64,000 nt of DNA from Bifidobacterium breve (lineage in GTDB: Bacteria; Actinomycetota; Thermoleophilia; Solirubrobacterales; Solirubrobacteraceae), in NCBI GenBank assembly GCA_945878865.1, contig CAMCUD010000004.1:124001-188000 (forward strand). The letters are read 5' to 3'. Below the pieces are notes generated by a model that saw nothing but the letters and a program-made list of their open reading frames with translations, made no database searches and was not told where the DNA came from. Every line of letters begins with the position of its first letter. Positions within the stretch are counted from its first letter, which is position 1. Made by a program: the position numbers and the translations under genes. Of the stretch, positions 1-64,000 are shown in pieces.

Positions 1-1041
1 GAGGCCGAGCTTCGTCGCGAGCCGCTCGAGCGGCAGGCCCATCGAGCCGAACATCGAGCCGCCCTCGACGTCGAGGTTGCCGGCGACGAGGTTCACGGCG
101 TCGAGCAGCAGCGTCGTGAGCGTGCCCGCCGTCCCGATGCTCGTTCCGATGCGGCCGTAGACCGCGGCGCGCTCGGTGGTCGCCAGCGCGCGGGCGAGGT
201 CGCGGACCTCCTGGGGCGTGACCCCGGTCTGCGCTTCGGTGGCCTCCGGGGTGTAGGGCGCGGCGAGCGCGCGGAGCTGCTCTGCGCCGCGCGCCTGGGC
301 GGCGATCGCCGCGGTGTCGGCGAGTCCCTCCTCGAACATGACCTGCAGCAGCGAGAGCAGGAGGTACGCGTCGGTGTCCGGACGGACGGGCAGCCACTCG
401 AACGCGCGGGCGGTCTCCGTGCGCCGCGGGTCGATGACGAGCACGCGGCCGCCGCGCTCGACGACGCCGTGCAGCAGCTCCTTGATCCGCGGGGCGGTCA
501 GCACACTGCCGTGCGAGACGACGGGGTTCGCGCCGATGATCACTGCGAGATCGGTGCGGTGCAGGTCGGGGATCGGGGCGACCGCCGGGTTGCCGTAGAG
601 CATCTCGCTGGCGACGAACCGCTGGTTGACGTCCTGGGAGCCGGCGGTGTAGAGGTGGCGCGAGCCGAGCATGAGCATGAAGCCCGCGACGCCGAGGACG
701 TGCCCGGCGCTGAACGCGCCCGGGTTGCCGTAGTACCAGCCGATGCTCTGCGCGCCGTGCTCGCCGTGGATCTTCAGCAGGCGCGCCTTGATGTCGCGCA
801 TCGCCTCATCCCAGCTCACGCGCTCCCACGTGCCGTCGGCGCGCTTGCGCTGCGGGTGCAGGACCCGGTCGGGGTCGTTGTGGACCTCGGCGAACGCGAT
901 GCCCTTCGGGCAGGCGAACCCCTTCGAGACCGGATGCTCCTTGTCCGGGCGCAGCTGCGTGAGCTTCCCGTCCTCGACGGTCGCGACCATGCCGCACAGC
1001 GGCTCGCAGATCCGGCAGTAGGTGGGCAGCTCTTCCCGCAT
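1..1041 (-). CDS. Molybdopterin-dependent oxidoreductase, large subunit (5' part only)
   Basis: The gene starts with ATG at 1041 and runs off the left edge; 347 codons are visible. Residues 9, 12, 16 and 44 form a C-x2-C-x3-C-x27-C cluster, the N-terminal 4Fe-4S site of the formate dehydrogenase/nitrate reductase (DMSO reductase) superfamily. It is followed by the typical PKG, RVSWDEA-like and GSxxLTAPRIKE segments of the molybdopterin guanine dinucleotide domain. A GAGGAGAGGA ribosome binding site lies about 5 bases upstream. The family transfers oxygen atoms or hydride at a Mo/W-bis-MGD centre, but the substrate cannot be told from this half. No signal peptide is visible, so a cytoplasmic enzyme such as a formate dehydrogenase or assimilatory-type reductase is most likely. 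No small subunit is visible on the right-hand side. Confidence 0.88.
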   Translation of the reverse strand, partial: MREELPTYCRICEPLCGMVATVEDGKLTQLRPDKEHPVSKGFACPKGIAFAEVHNDPDRVLHPQRKRADGTWERVSWDEAMRDIKARLLKIHGEHGAQSIGWYYGNPGAFSAGHVLGVAGFMLMLGSRHLYTAGSQDVNQRFVASEMLYGNPAVAPIPDLHRTDLAVIIGANPVVSHGSVLTAPRIKELLHGVVERGGRVLVIDPRRTETARAFEWLPVRPDTDAYLLLSLLQVMFEEGLADTAAIAAQARGAEQLRALAAPYTPEATEAQTGVTPQEVRDLARALATTERAAVYGRIGTSIGTAGTLTTLLLDAVNLVAGNLDVEGGSMFGSMGLPLERLATKLGL

Positions 1042-1151
1042 GCGTTCCTCTCCTCGTCGCCCGGTCTGAGGACCGTACCGGGCTGTTGGCGGTCTGTCAG
1101 CAGGGAGAGGCCCCAACCCGCCAGGCCCACGGTGTGGCGCGGGGCCAGCGC

Positions 1152-1610
1152 TCAGCGGCCGAGCGTCCGCGTGAAGTCCCGCGCGTCGGTGCGCAGACCC
1201 TCCACCCGGTCGCGCACCTCGGCCAGGCCGGCGCGCAGCTCGGCGTCGCCGACCTCGACGGGGAGCATCGTGTCCTGGAGCTCGGCGATCTGGTGCGCGG
1301 CCTCCGCCGCCTGGTCCATCGCGCGCTCGATGAACGCCTTGGCGCCCTGTGACGCGTGGCCGGCGTTCGGCGTCTCGAAGGTCCGGGCCGGGAGTCCGTA
1401 GCGCGAGGCGAAGCCCGAGTACGTCCGCTGCGCGGTGCCCAGCGCGTGCTGGACGGGGCGGAACAGCGCCTCCTCCAAGCGGTCGCCGCTCTGCTCGTCG
1501 AGCAGGTCGTACGCCGCGCCGACGCACGCCAGCGAGACGGCGAGGCGGTCCGTCGCCGATGCGAGCTCGTCGAGGATCTGCTGGCGGCCTTCGGCGGCGG
1601 TGTAGGTCAC
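1152..1610 (-). CDS. Hypothetical alpha-helical protein
   Basis: A 152-residue protein that I do not recognise. The chosen start is GTG at 1610 (VTYTAAEG), because the codons further upstream give an Arg-rich, low-complexity extension that looks untranslated. The sequence is strongly helical and acidic-amphipathic (runs such as QQILDELASATDRLAV and AELRAGLAEVRDRVEGLR), has no membrane segment and has no recognisable catalytic motif. The N-terminal half has the look of a four-helix or DinB-like bundle, but I see no metal-binding histidine triad. It is divergent from the SRPBCC gene that starts 73 bases away, so the two probably share a promoter region. Confidence 0.55.
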   Translation of the reverse strand: MTYTAAEGRQQILDELASATDRLAVSLACVGAAYDLLDEQSGDRLEEALFRPVQHALGTAQRTYSGFASRYGLPARTFETPNAGHASQGAKAFIERAMDQAAEAAHQIAELQDTMLPVEVGDAELRAGLAEVRDRVEGLRTDARDFTRTLGR

Positions 1611-1683
1611 GCGCGGGAGGGTACCTGCGCGGGCGCGGCGGAACCCGGATGACGCGACGAGCGGTCCGGCGTACCGTCGAAGC

Positions 1684-2355
1684 ATGCGCACCCGCCTCCT
1701 CCTTCTCGCCACCGCGGGCTTCGCCTATGCCCGGTGGCTTCGTGCGCCGATCATGCAGTGGGGCGCAGAGCCGGCGGAGGTCGCGGGGACGCTTCCCGGT
1801 GACGAGCTGCTTCCCGACGCCGACGGGATCTCCACCCGCGCTGTCACGATCGACGCGCCGCCGTCGGACGTGTGGCCGTGGCTGGCGCAGATGGGGCCCG
1901 CGCCCCGCGGCGGCGCGTACACGTACGACTGGATCGAGAACCTCCTCGGGCTCGACATGCACAGCGCCGACACGGTCCTTCCCGAGTTTCAGGATCTCCG
2001 GGTCGGCGAGACGATCACGTTCGGGGCGAACACCATGCGCGCGGAGCTCGTGCGGCCGCAGCGCGCGCTCGCGTGGCGCAGCACGGACGGCAACTGGGTG
2101 TGGGCGTTCACGCTGACCGAGCGCGACGGTGGCACGCGGCTGGTCAGCCGCAACCGCTACCGGCTGCCGACGCTCGGGGCGCGGCTCATCATGCTCGCGA
2201 TGGAGCCGGGATCGCTCGTGATGGAGCGGAAGATGCTGCAGGGACTGAAGGCCCGGGCGGAAGCCCTGTCAGCCGCGGGTCCTCCGGCCGCGTCAGCCAC
2301 GTCGGCCCCCGCCACGTCACCGGCAGTCGCCGTCGCTTCGCCGCCCACGCCATGA
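1684..2355 (+). CDS. SRPBCC (START/Bet v1-like) domain protein
   Basis: A 223-residue protein with an N-terminal hydrophobic stretch (residues 1-20) followed by the polyketide cyclase/dehydrase-type SRPBCC fold. The signature is the ITIDAPPSDVWPWLAQMG-like first strand and helix, the RGGAYTYDWIENLLG segment, and a C-terminal helix rich in Met and Leu near residues 170-195. Proteins of this fold bind hydrophobic ligands, and this subgroup is usually annotated only as a conserved hypothetical. The last 27 residues are Ala/Pro/Ser-rich and unlikely to be folded. A TACCGT box lies 6 bases before the ATG with no Shine-Dalgarno, suggesting leaderless translation. The 3' end overlaps the convergent CPBP protease gene by 167 bases. 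Confidence 0.78.
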   Translation: MRTRLLLLATAGFAYARWLRAPIMQWGAEPAEVAGTLPGDELLPDADGISTRAVTIDAPPSDVWPWLAQMGPAPRGGAYTYDWIENLLGLDMHSADTVLPEFQDLRVGETITFGANTMRAELVRPQRALAWRSTDGNWVWAFTLTERDGGTRLVSRNRYRLPTLGARLIMLAMEPGSLVMERKMLQGLKARAEALSAAGPPAASATSAPATSPAVAVASPPTP

Positions 2356-3196
2356 GCAGGGCGGTGCCGGTGAAGATCGCGATGTCGAGGAGCACCTCGC
2401 CGACGGTGCCTTCGGCTTCCTCGGCCGTCGCGAGGTAGTCGGCGAGGTCGCCGTACGCGGCGGTCGCGGACATCGCGAGGACGTTGCCGATCGTGTGCAG
2501 TGCGAAGCCCGCCTCCAGTCCGCCCGTCCGCCACGCCAGCCAGGCGGCGACGAACCCGAACGCCGCGCGGTCGATGAACAGCCAGATCCCCTGGTCGCCG
2601 ATCGTGCCGTGGGCGAAGCCGAAGAGGATCGAGAGGCCGGCGGCCGTCGGCCATGGTGAGCGGATCCACGTGCCGAACGCCTGGGCGAGGTAGCCGCGGA
2701 ACAGGTACTCCTCGGCCGCCGCCTGGAACGGGACGAGGACGAGCGAGAGCGCGAAGACGCCCGCGACGAGCCCGACGTCGATGCGCCGCGGCACGTCGAT
2801 CGCGAACCCGATAGCCCCGTAGATCACGTACACGCCCGCGCAGATCGCCAGGCAGATCCCCAGCCAGCCCCATCGGATCCGCCCGGCGACCGACGACAGC
2901 AGGCCGGGCGGCCGGCGCTCGACGAGCAGCGCCGCGAGGTACGCCGCGGGAATGATCATCGCCAGCGACAGCAGCTCCGCGCCGAGCTCCCACAGCTGCG
3001 CACCGGTCGAGGGCTCCGGCGGACCCTGCAGGTCGGGCTCCCAGACGCCCCACGTCAGGGCCGCGGCGATCCCCATGAACACCAGGCCGAAGCCCAGCAG
3101 CGCGCCGATGCCGCACAGCGTCCTCCACCACGCCGCGCGGTCCGTGCGGCCCAGCCGGTGGTAGCGCGCCCCGTCCGTGGGCTGCGCGAGGGCCAT
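2189..3196 (-). CDS. CPBP family intramembrane metalloprotease
   Basis: A 335-residue multi-pass membrane protein. The diagnostic Abi/CAAX-protease motifs are present: the double glutamate and arginine at E162-E163-x3-R167 (AAEEYLFRG), a histidine at H196 in FGFAHG, and H234/N238 in FALHTIGN. These residues line the intramembrane active site of the Rce1/CPBP family, which in bacteria processes peptides or acts in bacteriocin self-immunity; the substrate here is unknown. About six to eight hydrophobic segments are visible. The last ~55 residues, after a TM segment ending in WAAKRR, are Pro/Ser-rich and lie antisense to the SRPBCC gene. It is followed on the same strand by no close gene, and 9 bases upstream lies a small membrane protein gene in the same direction. 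Confidence 0.85.
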   Translation of the reverse strand: MALAQPTDGARYHRLGRTDRAAWWRTLCGIGALLGFGLVFMGIAAALTWGVWEPDLQGPPEPSTGAQLWELGAELLSLAMIIPAAYLAALLVERRPPGLLSSVAGRIRWGWLGICLAICAGVYVIYGAIGFAIDVPRRIDVGLVAGVFALSLVLVPFQAAAEEYLFRGYLAQAFGTWIRSPWPTAAGLSILFGFAHGTIGDQGIWLFIDRAAFGFVAAWLAWRTGGLEAGFALHTIGNVLAMSATAAYGDLADYLATAEEAEGTVGEVLLDIAIFTGTALLMAWAAKRRRLPVTWRGPTWLTRPEDPRLTGLPPGPSVPAASSAPSRAIPAPSRA

Positions 3197-3205
3197 CGTC
3201 TCCGC

Positions 3206-3481
3206 CTACGACTCCCGGGCCTTCGCCGCGCCGCCGTAGGACGCGAGGTCGGCGATGAACGCGAGGCCCACGAAGAACCACTCGATCCCGGTCACGCCGC
3301 GCCCGTCGATGTTCCACAGGACCGTGTAAGCGAGGGTCGTCCACGGCAGCAGGAAGAACCCGAGCACCGGCAGGAACCAGCTGTCGTAGGCCTTGCCGAA
3401 CCAGTCGTTGCTGAAGATCAGGACGCAGAACAGCGCCAGGCGCGGGGAGATCAGCGCGATGAGGAACGTGAGGCAGGGCAT
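3206..3481 (-). CDS. Small integral membrane protein, unknown function
   Basis: A 91-residue protein with three hydrophobic segments (about residues 3-22, 36-54 and 67-82) separated by short polar loops. Aromatic residues (WF, YDSWF, EWFF) sit at the expected membrane interfaces. No catalytic motif is seen. It lies between the DUF7144-like gene (13 bases upstream) and the CPBP protease (9 bases downstream), all on the minus strand, so it is probably part of the same transcript as these two membrane proteins. The ATG at 3481 is the only sensible start. It does not match any family I can name. Confidence 0.6.
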   Translation of the reverse strand: MPCLTFLIALISPRLALFCVLIFSNDWFGKAYDSWFLPVLGFFLLPWTTLAYTVLWNIDGRGVTGIEWFFVGLAFIADLASYGGAAKARES

Positions 3482-3494
3482 ACGCGAACCGTAC

Positions 3495-3920
3495 TCAGCG
3501 GACGGCGTCCGCGTGCGCGCTCAGCCCGTAGATCACGAGGACCAGCAGGATGATCGCCACGAGCGCGAAGATCGGCAGGACGGGGAGGACGAGCACCCAG
3601 AAGATCGCGCCGATCGTCGCCAGGACGAGGCCGACGACCGGGCCGGCGGACGATCCCGAGAGCAGCAGGAACGCGGCGCCGCACTCCAGGACGCCCCAGA
3701 CGATCGCGACCCAGCCCCACAGCGTCAGGGTGCTGAACAGCACGCCGGATTCGGGCAGGTACTCCTTGTTGTCCAGGGCGCCGATGCCCCAGAGGACGTT
3801 CGCGGCGCCGGCGATGAGGAACAGCACGCCGGCGAAGGTGATCCAGCCGTGGCCGGACGGACGGGCGGTGGAGGCTTCCATGGTCCGATTCTCGCGGGCG
3901 ACGTCGCCGCCCTGCGTCAC
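3495..3920 (-). CDS. DUF7144-like membrane protein
   Basis: A small four-helix membrane protein of 128-141 residues. The core pattern, GWITFAGVLFLIAGAANVLWGI, then a polar loop with LTLWGWVAIVWGVLEC, then a third and fourth TM and a final ILVLVIYGL, is that of the actinobacterial DUF7144 family, whose function is unknown. Two starts are possible. GTG at 3920 overlaps the stop codon of the upstream transporter (GTGA), which would give translational coupling. ATG at 3881 begins just before the conserved part. I list the coupled start, but the first 13 residues are doubtful. It probably forms an operon with the AI-2E-family transporter upstream. Confidence 0.65.
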   Translation of the reverse strand: MTQGGDVARENRTMEASTARPSGHGWITFAGVLFLIAGAANVLWGIGALDNKEYLPESGVLFSTLTLWGWVAIVWGVLECGAAFLLLSGSSAGPVVGLVLATIGAIFWVLVLPVLPIFALVAIILLVLVIYGLSAHADAVR

Positions 3921-5011
3921 CCGGGCTGGGTGATCTCCGGACCGTCACCAGGCGCGGGCGCCGGCTGCTCGAGCGCGCGGTAGACCGCCCAGCCGACCGC
4001 GATCATCGGGACGGCGAGGAACGCGCCGACGATCCCCAGCAGCTGGGAGCCGATGATGACGCCAGACAGCGTGACGATCGGATGCAGGTTCACCGTCTGC
4101 TGGTAGACGAGGGGCGTGACGAACATGCTGTCGAGCTGCTGGGCGATGAGGATCACCGCGGTCATCCCGATCGCCGCGCCGGTGCCTTGCGCGCCGAGTG
4201 TCACGAGCACGATCACCGCGCCGGAGACCCACGCGCCGAGGATCGGGATGAACAGGCTGACGAAGCTCAGGAGGAACAGGGTGCCGACGAGCGGCGTGCC
4301 GAACACGAGCATGCCGATCGAGATCACGACGCTGTCGATGAATGCCACGAGCGCGATCCCGCGGATGTAGCCCGTCGCGGCGCTCCAGGCGGCGCGGCCG
4401 GCGATGTCGGCGCGGTCGCGGTGCTGCGGGCTGAACCGCTCGCGGATCCAGCGCCAGACCTGATCACCGCTCGTGAGCAGGTAGAGGATGAAGACGAAGA
4501 TGAGGAACGCGCCGCTGACGAGCTGGGCGGCCAGGGACAGGCCTCCGAGCACGCCGGTGATGATCCCGTCGGCCGCGGTCTTCGCCGCGGGCAGGATGCC
4601 GTCGAGGAACTTGCGGATCGCGTCCTCGTTCTGCTGGACCCACTGGTTGTTGTCCTGCAGCCAGGTGATGGCCTGGTCGGCGCCCTTGCTCAGCTCGTTG
4701 CCGACCCCGCCGAGGTTGCCGAACAGCGCATCGGCGAACAGCCACGCGATCGCGGCACTCAGCGCGAGGACGAGCAGCAGCGCGCCGGCGATCGCCAGCC
4801 CGCGCGGCGCGCCCTTGCGGGTCGCGAGTTCGACGAGCGGGATGAGCTGCGTACACACGAGCGCGGCGACGATCAGCGGCACCGTGACCGACCGGGCGTA
4901 CCAGATGAGCGCGCCGACGAGCAGCGCCCCGGCGAACGTGATGAGGAACTTCGCGCTCCAGCGCGCGGCGGCGGTGCCCGCGGGGATCTCGGGCTCGGGT
5001 GAGATGGCCAT
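3917..5011 (-). CDS. AI-2E family transporter (PerM/YdiK-type membrane protein)
   Basis: A 364-residue protein with about eight TM segments. The architecture is that of the AI-2E exporter family: paired N-terminal helices, a long extramembrane helical stretch with many Gln/Asn (near residues 110-160), then helices containing the glycine/proline-rich FIPILGAWVSGAVIVL segment and a final LLGIVGAFLAVPMIAVGWAVYR helix pair. Members include E. coli TqsA, which affects autoinducer-2 export, but most are of unknown substrate. The ATG at 5011 (MAISPEPEIP) is preferred, because the 38 codons upstream of it lack hydrophobic character and overlap the divergent gene's promoter. Its stop overlaps the next gene by GTGA. 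Confidence 0.82.
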   Translation of the reverse strand: MAISPEPEIPAGTAAARWSAKFLITFAGALLVGALIWYARSVTVPLIVAALVCTQLIPLVELATRKGAPRGLAIAGALLLVLALSAAIAWLFADALFGNLGGVGNELSKGADQAITWLQDNNQWVQQNEDAIRKFLDGILPAAKTAADGIITGVLGGLSLAAQLVSGAFLIFVFILYLLTSGDQVWRWIRERFSPQHRDRADIAGRAAWSAATGYIRGIALVAFIDSVVISIGMLVFGTPLVGTLFLLSFVSLFIPILGAWVSGAVIVLVTLGAQGTGAAIGMTAVILIAQQLDSMFVTPLVYQQTVNLHPIVTLSGVIIGSQLLGIVGAFLAVPMIAVGWAVYRALEQPAPAPGDGPEITQPG

Positions 5012-5096
5012 GCGGGGGTGATGTTCGACGGCGGCGCGTGCCGCCCTGCCGTGCGGGGAGTTGCACGCCGCGCCCGCGCGCGCGAGGCTTGCCCGC

Positions 5097-5558
5097 ATGG
5101 CGATCACCAGCACGACCAACGGCACCCCGCCGCCCGTCCTCGGGACGTCGGCCGAGGCGACCGTCCGCTCCTTCCTCGAACTCCTGGCCTCGGAGGATCT
5201 CGACGGCGCGCTCGCGCTCCTCGACGAGGACGTGGCCTACACGAACGTCGGCCTGCCGACCGTGCGCGGCCGGCACGTCGTCGACCGGCTGTTCCGCCCG
5301 GCGCTCGGCCGGGCCGGCTTCAAGGTGCATTTCGACAACGTCGTCTCCGACGGGCGCGTGGTGCTCACCGAGCGGGTCGACGCCCTCGTGCTCGGCCCGG
5401 TGCACTGGCAGTTCTGGGTCTACGGCCGGTTCGAGGTCGTCGACGGGAAGATCACGGTGTGGCGCGACAGCTTCGACTACCTCGACGTGAACATCGGGCT
5501 GCTGCGCGGAATCGTCGGCGTCGTGGTGCCGGGCGTGCGTCGGCGCTGGCCGGACTGA
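5097..5558 (+). CDS. Limonene-1,2-epoxide hydrolase family protein
   Basis: A 153-residue NTF2-fold protein. The five catalytic residues of the Rhodococcus limonene-1,2-epoxide hydrolase all have counterparts at matching spacing: Y48 and N50 (AYTNVG), R93 and D95 (TERVD) and D124 (WRDSFD). The family opens epoxides by one-step general-acid/base water attack. The natural substrate here is unknown, as related proteins act on terpene or steroid epoxides. The ATG at 5097 is preferred over one 36 bases upstream, since the intervening codons are a low-complexity Ala/Arg stretch. It is divergent from the AI-2E transporter gene and has no clear pathway partners nearby. Confidence 0.8.
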   Translation: MAITSTTNGTPPPVLGTSAEATVRSFLELLASEDLDGALALLDEDVAYTNVGLPTVRGRHVVDRLFRPALGRAGFKVHFDNVVSDGRVVLTERVDALVLGPVHWQFWVYGRFEVVDGKITVWRDSFDYLDVNIGLLRGIVGVVVPGVRRRWPD

Positions 5559-5595
5559 GCAGGGTTGTGGGCGCCGTGCGTCGAAGGAGTGACGC

Positions 5596-5757
5596 ATGGC
5601 CGTCGCTGTCTCGACGCAGGCGCAGGTGTCGCTGGGGATCCGGGTGATCCGCCGCCGCGAGGATCACGTGCGGTTCCCGGTGGTGGGGACGGCGGTCGCT
5701 CCGGCGGCCGCGCAGCTCGTGCTGGGGCGGCGGTGCAGGCGGCGGGCGGTGCGGTAG
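5596..5757 (+). CDS. Possible small basic protein (53 residues)
   Basis: This short reading frame is preceded by an excellent ribosome binding site, AAGGAG at 5584-5589, 6 bases before the ATG. The product is 53 residues with an Ala/Val-rich body and a very basic C-terminus (RRCRRRAVR). No family is recognised. The strong Shine-Dalgarno argues for translation; the plain composition and high GC argue against, because such frames arise by chance in GC-rich DNA. It sits alone between the epoxide-hydrolase-like gene and the tRNA-Ala gene. Confidence 0.35.
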   Translation: MAVAVSTQAQVSLGIRVIRRREDHVRFPVVGTAVAPAAAQLVLGRRCRRRAVR

Positions 5758-5816
5758 GGGCTCGCGACTGACGAAGTCCCCGGATGTGGGGTGCTTCGTC
5801 AGCCACGATGACCGCA

Positions 5817-5889
5817 TGGAGCCAGCCGGGCTCGAACCGGCGGCCTCCGCCTTGCAAAAGCGGCGCTCTACCAACTGAGCTATGGCCCC
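5817..5889 (-). tRNA. tRNA-Ala (anticodon TGC)
   Basis: The minus strand folds into a standard 73-nt cloverleaf. The 7-bp acceptor stem pairs GGGGCCA with TGGCTCC and includes the G3-U70 wobble pair that is the alanine identity element. The D arm is GCTC/GAGC, the anticodon stem is CCGCT/GGCGG with loop TTTGCAA (anticodon at 5854-5856), and the T arm is GCCGG/CCGGC with loop TTCGAGC. The discriminator base is A. The CCA end is not encoded; the bases after A73 are TGC. The frameshifted nuclease-like gene just upstream on the same strand reads 10 bases into its 5' end. Confidence 0.97.
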
Positions 5890-6328
5890 AGGCCGTCAAG
5901 TGTAAGAGCCTCGGGTCGGAGGGACCGATCGTCGTCGGCAAGGCGGACATCCCGGGTCCGGTTGCGCCGACAAGGGGCGGACCGGACGTGAAGCTCTGTC
6001 CGCCCGGAGAACCCCGTGGACGGCAGGTACAGGCACGCTCCGGTAGGAGCGTCGTAGACGGCGATCCACTCGACGTCATCTGCGGTGTAGGAACGGCGTG
6101 ACACGGAGCCCCCGCCGACGATCGTCTGGGTGTCGCAGCGGACTTCGACCGTTACGCCATCGGACCTGGTGTGCTTGACCTGCACGCGCTGCAGGTGCCC
6201 CTGTGGCCTGGACCAGAATGTCGGCGTCCCAGTTCTCGCCGAACGGGAATGCCACCATGTGGCCTTTGCGGCGTAGGTCGAGCGCCCACGGCGAGTTCGG
6301 CGACGTCTCCCGGGAGCTTCGTGTTCAC
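5880..6328 (-). pseudogene. Frameshifted PD-(D/E)XK nuclease-like gene (second tandem copy)
   Basis: This is a paralogue of the intact gene just upstream, broken by two single-base insertions in G-runs. From GTG at 6328 the frame reads GDVAELAV, then an extra G (near 6286-6289) shifts it. The next frame reads LDLRRKGHMVAFPFGENWDAD. A second extra G in a GGGG run (near 6199-6202) shifts it again, into RVQVKHTRSDG and the C-terminal part. Removing both bases restores a continuous protein aligned end to end with the neighbour, including its E, D and QxK active-site residues. The reading frame ends at a TAG inside the tRNA-Ala gene. Either it is a true recent pseudogene or the two insertions are homopolymer sequencing errors. 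Its start lies 2 bases after the neighbour's stop, so the two were once co-translated. Confidence 0.8.
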
Positions 6329-6330
6329 GA

Positions 6331-6747
6331 TCAGAACTCGAGATAGTCCGCGAACACGCGAATGCCCATGACTTGTCCGTTGCGCGTCGGGGCGATCCGC
6401 AGCGTCAGTTCGCTCCGTCCATCGCCCAGTTCGGCTGCGGGGATGTAGGCGCACGTATCGGTGGTCGAGTCCCACACAGCGAGCCAGTCGATATCCGCCG
6501 CCGTGTACTTCCTCACGCGGCGCACTCTGCCAGCGGTGACGGTCAGGGTCCGGGCGCGAACGACGAGCGTTTGGCCGTCCGAGCGCCCATGTTTCACCTG
6601 CACGCGTTCGAGTTCGCCTCCTCGGCACACGATGAGGTCAGCGAGCCAGTCCTCGCCCCACGGCACGGCGATGAGGTGACCCCTGCGCCGGATGTCTGCG
6701 GCGACCTTGAGCTCCGCGACATCGCCCTTCTGCTTCATGGGATTCAC
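6331..6747 (-). CDS. PD-(D/E)XK endonuclease-like protein (group I intron-associated type)
   Basis: A 138-residue protein matching the small PD-(D/E)XK fold family first described in group I intron-associated endonucleases (PF11645 type). Active-site residues are E12 (GDVAELKV), D37 (DWLADLIV) and Q50-x-K52 (VQVKHGRSDG), in the usual order and spacing for metal-dependent phosphodiester cleavage. The remainder is a beta-rich segment with DIDWLAVWDSTTDTCAYIP. No intron or partner methyltransferase is nearby, so a free-standing DNA-repair or restriction-like role is possible but unproven. GTG at 6747 is used, with AGGAAG upstream; ATG at 6738 is an alternative. A frameshifted second copy follows directly downstream. 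Confidence 0.72.
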   Translation of the reverse strand: MNPMKQKGDVAELKVAADIRRRGHLIAVPWGEDWLADLIVCRGGELERVQVKHGRSDGQTLVVRARTLTVTAGRVRRVRKYTAADIDWLAVWDSTTDTCAYIPAAELGDGRSELTLRIAPTRNGQVMGIRVFADYLEF

Positions 6748-6800
6748 GCCGACGATCTTCCTCGGACGAGTTCAGCCCGTGGGGTGATTGCGCAGAGTTG

Positions 6801-7703
6801 TTACACCTTTCTCTCCGCACGCTCCGCCACCGCCCGCGCCGTCGCCAGGTTGATCTCCACCGTGTCCCGCACATCCGGCGCATAGCCGCCCGCCAGGACC
6901 ACGCACACCGCCGCGCCCCACGCGGCCGCCCGGTCGAGCACGAGCGCGTCCCGCGCCGCCAGCCCGCCCTTCGTCAGCGCGAGCCGGCCGAGCCGGTCGC
7001 CCTCCCACGGATCGGCCGCGGCGAGGTAGAAGACGAGATCTGCGCCGCCGACCACGTCGAGCGCGTCCGACAGCGCGAAGAGGTAGTCGTCGTCCCCCGT
7101 GCCGTCGCGCAGGTCGACGTCCAGATCGCTCGTCGCGCGCTTGAACGGGTAGTTCGCCCCGCCGTGGATCGACAGCGTGAACACCGACGGATCGTCAGTG
7201 AAGAGCTCCGCCGTCCCGTCACCCTGATGCACGTCGCAGTCGACGATCGCGACCCGCCCGAAGAACCCCTCCGCCCGCAGCGCGCTGACCGCCACCGCGA
7301 GATCGTTGAACAGGCAGTACCCGCGCCCGGCCGCCCGCCCGGCGTGGTGCGTGCCGCCGCCGAGGTTCATCCCGTACCCGCCGCGCCCCAGCGCGTCGCG
7401 GGCGGCGTCGACCGTCCCCATCGTCGATCGGCGCCCCCGTTCCACGAGCGCGGCCGACCACGGCAGCCCGAGCACGCGGATCTCGCGGTCGGTCATCGCG
7501 CCGGTGCGCACGCGGTCGAGGTACGACGCCGCGTGCACCGTGCCCAGGAGCTCCCACGAGGCGGGTGCCGACGCCACGACGTCCTCCGGCCCCGCGACGC
7601 CCTCCGCAACGAGCCGCTCCCGCAGCCGCCGGTACTTCGCCAGCGGGAACTTGTGTCCGTCAGGCAACGGGAAGTCATGCCGGTCGTGGGCCCAGAACCG
7701 CAT
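6801..7703 (-). CDS. Histone deacetylase family protein (class IV-like)
   Basis: A 300-residue enzyme with the full arginase/deacetylase active site. The catalytic histidine pair is H119-H120 (GGGTHHA), the zinc ligands are D157 and H159 (VDCDVHQGDGT) and D231 (DPWEGD), and the catalytic tyrosine is Y274 (AGGYAPD). The short length and the lack of class I/II insertions resemble HDAC11-like (class IV) bacterial members, which deacetylate or deacylate proteins or small amines. The bacterial substrate is unknown. ATG at 7703 is preferred over GTG at 7709. It is divergent from an SDR gene, with 43 bases between the two start codons. Confidence 0.87.
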   Translation of the reverse strand: MRFWAHDRHDFPLPDGHKFPLAKYRRLRERLVAEGVAGPEDVVASAPASWELLGTVHAASYLDRVRTGAMTDREIRVLGLPWSAALVERGRRSTMGTVDAARDALGRGGYGMNLGGGTHHAGRAAGRGYCLFNDLAVAVSALRAEGFFGRVAIVDCDVHQGDGTAELFTDDPSVFTLSIHGGANYPFKRATSDLDVDLRDGTGDDDYLFALSDALDVVGGADLVFYLAAADPWEGDRLGRLALTKGGLAARDALVLDRAAAWGAAVCVVLAGGYAPDVRDTVEINLATARAVAERAERKV

Positions 7704-7746
7704 GCTCACTGTCCGTTGCGCGCGTCAGCAGCGATCATTCGCAGCC

Positions 7747-8550
7747 ATGAGTCTGCCCCAGCCCGCCGCCGACGCGACGATCCTGATCACCGGCGCCTCC
7801 TCCGGCATCGGCGAGGAGCTCGCCCACCAGCTTGCCGCGAAGGGTCACAACGTCGTCCTCGTCGCCCGCCGCGTGGATCGCCTGCGCGCCCTCGCCGACG
7901 ACCTGCAGCGCCGCCACGGCATCCGCGCCGATGTCCTGCCCGCCGACCTCGGTGATCCTGCCGCCCGCGAGCGCCTCGTCACCGAGATCGACGGGCTCGA
8001 CCTCTCGATGTCCGCCGTCATCAACAACGCCGGCTTCGGCGGCTCCGGCTTCTTCGCGCGCAGCGACCAGGAGACCGAGCGCGAGATGGTCCGTGTCAAC
8101 GTCGACGCCCTCCATCACCTCACGGGTGCGTTCGTCCCGGGGCTCGTCGAGCGCGGCGAGGGCGCGGTGCTCAACGTCGCGAGCCTGGCCGCCAGCCAGC
8201 CGCTGCCGCTCTTCGCCACGTACGCGGCGACGAAGGCCTTCGTCCTGTCGTTCAGCGAGGCGCTGCACGCCGAGCTGTCGGGCACCGGCGTGTCGGTCAC
8301 CGCCCTCTGCCCGGGCCCGGTGCCGACCGAGTTCGGCGAACGGGCCGGCATGGGCGACGTCGAGGAGACGCTGCCGAGCCTGGCGACCGTCCCCGTGGAG
8401 CAGGTCGCGCGCGAGGCGATCGAGGGGATGGAGCGCGGCCGGCGCACGGTGACGCCGGGAATCCTCATGAAGGGCGCCTCCCTGGCCGGGCGCTACACGC
8501 CGCGCGCGATCCTGCTGCCGCTCACCAAGCACGGGATGCGCGCGATCTGA
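7747..8550 (+). CDS. Short-chain dehydrogenase/reductase (classical SDR)
   Basis: A 267-residue classical SDR. It has the NAD(P)-binding TGASSGIGE motif at residues 15-23, NNAG at 93-96, a catalytic Ser near 146 and Y159-x3-K163 (YAATKAF). An Arg-Arg pair after the second beta strand (VARRVDR) suggests NADP preference. The C-terminal part (GRYTPRAILLP) matches a subgroup often annotated as DltE- or YqjQ-like. The substrate is unknown. Zwf starts 27 bases downstream on the same strand but has its own -10 box. Confidence 0.85.
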   Translation: MSLPQPAADATILITGASSGIGEELAHQLAAKGHNVVLVARRVDRLRALADDLQRRHGIRADVLPADLGDPAARERLVTEIDGLDLSMSAVINNAGFGGSGFFARSDQETEREMVRVNVDALHHLTGAFVPGLVERGEGAVLNVASLAASQPLPLFATYAATKAFVLSFSEALHAELSGTGVSVTALCPGPVPTEFGERAGMGDVEETLPSLATVPVEQVAREAIEGMERGRRTVTPGILMKGASLAGRYTPRAILLPLTKHGMRAI

Positions 8551-8562
8551 CCGCCCGCGCCG

Positions 8563-8568
8563 TAGGCT
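8563..8568 (+). promoter_or_regulatory. -10 box TAGGCT of zwf (leaderless type)
   Basis: TAGGCT fits the TANNNT -10 consensus and ends 9 bases before the zwf ATG. No Shine-Dalgarno sequence is present. Transcription from this box would begin at or next to the A of the start codon. Confidence 0.5.
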
Positions 8569-8577
8569 TGGCGCGCC

Positions 8578-9981
8578 ATGGCCGAAGCGAACGACCAGAC
8601 CCCCGGCGACGTCCTCGTCATCTTCGGGCTCACGGGCGACCTGGCGAAGGTCATGACCTTCCGGTCGCTCTACCGCCTCGAGTCACGCGGGATCCTGAGC
8701 ACGCCGATCGTCGGCGTCGCGGTCGACGACTGGAGCCTGGACAAGCTCCGCGACCATGCGCGGGCGTGCATCGAGCACACCGGTGAGCAGGTCGACGACG
8801 AGATCTTCGCCCGCTTCGCCAACCGCCTCTCCTACGTTTCCGGCGACTTCAACGACCCGCAGACGTACGCGAAGGTCAAGGACGCGATCGGTGAGGCCAC
8901 GACGCCGGTCTACTACCTCGAGATCCCGCCGTTCCTGTTCGGCACGGTCGTCAGCGGGCTCGGGGAGGCCGAGGCGATCCGCGACGGCCGGGTCGTCGTC
9001 GAGAAGCCGTTCGGCCACGATCTCGCATCGGCCCGCGCGCTGAACGACCAGCTGCACGAGCACCTTCCTGAGGGCAAGCTCCTGCGCATCGACCACTTCC
9101 TCGGGAAGATGGGCCTCGAGGAGCTCCTCTACCTGCGCTTCGCCAACACCATGCTCGAGCCGGTGTGGAACCGCAACTACGTCAAGGCCGTGCAGATCAC
9201 GATGGCGGAGAACCTCGACGTCGCCGATCGCGGGCACTTCTACGACCCCGTCGGCGCGCTGCGTGACGTCGTCGTCAACCACATGCTCCAGCTGCTGGCC
9301 GCGGCCGCGATGGAAGCGCCGCCTTCGCAGGACGCCAAGACGCTGAAGGACCATCAGTACGCGGTGTTCGCGGCGATGCGCCCGGGCAACCCCAAGCACT
9401 ACGTCCGCGGCCAGTACCAGGGCTACCGCGACGTGGCGGGCGTCTCCCCCGACTCGGAGACCGAGACGTTCGCCGCCGTCCGCTTCGAGGTCGACAACTG
9501 GCGCTGGGCAGGCGTGCCGTTCTTCCTGCGCACCGGCAAATGCCTGCCGGTCAAGCAGACCGAGGTGCGGCTCGTCTTCCGTAAGCCGCCGAAACTCGGG
9601 TTCACCGACCACCAGCACCGGCCCGAGGAGCCCGGCCAGATCGTCGTGCGGCTCGATCCGATGACCGGGGTGCGCATGCGCGTCGACGCCAAGCGCGCGG
9701 ACAAGAAGAAGCCCGCGCTCATCGACCTCGACATGACGTTCGCCGAGGAGGGCGGTGAGGGCCCGACCCCGTACGAGGTCCTGCTCTCCGACGCGCTGGC
9801 CGGCCGCAGCCAGCGCTTCACCCGCCAGGACGCCGTCATGGAGCAGTGGCGCATCGTGCAGCCGCTGCTCGACGATCCGCCGCCCGTGATCGAGTACCCA
9901 CCCGGGACGTGGGGTCCCGCCGCGGCCGACGAGCTCGTCAAGCACCACGGCGGCTGGCACGCCCCGTGGCTTCCTGCCTGA
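8578..9981 (+). CDS. zwf: Glucose-6-phosphate 1-dehydrogenase
   Basis: A 467-residue enzyme of normal family length that oxidises glucose-6-phosphate to 6-phosphogluconolactone in the oxidative pentose phosphate pathway, making NADPH. The nucleotide-binding motif FGLTGDLA is at residues 16-23. The substrate-binding signature RIDHFLGK is at 170-177 (the common Tyr is Phe here). The catalytic histidine is H235 (VVVNHMLQ), and EKPFG is at 142-146. No 6-phosphogluconolactonase, gnd or opcA gene lies beside it. A small ABM-like gene follows 23 bases downstream and may be co-transcribed. Confidence 0.96.
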   Translation: MAEANDQTPGDVLVIFGLTGDLAKVMTFRSLYRLESRGILSTPIVGVAVDDWSLDKLRDHARACIEHTGEQVDDEIFARFANRLSYVSGDFNDPQTYAKVKDAIGEATTPVYYLEIPPFLFGTVVSGLGEAEAIRDGRVVVEKPFGHDLASARALNDQLHEHLPEGKLLRIDHFLGKMGLEELLYLRFANTMLEPVWNRNYVKAVQITMAENLDVADRGHFYDPVGALRDVVVNHMLQLLAAAAMEAPPSQDAKTLKDHQYAVFAAMRPGNPKHYVRGQYQGYRDVAGVSPDSETETFAAVRFEVDNWRWAGVPFFLRTGKCLPVKQTEVRLVFRKPPKLGFTDHQHRPEEPGQIVVRLDPMTGVRMRVDAKRADKKKPALIDLDMTFAEEGGEGPTPYEVLLSDALAGRSQRFTRQDAVMEQWRIVQPLLDDPPPVIEYPPGTWGPAAADELVKHHGGWHAPWLPA

Positions 9982-10004
9982 AGACCGACCCGAAGGAGCG
10001 CCAG

Positions 10005-10295
10005 ATGTTCGCCCGCATCGCGACGTACCGGGGCATCATGGAGGACCAGCTCGAGGGCTTTCTGCCCAAGCTGCAGAAGATGACCGAGCGCGAGGTTGCG
10101 GGGCTCGAGGAGATCCTCGTCGTGCTCGACCGGCAGACCGGCACCGCGCAGTCCATCCTCTTCTTCGACACCGATGAGAGCATGCGCGCCGCGAGCAAGC
10201 AGCTGGAGAACGCCATTCCGATGACCGAGGCTGGCGGCGTGCGGACTGACATCGAGCACTACGAAGTGCTGCTGCGCGAGCGGCCCGGCGCGTAG
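10005..10295 (+). CDS. Small protein of dimeric alpha/beta-barrel (ABM-like) type
   Basis: A 96-residue protein starting at ATG 10005, with GAAGGAG at 9992-9998 as ribosome binding site. The pattern FARIATYRG, a helix, EEILVVLDRQTGTAQSILFFDTDESMRAAS, then a C-terminal strand ending in HYEVLLRE is that of antibiotic-biosynthesis-monooxygenase-like dimeric alpha+beta barrels. Family members range from heme-degrading monooxygenases to proteins without known catalysis. No catalytic residue can be named here. It follows zwf by 23 bases and is probably transcribed with it. Confidence 0.65.
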   Translation: MFARIATYRGIMEDQLEGFLPKLQKMTEREVAGLEEILVVLDRQTGTAQSILFFDTDESMRAASKQLENAIPMTEAGGVRTDIEHYEVLLRERPGA

Positions 10296-10323
10296 GCCGG
10301 ACCGCCCGCGAGGAGCAGGAACG

Positions 10324-11439
10324 TCAGGCCGCGGCGGCGGCGAGCAGCTCGCCGGCGACGCGATCCGTGCTCGCGCCGATGCCGCCGAGCAGGCGACGCG
10401 ACAGCTGCGAGCGCCGGAAGTACAGCGGCGCGTCGTGCTCCCACGTCGCGCCGATGCCGCCGTGGGTGGCGATCTGCGTGCGGGCCGCGTAGTCGAACGC
10501 GTGGCCGGCCGCGGTGCGGGCGGCGCTCGCGGCGACGGCGAACTCCTCGGGCTTGTCCTCGTAGGAGTAGCCGGAGTACAGGAGCACGGCGTACGCGTTC
10601 TCGCGCTGGCGCAGGATCTCGACGAGCGCGTGCTTGACCGCCTGGTACGAGCCGATCTGCCGGCCGAACGTGAAGCGCTCCTTGGCATACTCGACGCTCA
10701 CCGTCAGCGCGGTCTCCACCGCGCCGTACGACTCCGCGGCGAGCAGCGCCTGCGCGACGTACCACGCGCGCTGCGGATCGGCGCCCTCGAGCACCGTCGC
10801 CGGCGCGTTGGTGAGCGACACATGGCCGAGCAGGCGCGAGCTGTCGTAGCGCAGGACCGGCCCCTCGACGCTGACGCCGGAGGCGCCCGTCTCGATGGCG
10901 ACGGTCTTCGCGGCGCCCGACCCGTCGACGGCGACGCCGGCGAGGAGGTCCGCGCCCGGAGCGTCGATCACCCACGCGACGTCACCGCTGACGGTGCCGT
11001 CGGCGTTGAGCGTCGGCGCGGGCGCCGGGGCGCTCCCGCCGCGCGGCTGCGTCGTCCACGACGGCTCGAGGTCGCTCGGCGGGATGACCGGCAGGAACGC
11101 GGCGCGCTTCGTGCCCTCCGCGTAGTCGGCCGTGCCGGCGTACGAGGCGGCGTCGAGCGCCACCGTCGCGGGCAGGTGCCCGAGCAGCTCGTGCGAGGCC
11201 AGGACCTTGCCCGCCTCGATGAGGATGAGCTGGGCGTCGAAGAGGCTGAGCCCCACGCCGCCGTTGGCCTCGGAGACCAGCAGCCCGGCCCAGCCCTGCT
11301 CGGCCACGAGGTCCCAGTTCTCCGGTCGCGCGCCACCTTCCAGTGCCGAGCGCAGGACCTCGAGGTCCGCGACGCGGGTGAGCGCGCCCTGCGCGGCCTC
11401 GCGCAGCGCGACCTGCTCGTCGGTCAGCTCCAGGTTCAT
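10324..11439 (-). CDS. Acyl-CoA dehydrogenase family protein (second of pair)
   Basis: A 371-residue acyl-CoA dehydrogenase-like protein. The N-terminal helical domain (MNLELTDEQVALREA), the central beta domain, and the C-terminal helical domain with YAKERFTFGRQIGSYQAVKH and THGGIGATWEHDAP are recognisable. The C-terminal motif is typical of FAD-binding at the dimer interface. The middle domain holds a long Ala/Pro loop (GGSAPAPAPTLNADG), and the protein is shorter than a full catalytic member. In actinobacterial steroid and fatty-acid catabolism such divergent subunits pair with a second ACAD to form alpha2beta2 enzymes. Its ATG overlaps the stop of the other ACAD (ATGA), consistent with a heteromeric complex. 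Confidence 0.85.
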   Translation of the reverse strand: MNLELTDEQVALREAAQGALTRVADLEVLRSALEGGARPENWDLVAEQGWAGLLVSEANGGVGLSLFDAQLILIEAGKVLASHELLGHLPATVALDAASYAGTADYAEGTKRAAFLPVIPPSDLEPSWTTQPRGGSAPAPAPTLNADGTVSGDVAWVIDAPGADLLAGVAVDGSGAAKTVAIETGASGVSVEGPVLRYDSSRLLGHVSLTNAPATVLEGADPQRAWYVAQALLAAESYGAVETALTVSVEYAKERFTFGRQIGSYQAVKHALVEILRQRENAYAVLLYSGYSYEDKPEEFAVAASAARTAAGHAFDYAARTQIATHGGIGATWEHDAPLYFRRSQLSRRLLGGIGASTDRVAGELLAAAAA

Positions 11440-12647
11440 GCCGCCGCTCCCTGCTTCTCGATGGAGCGCAGCTCGCTGAACGGCACGCCCTTGTCCAGGC
11501 GCGGCTCGGGCGGGAGGCCCAGGACGCGCTCGCCGATGGTGTTGCGCAGGATCTCCTCCGTGCCGCCGGCCGACTTCAGGCCGGGCAGGAACGAGATCAT
11601 GTACGCCCACTCGCTGTCCTCCGCGAGGGCGTCGGGGCCGAGGACGTCGGCGATGAGCTCGCCCGCGTCGATCGCGCCCTTGACCGTGGTGACCTTCGCC
11701 AGGCCCGCCTCGGGGCCGGGGATCGCGCCCTGCGAGAGCGCGCTGAGCACGCGGTAGCTCTGGAAGCGCAGCGCGAGCAGCTCGGTGTTGATCTCGCCGA
11801 GGCGCTGGCGGACGTCGGGGTCCTTCGTCGCGTGCGCGTCCTGCGCGATCGCCTGGGTGAAGCGGTCGGCGTTGTAGCCGAACGACTCGCCGCCGAGGCC
11901 GATCGTCAGGCGCTCGAACATGAGGACGGTCAGCGCCGTGCCCCAGCCGCCGCCGACGCTGCCGACGACCGCATCGGCGTCGAGGGTGACGTCGTCGAAG
12001 AACACCTCGTTGAACTCCGCCTCGCCGGAGATCTGGCGCAGGCCGCGGACCGTGATGCCCTCGGCGTCCATCGGGACGACGAACATCGTCAGGCCCTTGT
12101 GCTTCGGGACGTCGGCGTCGGTGCGCGCGAGCAGCATGCCGAACGACGCGAACTGCGCGTACGTCGTCCACACCTTCTGCCCGGAGAGCTTCCACGTGCC
12201 GTCGTCCTGCTGGACGGCGCGGGTCTGCACCGCGGCGAGGTCCGAGCCGGCGGCCGGCTCGCTGAAGAGCTGGCACCACACCTCGTCACCGTGCAGCAGC
12301 GGGCCGAGGTAGCGCGACTTCTGCTCGTCGGTGCCGTGCGCGATGAGCGCCGGGCCCATCATGCCGAGGCCGATGACGTCCAGGATGCCGGGGACGCCCG
12401 CGGCGCCGATCTCCTGGTTGACGATGACCTGCTCGATCGGGCCGAGACCCTGCCCGCCGAACTCCTTCGGCCACGTGACGCCAGCGAGCCCGCCCTCGGC
12501 GAGCTTGCCCTGCCAGCGGCGGCGCGCGTTGATCGCGTCGTCGTTGTCCAGACGCTCCCGACCCGGCGCTTCGGACTTGTGCTCCTCGAGCCACGCCCGC
12601 ACCTGGGCGCGGAACTGCGCCTGCTCTGGGGTGTCGTTGAGATCCAC
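11436..12647 (-). CDS. Acyl-CoA dehydrogenase (first of pair)
   Basis: A 403-residue flavoenzyme of the ACAD family, starting at GTG 12647 with GAGGAG 6 bases upstream. Typical blocks are present: WPKEFGGQGLGPIEQV, QLFSEPAAGSDLAAVQTRA and KVWTTYAQFASFGMLLART in the FAD-binding beta domain, and MFERLTIGLGG plus GGTEEILRNTIGERVLGLP at the C-terminus. The length and motifs resemble the FadE subunits that oxidise large acyl-CoA substrates in actinobacteria. It overlaps the second ACAD gene by 4 bases. A palindromic candidate operator lies 17 bases upstream of the start codon, so the pair is likely controlled by a TetR-type repressor encoded elsewhere. Confidence 0.92.
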   Translation of the reverse strand: MDLNDTPEQAQFRAQVRAWLEEHKSEAPGRERLDNDDAINARRRWQGKLAEGGLAGVTWPKEFGGQGLGPIEQVIVNQEIGAAGVPGILDVIGLGMMGPALIAHGTDEQKSRYLGPLLHGDEVWCQLFSEPAAGSDLAAVQTRAVQQDDGTWKLSGQKVWTTYAQFASFGMLLARTDADVPKHKGLTMFVVPMDAEGITVRGLRQISGEAEFNEVFFDDVTLDADAVVGSVGGGWGTALTVLMFERLTIGLGGESFGYNADRFTQAIAQDAHATKDPDVRQRLGEINTELLALRFQSYRVLSALSQGAIPGPEAGLAKVTTVKGAIDAGELIADVLGPDALAEDSEWAYMISFLPGLKSAGGTEEILRNTIGERVLGLPPEPRLDKGVPFSELRSIEKQGAAA

Positions 12648-12663
12648 CGTATCTCCTCGTAAG

Positions 12664-12683
12664 TTGGCTGACCAGCCAGTCAA
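12664..12683. promoter_or_regulatory. Candidate TetR-type operator of the acyl-CoA dehydrogenase pair
   Basis: The sequence TTGGCTGACCAGCCAGTCAA is an imperfect 20-base inverted repeat (14 of 20 positions match its own reverse complement). It lies 17 bases before the GTG of the first acyl-CoA dehydrogenase. Read on the minus strand it contains TTGACT, a good -35 hexamer, so a bound repressor would block RNA polymerase. The ACTGGCTGGTCAG core resembles operators of TetR regulators of fatty-acid catabolism; that likeness is from memory, not from a search. Confidence 0.5.
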
Positions 12684-12756
12684 GGCTGGATGCTAGCCAT
12701 ACGGGGCTGCGGGCGCGCACCGATGAGTTCGGGCGCGCCGGGAGGTCCACCCGGGC

Positions 12757-13362
12757 ATGACCAAGGTCACCGCCCAGATCTCCATCTCCCTCGACGGTTT
12801 CGCGGCCGGGCCGAATCAGACCGAGGCCGACCCGCTCGGCGCTGGCGGCGAGCGGCTGCACCACTGGATGTTCACCGACGACAAGACGGCGGTGGACGAG
12901 GAGGCCGTGGCGGAGATCCTCGAGGGGACGGGCGCCTTCGTCATGGGCCGCAACATGTTCGGCCCGATCCGCGGGGCATGGACCGGTGACTGGCGCGGCT
13001 GGTGGGGCGACGATCCGCCGTACCACGCACCCGTCTTCGTCCTGACCCATCACCCGCGCGACCCGGTCGTCATGGAGGGCGGGACGACGTTCTTCTTCGT
13101 CACGGACGGCATCGAATCGGCGGTGGCGCGGGCGCGCGCGGCCGCCGGAGCGCAAGACGTCGGGATCGCCGGAGGCGCGCAGACGCTGCGCCAGGCGTTC
13201 GCCGTAGGGCTCGTGGACGAGATCGACATCCACATCACGCCGGTGATGCTCGGCGCGGGCGAGCGGCTGTTCGGCGACGGGCTCGGCGACGTGCGGTTCG
13301 AGCAGGTCGCCGTACGCCCATCGGACAACGTCATCCACGCGCGGTACCGCGTGGTTCGCTAG
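12757..13362 (+). CDS. Dihydrofolate reductase family protein (RibD C-terminal-like)
   Basis: A 201-residue protein of the DHFR/RibD reductase fold. Recognisable are the first strand with ISISLDGFAAGPNQ, the GAFVMGRNMFGPIRG block, VFVLTHHPRDPV, and the NADPH-binding GIAGGAQTLRQAFAVGLVDEIDIHITPVMLG region. These single-domain proteins are widespread in actinobacteria and are usually not true folate enzymes; the substrate is unknown. The ATG at 12757 has a GGAGGT site 10 bases upstream. The gene converges with a small membrane-protein frame, their stop codons overlapping. Confidence 0.85.
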   Translation: MTKVTAQISISLDGFAAGPNQTEADPLGAGGERLHHWMFTDDKTAVDEEAVAEILEGTGAFVMGRNMFGPIRGAWTGDWRGWWGDDPPYHAPVFVLTHHPRDPVVMEGGTTFFFVTDGIESAVARARAAAGAQDVGIAGGAQTLRQAFAVGLVDEIDIHITPVMLGAGERLFGDGLGDVRFEQVAVRPSDNVIHARYRVVR

Positions 13363-13514
13363 TACGGCCGGTCGTCCCAGAGCAGGCCCACGCGAGGCGG
13401 CTCATCGCGACGGCGCGCGCGCCACACGATGACGCCGAGGACGAGGATCGTCCCCAGGGCCCAGACTGCGAGCAGCAGTTGGACGGCGGCCAGGAGTGTC
13501 AGGTCTCCCAGCAC
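13359..13514 (-). CDS. Possible small single-pass membrane protein (51 residues)
   Basis: A short frame from GTG at 13514 encodes one long hydrophobic helix (LLAAVQLLLAVWALGTILVL, then GVIVW) followed directly by a positive anchor (RARRRDEPPR) and a short tail ending DDRPY. This positive-inside pattern is that of a real single-pass protein. The start is uncertain, as no good ribosome binding site is visible. Its stop codon overlaps that of the convergent DHFR-like gene by two bases. No family is recognised. Confidence 0.45.
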   Translation of the reverse strand: MLGDLTLLAAVQLLLAVWALGTILVLGVIVWRARRRDEPPRVGLLWDDRPY

Positions 13515-13581
13515 GTACGACGGGGGCCTTCCCGCGAGGGGCGTGACCCTAAACGCGCTCCATGGTCACGGTTCGGGTCAC

Positions 13582-13599
13582 ACCCCGATCAGACGGGGT
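13582..13599 (-). terminator. Short GC hairpin after the RCC1-repeat gene
   Basis: ACCCCG and CGGGGT form a perfect 6-bp stem with a 6-base loop, 34 bases after the stop codon of the RCC1-repeat gene. No T-run follows on the minus strand, so this is only a weak terminator candidate. The surrounding 13515-13633 stretch otherwise holds spaced GTGACC/GGTCAC words of unknown meaning. Confidence 0.25.
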
Positions 13600-13633
13600 T
13601 CGTGCAGGACGGCGAGACGCCGCCCCGGCGACG

Positions 13634-16519
13634 TCACTGGTTGGCGAGCCGCCGGAGGCCGATCTTCACGGTGCTCGTGCTCGATGCGCCGTCGGCGCCG
13701 GTCGCGGTGAGCGTGAAGATGGCTTGGCCCCCGGTGCCGCGCGTGCCGACGAGCTTGCGGATGATGCGCCGCTGGGCTTCGGTGGTGGCGATCTTCAGGG
13801 TGCGTGTCTGGCCGGCCGCGAGCGTGACGGTGATGGGCTTGAGGGTGACGCGGGTCTTGCCCTTGGCCCTGAGGATCGTGGCGATCTTCAGGGTGCAGGC
13901 GACCTGGCCGCAGCCGACCTTGACGGTGATCCAGCGCTTGTTGAGCAGGATCTGCCGGGACTTGGCGCCGCTGAGCAGCTGCAGCGTGGGCTTGGGCGGC
14001 GCCGACGCGGCGGGCGTCGACGCGCCGGGCACGACGACGGGTTGAGCGACGGCGAACCCGACGGTCGCAGTCGGTCCGGTCACGCCGGCACGGTTGATCG
14101 AGCGCACGCGGAACGTGTGGTCACCGTCGGCCAGCGGGCCGAGCGTCATGGGGCTCGCGCATGCCGCAAACGGCGCGTCGTCGACCGAGCAGGCGAACGT
14201 CGCGTCGATCCCGTCGCTGGTGAACGCCACGACCGGGGACCGCTCGCTGCTCAGGGCCGCGGGCGCGGTCGTGATCGTCGCCGTCGGGACCTTCGCGTCG
14301 ACCTTCGCCGCGGCGCTGGTCTTCGTGATCTCGACGTTGTCTGCCGCATCGGTGCTGCGGTAGCGCAGCCGCTCGCCATCGGTGAGGACGGGCTTCTTCG
14401 CCGGGTCGTACGTCGTGGTCGGGCCGGGGTTGCCGGCCGTGTCGACGATCTCGTACGTCGTGGCCTTCAGGCCGGAGCCGCCCGTGTCAGCCGCCGTCAG
14501 CGTCACCGTGACCGGCCCGGACTGGAACGCCCCGGGGACGTCATCGCTCGTGGTCGGCGCGGTGAGATCGACCTTGATCGTGACGTCCTTTGACGCCGAG
14601 GCAGGAAGACCGTCCTTCGACGAGGTGATCGTCGCGGTGAACGCGCCTTCCTTCGTCGGCGTGCCGGCGATCAGGCCGCCGTCGTCGATCGTCAGCCCGT
14701 CGGGCAGCGCGCCGGCGGTGACCGAGAACCCGCGCAGCGGCGTGCCGGTGAACTGGAAGCTGAACGCCTTGGCGCCGATCCACTCCGGCGGCGTGCCGCC
14801 GATCGTCGCCTTGACCTGCCCGCTGGCGTTCGCGCCCCAGCAGACGATGGAGCCGGCGGTCGTGACGACGCAGGTGTGCGAGCCGCCGGCCGAGATCTGC
14901 AGGGCGCTCGTCGCGCCGCCCGGAACAGTGGTGCGGCCGTCCGCGGCGGAGCCCCAGCACGTCGGCGTGCCGTCGGCCTTGATCGCGCAGCTGTGCACGC
15001 CGCCGGCGGTGATCGCGGTGGTCGCCCCGATGCCGGGATCGGCGGGCGCCTGCTGGTCGGTGTTCAGGCCGAAGCACGTGGCGGTGCCGTCGGCTTTGAG
15101 CGCGCAGGTGTGCAGCCCGCCGACGCTGATGCTCCTCACCGTCCCGATCGCGGGGTCGGGTGGTGCGTTGCCGGCGCCGTTGCTGCCCAGGCACCGGGCC
15201 AGGCCGCTCGTCCTGATCAGGCACGTGTTGAAGCTGCCGGTGGAGACCTGGGTCACCGTCCCGACGCCCGGGTCGGCGGGGGCGCGGCCCTGGCTGTTGT
15301 CGCCCCAGCACCTCGGCGTTCCATCGGTCCTGATCGCGCACGTGTGCAGTCCGTTGGCCGAGATCTGCGTGACCGTGCCGACGTCCGCCGGGATGGCCTT
15401 CTGCTGGTTGGCGTCGGAGCCCCAGCACACCGGCGTGCCGTTCGTCCTGACCGCGCACGAGTGAAAGACGCCCGCGGAGATCTGCGTGACGGTCCCGATG
15501 TCCGCGGGAAGCGTGGACTGTCCGTAGGTGTCGGCGCCCCAGCACGTCGGGGTGCCGTCGACCTTCACGGCGCACGTGTTCGACCCGCCCGCGTCGACCT
15601 GCGGGACCGAGACGGTGCCGATGTCGGCAGGCGGCGTCGCCCTGCCCGACGTGTTGTCGCCCCAGCACGTCGGCGTGCCGTCCGTCCGGATCGCGCACTC
15701 GAAGTCGCCGCCCGTCGTGATCTGGGTGATCGTGCCCAGGTCGGCGGGCGGCGGCCGGTGACCGAAGTTGGTGGTGCCCACGCACGCGGCGGTTCCATCG
15801 GTCGTGACCACGCACGTGAACCTGCGGCTCGTGGAGATCTGCGTGGCGGTGCCCAGGCCGGGAACGGCCGGGGCCTGGCCCCAGTCGTTGGTGCCCCAGC
15901 ACACGGGGGCGCCGTTCGACTTGATGGCGCACGTGCCCGTGTCGCCGGCGACGACCTGGGTCACCGTCCCGACGCCCGGGTCGGCCGGGGCCTGGCCGTT
16001 GCCGTTGTAGCCCCAGCAGGTGGGGGTGCCGTCGACCTTCACCGCGCAGGTGTGAAACAGCCCGGCGGAGATCTGCTTGACCCGGCCGACCCCGGGGTCG
16101 GCGGGCGCCTGGCCGAAGGGGAACTGCGCGCTGCCGCCCCAGCACGTGGGCAGGCCGTTCGTGCGGATCGCGCACGTGTGCTCGTTGCCGGCGCTGATCT
16201 GCGTGACGGTCCCCAGATCGGCGGGCACCGTGGCCTGTCCGGCGTTGTTGCGCCCCCAGCACACGGCGGTGCCGTCGACCTTGATCGCGCAGGTGTGCTC
16301 GCGCCCCGCGCTGATCTGCGTGACCTTGATGCCGACGGGCGGGGTCGCGCGGCCGTCGCCGTTCGAGCCCCAGCAGACCGGGGTGCCGTCGGTCTTGATC
16401 GCGCACGCGTGGGAGTCGCCCGCGGAGATGCGGCCGTCCTGCGGACCGAGCGCGCTCGCCGGCGCAGTGAAGGCCAAGAGCGCGAAGAAGAGTGAGAATG
16501 CGAACGAGGCAGCGCGCAT
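13634..16519 (-). CDS. Secreted protein with 14 RCC1-type repeats and Ig-like domains
   Basis: A 961-residue exported protein. The start at ATG 16519 gives a clean signal peptide (MRAASFAFSLFFALLAF, cleavage after ASA). It is followed by 14 consecutive repeats of about 39 residues with the form VTQISAG-x-HTCAIKxDGTPxCWGxNxxGQ, the RCC1/BNR-type propeller blade. Fourteen blades fit two seven-bladed propellers. Every repeat keeps a C-x9-C pair, so one disulfide per blade is likely outside the cell. C-terminal to these are a putative Ig domain (GTPLRGFSVTAGALPDGLTI), a second beta domain (DLTAPTTSDDV) and two more Ig-like segments. No LPXTG or lipobox is seen, so it is probably released or loosely wall-bound. 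RCC1 propellers bind proteins; the ligand here is unknown. Confidence 0.88.
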   Translation of the reverse strand: MRAASFAFSLFFALLAFTAPASALGPQDGRISAGDSHACAIKTDGTPVCWGSNGDGRATPPVGIKVTQISAGREHTCAIKVDGTAVCWGRNNAGQATVPADLGTVTQISAGNEHTCAIRTNGLPTCWGGSAQFPFGQAPADPGVGRVKQISAGLFHTCAVKVDGTPTCWGYNGNGQAPADPGVGTVTQVVAGDTGTCAIKSNGAPVCWGTNDWGQAPAVPGLGTATQISTSRRFTCVVTTDGTAACVGTTNFGHRPPPADLGTITQITTGGDFECAIRTDGTPTCWGDNTSGRATPPADIGTVSVPQVDAGGSNTCAVKVDGTPTCWGADTYGQSTLPADIGTVTQISAGVFHSCAVRTNGTPVCWGSDANQQKAIPADVGTVTQISANGLHTCAIRTDGTPRCWGDNSQGRAPADPGVGTVTQVSTGSFNTCLIRTSGLARCLGSNGAGNAPPDPAIGTVRSISVGGLHTCALKADGTATCFGLNTDQQAPADPGIGATTAITAGGVHSCAIKADGTPTCWGSAADGRTTVPGGATSALQISAGGSHTCVVTTAGSIVCWGANASGQVKATIGGTPPEWIGAKAFSFQFTGTPLRGFSVTAGALPDGLTIDDGGLIAGTPTKEGAFTATITSSKDGLPASASKDVTIKVDLTAPTTSDDVPGAFQSGPVTVTLTAADTGGSGLKATTYEIVDTAGNPGPTTTYDPAKKPVLTDGERLRYRSTDAADNVEITKTSAAAKVDAKVPTATITTAPAALSSERSPVVAFTSDGIDATFACSVDDAPFAACASPMTLGPLADGDHTFRVRSINRAGVTGPTATVGFAVAQPVVVPGASTPAASAPPKPTLQLLSGAKSRQILLNKRWITVKVGCGQVACTLKIATILRAKGKTRVTLKPITVTLAAGQTRTLKIATTEAQRRIIRKLVGTRGTGGQAIFTLTATGADGASSTSTVKIGLRRLANQ

Positions 16520-16618
16520 ACGGGGTACGACCGGAATTCGGAGCGGCGGACGGTACCCCACCGGGGCGCTGTATACAACCCGCTCTCCGAGGTCGAATCG
16601 CAGTCCCGCGTCTTCGGG

Positions 16619-17374
16619 TCAGGCAGGGTTCGGGATCCGCTCCGGCACCGGCTTGACGTTCGTCGCAAAGAGCCTGATGAGCGCCGCCCCCAACGCGAAT
16701 CCGCCGATGTGGGCGAAGTACGCCACGCCGCCGCCCCCGCCCTCCGGGCCGGTGAGCTCAAGCGACCCCAGCAGGATCTGCTGGCCGAACCACAATCCGA
16801 GCATGATGAACGCGGGGAGTTCGATGACGGTGAAGATGATCACGATGAAGATCAGCGTCACGACGCGCGCCCGGGGATAGAGCACCGCGTACGCCCCGAG
16901 CACGCCCGCCACGGCGCCGGACGCACCGATCATCGGCGCCGGGTCGTTCGGGTCCATCGCGACCTGGGCCGCGATCGCGGCGAACCCGCCGAGCAGGTAG
17001 AAGACGATGAACTTCAGACGGCCCATGCTGTCCTCGACGTTGTTGCCGAAGATCCACAGGAACAGCATGTTCCCGGCGAGATGCAGGACGCTGCCGTGCA
17101 TGAACATCGACGAGAACGGCGTCACCCAGGTGGGCGGCTCGCCGCTGGAGGGCTGCGCGCCGCACGCCAGCTGACTGCCCGCGAGGCGGCAGTGGTCGCC
17201 GTAGTTCCACAGCTCGTACGGGATCACGCCCCAGTTGACGACGAGCCCGTCCGGCGGCGCGCTGAACACGCCGCCGCGCTGCAGCACGAAGTACACGAGC
17301 ACGTTGATGACGATCAGCGCGATCGTGACGATCGCGGTGCGGTCCGTCGGGATGTTGTCCTTGAGCGGGATCAC
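16619..17374 (-). CDS. Rhomboid family intramembrane serine protease
   Basis: A 251-residue protein with six or seven TM segments. The catalytic dyad is S152 in GASGAVAG and H222 in AHIGGF, and the upstream LHLAGNMLFLWIFG segment supplies the oxyanion asparagine. Rhomboids cleave single-pass membrane proteins within the membrane; the substrate is unknown. GTG at 17374 (VIPLKDNIPT) is chosen because family members begin with this IPL+DNIPT block. An ATG at 17401 in frame would add nine residues, and its CATG would coincide with the start of the divergent gene. It lies head-to-head with the small gene starting at 17400. Confidence 0.9.
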   Translation of the reverse strand: MIPLKDNIPTDRTAIVTIALIVINVLVYFVLQRGGVFSAPPDGLVVNWGVIPYELWNYGDHCRLAGSQLACGAQPSSGEPPTWVTPFSSMFMHGSVLHLAGNMLFLWIFGNNVEDSMGRLKFIVFYLLGGFAAIAAQVAMDPNDPAPMIGASGAVAGVLGAYAVLYPRARVVTLIFIVIIFTVIELPAFIMLGLWFGQQILLGSLELTGPEGGGGGVAYFAHIGGFALGAALIRLFATNVKPVPERIPNPA

Positions 17375-17399
17375 GTTTCGCGCGAGGCTACCCGGCGCC

Positions 17400-17618
17400 A
17401 TGCCCCCTGTCGTCGACGAGTTCCTCGAAGCGATGCGCGCCGATGACCGCGAGCGCGCGAAGCTCCTGCTGCACCCCTACCTGCACTGGGGCCGGCACGA
17501 CGGGACGACGCTGCGCGGTCGGCGCAAGGTCCTCGCCATGCTGCAGGAGATGGGGGTGCCGGAGCGCCCGGCGTCCGTCGAGCTGCGCGACGGGCAGATC
17601 TACCGCTGGATCCCCTAG
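17400..17618 (+). CDS. Small NTF2/SnoaL-like protein
   Basis: A 72-residue protein (MPPVVDEFLEAMRADDRERA...) with the helix-strand layout of the start of an NTF2-like domain: a helix with FLEAMRADD, then LLLHPYLHWGRHDGTTLRGRRKVLAML, as in the SnoaL-like proteins. It is only about half the normal domain length, so it is either a minimal family member or a truncated one. It is divergent from the rhomboid gene and ends in a 4-base overlap with the convergent lipA gene. Confidence 0.6.
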   Translation: MPPVVDEFLEAMRADDRERAKLLLHPYLHWGRHDGTTLRGRRKVLAMLQEMGVPERPASVELRDGQIYRWIP

Positions 17619-18607
17619 GCGGTTGCGGCGACCGGGCCGACGCCCGGCTGGTCCTGCTTGACGTGCTCGTCGGCGTGGTAGCTCGAGCGCACGAGCGGCC
17701 CGGCGGCGATGTGGTCGAACCCCATCTCGTACCCCGCGCGCTCGATCTCGGCGAACTCGTCGGGGTGCCAGTAGCGGACGACCGGCAGGTGCTCGCGGGT
17801 CGGTCGCAGGTACTGCCCGATGGTGATGATCTGCACGTCGTGCTCGCGCAGGTCGTGCAGCGCGTCGAGCAGCTCGTCCATCGTCTCGCCGAGGCCGACC
17901 ATGAGGCCGGACTTCGTGTTGACGGCGTCGCCGCCCATCGCCTTGGCGTTGCGCAGCACCCGCAGGGAGCGCTGCCACGTCGAGCCGCGCCGCGCGACGG
18001 GGTACAGCCGCGGGACGACCTCGACGTTGTGGTTGAAGACGTCGGGCCGCTCGGCTATGACGGTCGCCAGCGGCATCTCGTGCCCCTGGAAGTCGGGGGT
18101 CAGGCACTCGACCTTGCAGTTCGGCGCCTGCGCGCGGATCTGCCGGATCGTCGCTGCCCAGATCCGGGCGCCCTTGTCCGGGAGGTCGTCGCGGTCGACG
18201 CTCGTCACGACCGCGTGGCGCAGGCCCATCCGCGCCACCGACCGCGCGACGCGTGCGGGCTCCAGCGGGTCGTTCCACGTCGGCTTGCCCGTCTTGACGT
18301 GGCAGAACCCGCAGCGGCGGGTGCACGTGTCGCCGAGGATCATGAACGTCGCGGTGCCGCGCTCCCAGCAGTCCCCGATGTTCGGGCACGCCGCCTCCTT
18401 GCAGACGGTGTGCAGCTCCTCGCCGTCGATGAGCTTGCCGAGCTCGCGGTACTTCGCGCCGCCGGGCGCGGGGACCTTGAACCAGCTGGGCTTGCGCGCG
18501 TTGAACGGCAGGACGTCGGCGCCGATGACCTTCAGCACGTCCATGCCGCCCGGGTTGGAGCGGCGGCGGGTCTGGAGCTTGCGGAGGGGCTCGGACTCGG
18601 TCGGCAT
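17615..18607 (-). CDS. lipA: Lipoyl synthase
   Basis: A 330-residue radical-SAM enzyme that inserts two sulfur atoms into octanoyl groups on lipoyl domains. Both iron-sulfur clusters are visible: the auxiliary cluster C69-x4-C74-x5-C80 (VCKEAACPNIGDC) and the radical-SAM motif C95-x3-C99-x2-C102 (CTRRCGFC). The C-terminal RSSYHA with its conserved serine, the auxiliary-cluster ligand, is also present. ATG at 18607 is preferred, 10 bases after a TAGTCT -10 box; an in-frame ATG at 18616 is too close to that box. lipB lies 1.4 kb upstream on the same strand, separated by two unrelated genes. Substrates include the E2 protein encoded at 22.8-24.1 kb. Confidence 0.96.
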   Translation of the reverse strand: MPTESEPLRKLQTRRRSNPGGMDVLKVIGADVLPFNARKPSWFKVPAPGGAKYRELGKLIDGEELHTVCKEAACPNIGDCWERGTATFMILGDTCTRRCGFCHVKTGKPTWNDPLEPARVARSVARMGLRHAVVTSVDRDDLPDKGARIWAATIRQIRAQAPNCKVECLTPDFQGHEMPLATVIAERPDVFNHNVEVVPRLYPVARRGSTWQRSLRVLRNAKAMGGDAVNTKSGLMVGLGETMDELLDALHDLREHDVQIITIGQYLRPTREHLPVVRYWHPDEFAEIERAGYEMGFDHIAAGPLVRSSYHADEHVKQDQPGVGPVAATA

Positions 18608-18664
18608 CGCCCTCATCAGACTACCCGCCGCCGACGGGGCGTCGGAGGCCGGGCGCGCTGGGGT

Positions 18665-19204
18665 TCACGTTCGGTCGTTCGCGCTGCCGACCACGACGCC
18701 GAACTCCGTGAGCATCTCCGTCACTGCTTCGCGGCTTCGCGACGCGCTGAGCTCCTTGCGCACCGCCTGCAGCTCGGCTTCAAGAGCTGCCTCCTTGGCC
18801 TTCAACGCGATCACCTGCGCCTCCGCGGCGTCCCTGGCGTCGGTCGCGGTGGTGAGGTCGTGCTGGGCATCCGACGCCGCCGTCCGCGACTCCGCATCCT
18901 TCAGGACGATCGTCGCGAGGGCGTGGAAGCGGCCACGCGACACCGAGCCGCGGGTGTAGATGTCGACGGCGAAGGCCGCGTAGACCCCGAGCACCACCGC
19001 GGCGACGATGATGGCCGCGGCGATGACCGTCGTCGGATCCTTCAGGCTGAGGTCGGTGCTCGCACCGAAGATGCCGGTGACGACGGCGGTGATCACCGCG
19101 ACGATCGGCGCGCCGAACTTCGCGATGTTCGTCGTGCTTGCGGTGATGGGCTCGCGCTGCTCCTTCAGCGCGTCTTGCGCCAGCTCGTTCCAGGACTCGG
19201 GCAT
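18665..19204 (-). CDS. Membrane protein with C-terminal coiled coil
   Basis: A 179-residue protein starting at ATG 19204, with GGGAGG 5 bases before it. Two TM segments (about residues 30-50 and 62-84) are followed by a long heptad-like helix with repeated Ala/Glu/Lys (SDAQHDLTTATDARDAAEAQ and KAKEAALEAELQAVRKEL). No enzymatic motif is seen. The coiled coil probably faces the cytoplasm and may drive oligomerisation. The gene lies between lipA and padR on the same strand. The region before its start contains a strong nested inverted repeat (19280-19350). Confidence 0.6.
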   Translation of the reverse strand: MPESWNELAQDALKEQREPITASTTNIAKFGAPIVAVITAVVTGIFGASTDLSLKDPTTVIAAAIIVAAVVLGVYAAFAVDIYTRGSVSRGRFHALATIVLKDAESRTAASDAQHDLTTATDARDAAEAQVIALKAKEAALEAELQAVRKELSASRSREAVTEMLTEFGVVVGSANDRT

Positions 19205-19279
19205 GCTCGCCTCCCAAGGTTGCGGACCGAGAGCGTCCCGCGGGCCAGGGCCGGCGTCATCCGTAGTTCCGTGCACAGG

Positions 19280-19350
19280 CCCCGCGCCCTTGTCCGGACC
19301 TGCGTCCAGTGATCAGTTGGACCTGATCGCTGTGGATCAAGGGCGCGGGG
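19280..19350. other. 71-nt nested inverted repeat, terminator or structured leader
   Basis: Outer arms CCCCGCGCCCTTG (19280-19292) and CAAGGGCGCGGGG (19338-19350) are perfectly complementary over 13 bases. Inside, CAGTGATCAG (19307-19316) and CTGATCGCTG (19323-19332) form a second stem with one mismatch and a 6-base loop. Read on the minus strand, the element begins 8 bases after the padR stop codon and ends 75 bases before the ATG of the coiled-coil membrane protein. It could end padR transcription or be a structured 5' leader. No T-run follows. Confidence 0.55.
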
Positions 19351-19358
19351 GTGGGGAG

Positions 19359-19949
19359 CTAGTCCTGCGCGAGGAGCCCGAACAGCTGCTTGCGCGCGCC
19401 GTCCAGGATCTCCGTCGCCTGCTTGATCTGCTCAGGCGTCCCCGCCTGGCCGACCTGCATGACCGCCATGCCGAGCTGGCGCGCGGCCTGCATGAGCGAC
19501 AGCGCGTCCTCGTTGACCTCGCCGCGGACGGTGTCCCACGGCGCGGTCTCGCCCGAGCGCTCCTCGGCGGCCTTCACGCCGTCCTCGGTGAGCTCGAACG
19601 TCTTCTTGCCGTCGCGCTCGGCCGAGCGGACGAGGCCCTCGTCCTCGAGGAGGGAGAGGGCGGGGTAGATCGAGCCGGCGCTCGGCGTCCAGACGCCGTT
19701 GCTGCGCTCTTCGATCGCCTGCATCAGCGCGTAGCCGGTCCGCGGCTCCTCGGCGAGGAGGCGCAGGATGGCGGCGCGGACGTCGCCGCGGCGGGCACGG
19801 GGCCCACGGCGGCCGCGCGGGCCGCCGGGGCCGAACGGCGGGCCGAAGCCGGGGCCGAACGGGTGGCGTCCGCGGTGCATCTTGTGCGCCGTCCACGGGC
19901 CGGGTTCGGCTTCGTGCATGGCGCGGTGGTGGTGGTGACAACGAGACAT
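19359..19949 (-). CDS. PadR family transcriptional regulator
   Basis: A 196-residue regulator. The PadR winged-helix domain covers residues 52-130, with RAAILRLLAEEPRTGYALM, the SIYPALSLLEDEGLV recognition segment and ELTEDG. A C-terminal helical region provides dimerisation. The N-terminal 50 residues are unusual: a CHHHH cluster followed by Gly/Pro/His/Arg-rich sequence (RGRHPFGPGFGPPFGPGG). Such His-rich leaders could bind metal or be disordered. ATG at 19949 is fixed by the GGAGG site 7 bases upstream. An AT-rich inverted repeat in its promoter region suggests autoregulation. The target genes are unknown; no obvious drug efflux gene is adjacent. Confidence 0.88.
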   Translation of the reverse strand: MSRCHHHHRAMHEAEPGPWTAHKMHRGRHPFGPGFGPPFGPGGPRGRRGPRARRGDVRAAILRLLAEEPRTGYALMQAIEERSNGVWTPSAGSIYPALSLLEDEGLVRSAERDGKKTFELTEDGVKAAEERSGETAPWDTVRGEVNEDALSLMQAARQLGMAVMQVGQAGTPEQIKQATEILDGARKQLFGLLAQD

Positions 19950-19987
19950 AAATGTCCTCCGAAATAGGTTTCGCTGTAGTGCGATGC

Positions 19988-20014
19988 ATATCGTTATATC
20001 GCATACAACGATAT
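19988..20014. promoter_or_regulatory. Candidate PadR operator
   Basis: ATATCGTT (19988-19995) and AACGATAT (20007-20014) are a perfect 8-bp inverted repeat with an 11-base spacer. The wider region also holds two copies of TATATCG. It is conspicuously AT-rich against its surroundings and sits 39 bases upstream of the padR start codon. AT-rich palindromes of this kind are usual PadR binding sites, so autoregulation is the simplest reading. Confidence 0.6.
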
Positions 20015-20049
20015 ATCGAAACATGTTGGCACGTGAACGCTCGGCGACG

Positions 20050-20763
20050 TCAGATCACGACGGACGGCGCGGAGAGCGACTCCAGCCGCGGCCGGCTCAC
20101 CAGCCGCTGGCGCAGGCCGAACGCCTCGGCGACCGCATGGGCGGTCCGCCGCGCCATGCAATCGAGTGGGTTGGCGCCGCAGTCCGCCCCGAGCTCCGCC
20201 GCCACCGACGTCATCCGCACGTCCATCCCGCACGGGCGGATCCATGTGAACGGATCAAGGTCGTTGACGACGTTTAAGGCGAACCCGTGCATCGCGTAGC
20301 CCCGCGACAGGTGCAGGCCGATCGACGCGATCTTGCGGTCCTCGACCCACACGCCGGTGAGGTTCTCCCGCCCGACGCTCTCGCGCCGGCGGGCGTCGAC
20401 GCCCTGCGCGGCGAGCGCGGCGATCAGCGCGTCCTCGAGCGTGTGGACGAACTCGTGCACCTGCTGCACGCGCATGATCGTGTAGCCGGTGAGCATGCCC
20501 GGGCCGTGGTAGGTGACGTGCCCGCCGCGGTCGACGTCGACGATGTCGATGCCTCGCTCGGCGTACCAGTCCGCGCCGAGCGGCAGCTCACCCTCCTCCG
20601 TGCGGCGGCCGCGCGTATAGACGGGCGGATGCTCGAGGAGGAGCAGCGTGTCGGGGATCCGGCCCGCCGCGCGCGCTTCGCGCAGGCGGGTCTGCAGCTC
20701 CAGCGCCTCGCGATAGTCGACGACGCCGGGCCGGCACACCCACAGCTCCGGGCGCGTACCCAT
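20050..20763 (-). CDS. lipB: Lipoyl(octanoyl) transferase
   Basis: A 237-residue enzyme that moves octanoyl groups from acyl carrier protein to lipoyl domains, the step before LipA. The signature RGGHVTYHGPGM is at residues 79-90. The catalytic pair is K144 (KIASIGLHL) and C178 (RPCGMD). ATG at 20763 lies 7 bases after a TACCCT box with no ribosome binding site, indicating leaderless expression. The gene is divergent from a membrane protein gene starting at 20800, and their promoters overlap. No lplA or lipM/lipL gene is visible, so LipB is the octanoylation route supported here. Confidence 0.95.
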   Translation of the reverse strand: MGTRPELWVCRPGVVDYREALELQTRLREARAAGRIPDTLLLLEHPPVYTRGRRTEEGELPLGADWYAERGIDIVDVDRGGHVTYHGPGMLTGYTIMRVQQVHEFVHTLEDALIAALAAQGVDARRRESVGRENLTGVWVEDRKIASIGLHLSRGYAMHGFALNVVNDLDPFTWIRPCGMDVRMTSVAAELGADCGANPLDCMARRTAHAVAEAFGLRQRLVSRPRLESLSAPSVVI

Positions 20764-20770
20764 GCCTCTG

Positions 20771-20793
20771 AGGGTACCCCGCCTCCGTACCCT
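20771..20793. promoter_or_regulatory. Overlapping divergent -10 boxes of lipB and the 20800 gene
   Basis: On the minus strand TACCCT (plus-strand AGGGTA at 20771-20776) ends 7 bases before the lipB start. On the plus strand TACCCT at 20788-20793 ends 6 bases before the ATG at 20800. Only 11 bases separate the boxes, so each promoter's -35 region would fall on the other gene's -10 or start region, and polymerase binding should be mutually exclusive. Confidence 0.5.
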
Positions 20794-20799
20794 GAAGTC

Positions 20800-21408
20800 A
20801 TGGCCGTGCAGCTCCCCGATTCGATGCGCCGGCTGCGCTGGCGGCTGCGCGGCGCGTGGCTCGGGCCGGCGTTCGTCGGGCTCACGCTGTTCGACACCGT
20901 CCTGATCCGCATCCTGCCCCTCGCCGGGGAAGGCAAGACGGCGTGGTTCTCGGCGTTCCTGCTCTCGGCGACGATCAACCTCATCGTGGTCGCGGCGCTC
21001 GGGCAGATCCTCGGGTGGCTGCTGCGACGGCGCCGGCCGGACCTGCCGAAGGTCGTCGCCGACAACTACGCGGGCACGGCTCTGCTCTTCGGCGTCACGC
21101 TGGCGTTCCTCGGGTTCGGGCTGCTGCACCGCCCCGACGTCAACCATGAGCTCGACGCCGAGCGGACCGCGATGGCCACAGGCCGCGACTACCTCGCCCG
21201 CAACGCGCCCGGCGCCTACCACCAGGGTGTCGCGCGCAGTGACATCTACCGGATCGACCGGGACCTCTATCGCGTCTGCGCACCCGGCGCCGACGGCCGC
21301 CGCGCGTGGTGCGTCATCGTCTCGACCGACACCGAACCGCCCGGCGTCAAGGAGGACGTCAGCCGCGAGCCCAACGCCTCGCTCGACGGCGTGACCGGCC
21401 TGCGCTGA
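20800..21408 (+). CDS. Membrane protein with C-terminal extracytoplasmic domain, unknown
   Basis: A 202-residue protein with an N-terminal basic segment (RRLRWRLRGAW), three TM segments (about residues 20-40, 47-70 and 90-108) and a soluble C-terminal domain of about 90 residues holding two cysteines 11 residues apart (VCAPGADGRRAWC). The cysteines may form a disulfide if the domain is outside the cell. No family is recognised. It is divergent from lipB and is followed 25 bases later by a GAP-family gene that has its own -10 box. Confidence 0.6.
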   Translation: MAVQLPDSMRRLRWRLRGAWLGPAFVGLTLFDTVLIRILPLAGEGKTAWFSAFLLSATINLIVVAALGQILGWLLRRRRPDLPKVVADNYAGTALLFGVTLAFLGFGLLHRPDVNHELDAERTAMATGRDYLARNAPGAYHQGVARSDIYRIDRDLYRVCAPGADGRRAWCVIVSTDTEPPGVKEDVSREPNASLDGVTGLR

Positions 21409-21433
21409 CCGGCGCCCTCGCTACCTTCGCGCC

Positions 21434-22108
21434 ATGGGCTCCCTGCTGCCCACCATCCTGCCGCTCGCGCTCGGCGCGGCCGTGAGCCCCACGCTCGCGG
21501 CGCTCGTCATCGCCGTGCTCGCCAGCGGAAAGGAGGGCCTGCGGCGGGCCGTCGCGCTGACCATCGGCGCGTCGATTCCTCTGATCCTCATCGCGGTCGT
21601 CGTCCTGCTGACCTTCCATGCGGCCGGGGTCGCCGAAGCGGGTCCACGCCACAAGAAGGTCGACGGGATCATCGACCTCGTCGCCGCCGTGCTGCTCGCC
21701 TACGTGGCGTTCCGCGCACTGCAGCCGCCCAAGACCCCGCAGGAGAAGCAAGCCGAGCGGGCCGAGCGCGCCCCCGGCGGTCCCGGCCGCTACGTCGCGC
21801 TGGGCGTGGGCATCATGGTCGTGAACTTCAGCACGCTCGCGCTCTTCGTCCCCGCGATGAAGGACATCGCCCGGGCCAAGGACGTCGGCGCGATCGGCGA
21901 AACGCTTGCCGCGGCGTTCGTCATTGTCATCGCGCTCATCCCGGCGTGGGTGCCGGTCGCGCTGCGTGCGGCGTTCCCCGAGCGCGCGCAGGAGATCCTC
22001 AAGCCCCTGGGCGTGTGGATGCACGACCATCAGCGCGCGCTGGGCGGCTGGGTCTCCGCGGTGTTCGCCGCGTACCTCGCCGTCAGGGGCGTGCTGGAGC
22101 TGCGCTGA
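21434..22108 (+). CDS. GAP family protein (Sap/LysE-like transporter)
   Basis: A 224-residue protein with six TM segments in two groups of three, separated by a charged loop (KTPQEKQAERAERAPGGPGR). The pattern LPLALGAAVSPTLAALVIAVLASG and the second-half GRYVALGVGIMVVNFSTLALFVPA match the GAP/Sap family, which includes the mycobacterial sulfolipid-1-addressing protein and is related to LysE exporters. It probably exports a lipid or small solute, but no substrate can be named. A TACCTT box lies 6 bases before the ATG. Its 3' end overlaps the convergent DUF3159 gene by 26 bases. Confidence 0.8.
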   Translation: MGSLLPTILPLALGAAVSPTLAALVIAVLASGKEGLRRAVALTIGASIPLILIAVVVLLTFHAAGVAEAGPRHKKVDGIIDLVAAVLLAYVAFRALQPPKTPQEKQAERAERAPGGPGRYVALGVGIMVVNFSTLALFVPAMKDIARAKDVGAIGETLAAAFVIVIALIPAWVPVALRAAFPERAQEILKPLGVWMHDHQRALGGWVSAVFAAYLAVRGVLELR

Positions 22109-22751
22109 CCGGCGGCGTGCGGATCAGCAGCCACGACAGGTAGATCCCGACGGCGAACAGCGGGACGCCCATCGCCGTCTTGGCGATGCCGAGCGCGAAC
22201 ACCGCGCCGGCGAGGTAGAGCGGGACCTGCACCAGCAGGCGCAGGCTGAACAGCCCCACCCAGATCCAGCTCGCCTTGCTGTAGCGGCTCATGCGATCGG
22301 GGTCCTCACGCCACTCGGTGCCGCGGCCCGTCGCGGTCTCGACGATGACGCCGATGAGCGGCCAGCGCACGATGATCGAGATGAGATAGCCCAGCGCGTA
22401 CCCGGCGTTGAGCAGGAGGCCCGGCAGGAAGAAGTCCTCCGCCTTGCCCGTGCGCGACACGACGAACGCGCTGAGCGCCAGCCCGCCGATGCCCGCAAGC
22501 GCGAACTGGACGGTCTCCTTGCGCGCGATGCGACCGATGGCGAAGAGCACGCCGATCGCGGCGGCGATGATCGCCGATGTCGTCGCCGTCTGGCCGGCGA
22601 TCGAGTAGGCGATGACGAAGACGACGGCGGGCGCCGCAGACTCGGCGATCCCGAGCGGGCCGCCGACCGCCTCGTGCAGCGCGGGGCCGGGGCCGGGGTC
22701 GTCCTCGTGCGTCGACTGGACGAGCGGATGGTGGTGCGGGTGCTCGCTCAT
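22083..22751 (-). CDS. DUF3159 domain membrane protein
   Basis: A 222-residue protein with a His-rich N-terminus (EHPHHHP) and six TM segments. The pattern with GGPLGIAESAAPAVVFVIAY, FALAGIGGLALSAFVV, then EDFFLPGLLLNAGYALGYLIS and the charged TEWREDPDRMSRY segment is that of DUF3159, an actinobacteria-specific family of unknown function. It starts 25 bases downstream of the E2 gene's stop on the same strand and is probably read from the same transcript. Functional ties to E2 are not expected. Confidence 0.85.
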   Translation of the reverse strand: MSEHPHHHPLVQSTHEDDPGPGPALHEAVGGPLGIAESAAPAVVFVIAYSIAGQTATTSAIIAAAIGVLFAIGRIARKETVQFALAGIGGLALSAFVVSRTGKAEDFFLPGLLLNAGYALGYLISIIVRWPLIGVIVETATGRGTEWREDPDRMSRYSKASWIWVGLFSLRLLVQVPLYLAGAVFALGIAKTAMGVPLFAVGIYLSWLLIRTPPVSAAPARP

Positions 22752-22776
22752 GCGGCCTGGATGTTCGCAGGCGAGC

Positions 22777-24141
22777 TCAGAACGCCAGCGCCAGCGGCTG
22801 CTCGAGCAGCTCGCGCACCCGCCGCAGGAACACCGCGGAGTCGGCGCCGTAGAGGATGCGGTGGTCGCTGGCGAGCGTCATCGCCATGACGTGGCCGGCG
22901 ACGATCTCACCGTTGCGGACGACCGCCTTCTCGGTCAGGCCGCCGACCGCGAGAATTGCCGACTGGCCCGGGTTGATGACGGCGGTGAAGTGCGCGACGC
23001 CGTACATCCCGAGGTTCGAAACGGTGAACGTGCCGCCGGAGACCTCCGGGGGCGTGATCGTGTTCTCGCGCACCTTGGCGGCGAGCGCGCGCGCCTCGCG
23101 GCCGATCTCGCCGAGCGACTTCTCGTCGGCGTCGAAGATCACCGGGACGACGAGCGACTCGGGCGCGGCAACCGCGATCCCGACGTTGATCCGCCCGTAC
23201 TGCTCGAACGCGCCGTCCTTGTAGGCGGCGTTCACGCGCGGGTGGTCGCGCAGCGCGAGCGCGCAGGCCTTGACCACCATGTCGTTATAGGACGGGGGCG
23301 GCGTGTCGCCGGCCACCGCCTTGAGCTGCGCGCGCAGCTCCACCGCGGCGGACATGTCGACCTCGGTGGTGACCTCGAAGCTCGGGATGGTCGCGCGGGA
23401 TTCGGCCATGCGCCGGGCGATGACCTGCTGGGAGCGCGACGGCTCGATCGTGGTGATGTCGCCCCGGTTGGTCCCGCGCTCGGTGACGGTGCCCGCAGCG
23501 GCAGCGGCAGCGGCAGCGGCGGCGGCAGCGGCCGGCGCCGGGCTCGGCTCGGGCACGGCCGGAGCCGGAGGTGCTGCTCCCGGCTGCGCGGCCTCGACAT
23601 CCGCGCGCACGATCCGCCCGCCCGGCCCGGTGCCGGTCACCGAGCGAAGGTCGACCCCGCGGTCTTGGGCGACCCGGCGCGCGACGGGCGACGCCTTGAT
23701 CCGCTCGCCGTCTGCGGCGGGAGCGGGAGCGGGAGCGGGAGCGGGTGCGGGTGCGGGCGCCGGCTCGGGCGGGCGCGCCGGTTCCTCGACGGCAGCCGCG
23801 GCCGCCTCGACCGGCGGTGCGGTCGGCTGCCCGCCGGCGGCGCCTTCACGGTCATCGACCGGGGCCTCGGTGGCCGCTGGCGCCGCGCCGTTCCCGCTGG
23901 GCGATTCGCCCTCGCCGAGCAATCGCGCGATGACCTCGCCGATCGGCAGCGTCGTGCCTTCCTCGGCGACGATCTCCAGGACGCCGTCGGCGTCGGCCTC
24001 GTAGGTCATCGTCGCCTTGTCGGTCTCGATCTCGGCGATCTCCTCGCCGCGCGCGACCTGATCTCCGGACGCCTTGAGCCAGCGGAGGATGGTCCCCTCC
24101 TCCATGGAGTCCGAGAGCCGGGGCATCACGATGTCGGGCAC
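22777..24141 (-). CDS. pdhC: 2-oxoacid dehydrogenase E2 (dihydrolipoamide acyltransferase)
   Basis: A 454-residue E2 core protein with one lipoyl domain (residues 1-80; the lipoylated lysine is K42 in ETDKATM), a long Ala/Pro linker, a peripheral-subunit-binding domain (SPVARRVAQDRGVDLRSVTG), a second Ala/Pro linker and the catalytic domain. The active-site histidine is H427 in DHRILYGAD; Tyr in place of the usual Asp is the form known from chloroplast and cyanobacterial E2 proteins. It would transfer acetyl groups to CoA in a pyruvate-type complex with the E1 genes at 31.3-33.4 kb and E3 at 43-44.5 kb. The start is GTG 24141, 7 bases after a TACGCT box. The acyl specificity is inferred. Confidence 0.9.
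   Translation of the reverse strand: MPDIVMPRLSDSMEEGTILRWLKASGDQVARGEEIAEIETDKATMTYEADADGVLEIVAEEGTTLPIGEVIARLLGEGESPSGNGAAPAATEAPVDDREGAAGGQPTAPPVEAAAAAVEEPARPPEPAPAPAPAPAPAPAPAADGERIKASPVARRVAQDRGVDLRSVTGTGPGGRIVRADVEAAQPGAAPPAPAVPEPSPAPAAAAAAAAAAAAAGTVTERGTNRGDITTIEPSRSQQVIARRMAESRATIPSFEVTTEVDMSAAVELRAQLKAVAGDTPPPSYNDMVVKACALALRDHPRVNAAYKDGAFEQYGRINVGIAVAAPESLVVPVIFDADEKSLGEIGREARALAAKVRENTITPPEVSGGTFTVSNLGMYGVAHFTAVINPGQSAILAVGGLTEKAVVRNGEIVAGHVMAMTLASDHRILYGADSAVFLRRVRELLEQPLALAF
23494..23530. repeat. CAGCGG-type hexamer repeat coding an Ala linker
   Basis: A short tandem GCAGCG/GGCAGC hexamer tract encodes a run of alanines in the linker of E2 between the subunit-binding and catalytic domains. 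Such tracts can change length by slippage, and linker length is tolerated in E2 proteins. Confidence 0.6.
23720..23760. repeat. GGGAGC-type hexamer repeat coding an Ala-Pro linker
   Basis: About five GAGCGG units followed by GTGCGG units encode the (Ala-Pro)n linker between the lipoyl and subunit-binding domains of E2. It is coding microsatellite sequence, not an intergenic repeat. Confidence 0.65.
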
Positions 24142-24148
24142 GCGCTTC

Positions 24149-24154
24149 AGCGTA
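24149..24154 (-). promoter_or_regulatory. -10 box TACGCT of the E2 gene
   Basis: TACGCT on the minus strand ends 7 bases before the GTG start of E2. It supports GTG rather than a downstream ATG as the first codon and suggests a leaderless transcript. The box lies in the 24-base gap after the diguanylate cyclase gene. Confidence 0.5.
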
Positions 24155-24165
24155 CCGGCCGCGGA

Positions 24166-26676
24166 CTACGCCGGCAGCAGCCTGCCGCCCATGAGCGCCG
24201 CCGCGTCCGATGATGGCTGCGCACGGGCGAACAGCCAGCCCTGGCCCAGGTCGCAGCCGAGCTCGGTGAGGACCCGCAGCTGGTCGGTCGTCTCGATGCC
24301 CTCGGCGACCGTCGTCATCCCGAGCGCGTGGGCGAGCGAGATGACCGCCTCGGCGATCGACGCGTCGCGCTTCTCGCGCCCGAGGCCCTGCACGAACGCC
24401 TTGTCGAGCTTCAGCACGTCGATGGGGAACCGGCGCAGATGCGACAGCGACGTGTAGCCGGCGCCGAAGTCGTCGATCGCCAGCCGGCAGCCCAGCGCCT
24501 TGAGCTCGGTCAGCCGCGCGCTGATCTCCGGACCGGCGCTCATCACGGCCGTCTCCGTCAGCTCGAGCCAGAGCGCGTCGCCAGGCAGGCCGGCCTCGTG
24601 CAGCGCGTCGTAGACCGTCGCGACGATGTCCGGCTGGACGAGCTGGCGCGGCGACAGGTTCACCGACACCGTCATGTCGGGGTGCCCGCTCGCGCGCCAG
24701 CGGGCGGCCTCGTGGCACGCCTCGCGCAGCACCCACGCGCCGACGGGGACGATCATCCCGGTGTCCTCGGCGAGCGGGATGAAGGTGTCCGGGCAGAGCA
24801 TGCCGCGCTCGGCGTGCTCCCACCGGGCGAGTGCCTCGAACGAGATGACCTCGCCGGTGTGGATGTCGGTCATCGGCTGGAAGTGCAGGCGCAGCTCGCC
24901 GCGCTCGCCGGCGCGGCGGAGCGCGTTCTCCAGGTCGAGCTGCTCGCGGGCGTGGGCGCGCATGGCGGCGTCGAAGAGCTCGAACCGGCCGCGGCCCAGC
25001 TCCTTGGCGCGGTACATCGCCGCGTCGGCGTCGCGCAGCAGGCCCTCGGCGCTGTCGTCGCGGCCGCCCGACAGGGCGATGCCGACGCTCGTATTGACGA
25101 ACAGTTCGTCCGTCCCCTCGAGGTTGAACGGCTCCTGGAAGACCTCGACGATCCGCTGGGCGATCGCCACGGCCTCGAGCTCGCCGACGACGTCCTCGCA
25201 CAGCACCGTGAACTCGTCGCCGCCGAAGCGCGCGACGGTGTCGCCGGGGCGCAGCGCGTGCTTCAGGCGTCGCGCGACCTCGCAGAGCAGCAGGTCGCCG
25301 ACCGCGTGGCCGAGCGAGTCGTTGACGAGCTTGAAGCGATCGAGGTCGAGGAAGTACACGGCGATCGACGCGGGCTTGCGCCGGCGCGAGCGGCGCAGCG
25401 CGAGATCGAGGCGATCGCTGAACAGGATCCGGTTGGGCAGGCCGGTCAGCGCGTCGCGCATCGCCAGGCGGGTGAGCTCGAGCTCGGCCTCCTTGCGGGT
25501 GCTGATGTCGCGGGTGACCGCGACGATCTCCGTCGGCGTCGCGCTGTCGTCGCCTGCGACGCCGCGCAGGGTCGACTCGAACCAGCGCACCTCGCCGTCG
25601 CCGCAGGTCATCCGGTACGACGCGGTCGCCCGGCCGCCGCGCTGGGCGCGCTGGAACGCCTCGCCGAGCACCGCGAAGTCCTGCTCGTGGACGAGCTCGA
25701 ACGGGGTCCGCTGCAGCAGTTGGGACGGCGCGAGGCCGAGCAGCGTCTGACACGCGGGGGACGCGTAGCGGTACGTGCCATCGGGCGCGTGGCGGGACAG
25801 AAAATCGCTCGAGTGCTCGGCGAGCATCCGGAACTCCGCCTCGCGCGTGGCGAGCTCGTGGCGCGCTTCGCGCTCCGACGTCACGTCCTCCATCGAGCCG
25901 ACCCACGCGGTGATCGCGCCCTCGCGGTTGCGCACCGGGCCGGTCTGGACGTCGACCCAGCGCACGGTGCCGTCCTCGCGCAGGACGCGGAACTCGAACC
26001 GCAGCTCGGTGCCGTCACGCAGCGCGGTGCGCGCCGTCGCCAGCGCGCTGTCGCGGTCGTCGGGGTGGACCCCGTCGGTCCAGCCGTCGCCGAGCTGGCG
26101 GGCGAGCGGGAGACCCATGATCGCCTGCATGCCGTCGTTGGACCACCGCAGCTTCCCGCGCGGGCTCATGAGGAACACGCCGTGCGGCGAGTGCGTGGCC
26201 AGCGTGCGGAACCGTCGCTCGCTCGCGGTCAGGGCCTCCTCGGTGAGCTTGCGCTCGCTGATGTCCAGGAGGTGGGCGATGGCGTAGGCCGGTTCGCCGT
26301 CCTCGCCCGGGACGAGGCTCGCGGTGACGAGCACCCAGCCGCTCGTGCCGTCCGGCCGCGACCAGCGGCGCTCGGCCTGGAAGCGGTCGAGCTGCCCGGC
26401 GCGCATGCGCATGCCGGCCGCGACGTCGTCGCGCGCGCCCTCGTAGGACAGGCCCGCGAACGGGCGCCCCTCGAGGTCCTCGCGCGGCAGGCCGAGCAGG
26501 CTCGCGAAGGCGCGATTGACCCGCAGAAGCGTGCCGTCGAGGCCGATGAGCGCCGTCCCGACAGGGGCGTGCTCGAAGGCCTGCATGAAGCTGGCGTCCG
26601 TGCGCAGCGGCATCTCAGCGGCAAGTGTCCCGGAGACTTCAGCTTCTGCGGCGTGGAGTGGACGAATGGCCGACAT
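24166..26676 (-). CDS. PAS-PAS-PAS-GGDEF-EAL c-di-GMP signalling protein
   Basis: An 836-residue soluble protein. Three PAS/PAC sensor units come first (around residues 30-145, 150-270 and 275-400), then GGDEF and EAL domains. The cyclase site is intact (RFGGDEFTV), with an RPGD product-inhibition site five residues before it. The phosphodiesterase site is also intact (EALARW, SVNLSPRQL, AIDDFGAGYTS, LKLDKAFV and EGIET). The protein could therefore make or break c-di-GMP depending on the PAS signals; no TM segment means the cue is intracellular. ATG at 26676 is used, and ATG at 26613 is a possible later start. The divergent TetR gene begins 102 bases away. The next gene downstream (E2) is unrelated. 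Confidence 0.9.
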   Translation of the reverse strand: MSAIRPLHAAEAEVSGTLAAEMPLRTDASFMQAFEHAPVGTALIGLDGTLLRVNRAFASLLGLPREDLEGRPFAGLSYEGARDDVAAGMRMRAGQLDRFQAERRWSRPDGTSGWVLVTASLVPGEDGEPAYAIAHLLDISERKLTEEALTASERRFRTLATHSPHGVFLMSPRGKLRWSNDGMQAIMGLPLARQLGDGWTDGVHPDDRDSALATARTALRDGTELRFEFRVLREDGTVRWVDVQTGPVRNREGAITAWVGSMEDVTSEREARHELATREAEFRMLAEHSSDFLSRHAPDGTYRYASPACQTLLGLAPSQLLQRTPFELVHEQDFAVLGEAFQRAQRGGRATASYRMTCGDGEVRWFESTLRGVAGDDSATPTEIVAVTRDISTRKEAELELTRLAMRDALTGLPNRILFSDRLDLALRRSRRRKPASIAVYFLDLDRFKLVNDSLGHAVGDLLLCEVARRLKHALRPGDTVARFGGDEFTVLCEDVVGELEAVAIAQRIVEVFQEPFNLEGTDELFVNTSVGIALSGGRDDSAEGLLRDADAAMYRAKELGRGRFELFDAAMRAHAREQLDLENALRRAGERGELRLHFQPMTDIHTGEVISFEALARWEHAERGMLCPDTFIPLAEDTGMIVPVGAWVLREACHEAARWRASGHPDMTVSVNLSPRQLVQPDIVATVYDALHEAGLPGDALWLELTETAVMSAGPEISARLTELKALGCRLAIDDFGAGYTSLSHLRRFPIDVLKLDKAFVQGLGREKRDASIAEAVISLAHALGMTTVAEGIETTDQLRVLTELGCDLGQGWLFARAQPSSDAAALMGGRLLPA

Positions 26677-26778
26677 GCACCACCTGCATCGGCCAAGCCC
26701 CGGTAGGCCTTGAGTGGATGGACGGACGACGCCCTCGTGTCCGGCGCGGGTGCTAGGCCCGGTAACGTGCCGCGGCCA

Positions 26779-27387
26779 ATGGACCGGTTGACGAAGCGCC
26801 AAGAGCGGCAGCAGGAGACGCGTCAGGCGTTGCTCGACGCCGCGGAACGCTGCTTCGCCGCCCGCGGCTACGACGCAGTCAGCGTGCCGGAGATCGCCAA
26901 GGAGGCGGGATTCACCACGGGCGCCGTGTACTCGAACTTCTCGGGCAAGGAGGCGCTCTTCCTCGCGCTGATGGAGCGCGCCATGGGCGGAGAGGCGGCG
27001 CGCCGCGCGCAGGCGATCGCCGAGGCGAAGACCGGTCGCGAGCGGGTCCGGCTTGTCGCCGACCTGTGGATCCACGTCGTGCAGGAGCGCCCTGAGGCGA
27101 TGATCCTCCTCCTGGACTTCTGGAGCTACTCGCGGCGCGATCCGGCGCTGCGGGAGGAGTTCGCCCGCCGCATGGCGATTACCCGTGGCGGGCTGGGCGC
27201 GCTCATCGCCGCCGACGCGCCGGACGCGCCGTCGCTGGAGATCGCCGAAGCCGGCTACGCGATGGCGCACGGCCTGGCCCTCCACCACCTCGCCGACCCG
27301 CAGGGCGTGCCCATCGAGCACCTCGAGCAGGCGCTGGTCTGGCTCTTCTCCGGCGCGGGGCTGGACGTTTCCGACTCTGTCGGATAA
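26779..27387 (+). CDS. TetR family transcriptional regulator
   Basis: A 202-residue repressor. The N-terminal helix-turn-helix is clear (RQALLDAAERCFAARGYDAV, PEIAKEAGFTTGAVYSNFSG, KEALFLALMERAM). The ligand-binding domain follows, with FWSYSRRDPALREEFARRM. The start is ATG 26779; upstream codons are unconvincing and a TAACGT box lies 10 bases before it. Its stop codon lies within a pair of palindromes that probably form the operator for the downstream lipase gene, so it is likely to control that gene and perhaps itself. Confidence 0.85.
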   Translation: MDRLTKRQERQQETRQALLDAAERCFAARGYDAVSVPEIAKEAGFTTGAVYSNFSGKEALFLALMERAMGGEAARRAQAIAEAKTGRERVRLVADLWIHVVQERPEAMILLLDFWSYSRRDPALREEFARRMAITRGGLGALIAADAPDAPSLEIAEAGYAMAHGLALHHLADPQGVPIEHLEQALVWLFSGAGLDVSDSVG

Positions 27388-27398
27388 CGTTCATTATC
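27370..27398. promoter_or_regulatory. Two adjoining palindromes, candidate TetR operator before the lipase
   Basis: TCCGAC-TCT-GTCGGA (27370-27384) is a perfect 6-bp inverted repeat. GATAA-CGTTCA-TTATC (27383-27398) is a perfect 5-bp repeat and AT-rich. Together they span the TetR stop codon and lie 53 bases upstream of the lipase GTG. This is the expected place for the operator of the adjacent TetR protein. Confidence 0.5.
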
Positions 27399-27451
27399 TC
27401 GACCGGGGCGGTTCCCCGAGGCGCCCGGTCGTCGCCAGGGAGGAGGGCGAA

Positions 27452-28648
27452 GTGGTTCGGTCAAGCAGGGCGCGCATCTGCGCGTACGCGGTCGCATTCG
27501 CGGCGGTGGTCACCCCCATAGTCCCCGCAGCAGCGTCGGCGTCCGACGCGTTCTTCGACCCTCCGGCGTCGCTGTCGATGGGGCGGCCGGGGGACGTCAT
27601 CCGCAGTGAACAGGTGCGGGTGGCGTCCCTCCCTGGCACCCGCGCATGGCGCGTGATGTACCAGTCGACGACCGCGACCGGCGAGCCCACCGCGGTGACC
27701 GGCCTCATCGTCGTTCCGCGGCGGATGCGCGCCACGACGCCGCTTGTCGGCATCGCGCCCGGCTTCCCGGGGATGGCCGACAAGTGTGCGCCGTCGAAGA
27801 CGATCCCGGGCGGCACCTCCGCCGAGCTTCCCCTGATGCTGCCGCTCGTCGAGCGCGGCTACGCGATCGCCGTCACCGACTACGAGGGGATGGGCACGCC
27901 CGGCGATCACCGCTACGTCGTCGGGGCGTCCGAGGCCCACGACGTCCTCGACGTCATGCGCGCCGCGCGCCGCTTCGCGCCGGCCGGGATTCCCGCCGAT
28001 TCACCCGCGGTGCTGTCGGGCTATTCCCAGGGCGGGCATGCGGCGATGATGACCGCCGAGCTGCAGTCCGACTACGCGCCCGACGTCCCGCTGCGCGGCG
28101 TGGCCGCCGGCGGCCTGCCGGGCGACTTCGAGGCGCTCGCCGACTACATGGACGGCACGCTGTTCTCGCCGCTGCTCATGGCGGTCGCGATCGCGTACGA
28201 CGCGGCGTACCCCGAGCTCGACCTCGACGCGGTGCTCACGCCGCGCGGGCGGCGCATCCGCGACCAGATCCGGCGCGGCTGCATCACCGACATCCTCACC
28301 GGCCCCGGCGCGTTCGTCCGCAGCAGCTCGGTGACGACGATCGACCTGCTCAAGGACCCGGCCTGGCTGGCGCGGCTGCGCAGCAACCTGGCGGGCACGC
28401 GCAAACCGCCGATGCCGCTCTACCTCTACCACGCGCGTGCCGACGAGGGCCTGCCGTTCGCGCAGGCGCTCGCAACCCGCAACCGGTACTGCGCGCTCGG
28501 AGCGAAGGTCCAGTGGCGCGAGCTGCACTTCACCGAGCACGCCACGGGGGCGCTCGTCGGGATCCCGCACGTGGTGCGGTGGCTCGATGCCCGGCTCCGT
28601 GGTGAGCCGGAGCCGGGCACCTGTCCGCCGGCTACCGCTCCTGGCTGA
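27452..28648 (+). CDS. Secreted lipase (secretory lipase LIP family)
   Basis: A 398-residue exported alpha/beta hydrolase. GTG at 27452 has GGGAGGAGGG just upstream and gives a signal peptide (VRSSRARICAYAVAFAAVV, cleavage near AASA). The nucleophile elbow is GYSQGGH. The order of blocks (APGFPGMADKCAPS, VTDYEGMGTPG, the GYSQGG elbow, then LYHARADEGLPFAQ with the acid and TEHATG with the histidine) matches the secretory lipase family (PF03583), known from Candida and actinobacteria. It should hydrolyse triglycerides or other esters outside the cell. The preceding TetR gene and its palindromes suggest inducible control. It ends in a 17-base overlap with the convergent methyltransferase gene. 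Confidence 0.87.
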   Translation: MVRSSRARICAYAVAFAAVVTPIVPAAASASDAFFDPPASLSMGRPGDVIRSEQVRVASLPGTRAWRVMYQSTTATGEPTAVTGLIVVPRRMRATTPLVGIAPGFPGMADKCAPSKTIPGGTSAELPLMLPLVERGYAIAVTDYEGMGTPGDHRYVVGASEAHDVLDVMRAARRFAPAGIPADSPAVLSGYSQGGHAAMMTAELQSDYAPDVPLRGVAAGGLPGDFEALADYMDGTLFSPLLMAVAIAYDAAYPELDLDAVLTPRGRRIRDQIRRGCITDILTGPGAFVRSSSVTTIDLLKDPAWLARLRSNLAGTRKPPMPLYLYHARADEGLPFAQALATRNRYCALGAKVQWRELHFTEHATGALVGIPHVVRWLDARLRGEPEPGTCPPATAPG

Positions 28649-29459
28649 TCACGACGAGGAAGAACTCCGCGTCGATGTGCAGCGACCCGTCGGTCGCAAC
28701 GTTGAGCTCGGTGTACAGCGCGCGCAGGTCCGCCCGCAGGTCGTCCCAGCGACCCTCGGCCTGGAGCTTGGCCTTCGCGCGCTTCGTCGGCCCGTAGTTC
28801 TCCTCGAAGAACGTCATGTACGCCTCGACGCTCGGGAACACGAACGGGTTCGTCCGGCGCGTGATCGTCACGTCGTCGCCGGCGAACAGCTCGCGCAGGA
28901 ACGCCTCGTCGCCCCAGCGCGCCGGCGGGGTGACGAACGCCGGCGGCGCCGGCATGTAGCGGCCCATGACCTGGAAGAGCCGGCCGATGAGCCCGTCCTT
29001 CGTCCAGTTCACCAAGGCGATGTGGCCGTCGGGCCGGCAGACACGCCGCAGCTCGGAGGCGATGACCTCCGCCCGCGGGGCGAACTGCACCCCGAAGATG
29101 CTCGTCACGACGTCGAAGCTGTCGTCCGCGTACGGAAGCGCCTCGGCGTCGCCCTGGGTGAACGGGATGGAGAGGCCGTCCGCGTCCGCGCGGGCGCGCG
29201 CGACGGCCAGGAGTTCCTCCACGAGGTCGAGGCCGCTCGCCCGAGCGCCTTCACGCGCGGCGGCAAGCGCGAGGTTGCCCGAGCCGGTTGCGACGTCGAG
29301 GAGATCCTTGCCGTCGACGTCGATCGCGTCGAGGATGGCGGCGGGCGGCACGTCGGCGATGTGTTGCGCGACGGCCGGGTAGTCGCCGTCGGCCCAGGTG
29401 GCGCGGTGCTGCTCCTTGAGCGCGGAGACGGCGGACGGGTCGGTGGTGCTGATGGCCAT
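28632..29459 (-). CDS. Class I SAM-dependent methyltransferase
   Basis: A 275-residue methyltransferase of the UbiE/COQ5-like type. Motif I is LLDVATGSGNLALAAA, followed by the acidic GLDLVEELL strand, motif II QGDAEALPYADDSFDVV and motif III ELRRVCRPDGHIALVNW. The substrate is unknown; an N-terminal segment with HRATWADGDYPAVA is shared with small-molecule methyltransferases. ATG at 29459 follows an AGGAGG site 6 bases upstream. The divergent HxlR gene starts 128 bases away, a common arrangement in which the regulator controls the enzyme. Confidence 0.87.
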   Translation of the reverse strand: MAISTTDPSAVSALKEQHRATWADGDYPAVAQHIADVPPAAILDAIDVDGKDLLDVATGSGNLALAAAREGARASGLDLVEELLAVARARADADGLSIPFTQGDAEALPYADDSFDVVTSIFGVQFAPRAEVIASELRRVCRPDGHIALVNWTKDGLIGRLFQVMGRYMPAPPAFVTPPARWGDEAFLRELFAGDDVTITRRTNPFVFPSVEAYMTFFEENYGPTKRAKAKLQAEGRWDDLRADLRALYTELNVATDGSLHIDAEFFLVVISQER

Positions 29460-29587
29460 GGTGGCCTCCTGATCGGGAACCCGGCGAGCGTCCCGCGCGG
29501 CGGCGCCCGGCTCCAGTCCAGGACGTGGACCCGCCCGAGTTCAGAAATCGGACTTGATCGACGCGCTCAGGGTGGGACCATCCGCGC

Positions 29588-30268
29588 ATGGAGGGTTACC
29601 GCGACTACTGCCCGCTCTCCCGCGCCGCGGAGATCTTCGCCACGCGGTGGACGCCGATCATCGTCCGCAACCTGCTGCTCGGCTGCGAGACGTTCTCCGA
29701 GCTGCGCGAGGGCGCGCCCGGCATCTCCCGCACGTTGCTGACGCAGCGTTTGCGCCTGCTCGAGCACCACGGCATCGTGGAGCGCCGAGGCGGTGAGGCG
29801 GGTCGCAGCACGTACGCGCTCACCCAGGCCGGGTGGGAGCTGGCCCCGGTCTGTGCCGCGCTGGGGTCCTGGGGCGAGCAGTGGATCGCGCTGTCCCCCG
29901 AGCACTTCGACGCGACGAAGGTCATGTGGGGCCTGAGCAAGGACATCGCTCCGGACACCCTGCCCGACGACCGCACTGTTGTGCGCTTCGACGTCACGAC
30001 GCCGGCACGCGAGTCGTACTGGCTGCTCCTCGACGCGCCGAACGTCGAGGTGTGCGATCGCCCGCCGACCGACCACGACGACGTCATCGTCCGTGCCGAC
30101 GTCGAGGCGCTCGTGCGCTGGCACCTCGGGGAGATCAGTCTGGGCGACGCGATGGCCGCGGGCGGCATGGCCGTCGACGGGCCGCTCGACCTCGAGCGGA
30201 TGGTGGCCGGCTGGGGCGGGAGCGCGTCGGTGGATGCGTTCGCGGCGCGGCTGGCGGCGAAGGTCTAG
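29588..30268 (+). CDS. HxlR family transcriptional regulator with C-terminal sterol-carrier-like domain
   Basis: A 226-residue regulator. The N-terminal HxlR winged helix spans residues 8-105 (CPLSRAAEIFATRWTPIIVR, then SRTLLTQRLRLLEHHGIVER and YALTQAGWEL). The C-terminal 110 residues (VRFDVTTPARESYWLLLD, with VEALVRWHLGEISLGDAM) resemble an SCP2-like fold, a combination known in actinobacterial HxlR proteins, perhaps for binding hydrophobic effectors. It is divergent from the methyltransferase gene, with 128 bases between starts. The intergenic stretch 29460-29587 shows no clear palindrome. Its end overlaps the next convergent gene by 4 bases. Confidence 0.88.
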   Translation: MEGYRDYCPLSRAAEIFATRWTPIIVRNLLLGCETFSELREGAPGISRTLLTQRLRLLEHHGIVERRGGEAGRSTYALTQAGWELAPVCAALGSWGEQWIALSPEHFDATKVMWGLSKDIAPDTLPDDRTVVRFDVTTPARESYWLLLDAPNVEVCDRPPTDHDDVIVRADVEALVRWHLGEISLGDAMAAGGMAVDGPLDLERMVAGWGGSASVDAFAARLAAKV

Positions 30269-31302
30269 CGCCGCGTTTCGCGCCACACGGCGAAGCGTGC
30301 TCCGTCTGGCGACCACGCGATGGCGTCGGGCGCGCGGGTGGTGACCCCGGGTACGCGCGATAGCCGCGCTCCCGGACGGGCATCGAGGAGGGCGAGCTCG
30401 TAGAGCGGAAGGTCATACGGCGTCGCGCCGAACCCGAGCCAGAACGACAGTCTCGAGCCGTCCGGGGACCACGTGAGGTGCGTCGGTGGCGGTCCCTGGA
30501 TCTCCAGCGTCGGTCCGTATCCCAGCGTCGTATCGACGAGCTCGATCGCCCCTTCGTCGGTGACACCGGCGATCGTGCGCCCGTCAGGTGACCAGGCGAA
30601 GCCGTCGAACGACCGGTTCTCGCCGGGCGGGACCAGGATCCGGGTCGTGCCCGTGTCGATGGTGAGGACCTGCATCCCGCGGTCCTCGCGCGTCGTGTGG
30701 AAGGCGATCTGCGTACCGTCTGCGGAGAACGCTGCGGCGCTGGTGTCCACGTCGTTCAAGCGGACGAGCTCGCGTCCGGTCGCAACGTCGAAGACGCGGA
30801 CGCGACCGCGGTCGGCGATCCCGACCCGCGTGCCGCTCGGCGACCAGAGGGCGGTGTCGAGGGTCTCCGATTGCAGCGGCCAGCGCAGCCTGAGCGTGGG
30901 GGCGCCACCCGGGGGCCCGAGGTCGACGCCCGACCGGGGCTTCTTCTCGTCGGTGATGCCGGTCGCCAGCATGGCGCAGGTGGGACTCAGCAGCCCCCAC
31001 GTCGGCTCGGGAGATCGCGGGAGCCGCAAGACGTGCGCCGCCCCGTCGAAGAGGCGCCCGCTGAGGCGGTCGAAGTGAGGTTGGACGAGACCGCCGATTT
31101 CACCATGACTGCCGACACACGGGCTCCCCATCGCCGCAGACCTGCTCGACCAGAGGTTCGTCTGCTGGCCGCTGCGATCGATCACCGTGAGCGTCGACCG
31201 CATGCGTTCGGGGTTCTTGACCGCCACCGGAGCATCCGCATGGGCGCCAGCGGTCGGCGCGGTGCACGAGACGATGAGGGCGAGAGCACAGGCGCGGCGC
31301 AC
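30265..31302 (-). CDS. Secreted WD40/TolB-like beta-propeller protein
   Basis: A 345-residue protein with a probable signal peptide (VRRACALALIVSCTAPTAGAHA). Several PD40/TolB-type blades follow, recognisable by TALWSPSGTRVGIAD, AAFSADGTQIAFHT, FAWSPDGRTIAGV, LTWSPDGSRLSFWL and IAWSPDGARFAVW. Six or seven blades are likely. These propellers act as binding platforms; no enzymatic residue is seen. The start is GTG at 31302. The gene stands alone between the HxlR gene and the E1beta gene, and no tol-pal system is present. Confidence 0.8.
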   Translation of the reverse strand: MRRACALALIVSCTAPTAGAHADAPVAVKNPERMRSTLTVIDRSGQQTNLWSSRSAAMGSPCVGSHGEIGGLVQPHFDRLSGRLFDGAAHVLRLPRSPEPTWGLLSPTCAMLATGITDEKKPRSGVDLGPPGGAPTLRLRWPLQSETLDTALWSPSGTRVGIADRGRVRVFDVATGRELVRLNDVDTSAAAFSADGTQIAFHTTREDRGMQVLTIDTGTTRILVPPGENRSFDGFAWSPDGRTIAGVTDEGAIELVDTTLGYGPTLEIQGPPPTHLTWSPDGSRLSFWLGFGATPYDLPLYELALLDARPGARLSRVPGVTTRAPDAIAWSPDGARFAVWRETRR

Positions 31303-31341
31303 GACCCGGTCGTCGGCACCGCGCAGGGACGCTTGAGCGAA

Positions 31342-32331
31342 CTAGAACAGATGCCGCACGGCTTCAACCACCTGCGGCTCATGCGGGAACGCCGCCTGCT
31401 CCAGCGGCTTGGAGTACGGCATCGGCACGTCCGCGCCGGTGACGCGGCCGATCGGCGCGTCGAGCCAGTCGAACGCCTGCTCCTGGATGAGCGCCGCGAG
31501 GTTCGCGCCGACGCCGCCGTGCGGCCAGCCCTCCTCGACGATGATGCAGCGGTTCGTCTTGCGGACCGAGTCGAGGATCGTGTCGAGGTCGAGCGGGCGC
31601 AGGGTGCGCGGGTCGATGACCTCCGCGCTGATGTCGTGTTCCGTCGACAGCGTCTCAGCGGCTCGCTCGGCGGTGATCGCCATGCGCGAGATGCCGACGA
31701 TCGTCACGTCGGTGCCCTCCCGGCGGATCGCGGCGTGGCCGAAGTCGACGGTGAACTCCGGGTCGTCGGGGACCTCGCCGCGCTGGCCGTAGAGGTACTC
31801 GTGCTCGATGAAGATCACGGGGTTGTCGTCGCGGATCGCGCTCTTCAGCAGCCCCTTCGCGTCGGCCGCGGTCGACGGGGTCGCTACGAGCAGGCCGGGC
31901 GCGTGGAGGTACAGCGCCTCCCACGAGTGCGAGTGGGTCGGGCCGAGCTGGTGGCCGGCGCCTTGGGGCATCCGCACGACGAGCGGCACCTTGACCTGCC
32001 CGCCGAACATGTAGTGGATCGCCGCGGCGTGGTTGACGATCTGGTCCATCGCCAGCAGCGAGAAGTTGATCGTCATGAGCTCGACGACGGGTCGCAGCCC
32101 GGTCATCGCCGCGCCCACGCCCATCCCGACGATCGTGTTCTCGCTGATCGGCGTGTCGCGCACGCGCTTCTCACCGAACTCCTTGAGCAGGCCGTTCGTG
32201 ACCTTGAACGCGCCGTTGAAAACGCCGATGTCCTCGCCCATGAGCATCACGGTCTCGTCGCGCAGCATCTCCTCGCGCAGCGCGTCGTTGAGTGCCTCGC
32301 GGTAGCGCTTGGTCGTGACGCCGTCGGTCAT
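31342..32331 (-). CDS. pdhB: 2-oxoacid dehydrogenase E1 component, beta subunit
   Basis: A 329-residue transketolase-like subunit. It has the usual ALREEMLRDETVMLMGEDIG start, TPISENTIVGMGVGAAMTGLRPVVE, MPQGAGHQLGPTHSHSWEA and the C-terminal EEGWPHGGVGANLAALI with PYSKPLE. With the alpha subunit it forms the thiamine-diphosphate active site that decarboxylates pyruvate or a branched-chain 2-oxoacid and loads the E2 lipoyl arm. ATG at 32331 overlaps the alpha-subunit stop (ATGA), ensuring equal synthesis. The pyruvate assignment rests on similarity and on the presence of lipA, lipB, E2 and E3 genes nearby; an acetoin or branched-chain role cannot be excluded. Confidence 0.92.
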   Translation of the reverse strand: MTDGVTTKRYREALNDALREEMLRDETVMLMGEDIGVFNGAFKVTNGLLKEFGEKRVRDTPISENTIVGMGVGAAMTGLRPVVELMTINFSLLAMDQIVNHAAAIHYMFGGQVKVPLVVRMPQGAGHQLGPTHSHSWEALYLHAPGLLVATPSTAADAKGLLKSAIRDDNPVIFIEHEYLYGQRGEVPDDPEFTVDFGHAAIRREGTDVTIVGISRMAITAERAAETLSTEHDISAEVIDPRTLRPLDLDTILDSVRKTNRCIIVEEGWPHGGVGANLAALIQEQAFDWLDAPIGRVTGADVPMPYSKPLEQAAFPHEPQVVEAVRHLF

Positions 32332-33389
32332 GCGCCGATGTCCTCGCCCTTCTGCACGCCCGCGCCGCGCTCGTCGACCGAGTACCAGCCCTTGAGCTGA
32401 TCGCCGAGGACGTAGATGTCGTCGTAGAGCGACTCCAGCGCGGGGAACGGCGACGCGTCGGCAAACGCGACGGCGTCGTCGACGACCTTGACCGCGTCGG
32501 CGTCCATCTGTTCGGCGTCACCCTCCCCGATGATGTCCGCCTCGCGCAGCCGCTCGGCGAACGTGATGATCGGATCGCGCTTGCGCCACTCCTCGACCTG
32601 GTCCTTCGTGCGGTACTCCTCCGGGTCGGCCATCGAGTGGCCGCGGAACCGGTAGGTGATGGCCTCGACGAGCACGGGCTGGCGCTCGGTCCGCGCGGTC
32701 TCCAGCGCCTCCCGGCACACCTCGTACGTGTCGACGACGTCCATGCCGTCGCAGCGCATCCCCGGCACGCCGAACGACTGGCCGCGCTCCTGCAAGTCGG
32801 TGTTCGCCGAATGCCGCTCGAGCGCGGTCCCCATGCCGAACTGGTTGTTCGTCACAAGGAAGACGACGGGGAGCTTCCACAGCGCCGCGAGGTTCATCGT
32901 CTCGCCGAACGTGCCCTGGTTGATCGCGCCGTCGCCGAACGTGCAGAGCGTCGCGTCGTCCGTGCCGAGGTAGTCGCTGGCCAGGCCGAACCCGGCGGCG
33001 ATCGGCAGGTTGCCGCCGACGATGCCGTAGCCGCCCATGAAGCGGTTCGCCAGATCGAACATGTGCATCGAGCCGCCGCGCCCACGGCACAGCCCGCCCT
33101 CGCGGCCGAACAGCTCGGCCATCACCGCGTCGGGGTTCGAGCCGCGGACGAGCGCGTGGCCGTGCGAGCGGTAGGTCGAGATCAGGTAGTCGTCGTCGCG
33201 CAGCGCCCGCGCGCATCCGACGATCGCCGCCTCTTCGCCGATCGCGAGGTGCAGGAAGCCGCCGACCTTCGCCTTGGCGTACATCTCGCCCGCGCGCTCC
33301 TCGAACCGGCGGATGAGCATCATCGTCTGCAGCCACTCGCGGGACGTGACCGGATCGGGGAGGGGACGAGGCTGCGCCTGGTCGGCCAT
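32328..33389 (-). CDS. pdhA: 2-oxoacid dehydrogenase E1 component, alpha subunit
   Basis: A 353-residue ThDP-binding subunit. The thiamine-diphosphate motif runs from GDGAINQG through to the asparagine in VTNNQFGMGT. The RGHSMADPEEYRTKDQV segment is a phosphorylation-loop-like region typical of pyruvate dehydrogenase alpha subunits. The start is ATG 33389 (MADQAQPRP), 8 bases after a TACGCT -10 box and without a ribosome binding site. It overlaps the beta subunit by 4 bases. A GTGGACG-type palindrome about 30 bases upstream of the -10 box may bind a regulator. Confidence 0.92.
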   Translation of the reverse strand: MADQAQPRPLPDPVTSREWLQTMMLIRRFEERAGEMYAKAKVGGFLHLAIGEEAAIVGCARALRDDDYLISTYRSHGHALVRGSNPDAVMAELFGREGGLCRGRGGSMHMFDLANRFMGGYGIVGGNLPIAAGFGLASDYLGTDDATLCTFGDGAINQGTFGETMNLAALWKLPVVFLVTNNQFGMGTALERHSANTDLQERGQSFGVPGMRCDGMDVVDTYEVCREALETARTERQPVLVEAITYRFRGHSMADPEEYRTKDQVEEWRKRDPIITFAERLREADIIGEGDAEQMDADAVKVVDDAVAFADASPFPALESLYDDIYVLGDQLKGWYSVDERGAGVQKGEDIGA

Positions 33390-33397
33390 GTAGCGCG

Positions 33398-33403
33398 AGC
33401 GTA
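33398..33403 (-). promoter_or_regulatory. -10 box TACGCT of the E1 operon
   Basis: TACGCT on the minus strand ends 8 bases before the E1alpha ATG; it is identical to the E2 -10 box. No Shine-Dalgarno lies between box and start. Confidence 0.5.
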
Positions 33404-33431
33404 CCGATCGCGTCGGCCCGTGGACGCACCT

Positions 33432-33446
33432 GTGGACGTCGTCCAC
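33432..33446. promoter_or_regulatory. GTGGACG palindrome upstream of E1alpha
   Basis: GTGGACG-T-CGTCCAC is a perfect 7-bp inverted repeat, and a further direct GTGGACG copy begins at 33420. It lies about 28 bases upstream of the E1alpha -10 box, where an activator or repressor could act. The binding protein is unknown. Confidence 0.4.
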
Positions 33447-33497
33447 TCGTCCAGCAGCCCGTCCGCTGCGAGTCAAGGAGCCCCGGTTTCAGGCCGA

Positions 33498-33503
33498 TAC
33501 GCT
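33498..33503 (+). promoter_or_regulatory. -10 box TACGCT of the 33511 SRPBCC gene
   Basis: TACGCT ends 7 bases before the ATG at 33511, again with no ribosome binding site. Confidence 0.5.
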
Positions 33504-33510
33504 CGCCACG

Positions 33511-33909
33511 ATGCTGAGCTACGAGGCTGAATCCCGAGCCCCCGCCGAGCAGGTCTGGCCGCTGCTGGCCCGCCCGACCCGCTGGCACGAGTGGGCGCCG
33601 CACATCCGCGGCGCGTCCGGGCTGGGTGACGGCGAGGTCGAGCCGGGGCGCAAGGGCGCCGCGCGGCTCATGGGCGTCGTGCCCGTCCCGGTGGAGATCA
33701 CCGGCAAGGACGAGGGGCGCTCGTGGAGCTGGAAGGTCGGCCCGATGACGCTCGTGCACCGCGTGCGTCCGCGGGCCGACGGCACCTCCGTCGTCGGGGT
33801 GGACATCCACGCGCCCGCGCCGCTCGAGCCGGCGCTCGCCGCGACGTACGGGCCGGTCGTCGACCTGCTCGTCCATCACCTGGCGCGCACCGCGCCGACC
33901 CGGGGCTGA
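33511..33909 (+). CDS. SRPBCC family protein
   Basis: A 132-residue protein of the START/Bet v1-like fold. The N-terminal strand and helix (MLSYEAESRAPAEQVWPLLA), WHEWAPHIRGASGLG, and the strands WSWKVGPMTLVHRV and SVVGVDIHAPAPLEPALA are typical of single-domain polyketide-cyclase-like or toxin-RatA-like proteins that bind hydrophobic ligands. The biological ligand is unknown. It is divergent from the E1 operon and convergent with the iron permease gene 3 bases further on. Confidence 0.82.
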   Translation: MLSYEAESRAPAEQVWPLLARPTRWHEWAPHIRGASGLGDGEVEPGRKGAARLMGVVPVPVEITGKDEGRSWSWKVGPMTLVHRVRPRADGTSVVGVDIHAPAPLEPALAATYGPVVDLLVHHLARTAPTRG

Positions 33910-33912
33910 CGC

Positions 33913-35547
33913 TCACATCATCGGCTCGTCGCGCCGCAGCAGCAGCGCGATCGGCACGAGTCCGATGAGGACGATGAGCAGCGCGGGCAGCGCTGCGGTG
34001 TCGAAGCGCGAGTCCTTCGTCGCCTCCCAGACCGTGATCGCCAGCGTGTCTCCGCCGAGCGGCCGCAGCAGCGCGGTCGCGGGCAGCTCCTTCAGCGTCT
34101 CGATGAAGACGAGCAGCGCGGCGGTCACCACGCCCGGCCAGAGCAACGGGAAGTGGACGTCGGCGAAGACGCGCGCCCGGTCGGCGCCCAGCCCGCGGGC
34201 CGCCTCGTCGAGCTCCGGGCCGATGGCGTCCATGCGCGACTGCACGCTGAACAGCGCGAGGGCCTGGAAGCGCACGAGGTAGGCGAGCAGCAGCCCGACG
34301 ACGGTGCCCGTCAGGAACAGCCCGACGTCGAGGACACCGTCGACCTTCGTCTCGAGCCACGACAGCGGGCCGTACACCGCGACGGCCACGACCGTTCCCG
34401 GGATCGCGTAGCCGAGGGTCGCGGCGCGTGAGGCGGCGCCGCCGAGGCGGTCGACCCCGGCGCGTGAGCGGATCCGGACGCGGTGGCCGTAGGCGATGAC
34501 GGTCGCGGTGGCGGCGGCCAGCAGCGCGGCGAGCGAGGCGAGGACGATGCTGTTGCCCGCCGCCCTCGCCAGCGCGCCCGCCGACGTGCCCTCGGCGAGC
34601 CACGCACCCGACCACAGGACGAGCTGCGTCAGCGGCGCGACGACGACGATCGCGACGAGCGCGACCGGGAGCGCCGCAGCGGCGATCCCGCGCCAGCCGC
34701 GCAGCCGGCGCGGGGTGACCGCCTCGCCGCGGACGAGCGCCTGCTGATAGCGCGCCCGGCTGCGCAGATAGCGCTCGAGGACGAGCAGGCTGGCGGCGAA
34801 GCAGGCCAGCACCGTCGCCAGCTGGAGCGCGGCGGAGCGGTCGTACGCGCCGTACCAGACACGGTAGATCGCGTCGGTCATCGCCCGGTAGCCGAGGAGG
34901 TTGACGGCGCCGAAGTCCGCGAGCGCCTCCATGACCGCAAGCGCCGTTCCCGCGGCGAGGGCGGGGCGCGCGAGCGGCAGCGCGACCCGGCGGATCGCGC
35001 GCGCGTGCGAGAGGCCGAGCGTCCGGGCGGCCTCCAGCGTCTCGCGGCTCTGCGCCTGGAACGCGGTGCGGCCCATGAGGTAGACGTAGGGGTACAGGCA
35101 GGCGGTGAGGACCATGATCGTCCCGGCCGTCGAGCGGATCTCCGGGAGCGTCGCGCCGTCGCCGAAGATCGCGTGGACGAGGTCCTGCGCGGCGGAGTCG
35201 GCGTCGTACTGGCCGAGGAGCACGAAGACCAGGACGTACGCCGGCATCGCCATCGGCAGGACGAGCGCCCATTCCAGCCAGCGGCGGCCGGGGAAGTCGT
35301 AGAAGGTCACGAGCATCGCCAGCAGACTCCCGAGGGCCAGCGTGCCGACGCCCACGCCGAGCGCGAGCACGGCGCTGTTGCGCAGCGCGGTGGGCAGCAG
35401 CGCCCACGCGGTCGGGTCGAACAGCTCGCCGCCACCGAGGAAGGAGAGCGGCAGGGCGAGGAGCGGCCCGGCGACGAGCAGGGCGAGCAGGATGCTGACG
35501 ACCGGGAAGGCCAGGCCCTCGCGCTGACCTGTGCGCCCGCCGGTCAT
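33913..35547 (-). CDS. Ferric-iron ABC transporter permease (FbpB-type, fused)
   Basis: A 544-residue inner-membrane protein made of two permease halves, each with about six TM segments and an EAA-type cytoplasmic loop (ETLEAARTLGLSHARAIRRVALP in the first half; ELDEAARGLGADRARVFADVHFP in the second). This fused form is typical of FbpB/SfuB ferric-iron importers. It contacts the ATPase encoded on the other side of the binding-protein gene. It begins 7 bases after the stop of the substrate-binding protein and is co-transcribed with it. Its end is 3 bases from the convergent SRPBCC gene. Confidence 0.9.
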   Translation of the reverse strand: MTGGRTGQREGLAFPVVSILLALLVAGPLLALPLSFLGGGELFDPTAWALLPTALRNSAVLALGVGVGTLALGSLLAMLVTFYDFPGRRWLEWALVLPMAMPAYVLVFVLLGQYDADSAAQDLVHAIFGDGATLPEIRSTAGTIMVLTACLYPYVYLMGRTAFQAQSRETLEAARTLGLSHARAIRRVALPLARPALAAGTALAVMEALADFGAVNLLGYRAMTDAIYRVWYGAYDRSAALQLATVLACFAASLLVLERYLRSRARYQQALVRGEAVTPRRLRGWRGIAAAALPVALVAIVVVAPLTQLVLWSGAWLAEGTSAGALARAAGNSIVLASLAALLAAATATVIAYGHRVRIRSRAGVDRLGGAASRAATLGYAIPGTVVAVAVYGPLSWLETKVDGVLDVGLFLTGTVVGLLLAYLVRFQALALFSVQSRMDAIGPELDEAARGLGADRARVFADVHFPLLWPGVVTAALLVFIETLKELPATALLRPLGGDTLAITVWEATKDSRFDTAALPALLIVLIGLVPIALLLRRDEPMM

Positions 35548-35554
35548 CGCGGAG

Positions 35555-36583
35555 CTAGTTCCAGCCGACGCGCTGCATCAACGCCACGGCGGCGGGCAGC
35601 TGCGCCCCGGCGCGTTCGACGTCGATCGGGTCGATCTTGACCTGGTCCCACGCGCGGATGTGCGCGGGCGGCGCGACCTCCGGGTTCACCGCGAGCTCGG
35701 AGTTCTCGACGATGCTCTCCTGGGCGGGCTGCTCGGTCAGCGACGTGATGAGCTTCGTCGCGTTGGCCTTGTGTTGGCTCTGGCGCACCACGCCCGCGCC
35801 GGAGAGGTTGGCGTGGACGCCTGCGCCGTCCTGGTCGGGCCAGGCGGGCGCGACCGGGAAGCCGGGCTTGTCCTTGAGGATGCGCCCGAGGTAGTAGTGG
35901 TTGACGAGCCCGACGTCGCAGCGGTTGGCCGCGATCGCCTCGAGCACCTGGACGTCGGAGCCTTCGATGCGGGGGTCGTTGGCCATCCACGAGCGCAGGA
36001 GCCGCTCGGTGGCGGCCGGGCCGCGCTTGGCGAGCATGTCGGCCACGAGTGACTGGTTGTACTCGTTGTTCGAGGTGCGCAGGCAGAGGCGGCCCTTGAA
36101 CCGGGGGTCGCCGAGGTCCTCGTAGCTCGTCACGGCGTTCTCCGGGACGCGGTCCTTCGCGCGGACGGGCGTGCGCAGCCGCAGGGAGAGGCCCCACCAC
36201 TGCTTGTCGGGATCGCGCAGCTCGGCGGGGACGTTGCGCTCCAGCTCCGGGCTGTCGACCGGCTGCAGCAGCCCCGCCTGCTTGGCGCGCCAGAGGTTCG
36301 CCAGATCCGTCGTGACGAGCACGTCGGCGGGGGTGTTGGCGCCCTCGCTCTTCAGTCGCTCGAACAGCTCGGGCGCGGTGCCGCCGCGCAGCTCGATCGA
36401 GAGGTTGTTCTGGTCGGCGAACTCGGTGAACGGCTTCTCCGAGCCGTACTGCGAGCGGCCGTTGTAGACGACGAGATCCTTCTCGCCGCCGAGCAGCACG
36501 ATGGCCGCGCTGAGCAGCACGACGAGCAGGACGGCGGCGCCGACCACGAGACGCCAGTGGGAACGGAAGAACGTCGAGGCCAT
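35555..36583 (-). CDS. Ferric-iron ABC transporter substrate-binding protein (FbpA-type)
   Basis: A 342-residue extracytoplasmic binding protein. An N-terminal TM anchor (residues 11-32, VVGAAVLLVVLLSAAIVLL) replaces the usual lipobox. The mature part begins KDLVVYNGRSQYGSE, the family start, and the iron-binding tyrosine pair is Y230-Y231 in VNHYYLGR. The blocks WWGLSLRLRTPVRAKD and NEYNQSLVADML also fit the FbpA/FutA class. It delivers free or lightly chelated Fe(III) to the permease encoded next. It starts 30 bases from the divergent ATPase gene, and an iron-box-like sequence fills that gap. Confidence 0.9.
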   Translation of the reverse strand: MASTFFRSHWRLVVGAAVLLVVLLSAAIVLLGGEKDLVVYNGRSQYGSEKPFTEFADQNNLSIELRGGTAPELFERLKSEGANTPADVLVTTDLANLWRAKQAGLLQPVDSPELERNVPAELRDPDKQWWGLSLRLRTPVRAKDRVPENAVTSYEDLGDPRFKGRLCLRTSNNEYNQSLVADMLAKRGPAATERLLRSWMANDPRIEGSDVQVLEAIAANRCDVGLVNHYYLGRILKDKPGFPVAPAWPDQDGAGVHANLSGAGVVRQSQHKANATKLITSLTEQPAQESIVENSELAVNPEVAPPAHIRAWDQVKIDPIDVERAGAQLPAAVALMQRVGWN

Positions 36584-36592
36584 GAGGGCGGG

Positions 36593-36607
36593 TTAGGTTA
36601 CCCTTAG
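36593..36607. promoter_or_regulatory. DtxR/IdeR-like iron box between the importer genes
   Basis: TTAGGTTACCCTTAG begins with a perfect TTAGGTTA half of the classical TTAGGTTAGSCTAACCTAA iron box; the second half is degenerate. It lies in the 30-base gap between the divergent binding-protein and ATPase genes. It contains both -10 candidates: TACCCT (36599-36604), 9 bases before the ATPase GTG, and TAACCT on the other strand (36595-36600), 11 bases before the binding-protein ATG. A Fe(II)-loaded repressor bound here would shut both directions. Confidence 0.6.
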
Positions 36608-36613
36608 TCGCTC

Positions 36614-37666
36614 GTGCGCGACCTGCTGCCACCCCGTGATCCGGCCTTCGAGGTCGAGGACGTCACCAAGTCGTTCGGCGCGACGGACGCCGTCGCCGGC
36701 GCGTCGCTGCGCCTCGGCGCGGGGGAGATCGTCGCGCTCCTGGGCCCCAGCGGGTCGGGGAAGACGACGCTGCTGCGGCTCGTCGCCGGCTTCGAGCATC
36801 CCGACACGGGCAGCATTCGGGTGGGCGGCCGCCTCGTCGCCGACGACACGACCTGGGTCGAGCCCGAGGACCGGCGCATCGGCATGGTCTTCCAGCAGGG
36901 CGCGCTGTTCCCGCACCTGACCGTCGAGCGCAACGTCGCGTTCGGCGCCGATCGCGAGCGGGCGCGCCGCGCGCTGGAGCTCGTCGGCCTCGCGCACCGC
37001 GGCGGCGCGTTCCCCCACGAGTTGTCCGGCGGCGAGCGTCAGCGCATCGCGCTCGCCCGCGCGCTCGCGCCCGAGCCCGCGGTCGTGCTCCTCGACGAGC
37101 CGTTCGCCGCGCTCGACGCCTCACTGCGCGAGTCGCTGCGCGAGGACGTCGCGCAGATCCTCCGCGAGTCCGGCGCCAGCGCGCTGCTCGTCACGCACGA
37201 CCAGGCCGAGGCGCTGTCGCTGGCCGACCGGGTCGCGGTCATGCGCGACGGCCGGATCGAGCAGGTCGGCTCGCCTGAGGAGATCTACGCGACGCCCGCG
37301 ACGCGCTGGGTGGCGTCGTTCGTCGGGGAGACGGAGGCCGTGCCTGGCGTCGTGGACGGAGACGTCGTCACGTGCGAGCTCGGCGTCTTTCCGGCCGACC
37401 CCGCGCACGCCGGTGAGGTGGACGTCGTCTTCCGCCCTGAGGCGGTGGCGATCGGCGAGGTCGCGCCGCACGACGGAGCCGTCGAGGCGGTCGTCCAGGC
37501 CCGCAGGTTCTTCGGCCACGATCAGCTCGTCGAGCTGCAGCTTGAGAGCGGCGCGCGCATCAGCAGCCGCCGGCTCGGCTTCCGCGACTGGCGGCCGGGC
37601 GATCGCGTCTGGGTCTGGATCGAGGGTCCCGTGACGACCGTCGCGCCCGACACCGTCATGGCCTGA
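36614..37666 (+). CDS. Ferric-iron ABC transporter ATP-binding protein (FbpC-type)
   Basis: A 350-residue ATPase. Walker A is GPSGSGKTT, the Q-loop is VFQQGALFPH, the signature is LSGGERQRIALARAL, Walker B is VVLLDEPFAALD and the switch histidine is in LLVTHDQAEA. The C-terminal 110 residues form a TOBE-type regulatory domain (PGVVDGDVVTCELG, EVDVVFRPEAVAIGE). It starts at GTG 36614 without a ribosome binding site, 9 bases after a TACCCT box that is embedded in the iron box. Together with the divergent permease and binding-protein genes it forms one importer, an unusual split arrangement for FbpABC. Confidence 0.92.
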   Translation: MRDLLPPRDPAFEVEDVTKSFGATDAVAGASLRLGAGEIVALLGPSGSGKTTLLRLVAGFEHPDTGSIRVGGRLVADDTTWVEPEDRRIGMVFQQGALFPHLTVERNVAFGADRERARRALELVGLAHRGGAFPHELSGGERQRIALARALAPEPAVVLLDEPFAALDASLRESLREDVAQILRESGASALLVTHDQAEALSLADRVAVMRDGRIEQVGSPEEIYATPATRWVASFVGETEAVPGVVDGDVVTCELGVFPADPAHAGEVDVVFRPEAVAIGEVAPHDGAVEAVVQARRFFGHDQLVELQLESGARISSRRLGFRDWRPGDRVWVWIEGPVTTVAPDTVMA

Positions 37667-38783
37667 CGGCGCGGAAGATCGCGCCGGACACCGACGCGAA
37701 GAGCAGCTCGCCGTTCGCGTCGGTCCCGATGTGCGCGAGCTGGGGGACCGTCGCGCGCTCGCGGCGGACGTCGGCCGCGCCCTGGCCGGGGGTCACCTGC
37801 AGGGACCACAGCGCGCCCGAGCAGAAGTCGCCGTAGAGGTAGCGCCCGGCCAGGCGCCGCAGCCGGGTGCCGCGGTAGACCACGCCGCCGGTGACCGAGC
37901 ATCCGTCCCGGTGCGAGTAGGTCGCTGCCGGCCACACGACCTCGCCGTCGCCGAGCTCGTCGCCGTCCACGCGCTCCGTCCCTTCGAACGCGCTCCAGCC
38001 GAGGTTCTTCGGCGGCTCGTCGGGCTCGAGCAGGACCCGGTTGACCTCCTCGGTCGTGTCCTGCCCGACGTCGCCGATCCAGATCTCGCCGAGCGCGAAG
38101 TCGAAGGAGAAGCGCCACGGGTTGCGTAGGCCGAGCAGCACGATCTCGGGCTTCGGTCGCGCCTGGCCGTCGACGTCGAAGGCGATGATCTTGCCGAGCA
38201 GGTCGTCGGGGTCCTGCGCGCGGTGGTCGGGGTCGAAGGCGCCGCCGCCGTCGCCGAGGCCGAGGTACAGCCGGCCGTCGGGGCCGAAGGCGAGCTGCCC
38301 GCCGTTGTGGTTCTCCTCGGGCTGGTCGAGCCGCAGCAGTGTCCGCGTGACCCGTGGTGTGCCGCGCTCGAGGACGTACTCGTCGACGCGCGTGTTCCCG
38401 CTGCGGTCGGTCATGTGGAGGTAGAGCCGATGGTTCGTCGCGAAGTCCGGGTGGAAGGCCACGCCGAGCAGTCCCTGCTCCGCGCCGACACGGATCTGGC
38501 GGCGCACGTCGATGACGGCGCGGCGGTCGCTTCCGGCGACGCGCAACAGCCGGCCGGTCTGCTCGCCGACCCAGACGGCGTCGTCTCCGGGGGCGGCACC
38601 GACCCAGGCGGGGCGGTTGAACCCGGACGCGACCTGCTCGACCTTGAAGTGCGCCGCGCGCCCGGACTCCCGGGCCGGGGGCTGCTCGGGTGCGGTGGCG
38701 GACTGTTCGGCGGCGCCGCACCCCGCGAAGATGGCCGCGAGCAGCGGCGCGAGGACGATGGCTCGGCGCATGCGGCCGCGCAT
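37656..38783 (-). CDS. PQQ-dependent sugar dehydrogenase family lipoprotein
   Basis: A 375-residue exported lipoprotein: signal MRGRMRRAIVLAPLLAAIFAGC with the lipid cysteine at residue 22. The mature part is a six-bladed propeller of the soluble glucose/sorbosone dehydrogenase type, shown by NRPAWVGAAPGDDAVWVGEQ, LLGVAFHPDFATNHRLYLHMTD, ENHNGGQLAFGPDGRLYLGLGDGGG and NPWRFSFDFALGEIWIGDVGQ. The family oxidises aldose sugars with PQQ; no PQQ biosynthesis genes are in the window, so it may use exogenous PQQ or have another role. ATG 38783 lies 8 bases after TAGGCT, which is part of a strong iron box, so expression is likely iron-repressed. Its end overlaps the ATPase gene by 11 bases. Confidence 0.85.
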   Translation of the reverse strand: MRGRMRRAIVLAPLLAAIFAGCGAAEQSATAPEQPPARESGRAAHFKVEQVASGFNRPAWVGAAPGDDAVWVGEQTGRLLRVAGSDRRAVIDVRRQIRVGAEQGLLGVAFHPDFATNHRLYLHMTDRSGNTRVDEYVLERGTPRVTRTLLRLDQPEENHNGGQLAFGPDGRLYLGLGDGGGAFDPDHRAQDPDDLLGKIIAFDVDGQARPKPEIVLLGLRNPWRFSFDFALGEIWIGDVGQDTTEEVNRVLLEPDEPPKNLGWSAFEGTERVDGDELGDGEVVWPAATYSHRDGCSVTGGVVYRGTRLRRLAGRYLYGDFCSGALWSLQVTPGQGAADVRRERATVPQLAHIGTDANGELLFASVSGAIFRAVRP

Positions 38784-38784
38784 G

Positions 38785-38798
38785 TTAGGGCAGCCTAA
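38785..38798. promoter_or_regulatory. DtxR/IdeR-like iron box of the PQQ-type lipoprotein gene
   Basis: TTAGG-GCAG-CCTAA is a perfect 5-bp inverted repeat matching 12 of the first 14 positions of the TTAGGTTAGCCTAA iron-box core. It lies directly upstream of the ATG at 38783 and contains the TAGGCT -10 box (minus strand, 38792-38797). A bound repressor would mask the promoter. It resembles the box 2.2 kb away in the iron importer operon. Confidence 0.62.
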
Positions 38799-38799
38799 G

Positions 38800-40092
38800 T
38801 CAACACGTCGTCTGCACGGTCCACAGGCCGTGCCGCACGGTCCTTCCGCCGGGCAGCAGCGCCGGGGTCCTCGGGGCGTCGGCGAACCGGCGCGACTGCA
38901 GCACGACGCCGGGCGCCTGCGGCGCGAACCCCACCCGGCGCTTCTCGACATCGAGCGCATACGCGGTGAGCGGGCCGCGGTACTGGCCCGTGTATGGCCG
39001 CCCGCAGCGCAGCAGCGCGTCCCGCCCGCCGCTCGTTCGGATCGCGGTTCGCAGGTCCCCGGCCAGCCGCGCCTGATAGGTCTGGCTCGCCCGAACGTCG
39101 GCGACCGACCCGAGCCGCGGGACGACCATGATCACGACCGCGACGAGCGCCACGGCCGCCACCGGCGCGGCGCCGAGCCGGGCGATGCCGATGGCGCCGG
39201 CCATCGCGAGCAGGGCGGCGCCGGGCACGGCGTAGCGCGCCTCCCCGGAGAACCCGAGTTGCGCCATGACGGCGACGAGCGCGATCCAGGCGAGGCCCGC
39301 CAGCGCGAGCCTGCGCGCCGGGCTGAAGAGGGCGGCGACGAGCAGCGGCAGGAGCGGGAGCGCCGCGGCGTCACGCAGCGACGCGAGCAGCGGCACGTCG
39401 GCGAGCGCCGGCTGGCCGGGGTTGGGCACCCGCGCCCGGCTGCCCGAGCGCAGCACGTCCCCAGAGCCCAGCCACTCCGGCACGAACCACAGCGCCGGCA
39501 CGGCGATCGCGCACGCGACGAGCAGCGCGCGATCCTCGGGCCGGCGCCGCCACAGCACCGCGCCGAACGCCAGCAGGAACGGCCAAGCCTCGACGCGCAG
39601 CAGCGCGCACGCGACCGCGAACGCCAGCGCCACGCGAGGGCGGTCGTCCTCCCAGGCCAGCACGCCCCCCAGCACGAAGCAGACGACCATCGGCTCGACC
39701 GCGCCGGTCGCGGCGAGGCCGACGAAGCTCCCGCAGAGCGCGACGCCCACAGCGGCCAGCAGCCCGCCGCCGGCGCCCGTCCGCCGGCGCGCGACCACGA
39801 ACGCGAGGACGACCGCGCCGATCGCCGCCGCGCGGGCGAGGACGACCCACGCCGTCGGGGCGAGGTCGCCGAGTGGCGCGAGCAGCGCGCAGACCGCCAC
39901 CGGGAGCGGCTTGAACGCGGGACCGCCCGCCGTGCTCAGCGTCCCGTGCGCGACCTCGCGGCCCCACAGCAGCCACGACCACGGGTCGTAGCTCGGGACG
40001 GCGGGGATGAGGACGACGGACGCGATCGCCGCCGCGAAGACGGCGAGTGCGGCGTGTCGCGATGGGGAGAGCGCGGCACCCACGGCCGCCAT
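38800..40092 (-). CDS. Multi-pass membrane protein, GT-C glycosyltransferase-like
   Basis: A 430-residue protein with ten or more TM segments and a C-terminal extracytoplasmic domain of about 90 residues containing RCGRPYTGQYRG and a terminal cysteine. The first extracytoplasmic loop has YDPWSWLLWGREVAHG, the position where GT-C enzymes keep an acidic catalytic motif, followed by GGPAFKPLPV. This suggests a polyprenyl-phosphate-dependent mannosyl- or arabinosyltransferase-like fold, but a clear DD or DE catalytic motif is missing, so the assignment is tentative. Its stop is 1 base from the iron box of the next gene, which has its own promoter. Confidence 0.65.
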   Translation of the reverse strand: MAAVGAALSPSRHAALAVFAAAIASVVLIPAVPSYDPWSWLLWGREVAHGTLSTAGGPAFKPLPVAVCALLAPLGDLAPTAWVVLARAAAIGAVVLAFVVARRRTGAGGGLLAAVGVALCGSFVGLAATGAVEPMVVCFVLGGVLAWEDDRPRVALAFAVACALLRVEAWPFLLAFGAVLWRRRPEDRALLVACAIAVPALWFVPEWLGSGDVLRSGSRARVPNPGQPALADVPLLASLRDAAALPLLPLLVAALFSPARRLALAGLAWIALVAVMAQLGFSGEARYAVPGAALLAMAGAIGIARLGAAPVAAVALVAVVIMVVPRLGSVADVRASQTYQARLAGDLRTAIRTSGGRDALLRCGRPYTGQYRGPLTAYALDVEKRRVGFAPQAPGVVLQSRRFADAPRTPALLPGGRTVRHGLWTVQTTC

Positions 40093-40123
40093 CTCATCAT
40101 GCGGTCATCGAGGCGCGCACCGC

Positions 40124-40154
40124 GCCGGGCCGCGCGGCAGAAGCGCGGCCCGGC
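40124..40154 (-). terminator. Perfect 12-bp hairpin after the chemoreceptor gene
   Basis: GCCGGGCCGCGC and GCGCGGCCCGGC pair perfectly over 12 bases with a 7-base loop, 30 bases after the chemoreceptor stop. No T-run follows on the minus strand, so this is a U-less terminator candidate of the kind seen in high-GC actinobacteria. Confidence 0.5.
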
Positions 40155-40184
40155 ACGGGCACGTGTCGTCCCCCCTGGCTCTGG

Positions 40185-42380
40185 CTAGAGCCGGAAGCCC
40201 TTGACGAGCCGGTCGAGCTCGTTGGCGGTTTCGGCGAGCTCCTGCGCCGACGCGGCGACCTGCTGCGTCGCGGCGCTCGTCTGCTCGGTCGACGCGCTCA
40301 CCTGCTGGCTGGCGGCCGACGACTCCTCGGCCACCGACGCCACCTCCCCGATCTCCTGCTGGACGCGCGACGCCTCGTCGGCGACCTGCTGGACCTGGGA
40401 GGCGATCGACGCGACGCGCGCGTTGACCTCGTCGACGGCGTCGCCGATCTGCGTGTAGCGCTCGCGGGTCTCGGCGGCGATCTCCATCGCGGTCTCGCCG
40501 CGCTGCGCGCCCTCCTCGACGGCGCCGACGGCGCGCTCGGTCTCGACCTGGATCTCGCGGATGATGTCGCTGATCGAGGCGGCGGCCTGCTGGGATTCCT
40601 CGGCGAGCTTGCGGACCTCGTCGGCGACGACGGCGAAGCCGCGGCCCTGCTCGCCGGCGCGCGCGGCCTCGATCGCGGCGTTGAGCGCCAGGAGGTTCGT
40701 CTGGTCGGCGATCGCGGTGATCGTCTCCACGATCCCGCCGATCTGCTCGGAGCGGCCGGCGAGGCCGTGCATCGTGTCGCGCACGCCCACCGACGAATCG
40801 CGCACGGTGCGCATGACGTCGACGGCCTGGTCGGCGCCCTGGACGCCGGCCTGTGCGATCTCGCGGGCGCGGTCGGCGGCCTGCGCGGTCTCCTGCGCCT
40901 GCTGGGCGCTGTCGCGCACGCGCTCGCCGACGCTCTCGGTCAGCGTGCGGGCCGACTCGACCATCTGGACCTGGCGCTCGGCGCCGCTGGCGACCTCGCC
41001 GACGGCGTTGGCGATCTCGCCGACGGCCCGGCCGGTCTCCTGCGACGTCGACGCCATCTCGCGCGAGGCGGAGGTGACGTGGTCGGCCGAGGACGCGACG
41101 CCGCTCAGGAGCTTCGCAAGCTCCGCCCGGCTGCGCTCGTAGGCCTCGACGGACTCGTGCGTGCTGCCGATCAGCTCGTTCATCGTCTCGGACGCCTGGC
41201 CGATCTCGTCGGCGCTCGTGACCGCGACGGGCGCGGTGGTCGCGTCGACCGTCCGCGTGAGGTCACCCTCGGCCATCGCTGTCATGCCGTCACGCAGGTC
41301 GCTGACGTCGTGCTGGGCGAGGCTGCGGAGCCCGGTGACGAAGCCGCGCAGCGGCTTGGTGATGCGCGCGGCGACCGCGACGATCGCGCCGCCGACGAGC
41401 AGCAGGACGATGAGCCCGGCGAGGAGCAGCAGGTTGCGCAGCTTGTGTGCGTCGGCGAGCACCTCGGCGGTCGGGGCGGAGATGATGAAGCCCCAGTTGC
41501 CCGTCTTGACGGGCGCCCAGGCGACGATCGAGGTCTTCCCGGTGAACGGGTCGGTCGTCTCGATGGTTCCGCCCTTGCCCTGCTTGACGGCCGCCTGGAT
41601 CTTCGCGAACTCGTCGTTGCCGACCTTGTCGCCGTACTTCGCCAGGGTCTGCTTCGTGACGAGCCCCTTCTTCGGCGCCGTGATGAACGTGCCGCTGTTG
41701 GAGACGACGAACGCGTAGCCGGTGTCGTACGCCTTGATCTTCGCGGTGTCCGCGGCGAGGTCCTTGAGCTGGACGTCGATGCCGGCGATGCCCTTGAAGG
41801 TCCCGCCGACGTAGATCGGCGTGTTGTAGCTGACCATCGGGAAGCCCTCCCAGATGTAGGGCTCCACCACCACGAGCCGCTTCGCGTCGCGTGGCGCCGT
41901 GAAGTACTCGGCCTGCAGGTTGAGCGGCGTCGGGTCGTTGACCAAGCCCTTCCCGGCCAGGCGGTTCCAGTACGGGCTCAGCTCGCCCTTCGGGGTCTGC
42001 CCCGGCTTGCCGGCGTACCGCGCGTCCTGCCCGTCGAACGCGTTGGGCATGAACGTGATGTAGGTGTTCAGGCGCGGGTTCGCCACCGCGACGCTTCGGA
42101 CCAGGTCGGACGCCTGCTCGCGCGTGAGGTCCGGGTTGCGCTGCATCTGCGCGGCGAGCGTCCGCGATGCGGTTGCCGCCGACTCGGCGTCGGCATTGAA
42201 GTCGTTGGCGACCTGCTGCGCCTGCTGAGAGAGCTTCGCCTCGGCATCCTTGCGCGCTGCATCCGTCGTCAGGTTCACGGCGAGCCACGTCATCGCGATC
42301 ACGCCGAGCGCGACGATGGGCAGCAGGATCAGAACGAGACGGGTGCGCAGCGAGCGGACCCGCGGCGGGCGCAGGGACAT
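40185..42380 (-). CDS. Methyl-accepting chemotaxis protein (dCache-HAMP-MCP)
   Basis: A 731-residue receptor. TM1 ([20 protein letters not shown]) is followed by a large extracytoplasmic double-Cache domain (residues about 45-330, with [21 protein letters not shown] and [13 protein letters not shown]), TM2 ([21 protein letters not shown]), HAMP, and the long signalling coiled coil with the conserved tip [18 protein letters not shown] and [13 protein letters not shown]. Cache domains of this type bind amino acids, amines or organic acids; the ligand is unknown. ATG 42380 has GGAGG 9 bases upstream. No che or flagellar genes are in the window, so it signals to a distant array or type IV pili. 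Confidence 0.93.
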
Positions 42381-42495
42381 GGGGGTGGGCCTCCGGGGCG
42401 GACGACGGGTGGGGATGCGAGCCGGGGGCGCGCGGCAGACACACACGGCCGGGCTCGGTCCGTGTGATCGACCCGGGACGCTGCGCCTTGAATGG

Positions 42496-43095
42496 TCAGT
42501 TCAGCGCGGCGGCGGCCCGCTCGAGCGCGGCGTCGCCGTGGAGCACGTCGGCGCCCGTCCAGACGGCCGGAACACTGCGTACGCCGCGCGAGACCGCTTC
42601 GTCGGTCAGGCGATCCAGTTCGGTTCGGGACGCCTTGAGCTCGACACCCTTGAGCAGGGCGCGCGGGTGGATCTCGCACGCCGCGCCGGCGAGCAGCACG
42701 GTCTCCTCGGTGAGCGCCCGGCCGCCGGCGTAGGCCTGGCGGAACGCGGCGAGGGAGAACGACACGGTCTTGCCGCCGGCCTTGGCGAAGCACGCCGCGA
42801 GCAGCGCCAGCTCGCTGTCGAACGGCAGCGGGTCAGGCCAGTGGACCGGCTGCAGTCCGCGTGCCTCCGCGGTCGCCACGACGGCGTCGCGATCGATCGC
42901 CCCGACGCCGTCGGCCAGCGCGGTCGCTCGCACCGGGCGCCATTCACACGGCACCGGCATGAGGGAGAGGATCCGCTCCGCCGCGAGGTACGCGTCCGGG
43001 ACGGCGAAGTCGAAGTAGAAGGCGGGGCCGGCGTCCTCGGGCCCGTCCCCGCCCACCCCGCCGGCCGCGACGACCGTCAGCCGTGGATCAGCCAT
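42496..43095 (-). CDS. DsbA-fold protein, 2-hydroxychromene-2-carboxylate isomerase-like
   Basis: A 199-residue thioredoxin-fold protein of the DsbA/HCCA-isomerase branch. After a 25-residue Gly-rich leader it shows [19 protein letters not shown] (the isomerase-type FYFDFxSPYxYLA motif, without the CxxC of disulfide oxidases), then a helical insert, and the cis-proline loop [15 protein letters not shown]. Family members use glutathione or other thiols in naphthalene degradation, but many actinobacterial ones are uncharacterised. It overlaps the end of the E3 gene by 19 bases on the same strand and is probably translated from the same mRNA. Confidence 0.72.
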
Positions 43096-44462
43096 CCGTC
43101 GGCCGCGCGCGCGGCCTCCATGACGGCCTCCGAGAGCGTCGGGTGACCGTGCACGATGCGCGCGACCTCCGCGTAGCCGCCCTCGAGCGCCCGGACGTTC
43201 GCGAGCTCCTGGATGAGCTCGGTCGCCTTCGCGCCGATGATGTGGCCGCCGAGCAGCTCGCCGTACTTCGTCTCGCCGACGATCTTCACGAGACCCTGGC
43301 GGTCGCCGTACACCGTGCCCGCGCCGACGGCGCCGTACTGCAGCTTGCCCACGACGACGTCGTGGCCGGCGTCCTTGGCCTGCTGCTCGGTGAGACCGAA
43401 GCTCGCGATGTTCGGGGTGCAGAACGTCGCGCGCGGGATGTCCGGGTAGGAGAGCGGATGGGTCTCCTTCCCTGCGGCGTCCTCCGCGGCGATGATCCCC
43501 TCGTCGCTGGCCTTGTGGGCGAGCGCCGGGCCGTGGACGAGGTCCCCGATCGCGTAGACGTTCGGGACGCTCGTGCGCTGGGCGCCGTCGACCTCGATGT
43601 GCAGCCCGTTGTCGGCGAGCTTCACGCCCGCCTCCTCGAGCCCGAGGCCCTCGACGTCAGGGCCGCGGCCGGCCGCGATCACGAGGTAGTCGGCCTCGCC
43701 CGGCTCGCCGCCGTAGGTGAACGTCACCTTGTCGTCGGCGCTGACGACGTTCTCCACGAACGTGGAGGTATGGACCTTGATGCCCTGCTTCTTGAAGCCG
43801 CGCTCGGCGAGCTTGGAGATGTCGGCGTCCTCGGACGGGACGACGCGGTCGAGGCCCTCGAACAGCATGACCTCGCTGCCCAGCCGCGCGTACGCGCTGG
43901 CGATCTCGACGCCGGACGCACCGGCGCCGACGACGGCGAGCTTCGCGGGGATCGCGTCGAGCGCCCAGGCCTGCTCGGTGCCGATCACGCGGCCGCCGAA
44001 CTGCGTGCCCGGAATGGGGCGGCCGACGGAGCCGGTCGCGATGATGACCTTGCCGGCCTGGATCTCCGTGCCGTCGAAGTTGCCGCCGATCTTCACGTTG
44101 CCGTCGGCCGTCAGCGCGCCGAAGCCCTCGATGAAGTCGATGCTGTTCTTCTTGAACAGGCCCGCGACGCCGCCCGTGAGCGTCTTGATGACCTTCAGCC
44201 GGCGCTCGTTGACGGCGCCGAAGTCGACCGTGGGCTCGCCGACGGTGATGCCGAACTCGTCGGCGTCGCGCACCTCGCTGAGGATGTCGGCCGTGCGCAG
44301 GACGGCCTTCGCCGGGATGCAGGCGACGTTCAGGCAGCGTCCGCCGATGACGTCCTTCTCCACGACCGCCGTCTTGAGGCCGAGCTGGGCCGCGCGGATC
44401 GCGGCGACGTACCCGCCGGGACCGGAGCCGATGACGATGAGGTCGTAGGCAGTTTCGGGCAT
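43077..44462 (-). CDS. lpdA: Dihydrolipoyl dehydrogenase (E3)
   Basis: A 461-residue flavoprotein. The FAD motif GSGPGGYVAA and the redox disulfide C43-x4-C48 (GGRCLNVACIPAK) are at the N-terminus, a second Rossmann motif GAGASGVEIA binds NAD, and the C-terminal catalytic H440 and E445 lie in HGHPTLSE. It reoxidises the lipoyl arm of the 2-oxoacid dehydrogenase complex whose E1 and E2 genes are also in this window. ATG 44462 lies 7 bases after a TAGGGT box without a ribosome binding site. It is followed by the overlapping DsbA-like gene. Confidence 0.95.
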   Translation of the reverse strand: MPETAYDLIVIGSGPGGYVAAIRAAQLGLKTAVVEKDVIGGRCLNVACIPAKAVLRTADILSEVRDADEFGITVGEPTVDFGAVNERRLKVIKTLTGGVAGLFKKNSIDFIEGFGALTADGNVKIGGNFDGTEIQAGKVIIATGSVGRPIPGTQFGGRVIGTEQAWALDAIPAKLAVVGAGASGVEIASAYARLGSEVMLFEGLDRVVPSEDADISKLAERGFKKQGIKVHTSTFVENVVSADDKVTFTYGGEPGEADYLVIAAGRGPDVEGLGLEEAGVKLADNGLHIEVDGAQRTSVPNVYAIGDLVHGPALAHKASDEGIIAAEDAAGKETHPLSYPDIPRATFCTPNIASFGLTEQQAKDAGHDVVVGKLQYGAVGAGTVYGDRQGLVKIVGETKYGELLGGHIIGAKATELIQELANVRALEGGYAEVARIVHGHPTLSEAVMEAARAADGWLIHG

Positions 44463-44469
44463 GCCATCC

Positions 44470-44475
44470 ACCCTA
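44470..44475 (-). promoter_or_regulatory. -10 box TAGGGT of lpdA
   Basis: TAGGGT on the minus strand ends 7 bases before the lpdA ATG. It is a further member of the leaderless-type promoters in the lipoate/2-oxoacid dehydrogenase gene set. Confidence 0.45.
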
Positions 44476-44499
44476 GAAGGTCGGGTGGTGACCGCGCGG

Positions 44500-44940
44500 T
44501 CAGGGTGTTGCGGGCGGCGCTTGGATGCGTCCGAGCACGCGGATGAGCTTCCAGAAGAGGGTGCCGGTGATCGCCGCGACGACGACGCAGAAGGCGACGG
44601 CGATCAGGTCGCTGGCCACGAGCAGGCTGAGGAGCGCCGAGGCCGCGATGATCGCCAGCAGCGCCAGCATCCCGAGGACCGCCCAGGCCCGGGCGTTCCA
44701 CAGGCCGTAGATCGCGAGCGCCATCACCGCGGTGAACACGACGGTGCCGGCGAGCGGCACGTCTTCGCTGGCGAAGAGGTACCCGGCGACGTTGGCGACG
44801 AGCAGGAACGCCGCGAACACGAGTGCGGCGAGCAGCGGGCCGGGGCGCTCCCCGGGTTCGAGCGGCCGGATGGTCGCCCGGATCTCGGCGTTCTTCGCCT
44901 CGCTGCGGGCGTAGCCCGCGGGCTTCTCGCGTTCAGCCAC
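44500..44940 (-). CDS. Membrane protein with four TM segments, unknown
   Basis: A 146-residue protein with a charged N-terminus (VAEREKPAGYARSEAKNAEIRA) and four hydrophobic helices (residues about 35-57, 63-80, 84-104 and 108-131). It ends with WKLIRVLGRIQAPPATP. No motif is recognised. GTG at 44940 overlaps the end of thiE by 8 bases, so it is translated with thiE, but nothing points to a thiamine role. It could be a thiamine-precursor transporter subunit only by context, which is weak. Confidence 0.6.
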   Translation of the reverse strand: MAEREKPAGYARSEAKNAEIRATIRPLEPGERPGPLLAALVFAAFLLVANVAGYLFASEDVPLAGTVVFTAVMALAIYGLWNARAWAVLGMLALLAIIAASALLSLLVASDLIAVAFCVVVAAITGTLFWKLIRVLGRIQAPPATP

Positions 44941-45601
44941 GGATCGCCTCCGGAGTCGCGCCGGCCTTCAGCACGCCGAGCAGCCCGGCCGCGGCCGCGC
45001 GCGGGTCGGCGGCCTCGGCGATGGCCCGCACCACGGCGATGCGCTGCGCGCCCGCCGCAACGACCTCGCCCGCGTTCTCCGCGGCGATCCCGCCGATGGC
45101 GAACCAGGGGATGCGCGCGGCGTCGGCGGCGTGGCGGACGTAGTCCAGGCCGACCGGCGCCCGGCCCGCCTTCGTCGGCGTGGCGTGGATCGGGCCGACG
45201 CCGGCATAGTCCGCGCCCTCCTCCGCTGCGGCGGCGAGCTGCGCGGGCGCGTGGGTGGAGCGGCCGATGAGGACGCCCGCCCCGGCGACAGCGCGGGCGT
45301 CGGCGATCGTGCCGTCGTCCTGGCCGATGTGCACGCCGTCGGCGCACGCGGGCGCGACGAGGTCGGGGCGGTCGTTGACGATCAGGAGCGCTCCGGCCGC
45401 GTCACACAGCCGCCGGGCGACCGCGGCGGCCGCCAGCACCTCCCCGTCGCCGGCGTCCTTCGCGCGCAGCTGGACGATGTCGACGCCGCCCGCGAGCGCC
45501 GCGGCGAGCACGCCCTCCAGCGGGCGGCCTCCCGGCTCCAGCGGGGTCACGAGGTAGAGGCGGGCGGCCTGCAGGCGCGCCAAGCGCTCGTCGCGGTCCA
45601 T
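44933..45601 (-). CDS. thiE: Thiamine-phosphate synthase
   Basis: A 222-residue TIM-barrel enzyme joining the thiazole phosphate and the pyrimidine pyrophosphate to give thiamine monophosphate. Characteristic blocks are YLVTPLEPGG, VDIVQLRAKDA (pyrophosphate and pyrimidine binding), LLIVNDRPDLV, DGVHIGQDD, GRSTHAPAQL, DYAGVGPIHATPTKAG and WFAIGGI. ATG at 45601 is chosen. The gene is divergent from the thiO-thiS-thiG operon; the TPP riboswitch between them is oriented towards thiO and cannot control thiE as a leader. The next gene overlaps by 8 bases. Confidence 0.93.
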   Translation of the reverse strand: MDRDERLARLQAARLYLVTPLEPGGRPLEGVLAAALAGGVDIVQLRAKDAGDGEVLAAAAVARRLCDAAGALLIVNDRPDLVAPACADGVHIGQDDGTIADARAVAGAGVLIGRSTHAPAQLAAAAEEGADYAGVGPIHATPTKAGRAPVGLDYVRHAADAARIPWFAIGGIAAENAGEVVAAGAQRIAVVRAIAEAADPRAAAAGLLGVLKAGATPEAIRG

Positions 45602-45676
45602 GCCCGCAGTCTCGCAGGACCGCCGTGTCGACTTTTGCACGCCAGGCATGCGCTTCGCGCCACGGCGTTCGGGCAC

Positions 45677-45682
45677 TAGCCT
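45677..45682 (+). promoter_or_regulatory. -10 box TAGCCT of the thiOSG operon
   Basis: TAGCCT lies about 8 bases before the 5' edge of the TPP riboswitch. A start near 45690 would include the whole aptamer in the leader. It shares the TANNNT form of the other promoters in the window, though here it drives a leadered mRNA. Confidence 0.5.
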
Positions 45683-45690
45683 GTCAGCAA

Positions 45691-45785
45691 GGAAACGGGA
45701 GCCCGGCGAGCCAGGGCTGAGAGGGCGCGGGAACGCAGCGTCGACCGTCAGCAGCTGATGCGGGTCATGCCGCCGAAGCGAGGAG
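45691..45785 (+). ncRNA. TPP riboswitch (THI element)
   Basis: The conserved TPP aptamer landmarks are present: GGGCTGAGAGGG with the invariant CTGAGA at 45717-45722, and the 3' block CTGATGCGGGTCATGCCG from 45755, followed by GAAGCGAGGA. The element sits directly upstream of thiO. Its 3' end (GAGGAG, 45780-45785) is also the ribosome binding site of thiO, 7 bases before the GTG. TPP binding would therefore hide the site and repress translation. This is established behaviour of the class; the precise pairing here is inferred. Confidence 0.85.
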
Positions 45786-45792
45786 TCGCACC

Positions 45793-46892
45793 GTGAGCAC
45801 CCACCGCAGTCCGGATGTCGCCGTCATCGGCGCCGGGGTCGTCGGCCTCGGCGTGGCATGGCGCGCGGCTGCGCGCGGGATGCGGGTCGTCGTGCTCGAG
45901 CGCGCGCCCGAGGGCCAGTCGCCCGGCGCGGCGAGCCCGGTCGCCGCGGGGATGCTCGCGCCGGTGAGCGAGGCGGACGTCGGCGAGCGCCCGCTGCTCG
46001 AGCTCGGACTGCGTGCCGCCGCGGCGTGGCCCGCGTTCTCCGCCGAGCTGGGCGACAAGGTGGGCTACCGCGCGTGCGGCACGCTGCTCCTCGCCCGCGG
46101 CGCGGACGAAGCCGCGGCGCTCGAGCGCGAGCAGGCGCTGCGCGAGTCGCTCGGCCTGCACGCCGAGCGACTGCTGCCCAGCGCCGCCCGCCGACTCGAG
46201 CCTGCGCTCGCCCCGCACCTGCGCGCGGCGCTGCACGTCGCCGACGACCACGCCGCCGACCCGCGCCGCCTGCACGCGGCGCTGCGCGCCGCTGCCATCG
46301 AGGCCGGGGTCGAGATCCGCACGGGCGCCGACGTCGAGCGGATCACACTGGACGGCACCCGCGCGAGCGGCGTCGTCCTGGCGGATGGAACGACGGTCGT
46401 CGCCGGGCAGGTCGTCGTCGCGGCGGGCTCGTGGTCGGGCGCGGCGCTCGGGCTCCCCGAGCCGGCGCGCGTGCCCGTGCGGCCGGTCAAGGGTCAGCTG
46501 CTGCGCCTGCGCGACCCTGACGGCCCAGGCCTGCTCGACCGCGTGCTGCGTTTCGAGGGCGGGTATGTCGTTCCGCGGGGCGACGGCCGGTACATCGTCG
46601 GCGCGACGATGGAGGAGCGCGGGTTCGATCCGACGGTCACCGCCGGCGGCGTCTACGAGCTGCTGCGCGACACCATCGATCTCGTGCCCGGGATCGACGA
46701 GCTCGTCATCGAGGAGACGGTCGTCGGCTTCCGGCCGGGGGTGCCGGACAACGTCCCGATCCTCGGCCGCAGCCCGCACGTCGAGGGGCTCGTCTGGGCG
46801 ACGGGCCACCACCGCAACGGGATCCTGCTGGCGTCGATCACCGGCGACCTCGTGGCCGACATCCTCGCGGGCGCGCGTGAGGAGGCAGTGGC

Positions 46893-46896
<4 letters not shown>
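45793..46896 (+). CDS. thiO: Glycine oxidase ThiO
   Basis: A 367-residue flavoprotein of the DAO family that converts glycine to dehydroglycine (iminoacetate) for thiazole synthesis. The FAD motif is VAVIGAGVVGLGVAWRAAARG; other typical blocks are SPVAAGMLAPVSEAD, RPVKGQLLRLR, YVVPRGDGRYIVGATMEERGFD and TGHHRNGILLA. GTG 45793 follows the riboswitch-embedded GAGGAG. The stop overlaps thiS by 4 bases. Use of ThiO rather than ThiH indicates aerobic thiazole synthesis. Confidence 0.94.
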
Positions 46897-48348
<1,452 letters not shown>

Positions 48349-48393
48349 TACGGCCTCGGCGGCCACGCTCTGTGACGCCCCGCACCCAAAGTT

Positions 48394-48409
48394 GACACAC
48401 GCGGTTGTC
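48394..48409. promoter_or_regulatory. Twin operator, copy 1 (TetR-AurF operon)
   Basis: GACACACGCGGTTGTC is an imperfect palindrome (GACA...TGTC ends). A near-identical copy begins 31 bases downstream. The copy overlaps TTGACA at 48392-48397, the best -35 candidate of the operon. Confidence 0.55.
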
Positions 48410-48424
48410 TGCATCTGCAAACAT

Positions 48425-48440
48425 GACACCCGTGGTTGTC
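48425..48440. promoter_or_regulatory. Twin operator, copy 2 (TetR-AurF operon)
   Basis: GACACCCGTGGTTGTC differs from copy 1 at two of 16 positions and is itself a 12/16 palindrome. The 31-base spacing is almost exactly three helical turns, placing two repressor dimers on the same DNA face. It lies 17 bases before the TetR ATG. Confidence 0.55.
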
Positions 48441-48457
48441 CAGAACGCCCCGGCGTC

Positions 48458-49126
48458 ATGACCGAGCTCGTCCGCCCCTGGCGCGGCATGAGCCCCGAGC
48501 AGCGCGTGGCCGAGCGCCGCGAGCGCCTGCTGGCCGCCGCGCTCGAGGTGTTCACCGCCCAGGGGTTCGCCGCCGCGCGCGTCCGCGACGTCTGCGCCGA
48601 GGCGGGGCTGACCCAGCGCTACTTCTACGAGTCGTTCGCCGACAAGGACGCCGCGATTGTCGCGCTCGCCCAGGAGATCGTCGCCGACCTCGTCACGGCC
48701 GTCGGTCCTTCGCTGGAGGGCGCCGCCGCCGGTGACGACGACGCCATCGCCGCGCTCTCGCACGCCGTCGTCGCCTCCCTGACCGACGACCCTCGCCGCG
48801 CGCGCATCCTCTTCGTCGAGGTCGTCGGCGTCAGCCCGGAGCTCGAGGACATCCGCCGCGCGGTGATCGGCGGGCTCGTCGAGGTCTCCCGCACCGCCGT
48901 CGCCGGCGCCTACGGCGAGTGGGCGCGCACCTCGCTGGAGATCGAGCTCATCGCCCGCGCCCTCGTGGGCGCCGCCCAGGAACTGCTGATCGCGTACATC
49001 CGCGGCGAGCTGCCGATAACCCAGGACGAACTTGCCGAGCACGTCGGCCGGGTCCTCCTGCGGGCACGGCCGATCATCGCCGCCCTCGCCACCGAGCACA
49101 CCCCCCTGACCACGGAGCATCCATGA
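48458..49126 (+). CDS. TetR family transcriptional regulator of the AurF operon
   Basis: A 222-residue TetR protein. The helix-turn-helix region is RRERLLAAALEVFTAQGFAA, RVRDVCAEAGLTQRYFYESF and DKDAAIVALAQEIV. The ligand domain is all-helical with ARILFVEVVGVSPELEDIRR. ATG at 48458 is chosen since the 22 codons before it overlap the operators. The stop overlaps the AurF gene by ATGA. It most probably represses its own operon through the twin palindromes upstream. Confidence 0.87.
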   Translation: MTELVRPWRGMSPEQRVAERRERLLAAALEVFTAQGFAAARVRDVCAEAGLTQRYFYESFADKDAAIVALAQEIVADLVTAVGPSLEGAAAGDDDAIAALSHAVVASLTDDPRRARILFVEVVGVSPELEDIRRAVIGGLVEVSRTAVAGAYGEWARTSLEIELIARALVGAAQELLIAYIRGELPITQDELAEHVGRVLLRARPIIAALATEHTPLTTEHP

Positions 49127-50115
49127 CCCCGGTCGCCGCCCCGCCCGCGCGTGACGCGCACTACGAGGAGATGCTGCGGACCCTGTCCGAGGGATCCGTG
49201 CACATCCACTTCGACCCGTACGAGGACATCGCGTGGGATTCGCCCGAGCTGGCGATCTCGCCCGACGACCCGGCGTGGGTGCTCTCGCCCGAGCACGACC
49301 CGCTCGGCGCGACCGCGTGGTACCAGGCGCTGCCCGCCGAGCGCCAGCGCGAGATCGGCATGTGGCGCCTGGCCAACGCGATCCGCGTGGGCGCGGCGTT
49401 CGAGAGCATGCTCATCCGCGGGCTCATGCAGTTCGCGGTCGCGCTGCCCAACCAGTCGCCCGAGTTCCGGTACTGCCTCCACGAGATGACGGAGGAGTGC
49501 AACCACATCCAGATGTTCCAGGAGCTCGTCAACCGGATCGGCGTCGACGTCCCCGGCATGCGTCCCTGGCTGCGCTGGGCGTCGCCGGTGATCGGCGGCA
49601 TCCTGGCCGTCCGCCCGGTCTCGCTGATGATCGCGATCCTCGCCGGCGAGGAGCCCATCGACCACTACCAGAAGGCCCTGCTGCGTGACGAGGGCACCGT
49701 CCCCGCCGCGGTCCGCCGGACCATGGAGATCCACATCGCCGAGGAGGCGCGCCACATCTCCTTCGCCGGGGAGTTCCTGCGCCTGCGGCTGCGCAAGCTC
49801 GGGCCGGCCCAGCGCATGGCGCTGTCCGTCACGTTCCCGCTGACGATGCGCCTCGCGTGCGAGGAGATCATGACCATGCCGTGGCCCATGGCCAAGCGCC
49901 TGGGGATCCCGCGCGAGGTCTACCGCGAGGCGTTCTGGCGCAGCCCGAAGTCCCGCGAGATCATGGCGAGCTACTTCGGCGACATGCGCAAGCTCGCCAC
50001 GGAGACCGGCCTCATGACGCCGCTGGGCACGCGGGTGTGGAAGGCGCTGGGCATCTACGGCGAGCCGTCGCGCTACCGCGGCGAGCCCGACCGCACCGCG
50101 CGCGTCCTGGCCTGA
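49123..50115 (+). CDS. AurF-like di-iron N-oxygenase/hydroxylase
   Basis: A 330-residue non-heme di-iron protein of the AurF family (PF11583). The predicted ligands match AurF in order and spacing: E94, E125 and H128 (TEECNH), E177 (GEEP), then H204, E208 and H211 (HIAEEARH). AurF oxidises an aromatic amine to a nitro group; other members hydroxylate different substrates. No natural-product cluster surrounds it, so the substrate is open. It is coupled to the TetR gene before it and overlaps the ferredoxin-reductase gene after it (TGATG), which could supply electrons. Confidence 0.85.
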   Translation: MTPVAAPPARDAHYEEMLRTLSEGSVHIHFDPYEDIAWDSPELAISPDDPAWVLSPEHDPLGATAWYQALPAERQREIGMWRLANAIRVGAAFESMLIRGLMQFAVALPNQSPEFRYCLHEMTEECNHIQMFQELVNRIGVDVPGMRPWLRWASPVIGGILAVRPVSLMIAILAGEEPIDHYQKALLRDEGTVPAAVRRTMEIHIAEEARHISFAGEFLRLRLRKLGPAQRMALSVTFPLTMRLACEEIMTMPWPMAKRLGIPREVYREAFWRSPKSREIMASYFGDMRKLATETGLMTPLGTRVWKALGIYGEPSRYRGEPDRTARVLA

Positions 50116-51548
50116 TGGCGCACGTCGTCACGCAGTCGTGCGTCGGCGACGGGTCGTGCGTGTACGCGTGCCCCGTCAACTGCATCCAGCCGACGCCGGA
50201 CGACCCGCGGTTCGAGCTCGCGGAGATGCTGCACATCGACCCGGCGGCCTGTGTGGACTGCGGGGCGTGCGTCACGGCGTGCCCGGTTGACGCGATCAAG
50301 CCGCACGCCCGGCTGGCACCCGAAGAGCGGGCGTTCGAGGCGATCAACGCGGCGTTCCACCGCGAAGCGCGGCCGCGTCCGTTGCTCGCGCCCGTCCGCC
50401 CGCGCCTGCTCGTGCGCGACCACGGGGAGGACCTGCGCGTGGCGGTCGTCGGCTCGGGCCCGGCCGCGCTCTACGCCGCCGAGGAGGTCCTCACGATCCC
50501 CGGCGCGACCGTGTCCGTCTACGAGCGCCAGGACCGCCCGTACGGGCTCGTGCACGCGGGCGTCGCGCCGGACCACCGCCGCACCCGCCGCGTGAGCCGC
50601 CAGCTCGACACGATCCGCCGCCACCCGCGGCTGACGCTGCACCTCGGCGTCGAGGTCGGTCGCGACGTCACGCACGATCAGCTCACCGACACGCATCACG
50701 CCGTCATCTACGGCGTCGGTGCAGCGTCCGACCGGCGGCTGGAGATCCCCGGGGCCGATCTGCCCGGCGTGGTGCCCGCCACCGAGGCGGTCGCCTGGTA
50801 CAACGGCGCGCTCGGGTCGGACGGCACCAGGCTGAACCTGTCGGGCCGCCGCGTCGTCATCGTCGGCAACGGCAACGTCGCGCTCGACATCGCTCGGATC
50901 CTCGCGATGGATCCCGAGGCGCTCGCCGGCAGCGACATCGCGCCGGCCGCGCTCGACGTGCTCCGCGCCAGCGCCGTCGAGGAGGTGGTCGTGGTGGGCC
51001 GTCGCGGTCCCGAGCGCTCGGCCTTCACCCTCCCGGAGATCGTCGGCCTCACCGCGACGCCCGGCGTCGCCGTGCAGGTCGTGTCGGAGGAGCTGGCGGG
51101 CGCGCCGTCCGGCCCGAAGGTCGACCTCCTGCGCGGACTCGGCGCCCCCGCCGACGGGGCGCGGCGGATCGTCCTGCGGTACGGGCTAACTCCGGAGCGG
51201 GTGCTCGGCGCCGCGGAGGTCGAGGGGATCGCCTTCCGGCGCACCGCCGGCGACGGTGGGGAGACGTTCGCGACTGGGCTCGTGGTGCCGTCGATCGGCT
51301 ACCGCGGCGAGCCGGTGCCGGCGTTGCCGTACGACCCCGTCCGCGGCATCGTCCCCAACGACGAGGGCCGCGTCGTCGACCCCGTCACCGGCGCGCCGAT
51401 GCCCCGCACGTACGTCGTCGGGTGGGCCAAGCGCGGGCCGACCGGGTTCATCGGGACGAACAAGGGCTGCTCGCAGGACACGGTCGCCGCGCTCGTCGAC
51501 GACCACAACGCTGGGCTCCTGGGCGTCATGCGGCACCGGGCCGCGTGA
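50115..51548 (+). CDS. Ferredoxin-ferredoxin:NADP reductase fusion (FprB-type)
   Basis: A 477-residue fusion. Residues 1-65 are a 7Fe-type ferredoxin with C9, C15, C19, C46, C49, C52 and C56 (plus C23), fitting one 3Fe-4S and one 4Fe-4S cluster. Residues 105-470 form an adrenodoxin-reductase-like FAD/NADP domain with VAVVGSGPAALYAAEE, GLVHAGVAPDHRRTR, RVVIVGNGNVALDIAR and WAKRGPTGFIGTNKGCSQDT. This is the FprB layout of actinobacteria. It transfers electrons from NADPH to oxygenases and is the obvious partner of the AurF-like protein encoded immediately upstream. Confidence 0.92.
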   Translation: MAHVVTQSCVGDGSCVYACPVNCIQPTPDDPRFELAEMLHIDPAACVDCGACVTACPVDAIKPHARLAPEERAFEAINAAFHREARPRPLLAPVRPRLLVRDHGEDLRVAVVGSGPAALYAAEEVLTIPGATVSVYERQDRPYGLVHAGVAPDHRRTRRVSRQLDTIRRHPRLTLHLGVEVGRDVTHDQLTDTHHAVIYGVGAASDRRLEIPGADLPGVVPATEAVAWYNGALGSDGTRLNLSGRRVVIVGNGNVALDIARILAMDPEALAGSDIAPAALDVLRASAVEEVVVVGRRGPERSAFTLPEIVGLTATPGVAVQVVSEELAGAPSGPKVDLLRGLGAPADGARRIVLRYGLTPERVLGAAEVEGIAFRRTAGDGGETFATGLVVPSIGYRGEPVPALPYDPVRGIVPNDEGRVVDPVTGAPMPRTYVVGWAKRGPTGFIGTNKGCSQDTVAALVDDHNAGLLGVMRHRAA

Positions 51549-51912
51549 CGACGACCTCGCCCGTCATCTGCGGGTGGATGGTGCACTGGTAGCGCATCGT
51601 CCCGACCTTCTCAGCGGTCCACGTGTACGTCGTCCCCGGCGGGATCGCGGCCGACGCCGGGGAGTTCGTCATCCCCTTGCCCGCCACCGTGTGGTCGGTC
51701 TGCCCGTCGTTGCGCCACGTGACGGTCTCGCCCTTGGCGATGGTGATGGTCTCCGGCTGGAAGTCGTTGTCCTGGATGGCGACGGTGACCCCCGGCCCGG
51801 CCGCGGGATTCGCGTTGCGGGTGGGCGTGGGCGCCGTCGCGGCGGTCTCGTCATCGCCGCCTCCGCACGCGGCGAGCGCGAGGGCGGCGAGAAGTGGGGC
51901 AGCACGGCGCAT
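51526..51912 (-). CDS. Cupredoxin-domain (plastocyanin-like) lipoprotein
   Basis: A 128-residue lipoprotein with lipobox LALAAC (lipid Cys16) and a Thr/Ala-rich spacer, then a blue-copper domain. The type 1 copper ligands are H74 (TDHTVAG), C110, H113 and M116 (YQCTIHPQM). The block QDNDFQPETITIAKGETVTWRN is typical of plastocyanin/amicyanin. It probably carries electrons at the outer membrane face to a terminal oxidase or a copper enzyme that is not in this window. Its end overlaps the reductase gene by 23 bases in convergent orientation. Confidence 0.88.
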   Translation of the reverse strand: MRRAAPLLAALALAACGGGDDETAATAPTPTRNANPAAGPGVTVAIQDNDFQPETITIAKGETVTWRNDGQTDHTVAGKGMTNSPASAAIPPGTTYTWTAEKVGTMRYQCTIHPQMTGEVVVTRPGAA

Positions 51913-51966
51913 GCGCGGGACCGTACCGCGCTGAGCGTCCGATCGCCGTCGCTCTGACGACGGTGA

Positions 51967-52626
51967 TCAGACGTTCGCCGGCACGATGACCGGCGGGTGG
52001 TCGGACAGCGGACCGCGGGGCGGGACCTCGCGGCGGCCCGTGGCCTCCACACCGCGGCCGAGGACATGGTCGACGCCGCGCCCGCCGAGGTGGTGGAAAC
52101 CCTCGATCGCCGGGTCCTCGACGTTGCAGTCGCCGCCGAGGATCGCCGGCGCGGCCCCGGCCCACTCGCGCACGGCGGCGCCGGCCCGGGCGAGGTCCTT
52201 CCGGGTCTCGCTGTGCGGACGCACCTGCGCATGGATGTTCGCCACCCACAGCCCGCCGTCGAGACGCACGCCGTGGACGACCCGGCGCTCCGGGCGCCAG
52301 CGCAGCCGCAGCCGCCGGTGCTCCACGATGCGCGAGCCGCGCACGAGGATCGCGTTGCACCCGCCGCCGCCGGACTTGATCACGTCCGGCCACCGCACGG
52401 CCGCCCAGCGGCGCAGCGGCAGCAGCTCGTTGCGCGACGTCAGCGCCATCCGCGCGCTCGCCCCGCACGCCCGCCCGAGGGGCGCCGGCCACCACGGCGG
52501 CACCTCCTGCAGCAACGCGACGTCCCAGTCCCAGCCGGCGAGCGCCTCGGCGAACTGTTCGAACAGGTCACGCCCGGCCGGCGGCTCGGCGCGGCCGTGG
52601 TAGAGGTTCCAGGTCAGGATCCGCAT
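51967..52626 (-). CDS. Endonuclease/exonuclease/phosphatase family protein
   Basis: A 219-residue EEP-fold protein: MRILTWNLYHG (metal-binding Asn), LLQEVPPWW (Glu), VANIHAQV, GGDCNVEDPA (Asp/Asn) and a terminal LSDHPPVIV with the catalytic Asp-His pair. The fold includes DNase I, exonuclease III and sphingomyelinase-like phosphodiesterases; the short length and poor DNA-binding loops leave the substrate open. No signal peptide is seen. Its start codon is only 21 bases from the divergent argF TTG, so their promoters overlap. Confidence 0.82.
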   Translation of the reverse strand: MRILTWNLYHGRAEPPAGRDLFEQFAEALAGWDWDVALLQEVPPWWPAPLGRACGASARMALTSRNELLPLRRWAAVRWPDVIKSGGGGCNAILVRGSRIVEHRRLRLRWRPERRVVHGVRLDGGLWVANIHAQVRPHSETRKDLARAGAAVREWAGAAPAILGGDCNVEDPAIEGFHHLGGRGVDHVLGRGVEATGRREVPPRGPLSDHPPVIVPANV

Positions 52627-52634
52627 CCGGTGTC

Positions 52635-52640
52635 TATCCT
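52635..52640 (+). promoter_or_regulatory. -10 box TATCCT of argF
   Basis: TATCCT ends 7 bases before the TTG start of argF and lies within the 21-base gap to the divergent EEP gene. It supports the rare TTG as the true start. Confidence 0.5.
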
Positions 52641-52647
52641 CTCGCGC

Positions 52648-53526
52648 TTGCCGCGCCACCTGCTCACCGGACTGGAACTCGGCCCCGACGACCTCGGCGA
52701 GGTCCTTGAGCGCGCCGTCGCGCTGAAGGCCGCGCCGCACGCGTCCCGCGCGCTGGAGGGCCGCTCGGTCGCGCTCATCTTCCAGAAGCCGTCGACCCGC
52801 ACCCGTCTGAGCTTCGAGGCCGGCATCGTCGAGCTCGGCGGCCACCCGATGCTGCTGCGCCCCGACGAGATGCAGCTCTCGCGCGGCGAGTCCGTGAGGG
52901 ACACCGCCCTCGTCCTGTCGCGGCACGTCGCCGCGGTCGGCGTGCGCACCGGGCCGGACGCGCTGCTCGAGGAGCTCGCCGAGCACGCCTCGATCCCCGT
53001 CTTCAACATGCTCACCGCCGGGCACCACCCGTGTCAGGCCGTCGCGGATCTCCTCACGCTCAAGGAGGAGTTCGGCGCGCTCGACGGGCTGAAGCTCGCC
53101 TACGTCGGCGACGGCAACAACGTCGCGCGGTCGCTCGTGCTCATCGGGCAGCTCGCCGGGGTGGAGGTCGCCGTCGCCTCGCCCGCCGGCTACACGCTGA
53201 CCGACGCGCCTGGCGCGATCCTCACCGAGGATCCGGCCGAGGCCGTCGCCGGCGCCCACGCGGTGTACACCGACGTGTGGGTCTCGATGGGCGACGAGGA
53301 CACCGCCGACGCACGCCGCGAGGCCCTCGCGCCGTACCGGATCGACGACGCCCTGCTCGCGAAGGCGGCCCCGGGCGCCATCGCGCTGCACTGCCTGCCG
53401 GCCCACCCGGGCGAGGAGATCACCACGGACGTCCTCTACGGCGAGCGCCAGCGCATCTGGGACCAGGCCGAGAATCGGCGGCACGCGCAGAAGGCCCTGT
53501 TGGAGTGGCTCGTTCCAGCGGGCTGA
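52648..53526 (+). CDS. argF: Ornithine carbamoyltransferase
   Basis: A 292-residue transferase making citrulline from ornithine and carbamoyl phosphate in arginine biosynthesis. The carbamoyl-phosphate site is FQKPSTRTRLSF (STRTR), followed by HPCQAVADLLT (HPxQ) and the ornithine-side YVGDGNNVARSL, VWVSMGD and HCLPAHPGEE. The start is TTG at 52648, in phase with the conserved LPRHLLTGLEL sequence and 7 bases after a TATCCT box. No other arg genes or ArgR box are in the window. A phasin-like gene follows 31 bases downstream with its own -10 box. Confidence 0.94.
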   Translation: MPRHLLTGLELGPDDLGEVLERAVALKAAPHASRALEGRSVALIFQKPSTRTRLSFEAGIVELGGHPMLLRPDEMQLSRGESVRDTALVLSRHVAAVGVRTGPDALLEELAEHASIPVFNMLTAGHHPCQAVADLLTLKEEFGALDGLKLAYVGDGNNVARSLVLIGQLAGVEVAVASPAGYTLTDAPGAILTEDPAEAVAGAHAVYTDVWVSMGDEDTADARREALAPYRIDDALLAKAAPGAIALHCLPAHPGEEITTDVLYGERQRIWDQAENRRHAQKALLEWLVPAG

Positions 53527-53544
53527 CGTCGCACCCGAAGTGGG

Positions 53545-53550
53545 TATGGT
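53545..53550 (+). promoter_or_regulatory. -10 box TATGGT of the 53558 gene
   Basis: TATGGT ends 7 bases before the GTG at 53558. An in-frame ATG lies within this box and would be an unlikely start. Confidence 0.4.
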
Positions 53551-53557
53551 CCGGCAG

Positions 53558-53971
53558 GTGACGCAGCCGCGGAAAACGCCCGCCCGGCGCACCGAGGAGG
53601 ACGGCGGGCTGAAGGAGGCCGTGACGAAGGGCGTCGCGGTGCCCTTCGATCGCCTGCAGGAGGCGCTCGACGACGCCGTCCGCCGCGGGCGGATGCAGCG
53701 GCGCGACGCCGAGGAGCTCGCCGCGCGCCTGCTGGCGACCGTCGGCGGTGCCGCCCAGGAGCTCGTCGGCAACGTCGTCCGCGGGCTAGGTGGCGAAGGA
53801 TCGTCCACCGGCGCCCTGCCGATCGACGACTACGAGACCCTGACCGCCGCGCAGGTCACCCAGAAGCTCGACGCGCTCACCGAGGCGCAGCTGCGGCGGG
53901 TCCGCGATCACGAGGTGCACCACGCCAACCGCGTGTCCGTGCTCCGCGCGATCGACAAGCAGCTCGGCTGA
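53558..53971 (+). CDS. Helical phasin-like protein with C-terminal helical motif
   Basis: A 137-residue protein from GTG 53558. The N-terminal part (AVTKGVAVPFDRLQEALDDAV and AEELAARLLATVGGAAQELV) is an amphipathic helical bundle like the phasins of polyhydroxyalkanoate granules. The C-terminal part (DDYETLTAAQVTQKLDALTE, then LRRVRDHEVHHANRVSVLRAI) is a helical motif seen in several actinobacterial proteins of unknown function. Granule association is a weak inference, as no PHA synthase is nearby. It is followed 21 bases later by the methyltransferase gene. Confidence 0.6.
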   Translation: MTQPRKTPARRTEEDGGLKEAVTKGVAVPFDRLQEALDDAVRRGRMQRRDAEELAARLLATVGGAAQELVGNVVRGLGGEGSSTGALPIDDYETLTAAQVTQKLDALTEAQLRRVRDHEVHHANRVSVLRAIDKQLG

Positions 53972-53992
53972 TCTCCTACCGTGATGGGTCGC

Positions 53993-55363
53993 ATGTCGGC
54001 CCCCGTGAACACCTCAGCGCGCCCCGAGCGCGGCCAAGAGCTCGAACTGACGATCGACGATCTCGCCTTCGGCGGCAACGGCGTCGCGCGCCTCGAGGGC
54101 TACGTGCTGTTCGTCCAGGGCGCGATCCCCGGCGACAAGGTCCGCGCGGTGGTCACGAAGCGCAAGCGCCACTACGGCGAAGCGCGCACGGTCGAGCTCA
54201 TCAGCGGCGGGCCGGACCGGATCGCCCCGATCGCCGACCACCCGGGCGCGCCCTGGCAGATCCTCACGCACGCCAAGCAGCTGGAGATCAAGCAGGCGCA
54301 GGTCGAGGACGCGCTCACGCGGATCGGCAAGCTCTCCGGCTTCGAGATGCAGGAGATCGTCCCGGCCGTCGAGCCGTGGCGGTATCGCAACAAGCTCGAG
54401 TACTCGTTCGGCGCGGACCCCGAGGGCGAACTGGTCTGCGGCTTCCACGCGCCCGGCTCGTGGGAGACGATCGTCGGGCTCGACGACTGCCTGCTGGCCT
54501 CCGAGGCGGGCAACCGGGTCCGCGAGCAGGTGCTCGCGTGGGCGCGCGAGCAGGGGCTCAGCCCCTTCGACCGCCGCACCCACACGGGCCTGCTGCGCAA
54601 CCTCGTGGTCCGCGAGGGGCGGCGCACCGGGGAGCTGCAGGCGCGGCTCGTCGTCGCCGACGGGGACGAAGCCGAGCGGATCGACACCGACAGCCTGCAT
54701 CGTGCGGTCGAGGCCGACGCGATCATGATCACCCGCACCGATGCGCTGGGCGAGACCACGGCCGGCGGCGACACTGAGATCGTCATCGGCCCGCCGAAGC
54801 TCACTGAGGAGCTGTGCGGCCTGACGTTCGGCATCTCGCCGACGGCGTTCTTCCAGACGAACACGGAGATGGCTGAGCGGCTGTACGGCGTCGCCGCCGA
54901 TGTCGCGGACCTCCAGGGCTGGGAGCGCGTCTACGACCTCTTCTGCGGGATCGGGACGGTCGGCCTCTCGCTGGCGCAGCGCGCCGGAGAGATCTGGGGC
55001 ATCGAGATCGTCGAGGAGGCCGTCGCCGACGCGATCGAGAACGCCCGCCGCAACGACGTCTCGAACGCGAAGTTCTTCGCCGGCGACGTGCGGCTGGCGC
55101 TGCGCGATCTCGTCGAGCGCGCGTCGCGCCCGGACGTCGTCGTCGTGGACCCGCCCCGCGCGGGCCTGTCGCAGAAGGTCGTGCGGCGGATCATCGAGGC
55201 GAACCCGAAGCGGGTCGTCTACATCAGCTGCAACCCGACGACGCTCGCGCCGAACGCCGCGCAGCTCGTCGAGGCCGGGTACGTGCTGCGGCGCGTGCGG
55301 CCGGTCGACATGTTCCCGCAGACGCCGCACATCGAGTGCGTCGCGCTGCTGGAGCGCGGCTGA
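53993..55363 (+). CDS. Class I RNA m5U methyltransferase (RlmD/TrmA type, without Fe-S cluster)
   Basis: A 456-residue enzyme. An N-terminal TRAM RNA-binding domain (LELTIDDLAFGGNGVARLEG) precedes a central domain and the SAM fold (VYDLFCGIGTVGLSLAQRA, VVVDPPRAG). The catalytic cysteine is near residue 413 in YISCNPTTLAPN. It methylates C5 of a specific uridine in 23S rRNA or tRNA. The usual iron-sulfur cysteines before the WQ motif are missing: the segment reads HPGAPWQILTHAKQLEIKQ. Start choice is ATG 53993, 10 bases after TACCGT; ATG 53984 or GTG 53981 are possible. The exact target base cannot be told from sequence. Confidence 0.87.
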   Translation: MSAPVNTSARPERGQELELTIDDLAFGGNGVARLEGYVLFVQGAIPGDKVRAVVTKRKRHYGEARTVELISGGPDRIAPIADHPGAPWQILTHAKQLEIKQAQVEDALTRIGKLSGFEMQEIVPAVEPWRYRNKLEYSFGADPEGELVCGFHAPGSWETIVGLDDCLLASEAGNRVREQVLAWAREQGLSPFDRRTHTGLLRNLVVREGRRTGELQARLVVADGDEAERIDTDSLHRAVEADAIMITRTDALGETTAGGDTEIVIGPPKLTEELCGLTFGISPTAFFQTNTEMAERLYGVAADVADLQGWERVYDLFCGIGTVGLSLAQRAGEIWGIEIVEEAVADAIENARRNDVSNAKFFAGDVRLALRDLVERASRPDVVVVDPPRAGLSQKVVRRIIEANPKRVVYISCNPTTLAPNAAQLVEAGYVLRRVRPVDMFPQTPHIECVALLERG

Positions 55364-55366
55364 CCC

Positions 55367-55795
55367 TCAGCGCCCCGCCGACGGCATGTCGCGCAGCATC
55401 GAGCCCTCGCCCGCGGCGATGAGGCCGCGGTCGCCCACGGCGGCCAGGCGCATGCTGCACGGCTTCTGCGGCCCGACGCCGCCGAGCGCGCCGACCACCG
55501 CCTGCAGCTCGAGCGACGGCGTCGTGAGCAGCGGGTTCTGATCCTCCTGCGGGTACTCAAAGAGCGTGTCCGGATGCTTCTTCGTCGCGTCGATGAGGAG
55601 CTGCAGCTTGGGCTGGATCGCCTCCTCCTGCACCCGGGTCAGCGGCCCGCGCTGGCAGGCGCCGAGGATCGCGATCGACGCCGCCGCGAGCTTCGAGCCC
55701 TCGGACTTCGGCAGCTGCTTCGGGACGCCGGGCGTCCCGCAGCCGGCCAGGAGCGCCGCCGCGGCGAGCGCGCCGGCGGCGCGGCGGGTCCTCAC
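55367..55795 (-). CDS. Hypothetical lipoprotein
   Basis: A 142-residue exported lipoprotein: signal VRTRRAAGALAAAALLAGC, lipid cysteine 19. The mature part has GTPGVPKQLPKSEGSKLAAAS, then ILGACQRGPLTRVQEEAIQP and a helical body ending MLRDMPSAGR. No family is recognised. Two further cysteines may form a disulfide. GTG at 55795 overlaps the YceH stop by GTGA, so it is co-translated with it. Confidence 0.65.
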   Translation of the reverse strand: MRTRRAAGALAAAALLAGCGTPGVPKQLPKSEGSKLAAASIAILGACQRGPLTRVQEEAIQPKLQLLIDATKKHPDTLFEYPQEDQNPLLTTPSLELQAVVGALGGVGPQKPCSMRLAAVGDRGLIAAGEGSMLRDMPSAGR

Positions 55796-56421
55796 GCGCC
55801 GAGCTCCGCGCGCAGCTCGGCCAGCTCCCGGCGCAGCGCGGCGACCTCGGCTTCGAGGCGATCGAGGCGATCGTCGTCGACGGGTGCGGGAGCCGGAGCC
55901 GGAGCGGGCGCCTGCGCGACCGCGCGTACGTCGCCTTCCTCCTGCTCGCCGCCGAGCAGCTGGCGGTAGCGCTGCTCCTTCTGCCCCGGCCGGCGCTCGA
56001 GCAGCTCCACGAGATCGCGCTCGATGAGGCCGTCGATCGTGGTGTGCAGATCGTCCTCCGACGCGAAGTCGTAGAGGCGCTGGGTGCGGGTGCGCAGCTC
56101 GTTGAACGTCTGCGGGCCGCGGAGCATCATCGGCGTGAGCACCGCGAGCTGCGCGGTGTCGAGCTCGAGGGCCTCGTCGAGGAGATGCCGGTACTTCGGC
56201 GCGCGGCTCGCGCTGGCCAGCCGGGTCCAGCGGCGCTGCGCGAGCCGCTGGAGCGCGTCGCGGATCGTCGCGTCGTCGTAGTCGACGACCGGCTCGCGGC
56301 TCGTCGTCTGGTTGCAGGCCGCGCGCAGCGCATTGAGCGTGAGCGGGTAGACGTCCGGGGTCGTGCGCTGCTTCTCCAAGAGGCAGCCGAGCACCCGGAT
56401 CTCGACGGCATCGGGCTCCAT
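55792..56421 (-). CDS. YceH family protein (DUF480/UPF0502)
   Basis: A 209-residue protein with two winged-helix-like units: VEIRVLGCLLEKQRTTPDVYPLTLNAL and CNQTTSREPV, then APKYRHLLDEAL and LAVLTPMMLRGPQTFNELRTRT. These are hallmarks of the YceH family, whose exact role is unknown. The C-terminus adds an Ala/Pro linker and a coiled coil (RLDRLEAEVAALRRELAELRAEL). ATG at 56421 starts it. The region upstream (56422-56706) holds strong hairpins shared with the divergent quinone oxidoreductase gene. Confidence 0.85.
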   Translation of the reverse strand: MEPDAVEIRVLGCLLEKQRTTPDVYPLTLNALRAACNQTTSREPVVDYDDATIRDALQRLAQRRWTRLASASRAPKYRHLLDEALELDTAQLAVLTPMMLRGPQTFNELRTRTQRLYDFASEDDLHTTIDGLIERDLVELLERRPGQKEQRYRQLLGGEQEEGDVRAVAQAPAPAPAPAPVDDDRLDRLEAEVAALRRELAELRAELGA

Positions 56422-56459
56422 GCCCGCGAACGGTAGCGGGGCGGCACGGCGGTGCAGCG

Positions 56460-56491
56460 GGCCGGCGCCGTCATCATGACCGGCGCCGGCC
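56460..56491. repeat. 11-bp perfect GC inverted repeat in the yceH-quinone oxidoreductase gap
   Basis: GGCCGGCGCCG at 56460-56470 and its reverse complement at 56481-56491 form a stem around a TCATCATGAC loop. It lies 39 bases upstream of the YceH ATG. It may be an untranslated-region structure or a protein site; it is too far from a gene end to be a terminator. Confidence 0.4.
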
Positions 56492-56564
56492 GCTGGAGCG
56501 CATCGCCATCCTGGGGAGACGGCGTGCAGGCCGGGGGTCTGGGGTGCGACCCCGGCGGCATGAG

Positions 56565-56588
56565 CCGGGCCGGGTTCCCCCGGCCCGG
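56565..56588. repeat. 10-bp perfect hairpin with TTCC loop
   Basis: CCGGGCCGGG and CCCGGCCCGG pair perfectly over 10 bases with a 4-base TTCC loop. It sits mid-way in the 285-base gap 56422-56706 between two divergent genes. The rest of that gap has further GC-rich partial repeats and no reading frame I can support. Confidence 0.4.
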
Positions 56589-56693
56589 AATTCCTGGACA
56601 AGCCTCGCTGACCGGTCGGGCCGGGGATACGGCCGGGGAGTCCCACTTCGCGGTGCGCGGGTTGGCCGCCCGGTCCAACCGGGATCCGCCGCG

Positions 56694-56699
56694 TAGACT
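56694..56699 (+). promoter_or_regulatory. -10 box TAGACT of the quinone oxidoreductase gene
   Basis: TAGACT ends 7 bases before the GTG at 56707; no ribosome binding site lies in between. Confidence 0.5.
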
Positions 56700-56706
56700 C
56701 GCCGCC

Positions 56707-57648
56707 GTGCGTGCCGCCACCATCCGCGACGGTGAGATCGTCGTCGCCGACCATCCCGATCCCGAGCCCGGCGCCGGCGAGGTCCTCGTCCGCGTCGCGT
56801 CCGCCGCGCTGAACGGCGCCGACCTCCTGCAGCGCAAGGGGCGCTACCCGGCGCCGCCCGGCTCGCCGCAGGACATCCCCGGCCTCGAGCTCGCCGGCAC
56901 CGTCGCCGCGCTCGGCCCGGGCGCGACCCGGTTCGCGGTCGGCGATCAGGTCATGGGCATCGTGGGCGGCGGCGGCCAGGCCGAGCTCGCGGTCGTCCAC
57001 GAGCGCCAGCTCATGCCGGTGCCCGAGGGGCTTGACCTCGTCGTCGCCGGCGGCGTCCCCGAGGTCTTCACCACGGCGCACGACGCGATCTTCAGCCAGG
57101 CCGGCCTGCGTCCCGGTGAGCGGCTGCTCGTCCACGGCGCGGCGGGCGGCGTGGGCACGGCCGCCATCCAGCTCGGCCGTCGCACCGGCGCCCGCGTCAC
57201 GGCGACCGTGCGCAACCCGGATCTCCGCGACGCGGTGGCGAATCTCGGGGCGGCATCGGTCCTCGACCCCGAGGGCTTCGAGGAGCACGGGCCGTTCGAC
57301 GTCATCCTCGAGCTCGTCGGCGCCCCGAACCTCGGCGCGAACGTCAAAGCGCTGCACACCGACGGGCGCATCGTCGTGATCGGCGTGGGCGCCGGCTTCA
57401 AGGGCGAGCTGAATCTCGTCGCGCTCATGGGCAAGCGCGGCGCGATCATGGGCTCCACGCTGCGCGCGCGCCCGCTGGAGGAGAAGGCGCTGACGGCCCG
57501 ACGGATGGAGACCGAGGTCCTGCCCGGCTTCACCGACGGGTCGCTGACCGTGCCGGTGGCGGCGACGTTCGCGCTCGACGAGGTCGCCGCGGCCTACGAC
57601 CGCTTCGCGGCCGGCGGCAAGCTCGGCAAGATCGTCGTGACCTTCTAG
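56707..57648 (+). CDS. NADPH:quinone oxidoreductase family protein (zeta-crystallin-like MDR)
   Basis: A 313-residue medium-chain dehydrogenase/reductase without the zinc ligands. Typical blocks are VRAATIRDGEIVVADHPDPE at the start, LNGADLLQRKGRYPAPPG, IPGLELAGTVAALG and the NADP-binding VHGAAGGVGTAAIQLGRRTG. The C-terminal LDEVAAAYDRFAAGGKLGK also fits. The family reduces quinones or enones with NADPH (TP53I3/PIG3-like). The start is GTG 56707. It is convergent with the small zinc-ribbon-like gene, their stops overlapping. Confidence 0.88.
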   Translation: MRAATIRDGEIVVADHPDPEPGAGEVLVRVASAALNGADLLQRKGRYPAPPGSPQDIPGLELAGTVAALGPGATRFAVGDQVMGIVGGGGQAELAVVHERQLMPVPEGLDLVVAGGVPEVFTTAHDAIFSQAGLRPGERLLVHGAAGGVGTAAIQLGRRTGARVTATVRNPDLRDAVANLGAASVLDPEGFEEHGPFDVILELVGAPNLGANVKALHTDGRIVVIGVGAGFKGELNLVALMGKRGAIMGSTLRARPLEEKALTARRMETEVLPGFTDGSLTVPVAATFALDEVAAAYDRFAAGGKLGKIVVTF

Positions 57649-57821
57649 TCGGCCTCGACCGCGTCGATCTCGTCCGCGGGGACGAGATCGGCGGCGTGGA
57701 CCGAGCACAGCGCGGCACCGCCGGTCTCCAGGGCGACCTGCAGCTCGGCGTCGGTGAGCTTGGCCCCGCAGACCTCACAGCGGTCGCCGGTCTTCTCGAG
57801 TGTCTGCTCCTCAAGGTCCAT
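57645..57821 (-). CDS. Small acidic CxxC zinc-ribbon-like protein (58 residues)
   Basis: A short frame from ATG 57821 encodes 58 residues: MDLEEQTLEKTGDRCEVCGA, then KLTDAELQVALETGGAALCS and VHAADLVPADEIDAVEAD. It contains a CEVCG motif and a later C-x2-H (CSVH), which together could hold one zinc ion. The protein is acidic and looks real in composition. Its stop overlaps that of the convergent quinone oxidoreductase. No named family is recognised, and function is unknown. Confidence 0.6.
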   Translation of the reverse strand: MDLEEQTLEKTGDRCEVCGAKLTDAELQVALETGGAALCSVHAADLVPADEIDAVEAD

Positions 57822-57862
57822 GGCGTCAGCCTACCCCCGCAAGGAGGCGCGCAACACCGGGA

Positions 57863-58513
57863 CTAGTACGGAGGCAGATCCGCGTACCAGTCCCCGAGCA
57901 CGCGGAACGCCGACCAGAACGCGCGCTTGGCGTCCTCCTCGTCGAGCGATCCGTCGATGTCCGGGGTGAACAGCAGGTCACAGGACGGCGTGAGCTGCTG
58001 GACCTCGCCGGGGCGCGCCGCAACGCTGCGCGCCAGCGGGAACTGCAGCTCGTTGACGACCTCCAGCGCGTACTGGCCCATGACCACGAGCATCTTCGGC
58101 TGGACGATCGCGAACTCCTCGGCCAGGCGGCCGACGCACTTCGGGTCGGCGAGCGAGGCGTCGCCGACCGGGCACTTCACGCACAGCGTCCCGTACACCG
58201 CGAGCGGGTCGATCTGCAGCCGCTTGAGCGACTTCATGAGCGCGTTGCCGGCGCGCCCGTAGAACGCGACGCCCTCCTCGACTTCGCTCGGCACCGCCTC
58301 GTGCTTGACGAGCATGATGTCGGCCTGCGGGTGCCCCGACCCGACCACGGGCATCACGCCGCCACGCGGGCAGGTGTGACAGCCCTGGATGTCTCGGGTG
58401 AGCTGGTTGATCTCGCGGATCGCGCGCTCGAGGTACTTCTCCCGAATCTCGTCGTCCGTGATCCGCACGGACTCGGGGTTTGACGGAGGGTGCGGTTCCT
58501 CCTGCCGCTGCAT
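57863..58513 (-). CDS. Uracil-DNA glycosylase superfamily protein (divergent)
   Basis: A 216-residue protein of the UDG fold. Fe-S-type cysteines are C45-x2-C48 (GCHTCPRG), C111/C114 and C126 (LCVKCPVGDASLADPKC), as in family 4 UDGs. The segment GVAFYGRAGNALMKSL matches the GxxGxLL motif. The usual GEAPG active-site motif reads VKHEAVPS here, and the region VVMGQYALEVVNEL replaces the standard final motif, so the catalytic activity is doubtful. It may act on another base or as a DNA-binding protein. ATG 58513 overlaps the stop of the GT-PHP gene (TGATG), so the two are co-translated. Confidence 0.7.
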   Translation of the reverse strand: MQRQEEPHPPSNPESVRITDDEIREKYLERAIREINQLTRDIQGCHTCPRGGVMPVVGSGHPQADIMLVKHEAVPSEVEEGVAFYGRAGNALMKSLKRLQIDPLAVYGTLCVKCPVGDASLADPKCVGRLAEEFAIVQPKMLVVMGQYALEVVNELQFPLARSVAARPGEVQQLTPSCDLLFTPDIDGSLDEEDAKRAFWSAFRVLGDWYADLPPY

Positions 58514-60420
58514 CAGCCGTTGCGCGTGGCCCGCTTGACGCGCCGCGCCTTGCGCGCCCTGCGGGCGGCGGGCGGTGTCGCCTTGGTCTCGAGGAACTTC
58601 AGCGCCTGGACGTACAGCAGGGTGCCGGGCTTCGTGATGATCTGATTCGAGCGCAGGGAGGCGAGAAACTCCTCCGGGCCGTCGAAGTCGGGCATCCGGT
58701 TGCGCACGGTGCCCAGCCCGGCGGCGACGTGGCTGTCGCTCCCCGCCGCCGCGGGGATGCGGTACTTCTCGGCGAACCGCTGGGCCTCCTCGTTGAACGC
58801 CCCGATCGCCACGCGCGGGTTGTAGACCTCGATGAGGTCGATGTCGTCGACGACATCGAGGAGGTGCTCGTAGTCGGGCACCGCGTGCATGCGGTCGAAC
58901 GGGTGCGGGACGTAGACGAGGCCACCCTGGCGCTTGATCTCGGCGATCGTCTCCTGCAGCGTCATGCCGCGCGGGATCTTCTCGGTGATGAACAGGCCGA
59001 TGACCTCGCCCTGCTCCTTCGTCTTGACCTCTTCGGCCACGATGACCTTCACGCCGTAGTCGGCGGCCTTCGCCGCGGCGTCGAGCGCGCCGGAAACCTC
59101 GTTGTGGTCGGTCACGGCGATCGCGCCCAGCCCCTGGTCGCGCGCGGTGGCGAGCAGCACCTCGACCGGCGTGGCGCAGTCCCCGGAGTGGTCGGTGTGC
59201 ATGTGCAGGTCGACGTCGATCGCCGGGCGGCCCGCCACCCGCTTGCGCGCGGCGGGATCGGTGCGATCGCCGTGGCGGCGGGCGACGAGCTCCTCGTAGA
59301 CCTCGTCGAGCCGGCCGGCGACCTTGCCGTAGGGCAGCTCGTCGGCGCGGGCGGCGTCGCCGGCGGCGCGCAGGCGGCCGCGCAGCTGCGTGTCGCCGAT
59401 GAGCCGGTCGAGCTGCGCGGCGAGCAGGTCGGGCTCGCGGGGGGTGAACAGCAGGCCGCGGTCGCCGTCGCCGAGGAGCTCCTCGTAGACGGGGATCTCC
59501 GAGGCCAGCGGCACCGCGCCGGCGCCGAGCGCGGCGAGGATGAGGTCGGGGGCGGGGCGCGCGCCCTCGGAGGCCAGGACGACGATGTCGGCCTCGCGCA
59601 CGGCGCTCGCCGCGCCCTCGCCGGCGGGCGCGACGACCTCGACCCGCGCGCGCAGGTCCGCGCGCAGCGGCGTGGACGAGGACAGCCCGCGGCTGCTGAC
59701 GACCGTCACCTCCCAGCTGCCGTCCGGATCCAGCCGCCGGATCCCGCGGATGAAGGCGCGCAGGGCGGCGCGCTCCTCGGCGTCGACGAACACGATCCGC
59801 GCCGGGCCGATCCGGGTGGGTCCGGCCGCGGGCACCGCGGCGCCCGGGCCGAGCACGCGGTACGGGGCGGGGAAGAACCGGTCCATGAGCTTCGCTGTCT
59901 CACCGAACGACGCCAGCCGCACGTCGAGCCGCCCGAAGACGAGCTCGACGACCTTGCGCGCGAGCTGCGTCGAGACCAGCCGCTCGCTCGGCGCATGGAA
60001 CGTCCCGACGTTCAGCGCCCGGGAATGGCGCAGCGCCGCCGAGGAGACCGACGGCGCAAACGGCTCGTGGACGTGGCAGACGTCGAGCGCGAGCGTCTCG
60101 TGCAGCTGCTCCACCGCGCGGGTGACGTCGACGGGGACCGCCGCGCGACGGCGGCCCGCCGTGACCTCCGGCAGCAGCTCGCCGATCGCGATCGCACGGG
60201 GCGCCTCGCCGGGGGCGGGCAGCAGCGACGCGGGGTCGCCCCGCAGCGACTTGCGGTCGGCACGGACGCGGGCGCTGTCCCGGGTGGGAGCGACGACGAG
60301 GACGCGGTGCCCGAGCTGCGCCAGCTCCGCCGTCACGGCGGCGACGTGGCGGTTGACCGGGTGCGCGGTGTCCTCCCACGCGTACGGCGTGACGTGGGCG
60401 ATGGCCAGGGGGCTGCTCAC
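58513..60420 (-). CDS. Glycosyltransferase (GT4-like)-PHP phosphoesterase fusion
   Basis: A 635-residue fusion. Residues 1-385 look like a GT-B glycosyltransferase: LAIAHVTPYAWEDTAHPVNRHV at the start, HVHEPFAPS, and a C-terminal half with ASEIPVYEELLGDGDRGLLF and a conserved PDLLAAQLDRL helix. Residues 400-610 form a complete PHP domain, with metal ligands H406/H408/D410 (DLHMHTD), H439 (TDHNE), H506 (VPHPFDRMH) and D562/H564 (GSDSHV). PHP domains hydrolyse phosphate esters; the coupling to a transferase suggests a phospho-sugar or lipid-linked substrate, which is inference. GTG 60420 lies 8 bases after a TAGCCT box. The UDG-like gene is coupled downstream. Confidence 0.82.
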   Translation of the reverse strand: MSSPLAIAHVTPYAWEDTAHPVNRHVAAVTAELAQLGHRVLVVAPTRDSARVRADRKSLRGDPASLLPAPGEAPRAIAIGELLPEVTAGRRRAAVPVDVTRAVEQLHETLALDVCHVHEPFAPSVSSAALRHSRALNVGTFHAPSERLVSTQLARKVVELVFGRLDVRLASFGETAKLMDRFFPAPYRVLGPGAAVPAAGPTRIGPARIVFVDAEERAALRAFIRGIRRLDPDGSWEVTVVSSRGLSSSTPLRADLRARVEVVAPAGEGAASAVREADIVVLASEGARPAPDLILAALGAGAVPLASEIPVYEELLGDGDRGLLFTPREPDLLAAQLDRLIGDTQLRGRLRAAGDAARADELPYGKVAGRLDEVYEELVARRHGDRTDPAARKRVAGRPAIDVDLHMHTDHSGDCATPVEVLLATARDQGLGAIAVTDHNEVSGALDAAAKAADYGVKVIVAEEVKTKEQGEVIGLFITEKIPRGMTLQETIAEIKRQGGLVYVPHPFDRMHAVPDYEHLLDVVDDIDLIEVYNPRVAIGAFNEEAQRFAEKYRIPAAAGSDSHVAAGLGTVRNRMPDFDGPEEFLASLRSNQIITKPGTLLYVQALKFLETKATPPAARRARKARRVKRATRNG

Positions 60421-60428
60421 GGAGAAGG

Positions 60429-60434
60429 AGGCTA
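60429..60434 (-). promoter_or_regulatory. -10 box TAGCCT of the GT-PHP gene
   Basis: TAGCCT on the minus strand ends 8 bases before the GTG at 60420 and fixes that codon over upstream alternatives. Confidence 0.45.
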
Positions 60435-60506
60435 CGTCACTCGGAGAAGAGTCCACATCTGGCCCGCCCGCTGATCAGCGAGCGCCCAGCCGCCGAAAAC
60501 TGAGAC

Positions 60507-60920
60507 ATGATGAGCCCGGCCCCCGATTCCCTCCACGACGCGATCCGCTCAGCCATCGCGCGCTCCTCGGCGCTCGGCGAGCCGGCCTCGGTGCTCGTGA
60601 TCGGGCTTGAGGACGCCGAGCCGCAGGCGGCCGCCGACGTGCTCGCCGCCAACCTGCGCGCCGCGGATGTCATCGAGCCGATGGGCGACGGCACCTACGC
60701 GGTCGTCCTCTTCGGGATCAGCCGCCTGGCGTCCTGCTCGGTCGCCGAGCGTCTCGAGCGCCGGATCGCGCCGATCGTCACGGGCCCGAGCCACTCGCGC
60801 GTCGGCATGACGCTCATCGGGCCGTGGGAGCGCCGCGACGCCGAGCGGATCCTCGCCGGCGCCTGGGCCGACCTGCGCGAGCGCCACACGGCAACCTGGG
60901 CCGAGCTCGTCGCCGCCTAA
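60507..60920 (+). CDS. Small protein resembling a degenerate GGDEF fold
   Basis: A 137-residue protein. The segment AAADVLAANLRAADVIEPMGDGTYAVVLFG aligns by pattern with the last part of a GGDEF domain (helix, R-x2-D, strand, then a turn where GGDEF would be and VVLF). The catalytic GGDEF residues are replaced by GDGTY, and a later strand (RVGMTLIG) matches the next GGDEF strand. It would be non-catalytic and perhaps a regulator or c-di-GMP binder. The start is one of two adjacent ATGs. It ends in a 4-base overlap with the convergent amino-acid permease. Confidence 0.55.
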   Translation: MMSPAPDSLHDAIRSAIARSSALGEPASVLVIGLEDAEPQAAADVLAANLRAADVIEPMGDGTYAVVLFGISRLASCSVAERLERRIAPIVTGPSHSRVGMTLIGPWERRDAERILAGAWADLRERHTATWAELVAA

Positions 60921-62362
60921 TCGGGCAGCGCCGCCATCCGGACGCGGCTGTTCGCGCGCCCCCAGGCGAAGAAGATCGTCAGCCCGATCGCCAGCCACAC
61001 GAAGAGGCGGATCCACGTCGCGACGGGCAGCATCACGATGAGCGCGACGGAGAAGACGATCGCGACGCCCGCGACGAGTGGCAGCGCCGGCACGCGGAAC
61101 GGTCGTTCGAGCTCCGGGCGGTTGCGCCGCAGGGCGACGACCGCGCTGGAGACGATCACGAATGCGAAGAGCGTCCCGATGGAGACGAGGTTTGTCAGCG
61201 CGGCGATCGGCACGAAGCCTGCGATGAGCGCGCCGCCGAGGGCGCACACCGTCGTCGCGACGACCGGAGTCTGCCGCGTGCCGCTGACCTTGCCCAGGGC
61301 GTCGGGCAGCAGGCCGTCGGACGCCATCCGCATGAGGATGCGCGTCTGGCCGTAGAAGACGACCATGATCGTCGCCGCGAGGCCGACGACCGCCGACAGC
61401 GACACGATGGAGTCGAACCACGCCAGCGACGGGCCTGCGGCGTGGATCGCGGCGCTCAGCGGGTCGGCGACATCGAGCGCCTTGTAGCTGACCATGCCGG
61501 TCATGACCGTGGCGATCGCGACGTACAGCGCTGTGGAGATCGCGACGGTCGCCAGCAGGCCCAGGGGGATCGTCTTCTTCGGGTTGCGCGCTTCCGCCGC
61601 GGCGGTGGAGACGGCGTCGAAGCCGATGTAGGCGAAGAACACGACACCCGCTGCGCGCAGCACGCCGCTCCAGCCGTAGTCGCCGAAGCCGCCCTCGTTC
61701 AGCGGGACGAACGGCTTCCAGTTGGCGTCCTTGATGAACCAGGCGCCGATGAGGATGAACGCGACGAGCACGCCGAGCTTCAGGGCGACGAGCCCGTTGT
61801 TCGCCTTCGCCGACTCACGCATGCCGAATGCCAGCAGGCCGCACATGCTCAGCACGATGAGGACGGCGGGGAGGTTGACGATCCCCGGGTCCTTGCCGAA
61901 CGGCGCGGTGGTCAGCGCGTGGGGCACGGTGATGCCGATGCTGTCGAGCAGGCTGACGAAATAGCCGGACCAGCCGACCGCCACGGTCGACGCCCCGAAG
62001 AGGTACTCGAGCAGGAGATCCCAGCCGATGACCCAGGCCAGCAGCGTCCCGAACGACGCGAACGCGTAGGAGTACGTGCTGCCCGCGGCTGGGATCATCG
62101 CCGCCATCTCGGCGTAGCAGAGCGAGGTGGCCGCGGCGGCGATGCCGGCGAGGATGAAGCTGATGACGACGGCGGGCCCCGCGTACTGGCTGGCGGCCAC
62201 GCCGGTCGTGACGAAGATGCCGGCGCCGACGACCGCGGCGACGCCCAGCGCGGTGAGGCTGACGAAGCCCACGGCGCCGCTGTCGAGGCGCTCGCGGTCG
62301 GCGCGCGCCTGGCTGAGGATCGCGTCCAGGTTGCTGCGGCCGGCGGCGGGGGGAGCGCTCAC
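60917..62362 (-). CDS. APC family amino-acid permease (cationic amino-acid type)
   Basis: A 481-residue transporter with twelve TM segments. The N-terminal GVAAVVGAGIFVTTG motif, CYAEMAAMIPAAGSTYSYAFASFG, GWDLLLEYLFGAS and FFAYIGFDAVSTAAAEARNP are the classic signature of the CAT/YfnA branch. It imports amino acids by proton symport or exchange; the exact substrate is not determinable. GTG at 62362 is used. No amino-acid catabolic genes are adjacent. Confidence 0.93.
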   Translation of the reverse strand: MSAPPAAGRSNLDAILSQARADRERLDSGAVGFVSLTALGVAAVVGAGIFVTTGVAASQYAGPAVVISFILAGIAAAATSLCYAEMAAMIPAAGSTYSYAFASFGTLLAWVIGWDLLLEYLFGASTVAVGWSGYFVSLLDSIGITVPHALTTAPFGKDPGIVNLPAVLIVLSMCGLLAFGMRESAKANNGLVALKLGVLVAFILIGAWFIKDANWKPFVPLNEGGFGDYGWSGVLRAAGVVFFAYIGFDAVSTAAAEARNPKKTIPLGLLATVAISTALYVAIATVMTGMVSYKALDVADPLSAAIHAAGPSLAWFDSIVSLSAVVGLAATIMVVFYGQTRILMRMASDGLLPDALGKVSGTRQTPVVATTVCALGGALIAGFVPIAALTNLVSIGTLFAFVIVSSAVVALRRNRPELERPFRVPALPLVAGVAIVFSVALIVMLPVATWIRLFVWLAIGLTIFFAWGRANSRVRMAALPD

Positions 62363-62481
62363 GTCCCCTCTTGTCGTCAGATCCGGTGTCCCGGTTGAGC
62401 GGTGCAGTCCGTGATTCCCCGGTATCCGGTCCCGTATGGAGGCCGGTTGTGCGGCCCGGCCCCGCGGACGACCCTGTGGAC

Positions 62482-63021
62482 ATGACCCCCACGCAGCGCG
62501 TCACCCTCGGCCCGGACGAGGGCTCCGTCGTCGTCCGGACCTCGAAGGAGGGGCCGATGGCGAAGGTCGCGCACGACCTCGTGATCGAGGCGACGTCCTG
62601 GCAGGCGACGGTCGACCTGGGCGGGGAGCCGCCCGTGCGCGCGGTCGCGCTCGAGGTCGATCCACACTCGCTCGTCGTGCGTGACGGTGTCGGCGGCGTC
62701 AAGCCGCTCAGCGACGATGACCGCGGCCGCATCAGCTCGACGATCGACGCGAAGGTGCTGCACGGCCAGGCGATCTCGTTTCGCTCGGACCGGATCCTGG
62801 GCGACGGGCCCACACTGGTGGTGGAGGGCGCTCTGACCCTCGCCGGGCAGACGCATCCGCTGCGGGCGACGCTCGAGGTCGACGGCGACGGGGCGATCCG
62901 CGGCACGATCCCGGTCACCCAGACGGCGTGGGGCATCACGCCGCACAGCGCGATGATGGGCCAGCTGCGCGTCGGCGACGACGTCGAGGTGGTCGTCGAG
63001 GCGCGTCTGCCGGTCGCCTGA
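62482..63021 (+). CDS. YceI family protein
   Basis: A 179-residue beta-barrel of the lipocalin-like YceI fold, which binds polyisoprenoid or other lipids. Blocks are MTPTQRVTLGPDEGSVVVRT, KVAHDLVIEATSWQATVDLG, SSTIDAKVLHGQAISFRSDR and the final WGITPHSAMMGQLRVGDDVEV. No signal peptide is seen at the ATG at 62482, so a cytoplasmic form is likely. A -10 box is not evident. It is followed 24 bases later by the acetyltransferase gene. Confidence 0.82.
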   Translation: MTPTQRVTLGPDEGSVVVRTSKEGPMAKVAHDLVIEATSWQATVDLGGEPPVRAVALEVDPHSLVVRDGVGGVKPLSDDDRGRISSTIDAKVLHGQAISFRSDRILGDGPTLVVEGALTLAGQTHPLRATLEVDGDGAIRGTIPVTQTAWGITPHSAMMGQLRVGDDVEVVVEARLPVA

Positions 63022-63032
63022 GCGCGGAACGG

Positions 63033-63038
63033 TACGTT
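63033..63038 (+). promoter_or_regulatory. -10 box TACGTT of the acetyltransferase gene
   Basis: TACGTT ends 7 bases before the GTG at 63046, without a ribosome binding site. Confidence 0.45.
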
Positions 63039-63045
63039 TGTCCCG

Positions 63046-63516
63046 GTGAGCGGGAAGAACGTCACCGTCCGCGAGGCGACCCCCGGCGACGCCGACGACC
63101 TCGGCCGGCTGCTGCACGACTTCAGCGTCGAGTACGACGACGAGACACCCGGCGCCGCGGCGTTCGCCGCCCGGCTGCGGGAGCTGCTCGCCGGCGATGA
63201 GACCGCCGCCGTCGTGGCCGGCCACGGCCCCGACGGCTTCGCCATCGTCCGCTTCCGCCCCTCGCTCTACACCCCGGCGAACGAGTGCTACCTCGCCGAG
63301 CTCTACGTCGTTCCCGCCCTGCGCGGCAACGGGATCGGCCGGGCGATCATGGACGCGGTCCTCGATCTCGCGCGGGCGCACGGCTGCGACCACATCGACC
63401 TGGGCACGAGCGTCGACGACGTCGCGGCGCGTGCGCTCTACGAGCGGATGGGCTTCACGAACCGCGAAGGCGGGCCGGACGGGCCGTCGATGCTCTACTA
63501 CGAGCGCGAGCTCTGA
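63046..63516 (+). CDS. GNAT family N-acetyltransferase
   Basis: A 156-residue GCN5-type acetyltransferase. VTVREATPGDADDLGRLLHD is the first strand and helix, AELYVVPALRGNGIGRAIMDAV holds the acetyl-CoA R/Q-x2-G-x-G/A loop, and HIDLGTSVDDVAARALYERMGF is the last helix. The substrate is unknown. The start is GTG 63046, 7 bases after TACGTT. It ends 7 bases before a perfect hairpin shared with the convergent ino1 gene. Confidence 0.9.
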   Translation: MSGKNVTVREATPGDADDLGRLLHDFSVEYDDETPGAAAFAARLRELLAGDETAAVVAGHGPDGFAIVRFRPSLYTPANECYLAELYVVPALRGNGIGRAIMDAVLDLARAHGCDHIDLGTSVDDVAARALYERMGFTNREGGPDGPSMLYYEREL

Positions 63517-63523
63517 GAACGAC

Positions 63524-63547
63524 GACGGCCCGCCGAAGCGGGCCGTC
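63524..63547. terminator. Bidirectional hairpin between the acetyltransferase and ino1
   Basis: GACGGCCCGC and GCGGGCCGTC form a perfect 10-bp stem with a CGAA tetraloop. It lies 7 bases after the acetyltransferase stop and 28 bases after the ino1 stop, so it serves both convergent genes. No T-run follows on either strand. Confidence 0.6.
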
Positions 63548-63575
63548 GAAACAGCTGAGGCTGAAGCGCCGAGCG

Positions 63576-64000
63576 CTAGGACTTCGAGGCGGCGGCCTTC
63601 TTGGCCGGGGCCTTCTTCTTCGCGGCGGCGGCCTTCTTGACCACCTTCGCGATCGTGTCGTCCTTCTTGTTCTTCGCGATGAACTTCTCGGTGTCCTGAC
63701 GCGCGAGGTCGTCCGGACGCTGGTTCTTCGGCGACTTCATGAGGTACGACGACGGGCCGTCGATCTGGCCGCCGATGCCGTTGTTCAGCGCGAGCTTGCA
63801 GCAGCGCACGGCGTCGGTGACGATGCCCGCCGAGTTCGGCGAGTCCCACACCTCGAGCTTGAGCTCGGCCATGAGCGGCACGCCGCCGAACGCCTTGCCC
63901 TCGAGGCGGATGTGCGCCCACTTGCGGTCGGTGAGCCACGGCACGTAGTCCGACGGGCCGACGTGGACGTCCTTCTCCGGGAGCTCGACGCCCGCGATCG
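63576..64000 (-). CDS. ino1: Inositol-3-phosphate synthase, C-terminal part (runs off right edge)
   Basis: The last ~141 codons of an actinobacterial myo-inositol-1-phosphate synthase, entering from the right edge. Diagnostic blocks are [58 protein letters not shown] and [12 protein letters not shown]. The enzyme converts glucose-6-phosphate to inositol-3-phosphate for phosphatidylinositol and mycothiol-type products. The extra Lys/Ala tail ([20 protein letters not shown]) beyond the fold is unusual; such tails occur in actinobacterial nucleoid-type proteins. The first codon is outside the window. Confidence 0.93.

Follow-up and report, generated by a model that had tools for sequence, protein, structure and literature searches.

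A probable terminator-like hairpin without a U tract at the 3' end of a padR gene in a GC-rich genome

The mycobacterial RNA polymerase reportedly requires a U tract, to judge from the title of one study. In the portions of the literature drawn on here, Mycobacterium tuberculosis is described as having few strong termination sites (PMC10937400), while Term-seq of Streptomyces clavuligerus gave more structured 3' ends lacking U (353) than U-rich ones (182), the former being proposed by the authors to be I-shaped terminators or Rho-dependent ends (PMC8269248). The same source, as excerpted, supplies the term 'I-shaped' and its link to GC-rich genomes, and gives short loops (4-8) as optimal and typical of structured 3' ends (PMC8269248). 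Termination units built from hairpins clustered within 80 nt of the stop codon have been proposed from 13 genomes, U trails not being required according to the sections of that work used here (PMC8355165).

The element described here, an inverted repeat of 71 nt read on the minus strand, was confirmed at positions 19280-19350 of the window (the whole stretch of DNA analysed, 64,000 nucleotides in length). A sequence-only reading of the window had described a 13-bp perfect outer stem around a 10-nt stem with one mismatch, starting 8 bases past the stop codon of padR and ahead of the next gene on the same strand. The description is borne out: the outer arms (19280-19292 and 19338-19350) are 13 nt long, 100% complementary and 45 nt apart, the inner arms (19307-19316 and 19323-19332) are 10 nt long and 90% complementary (one mismatch), and 8 nt separate the padR stop codon (19359-19361, minus strand) from the outer stem. 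The RNA of the minus strand is predicted to form a three-way junction (-48.4 kcal/mol) made up of the 13-bp outer stem, a 3-bp closing helix and two hairpins; the third stem (GGAC/GUCC) and the closing helix are seen in the predicted fold and were absent from the earlier description. The features of the locus are as follows:

19359-19949, minus strand: padR coding sequence, 196 aa, stop codon within the coordinates, alternative upstream starts exist (Pfam PadR, PF03551, E 1.3e-19 on the 221-aa ORF; homologues in 23 other genomes)
19338-19350, minus strand: 5' arm (on the RNA) of the 13-bp outer stem (repeat analysis and predicted fold)
19334-19336, minus strand: 5' side (UCC) of the 3-bp helix closing the three-way junction (predicted fold only)
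19308-19331, minus strand: first inner hairpin, GAUCAG/CUGAUC and two more pairs past a mismatch, the second stem of the sequence-only reading (repeat analysis and predicted fold)
19296-19307, minus strand: second inner hairpin, GGAC GCAG GUCC (predicted fold only)
19293-19295, minus strand: 3' side (GGA) of the 3-bp closing helix (predicted fold only)
19280-19292, minus strand: 3' arm (on the RNA) of the outer stem, followed by CCTGTGCA, without a U tract
18665-19204, minus strand: downstream 179-aa gene in the padR-lipA slot (gene caller; relatives not found)

When folded with its flanks, the element was more stable than shuffled sequences on both strands (z = -4.06 for the minus strand and -4.19 for the plus strand). 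The value for the 71 nt alone (z = -8.24) is inflated, as the segment had been cut to the repeat. For the 45-nt interior the score was z = -2.80, with 5 of 200 shuffles folding equally well.

On the minus strand the genes are arranged in the order lipB-like (20050-20763), padR, the element, the 179-aa gene, lipA-like and rhomboid, where lipB and lipA are names given here for Pfam matches to LplA-B_cat and Radical_SAM/LIAS_N. The 179-aa gene starts 75 nt beyond the element with an ATG at 19204, preceded by GGGAGG, and was accepted by a codon-score gene caller trained on its own genome. A Pfam match was not found for it; only the gene itself was recovered among 61 genomes and none in the loci of the two congeners, nor did a further search of genome contigs, which may leave out its own genome, give a confirmed relative. 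By eye, the word GGTAGTCTG at about 18620-18635 of the window (GGTAGGCTG in congener G002) is common to all three congeners, shortly ahead of the lipA start. It resembles a promoter -10 word that may leave lipA with a very short leader or none, and hints at a promoter of lipA's own.

The element is probably the terminator-like hairpin at the 3' end of the padR transcript. RNA polymerase would read through padR and, 8 nt past its stop codon, the RNA would fold into the 13-bp GC-rich stem on a branched interior. The stem might then release the polymerase directly, as a U-less (I-shaped) terminator, or, once Rho has released the transcript, it might block 3' exonucleases and so fix the 3' end; either route would keep padR apart from whatever fills the padR-lipA slot. 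We infer that RNA ends at the element, and likewise that it does so by one of these routes. The sequence-only reading had offered the ending of padR transcription as one option, and this is the best supported of its proposals, given where the element lies, how enriched such stems are at gene ends across the genome, and that each congener has a perfect stem in the corresponding position.

A canonical intrinsic terminator was not found, the tail directly past the stem (CCTGTGCA) being devoid of a U tract, and a scan of 14001-24000 for the U-tailed terminator consensus gave 0 sites on either strand (2.7 expected from shuffles). With U-less (I-shaped) intrinsic terminators the element shares a strong, stable, perfect GC-rich stem soon past the stop codon without a U tract, a type abundant at the gene ends of its own genome. 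It differs from them in that 45 nt, branched and themselves folded, stand between the arms in place of a short loop, and in that release is here something we infer. A stable U-less stem near the presumed RNA 3' end is also the likeness to the 3'-end stabilising hairpins of Rho-terminated transcripts treated in part of the S. clavuligerus paper (E. coli, PMC8269248). The termination units outlined in the sections used of PMC8355165 likewise group multiple hairpins at most 80 nt from the stop codon, but those at padR are nested in one outer stem and not placed side by side.

Gene ends were surveyed for stems with a gene caller written for this analysis, over 1,641,724 of the 4,962,415 bases of the genome (33%). 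Perfect stems of at least 10 bp in the 85 nt past the stop codon occurred in 53 of 128 convergent gaps of at least 40 nt (one stem shared by a convergent pair being counted twice), 34 of 244 co-directional gaps of at least 80 nt, 16 of 198 shorter co-directional gaps (25-79 nt) and 32 of 398 convergent gaps below 40 nt. The control figures were 11 of 513 for operon-like junctions, 21 of 1023 for random places and 11 of 286 for regions upstream of divergent genes. Among the 87 stems of the convergent (at least 40 nt) and co-directional (at least 80 nt) classes, three were followed by at least five T in the next 8 nt and 84 by fewer. Stems of at least 13 bp were present in 8 of the 244 co-directional gaps (at least 80 nt) versus 2 of the 1023 random places. 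From these counts and the empty U-tailed scan, many gene ends of this genome carry GC-rich stems that lack a U tract, a class into which the padR element falls. Nested interiors are found at other gene ends too: stems of at least 10 bp were recorded at 169 gene ends, some within coding sequence; 50 of them enclose at least 14 nt, and 28 of these 50 contain an inner perfect stem of at least 5 bp. Among the gene-end stems of at least 13 bp, that of padR is the only one to enclose more than 26 nt (45 nt). The inner A/T word (TGATCA) had been thought to set the element apart from terminators elsewhere, which is a weak argument: in a separate gene-end stem count over 463,124 bases, with other class limits, further stems had such words (e.g. 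TGTGAATCCGGATTCAC and ACGTTGTTCCCGC). The element is well formed but ordinary, as hairpins of this sort are numerous at the gene ends of this GC-rich genome.

A search at E ≤ 1e-12 identified homologues of padR in 24 of 61 genomes (own genome included); a second, at E ≤ 1e-40, gave matches in 50 among 146 family members, with loci taken for the best 30 of the 50 matching genomes. The proteins of the two congeners (G001 and G002) are 84% and 86% identical to PadR in one comparison and 79-80% in another, and the order lipB-padR-slot-lipA-rhomboid is kept in both. The content of the slot differs: the 179-aa ORFan here, a 444-aa ORF in G001 (L055, 5991-7325) and nothing in G002 (L056, ~3675-3765). 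Past the padR stop codon, G002 has a perfect stem of 13 bp around 16 nt (at 14 nt) and G001 one of 14 bp around 4 nt (at 11 nt), both unrelated to the element in sequence. When the 150 nt past the stop codon were aligned among the three congeners, 145, 139 and 264 of 300 shuffles scored as well, and therefore covariation could not be counted. Upstream of padR, palindromes CGATATATCG and CGTTATATCG at 19992-20018 are recognisable in both congeners and are probable sites of PadR self-regulation; as CGATATATCG is recognisable in all three, a conserved signal is detectable at such a distance. For conserved pairing in relatives, whose absence the sequence-only reading had made part of its refuting condition, the outcome is mixed: the sequence is not conserved, while a stem of 13-14 bp stands at the same place in both congeners.

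The comparison was extended to 46 loci of padR homologues (L010-L033 and L057-L078, own included; L034, a second match of 34% identity in G022, was left out). A stem of at least 10 bp was present in the first 85 nt in 19 of the 46 versus 18 of 920 random places from the same loci, and one of at least 13 bp in 8 of 46 versus 7 of 920. In five of the 19 stem-bearing loci (L057, L060, L061, L069 and L070) the stem overlaps the following coding sequence, as judged by eye.

The evidence that the repeat exceeds chance is mixed. The element is the only pair of perfect arms of at least 13 bp, at spacings up to about 80 nt, in the 64-kb window, while 6 of 10 simulated windows (second-order Markov) held at least one perfect pair of that length. 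Over 1.64 Mb of the genome, arms of at least 13 bp with 27-60 nt between them numbered 10 across 1,516,010 bases of coding sequence and 2, the element included, across 125,714 bases between genes; the coding rate predicts about 0.8 in the intergenic DNA examined. Imperfect repeats of at least 11 nt form 79 pairs in the window, and the element is outside the 25 longest listed. The arms alone are therefore not rare, given the similar pairs in simulated windows and genome counts; it is the location and the whole fold that stand out.

Several points count against a terminator, namely the missing U tract, the long interior, the chance occurrence of 13-bp arms so far apart, and the 27 of 46 padR-homologue loci and 210 of 244 co-directional gaps that are without a stem of at least 10 bp, together with the five padR-homologue stems that overlap coding sequence. 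That the element is a functionless inverted repeat arisen by chance in DNA of 72% GC is unlikely. The simulated windows, the two intergenic pairs set against the 0.8 predicted and the unconserved sequence would all agree with such an origin, but the element sits 8 nt past a stop codon, its interior is predicted to fold more stably than 195 of 200 shuffles, and each congener has in that place an unrelated, equally perfect stem, against a random rate of 2 in 1023 for at least 13 bp per 85 nt. A structured leader or conditional terminator, whether of riboswitch type or bound by a protein, with the three-way junction as sensing part and the 179-aa gene as its target, is considered very unlikely. 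The predicted junction and the position of the element 75 nt upstream of that gene's start codon on the same strand make regulation of the downstream ORFan possible in its anatomy, and nothing favours it: the element has no Rfam match and no convincing sequence relative among 60 genomes, and congeners that do not have the 179-aa gene still have a stem after padR. A comparison of 18600-20100 with 4227 Rfam families up to E 5 returned four weak matches, all lying outside 19280-19350 and far from the gathering score. Some match to the element at E ≤ 1 was given by 53 of the 61 genomes, the best besides itself (31 nt, 84%, E 0.012) being noise. Still less credence is given to a lineage-specific structured RNA that would both end padR and control the ORFan of the slot; it would be a conditional terminator standing before an insertion slot with different content in each of the three species.

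Equally improbable is a palindrome acting at the level of DNA, either as the remnant of a mobile element or repeat or as a site to which PadR or some other protein binds. The symmetric inner word GATCAG/CTGATC would suit it, as would the presence in the same genome of another repeated nested palindrome at gene ends. The element, however, is single in its genome (G000) and absent from both congeners, no direct repeat is apparent at its borders by eye, and the PadR-operator-like palindromes lie upstream of padR at 19992-20018. The sequence-only reading had suggested looking for further genomic copies, and none were found: the arm pattern occurs once in G000 and not in G001 or G002, blastn gave one match in G000 at E ≤ 1, and copies of the arms with up to one mismatch were not present elsewhere in the window. 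A REP element or MITE was rejected on the single copy and on flanks in which no target-site duplication was seen by eye; a PadR operator inside the element, on the upstream position of the operator-like palindromes; and an integron attC site, on outer arms without the core word. Overall, the earlier reading stands in part: its proposal that the element ends padR transcription is favoured, and the special protein- or RNA-based role it also raised is unsupported, there being no Rfam match, no sequence conservation, and operator-like palindromes upstream of padR.

Read as a terminator-like hairpin, the element clearly exemplifies the U-less hairpins that stand at gene ends in a GC-rich lineage, possibly a deep actinobacterial line to judge by gene content and GC. 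Such a hairpin can hold its position behind padR though its sequence differs wholly between congeners, and a missing sequence match is therefore no argument against a terminator. Should the genome-wide pattern reflect termination, these gene ends would offer a good system for studying release without a U tract in actinobacteria.

A separate nested palindrome repeat, with arms CGAACGTCGA and TCGACGTTCG enclosing 26 nt with an inner TGTCGC/GCGACA stem, was observed in 15 copies in G000, 3 in G001 and 0 in G002 (reversed control pattern, 0). Beyond these, its arms were found among the 61 genomes only in G013, where the interior is different. Copies include G000:C1:50198-50243 and 182357-182402, C3:39220-39265, C6:155151-155196 and C9:124373-124418 (L080-L088). 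Of the eight copies that fall in the part of the genome covered, six lie 5-17 nt past a stop codon, one separates divergent genes and one falls within a called ORF. This is possibly a spreading, genus-specific terminator-like repeat, and is distinct from the padR element. A second type of nested palindrome at gene ends, GGGTGTGACCC and GGGTCACACCC around 25 nt, was seen at G000:C4:71557-71620 (L038) and on G000:C6 just below 118243 (L145), and possibly represents a second repeat family.

What the first reader, a model, noticed from the sequence alone, without database searches (positions are those of the whole stretch)
48394..51548. TetR - AurF-like di-iron oxygenase - ferredoxin/FNR operon with twin operators three turns apart
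The three genes overlap by 1-4 bases. The AurF-like protein keeps all seven di-iron ligands at AurF spacing, and its likely redox partner is fused as 7Fe-ferredoxin plus reductase next door. Two near-identical 16-base palindromes are 31 bases apart, so two dimers sit on the same helix face, one covering a TTGACA. The oxygenase with a dedicated reductase outside any natural-product cluster suggests an inducible detoxification or catabolic N- or C-hydroxylation.
Basis: partly seen in the sequence, partly recalled or inferred. Interest (0 to 1): 0.62.

Follow-up and report, generated by a model that had tools for sequence, protein, structure and literature searches.

The report
Repressor-controlled AurF-type oxygenase with reductase
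A soil actinobacterium carries a switchable three-gene unit: a repressor, an iron enzyme that uses oxygen to modify an unknown small molecule, and the protein that feeds it electrons; the enzyme-reductase pair turns out to be a fixed partnership across actinobacteria, including mycobacteria, although its substrate is unknown.

Summary
TetR (48458-49126), an AurF-family (PF11583) di-iron oxygenase (49123-50115) and a ferredoxin-FprA-type reductase fusion (50115-51548) overlap by 4 bp and 1 bp. Two 16-bp imperfect palindromes, 14/16 identical, lie 31 bp apart in front of TetR. In the window alone that pair is not beyond chance. Comparison makes it convincing: all six TetR-AurF-reductase loci in the family carry operator(s), the 31-bp spacing recurs in two other species, and the exact consensus occurs three times in the 4.96-Mb genome, twice here and once before a paralogous operon. 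The oxygenase keeps the 3-His/4-Glu set shared with the N-oxygenases AurF and CmlI, but is very remote from them. The redox-partner guess is much strengthened: in 146 family genomes the fusion and this AurF occur together or not at all (18 with, 0 exceptions); phylum-wide, 16 of 16 AurF genomes carry the fusion, against 5 of 380 others. The pair with the same TGATG overlap occurs in mycobacteria, where the fusion corresponds to FprB. Most likely this is a TetR-autorepressed, NADPH-driven two-component monooxygenase. N- versus C-oxidation, inducer and substrate are unknown. A new member of a known kind with one useful new association.

The parts
48394..48409 (+). operator 1, GACACACGCGGTTGTC; overlaps TTGACA 48392-48397
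   Evidence: same place and spacing in G140 and Conexibacter sp. CPCC 205762 (G030/L097)
48425..48440 (+). operator 2, GACACCCGTGGTTGTC, 31 bp after operator 1; the better conserved copy, and the only one in the paralogous operons
48392..48397 (+). TTGACA, possible -35 element; TT before operator 1 kept in four loci, but no matching -10 found
48458..49126 (+). TetR-family regulator, 222 aa
   Evidence: PF00440 39 bits; orthologues 58-84% identical, all next to AurF
49123..50115 (+). AurF-family ferritin-like di-iron oxygenase, 330 aa; ligands E94, E125, H128, E177, H204, E208, H211
   Evidence: PF11583 327 bits; invariant ligands; model closest to AurF and CmlI
50115..51548 (+). N-terminal 7Fe-type ferredoxin fused to FprA-type ferredoxin-NADP+ reductase (FprB-like), 477 aa

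Best explanation
This is an autoregulated operon for a two-component, NADPH-dependent di-iron monooxygenase. Shown by sequence comparison: a TetR regulator co-inherited with its operators, and an AurF-type oxygenase inseparable from a ferredoxin-reductase fusion. Inferred: TetR dimers sit on both 16-bp sites on nearly the same helix face and block transcription of the whole unit; an unknown small molecule releases them. The reductase half takes electrons from NADPH through FAD to the fused ferredoxin and on to the di-iron site. The reduced site binds O2 as a peroxo species and oxidises a small molecule, more likely at nitrogen than at carbon because the full AurF/CmlI-type 3-His/4-Glu ligand set is kept. 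The 4-bp and 1-bp gene overlaps couple translation, so regulator, oxygenase and reductase are made together.
For: Operators: the exact consensus GACACNCGNGGTTGTC occurs 3 times in 4.96 Mb, twice here and once before the paralogous TetR-AurF-FprB operon. All six TetR-AurF-reductase loci have operator(s), with 31-bp spacing in window, G140 and Conexibacter and 30 bp in G123. In 146 family genomes an exact degenerate pattern hits 11 times, 6 of them at these loci. Recognition helix TQRYFYESF/TERYFYESF is kept. Partnership: AurF in 17 of 146 family genomes; full-length fusion in the same 17 plus G062, whose contig ends inside an adjacent AurF; p about 2e-23 by Fisher, ignoring relatedness. Phylum: 16 of 16 AurF genomes carry the fusion versus 5 of 380 others. 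TGATG junction in Mycobacterium, Mycolicibacterium, Actinomadura, Prauserella and Conexibacter. Twelve named genomes whose AurF locus lacks the fusion beside it, or nearly so, all hold a fusion elsewhere (14 of 14 genomes tested). Enzyme: ligands invariant; H204/E208/H211 align with AurF; model Z 17.6 to AurF and 17.4 to CmlI.
Against: No binding, expression or enzyme data. Sequence similarity to characterised AurF is not significant, and R2 and R2-like oxidases score almost as well structurally (Z 16-17). No promoter with a proper -10 was found. Most AurF relatives lack this TetR, so the regulation is a lineage feature. Five phylum genomes have a fusion, of 44-50% identity, without this AurF. 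Fisher values ignore phylogeny.
Confidence: 0.72

Rival explanations
1. The oxygenase hydroxylates carbon in lipid, terpenoid or alicyclic catabolism instead of oxidising nitrogen; the alcohol is then dehydrogenated, oxidised by a Baeyer-Villiger enzyme and hydrolysed.
For: The paralogous operon on G000:C47 is followed by alpha/beta hydrolase, SDR and a monooxygenase with the BVMO fingerprint FAGRTMHTARWD, near AtuA-like and acyl-CoA dehydrogenase genes. G080 has AurF-AurF-fusion-BVMO. In M. abscessus two diiron oxygenases are listed next to a Rv3049c-like monooxygenase and an SDR (PMC10715180).
Against: That neighbourhood is rare among about 100 loci and absent at the window copy. The seventh His ligand is described as characteristic of N-oxygenases of this fold (PMC13061610).
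Confidence: 0.35
2. The ferredoxin-reductase is a general electron donor (for example to cytochromes P450), and its place next to the oxygenase is incidental.
For: M. tuberculosis FprB is discussed as a possible P450 partner (PMC6469627, PMC6208970). A few genomes hold a fusion without this AurF.
Against: Co-occurrence without exception in the family, 16/16 in the phylum sample, and a conserved translational overlap. Most fusion-free genomes in the family keep a separate stand-alone FprA-like reductase.
Confidence: 0.1
3. The palindromes are not TetR operators, or TetR acts as an activator or on other targets.
For: A promoter is not recognisable; palindrome pairs of this quality arise by chance in the window.
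Against: Perfect association of operators with this TetR in six loci, and rarity elsewhere.
Confidence: 0.1
4. A relic of a natural-product pathway making a nitro, azoxy or diazo compound.
For: Characterised members of the fold (AurF, CmlI, Dob3) serve such pathways (PMC13061610).
Against: No biosynthetic genes nearby; intact, conserved genes; paired broadly across actinobacteria.
Confidence: 0.05

Closest known systems
Mycobacterial AurF-like protein + FprB pair (M. tuberculosis Rv0885-Rv0886; Rv0885 as the AurF-like member is recalled, not tested here)
   Same: AurF-family gene directly followed by a ferredoxin-FNR fusion with the same TGATG overlap, seen here in Mycobacterium and Mycolicibacterium loci; FprB is a documented Fd-FNR fusion (PMC6469627)
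   Different: No relative of this TetR was found in those loci; Rv0885 is reported as CRP-activated (PMC4117774)
AurF (aureothin) and CmlI (chloramphenicol) arylamine N-oxygenases
   Same: PF11583, ferritin-like di-iron fold, 3-His/4-Glu ligand set
   Different: No significant sequence similarity beyond the motifs; not in a biosynthetic cluster; has a genetically dedicated reductase, which Dob3 of the same fold lacks in its cluster (PMC13061610)
FprA of M. tuberculosis (1LQT)
   Same: Reductase half aligns over residues 109-463, 254 bits
   Different: FprA has no fused 7Fe-type ferredoxin
TetR/AcrR autorepressor operons
   Same: TetR gene first, palindromes just upstream, structural genes behind
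   Different: Two separate 16-bp sites three turns apart, specific to this small TetR clade

Membership tests
AurF family (PF11583) | Profile match above curated cut-off | tested here: met
   327 bits against 29.6, profile 2-282 of 282
AurF family (PF11583) | Seven di-iron ligands (4 Glu, 3 His) including the extra His of N-oxygenases | tested here: met
   E94 E125 H128 E177 H204 E208 H211 invariant in 19 relatives; H204, E208, H211 align with AurF; criterion from PMC13061610 and PMC13108848
AurF family (PF11583) | AurF-like ferritin fold | tested here: met
   pLDDT 84 model; best Z 17.6 to AurF, 17.4 to CmlI; R2 proteins nearly tied
AurF family (PF11583) | Direct sequence relation to the characterised enzymes | tested here: inconclusive
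   No PDB hit at E 0.001; profile E 0.61 to AurF
AurF-type N-oxygenase (function) | N-oxygenation of an amine | not testable with these tools
   needs enzyme assay
FprB-like Fd-FNR fusion | N-terminal 3Fe/4Fe ferredoxin fused to FprA-type reductase | tested here: met
   C9-X5-C15-X3-C19P...C23 and C46-X2-C49-X2-C52-X3-C56P, conserved in mycobacterial homologues
FprB-like Fd-FNR fusion | Cluster type 3Fe-4S/4Fe-4S and NADPH use | not testable with these tools
   inferred from motifs and FprA homology
TetR regulators | TetR_N helix-turn-helix domain | tested here: met
   PF00440, 39.3 bits against 24
TetR autorepressor operon | Palindromic sites in the own promoter region, conserved with the regulator | tested here: met
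   6 of 6 loci; genome-wide rarity
TetR autorepressor operon | Binding and ligand-induced release | not testable with these tools
   needs EMSA, footprinting and inducer screen

The most novel reading that the evidence does not exclude
The AurF-like protein and the FprB-type ferredoxin-reductase fusion form an obligate two-component monooxygenase across actinobacteria, so the native client of mycobacterial FprB, usually discussed as a P450 partner, is this di-iron enzyme. In the present lineage the unit has been placed under its own inducible TetR switch.
Probability: 0.5. Interest if true: 0.5.

Novelty: new member of a known kind. Interest (0 to 1): 0.36.

Why it matters
The operon is ordinary in kind, but the comparison gives a testable assignment: FprB-type fusions travel with one AurF-like oxygenase. 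That would name a client for a mycobacterial redox protein whose partner is open, and it gives a self-contained enzyme, reductase and inducible promoter set for finding the substrate and for biocatalysis, where the redox partner of AurF-type enzymes may not be encoded in the cluster (Dob3, PMC13061610).

Tried and rejected
Significance of the twin palindromes inside the window alone: not beyond chance; replaced by phylogenetic footprinting. A sigma-70 promoter: none found. A further regulon member at G000:C15:23754 (TTGACATTCGGCGTTGTC between an MPAB/Lcp-type oxygenase and DUF5718): no conserved counterpart of that region was found in the congeners, so not claimed. AurF homology by direct PDB search failed; fold comparison used instead. 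Fd-FNR adjacency does not mark a single AurF clade. Literature searches found no functional study of the pair. The first two family scans failed on a wrong end coordinate and were repeated.

Full report
What is there. The window is part of a 4.96-Mb genome of the family that also holds Conexibacter sp. CPCC 205762 and Patulibacter. Three genes on the + strand overlap: TetR 48458-49126, AurF-type oxygenase 49123-50115 (ATGA), ferredoxin-reductase fusion 50115-51548 (TGATG). Pfam confirms the assignments. The reductase half is FprA-like (1LQT, 254 bits), and among ferredoxins the 7Fe type fits well. Upstream lie thiamine genes (ThiE, a ThiO-like oxidase, ThiG) and a SnoaL-like gene; downstream a convergent cupredoxin and then ornithine carbamoyltransferase. 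No natural-product genes were seen among these neighbours.

Operators. The two 16-mers are 31 bp apart and agree at 14/16; each has 6 of 8 symmetric pairs. In the window alone such pairs are not rare (4 found, 1.4 expected in Markov sequence). The independent tests are strong. GACACNCGNGGTTGTC occurs exactly three times in the genome: twice here and once before a second TetR-AurF-fusion operon on contig C47. Among the AurF loci of the family, TetR orthologues stand next to AurF in six (window, C47, two in G140, Conexibacter G030, G123) and all six carry the sites. Spacing is 31 bp in the window, G140 and Conexibacter and 30 bp in G123; the C47-type paralogues have one site. Over 146 genomes the exact degenerate pattern hits 11 times, 6 at these loci. 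Operator 2 is the more conserved one, and TT precedes operator 1 in all four twin loci, giving TTGACA, but no -10 box is recognisable. That TetR represses and that two dimers bind is inference.

Oxygenase. Ligands E94, E125, H128, E177, H204, E208 and H211 are invariant in 19 relatives. The HxxxExxH stretch aligns with AurF's own. The predicted model matches AurF (Z 17.6) and CmlI (17.4) best, with R2 proteins close behind. Published work describes AurF and CmlI as 3-His/4-carboxylate N-oxygenases and the extra His as characteristic of N-oxygenases of this fold (PMC13108848, PMC13061610). Sequence similarity to them is otherwise insignificant, so substrate and reaction cannot be read from homology.

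Partnership. In 146 family genomes, 17 have this AurF. The full-length fusion is in the same 17 and in G062, whose short contig ends inside an adjacent AurF. Other genomes with a listed hit match over the reductase half, as stand-alone FprA-like proteins. In 396 actinobacterial genomes all 16 with a close AurF (E below 1e-90) carry the fusion, against 5 of the 380 others. By the listed coordinates each of those 16 has at least one AurF-fusion neighbour pair. Among 80 named loci 25 have the fusion directly 3', most of the closely spaced ones with TGATG, including Mycobacterium and Mycolicibacterium. Fourteen named genomes, most of them chosen because the AurF locus found lacks the fusion, all hold a fusion somewhere. 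Relatedness is not corrected for; the adjacency label changes about eight times on the AurF tree, so the link is not one frozen event. In M. tuberculosis the fusion is FprB, Rv0886 (PMC6469627, PMC6208970). That Rv0885 is the AurF-like neighbour is from general knowledge and was not tested on that genome.

Function. The most probable reading is an autorepressed, NADPH-driven di-iron monooxygenase for an unknown small molecule. N-oxidation is favoured by the ligand set. C-hydroxylation is the main rival: the C47 copy is followed by alpha/beta hydrolase, SDR and a Baeyer-Villiger monooxygenase, and G080 has AurF-AurF-fusion-BVMO; M. abscessus lists two diiron oxygenases beside a Rv3049c-like monooxygenase (PMC10715180). 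The window copy has no such context.

Verdict. Observation confirmed with corrections; interpretation partly supported. The kind of system is known; the added value is the strict AurF-fusion partnership and the footprinted operators.

Noticed in passing
L066 10490-18530 (G000:C47) versus L059: The paralogous operon is 98.1% and its 4.8-kb flank 99.5% identical in DNA to G140, while the window operon is 83.4% and its thi neighbours 85.4% between the same two genomes: recent transfer or a shared mobile island carrying TetR-AurF-fusion, hydrolase, SDR, BVMO and an ABC1-like kinase.
   Followed up: partly
L003 728-1621 (-): A Mutator-family transposase (PF00872) lies in or beside an AtuA-like gene on C47; the G140 counterpart ORF is 484 aa against 280 aa here.
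   Followed up: partly
L065 (G080) about 5190-11397: Tandem AurF-AurF-fusion-BVMO cluster beside acyl-CoA dehydrogenases, resembling the M. abscessus MAB_3918c-3922c set named in PMC10715180.
   Followed up: partly
G000:C33:29374-29391 and L073: More distant TetR paralogues (34-41% identity) also have TTGACA-N8-TGTC sites just upstream: this TetR group may generally place an operator over a TTGACA.
   Followed up: no
G000:C15:23754-23771 (L178 about 3755-3772): Operator-like TTGACATTCGGCGTTGTC between an MPAB/Lcp-type oxygenase and a DUF5718 gene; no conserved counterpart found in congeners.
   Followed up: yes
51526-51912 (-): Small cupredoxin lipoprotein-like gene overlapping the end of the reductase gene tail to tail by 23 bp.
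   Followed up: no
47866-48349 (+): SnoaL-like gene starting inside the ThiG stop region and ending about 45 bp before operator 1.
   Followed up: no
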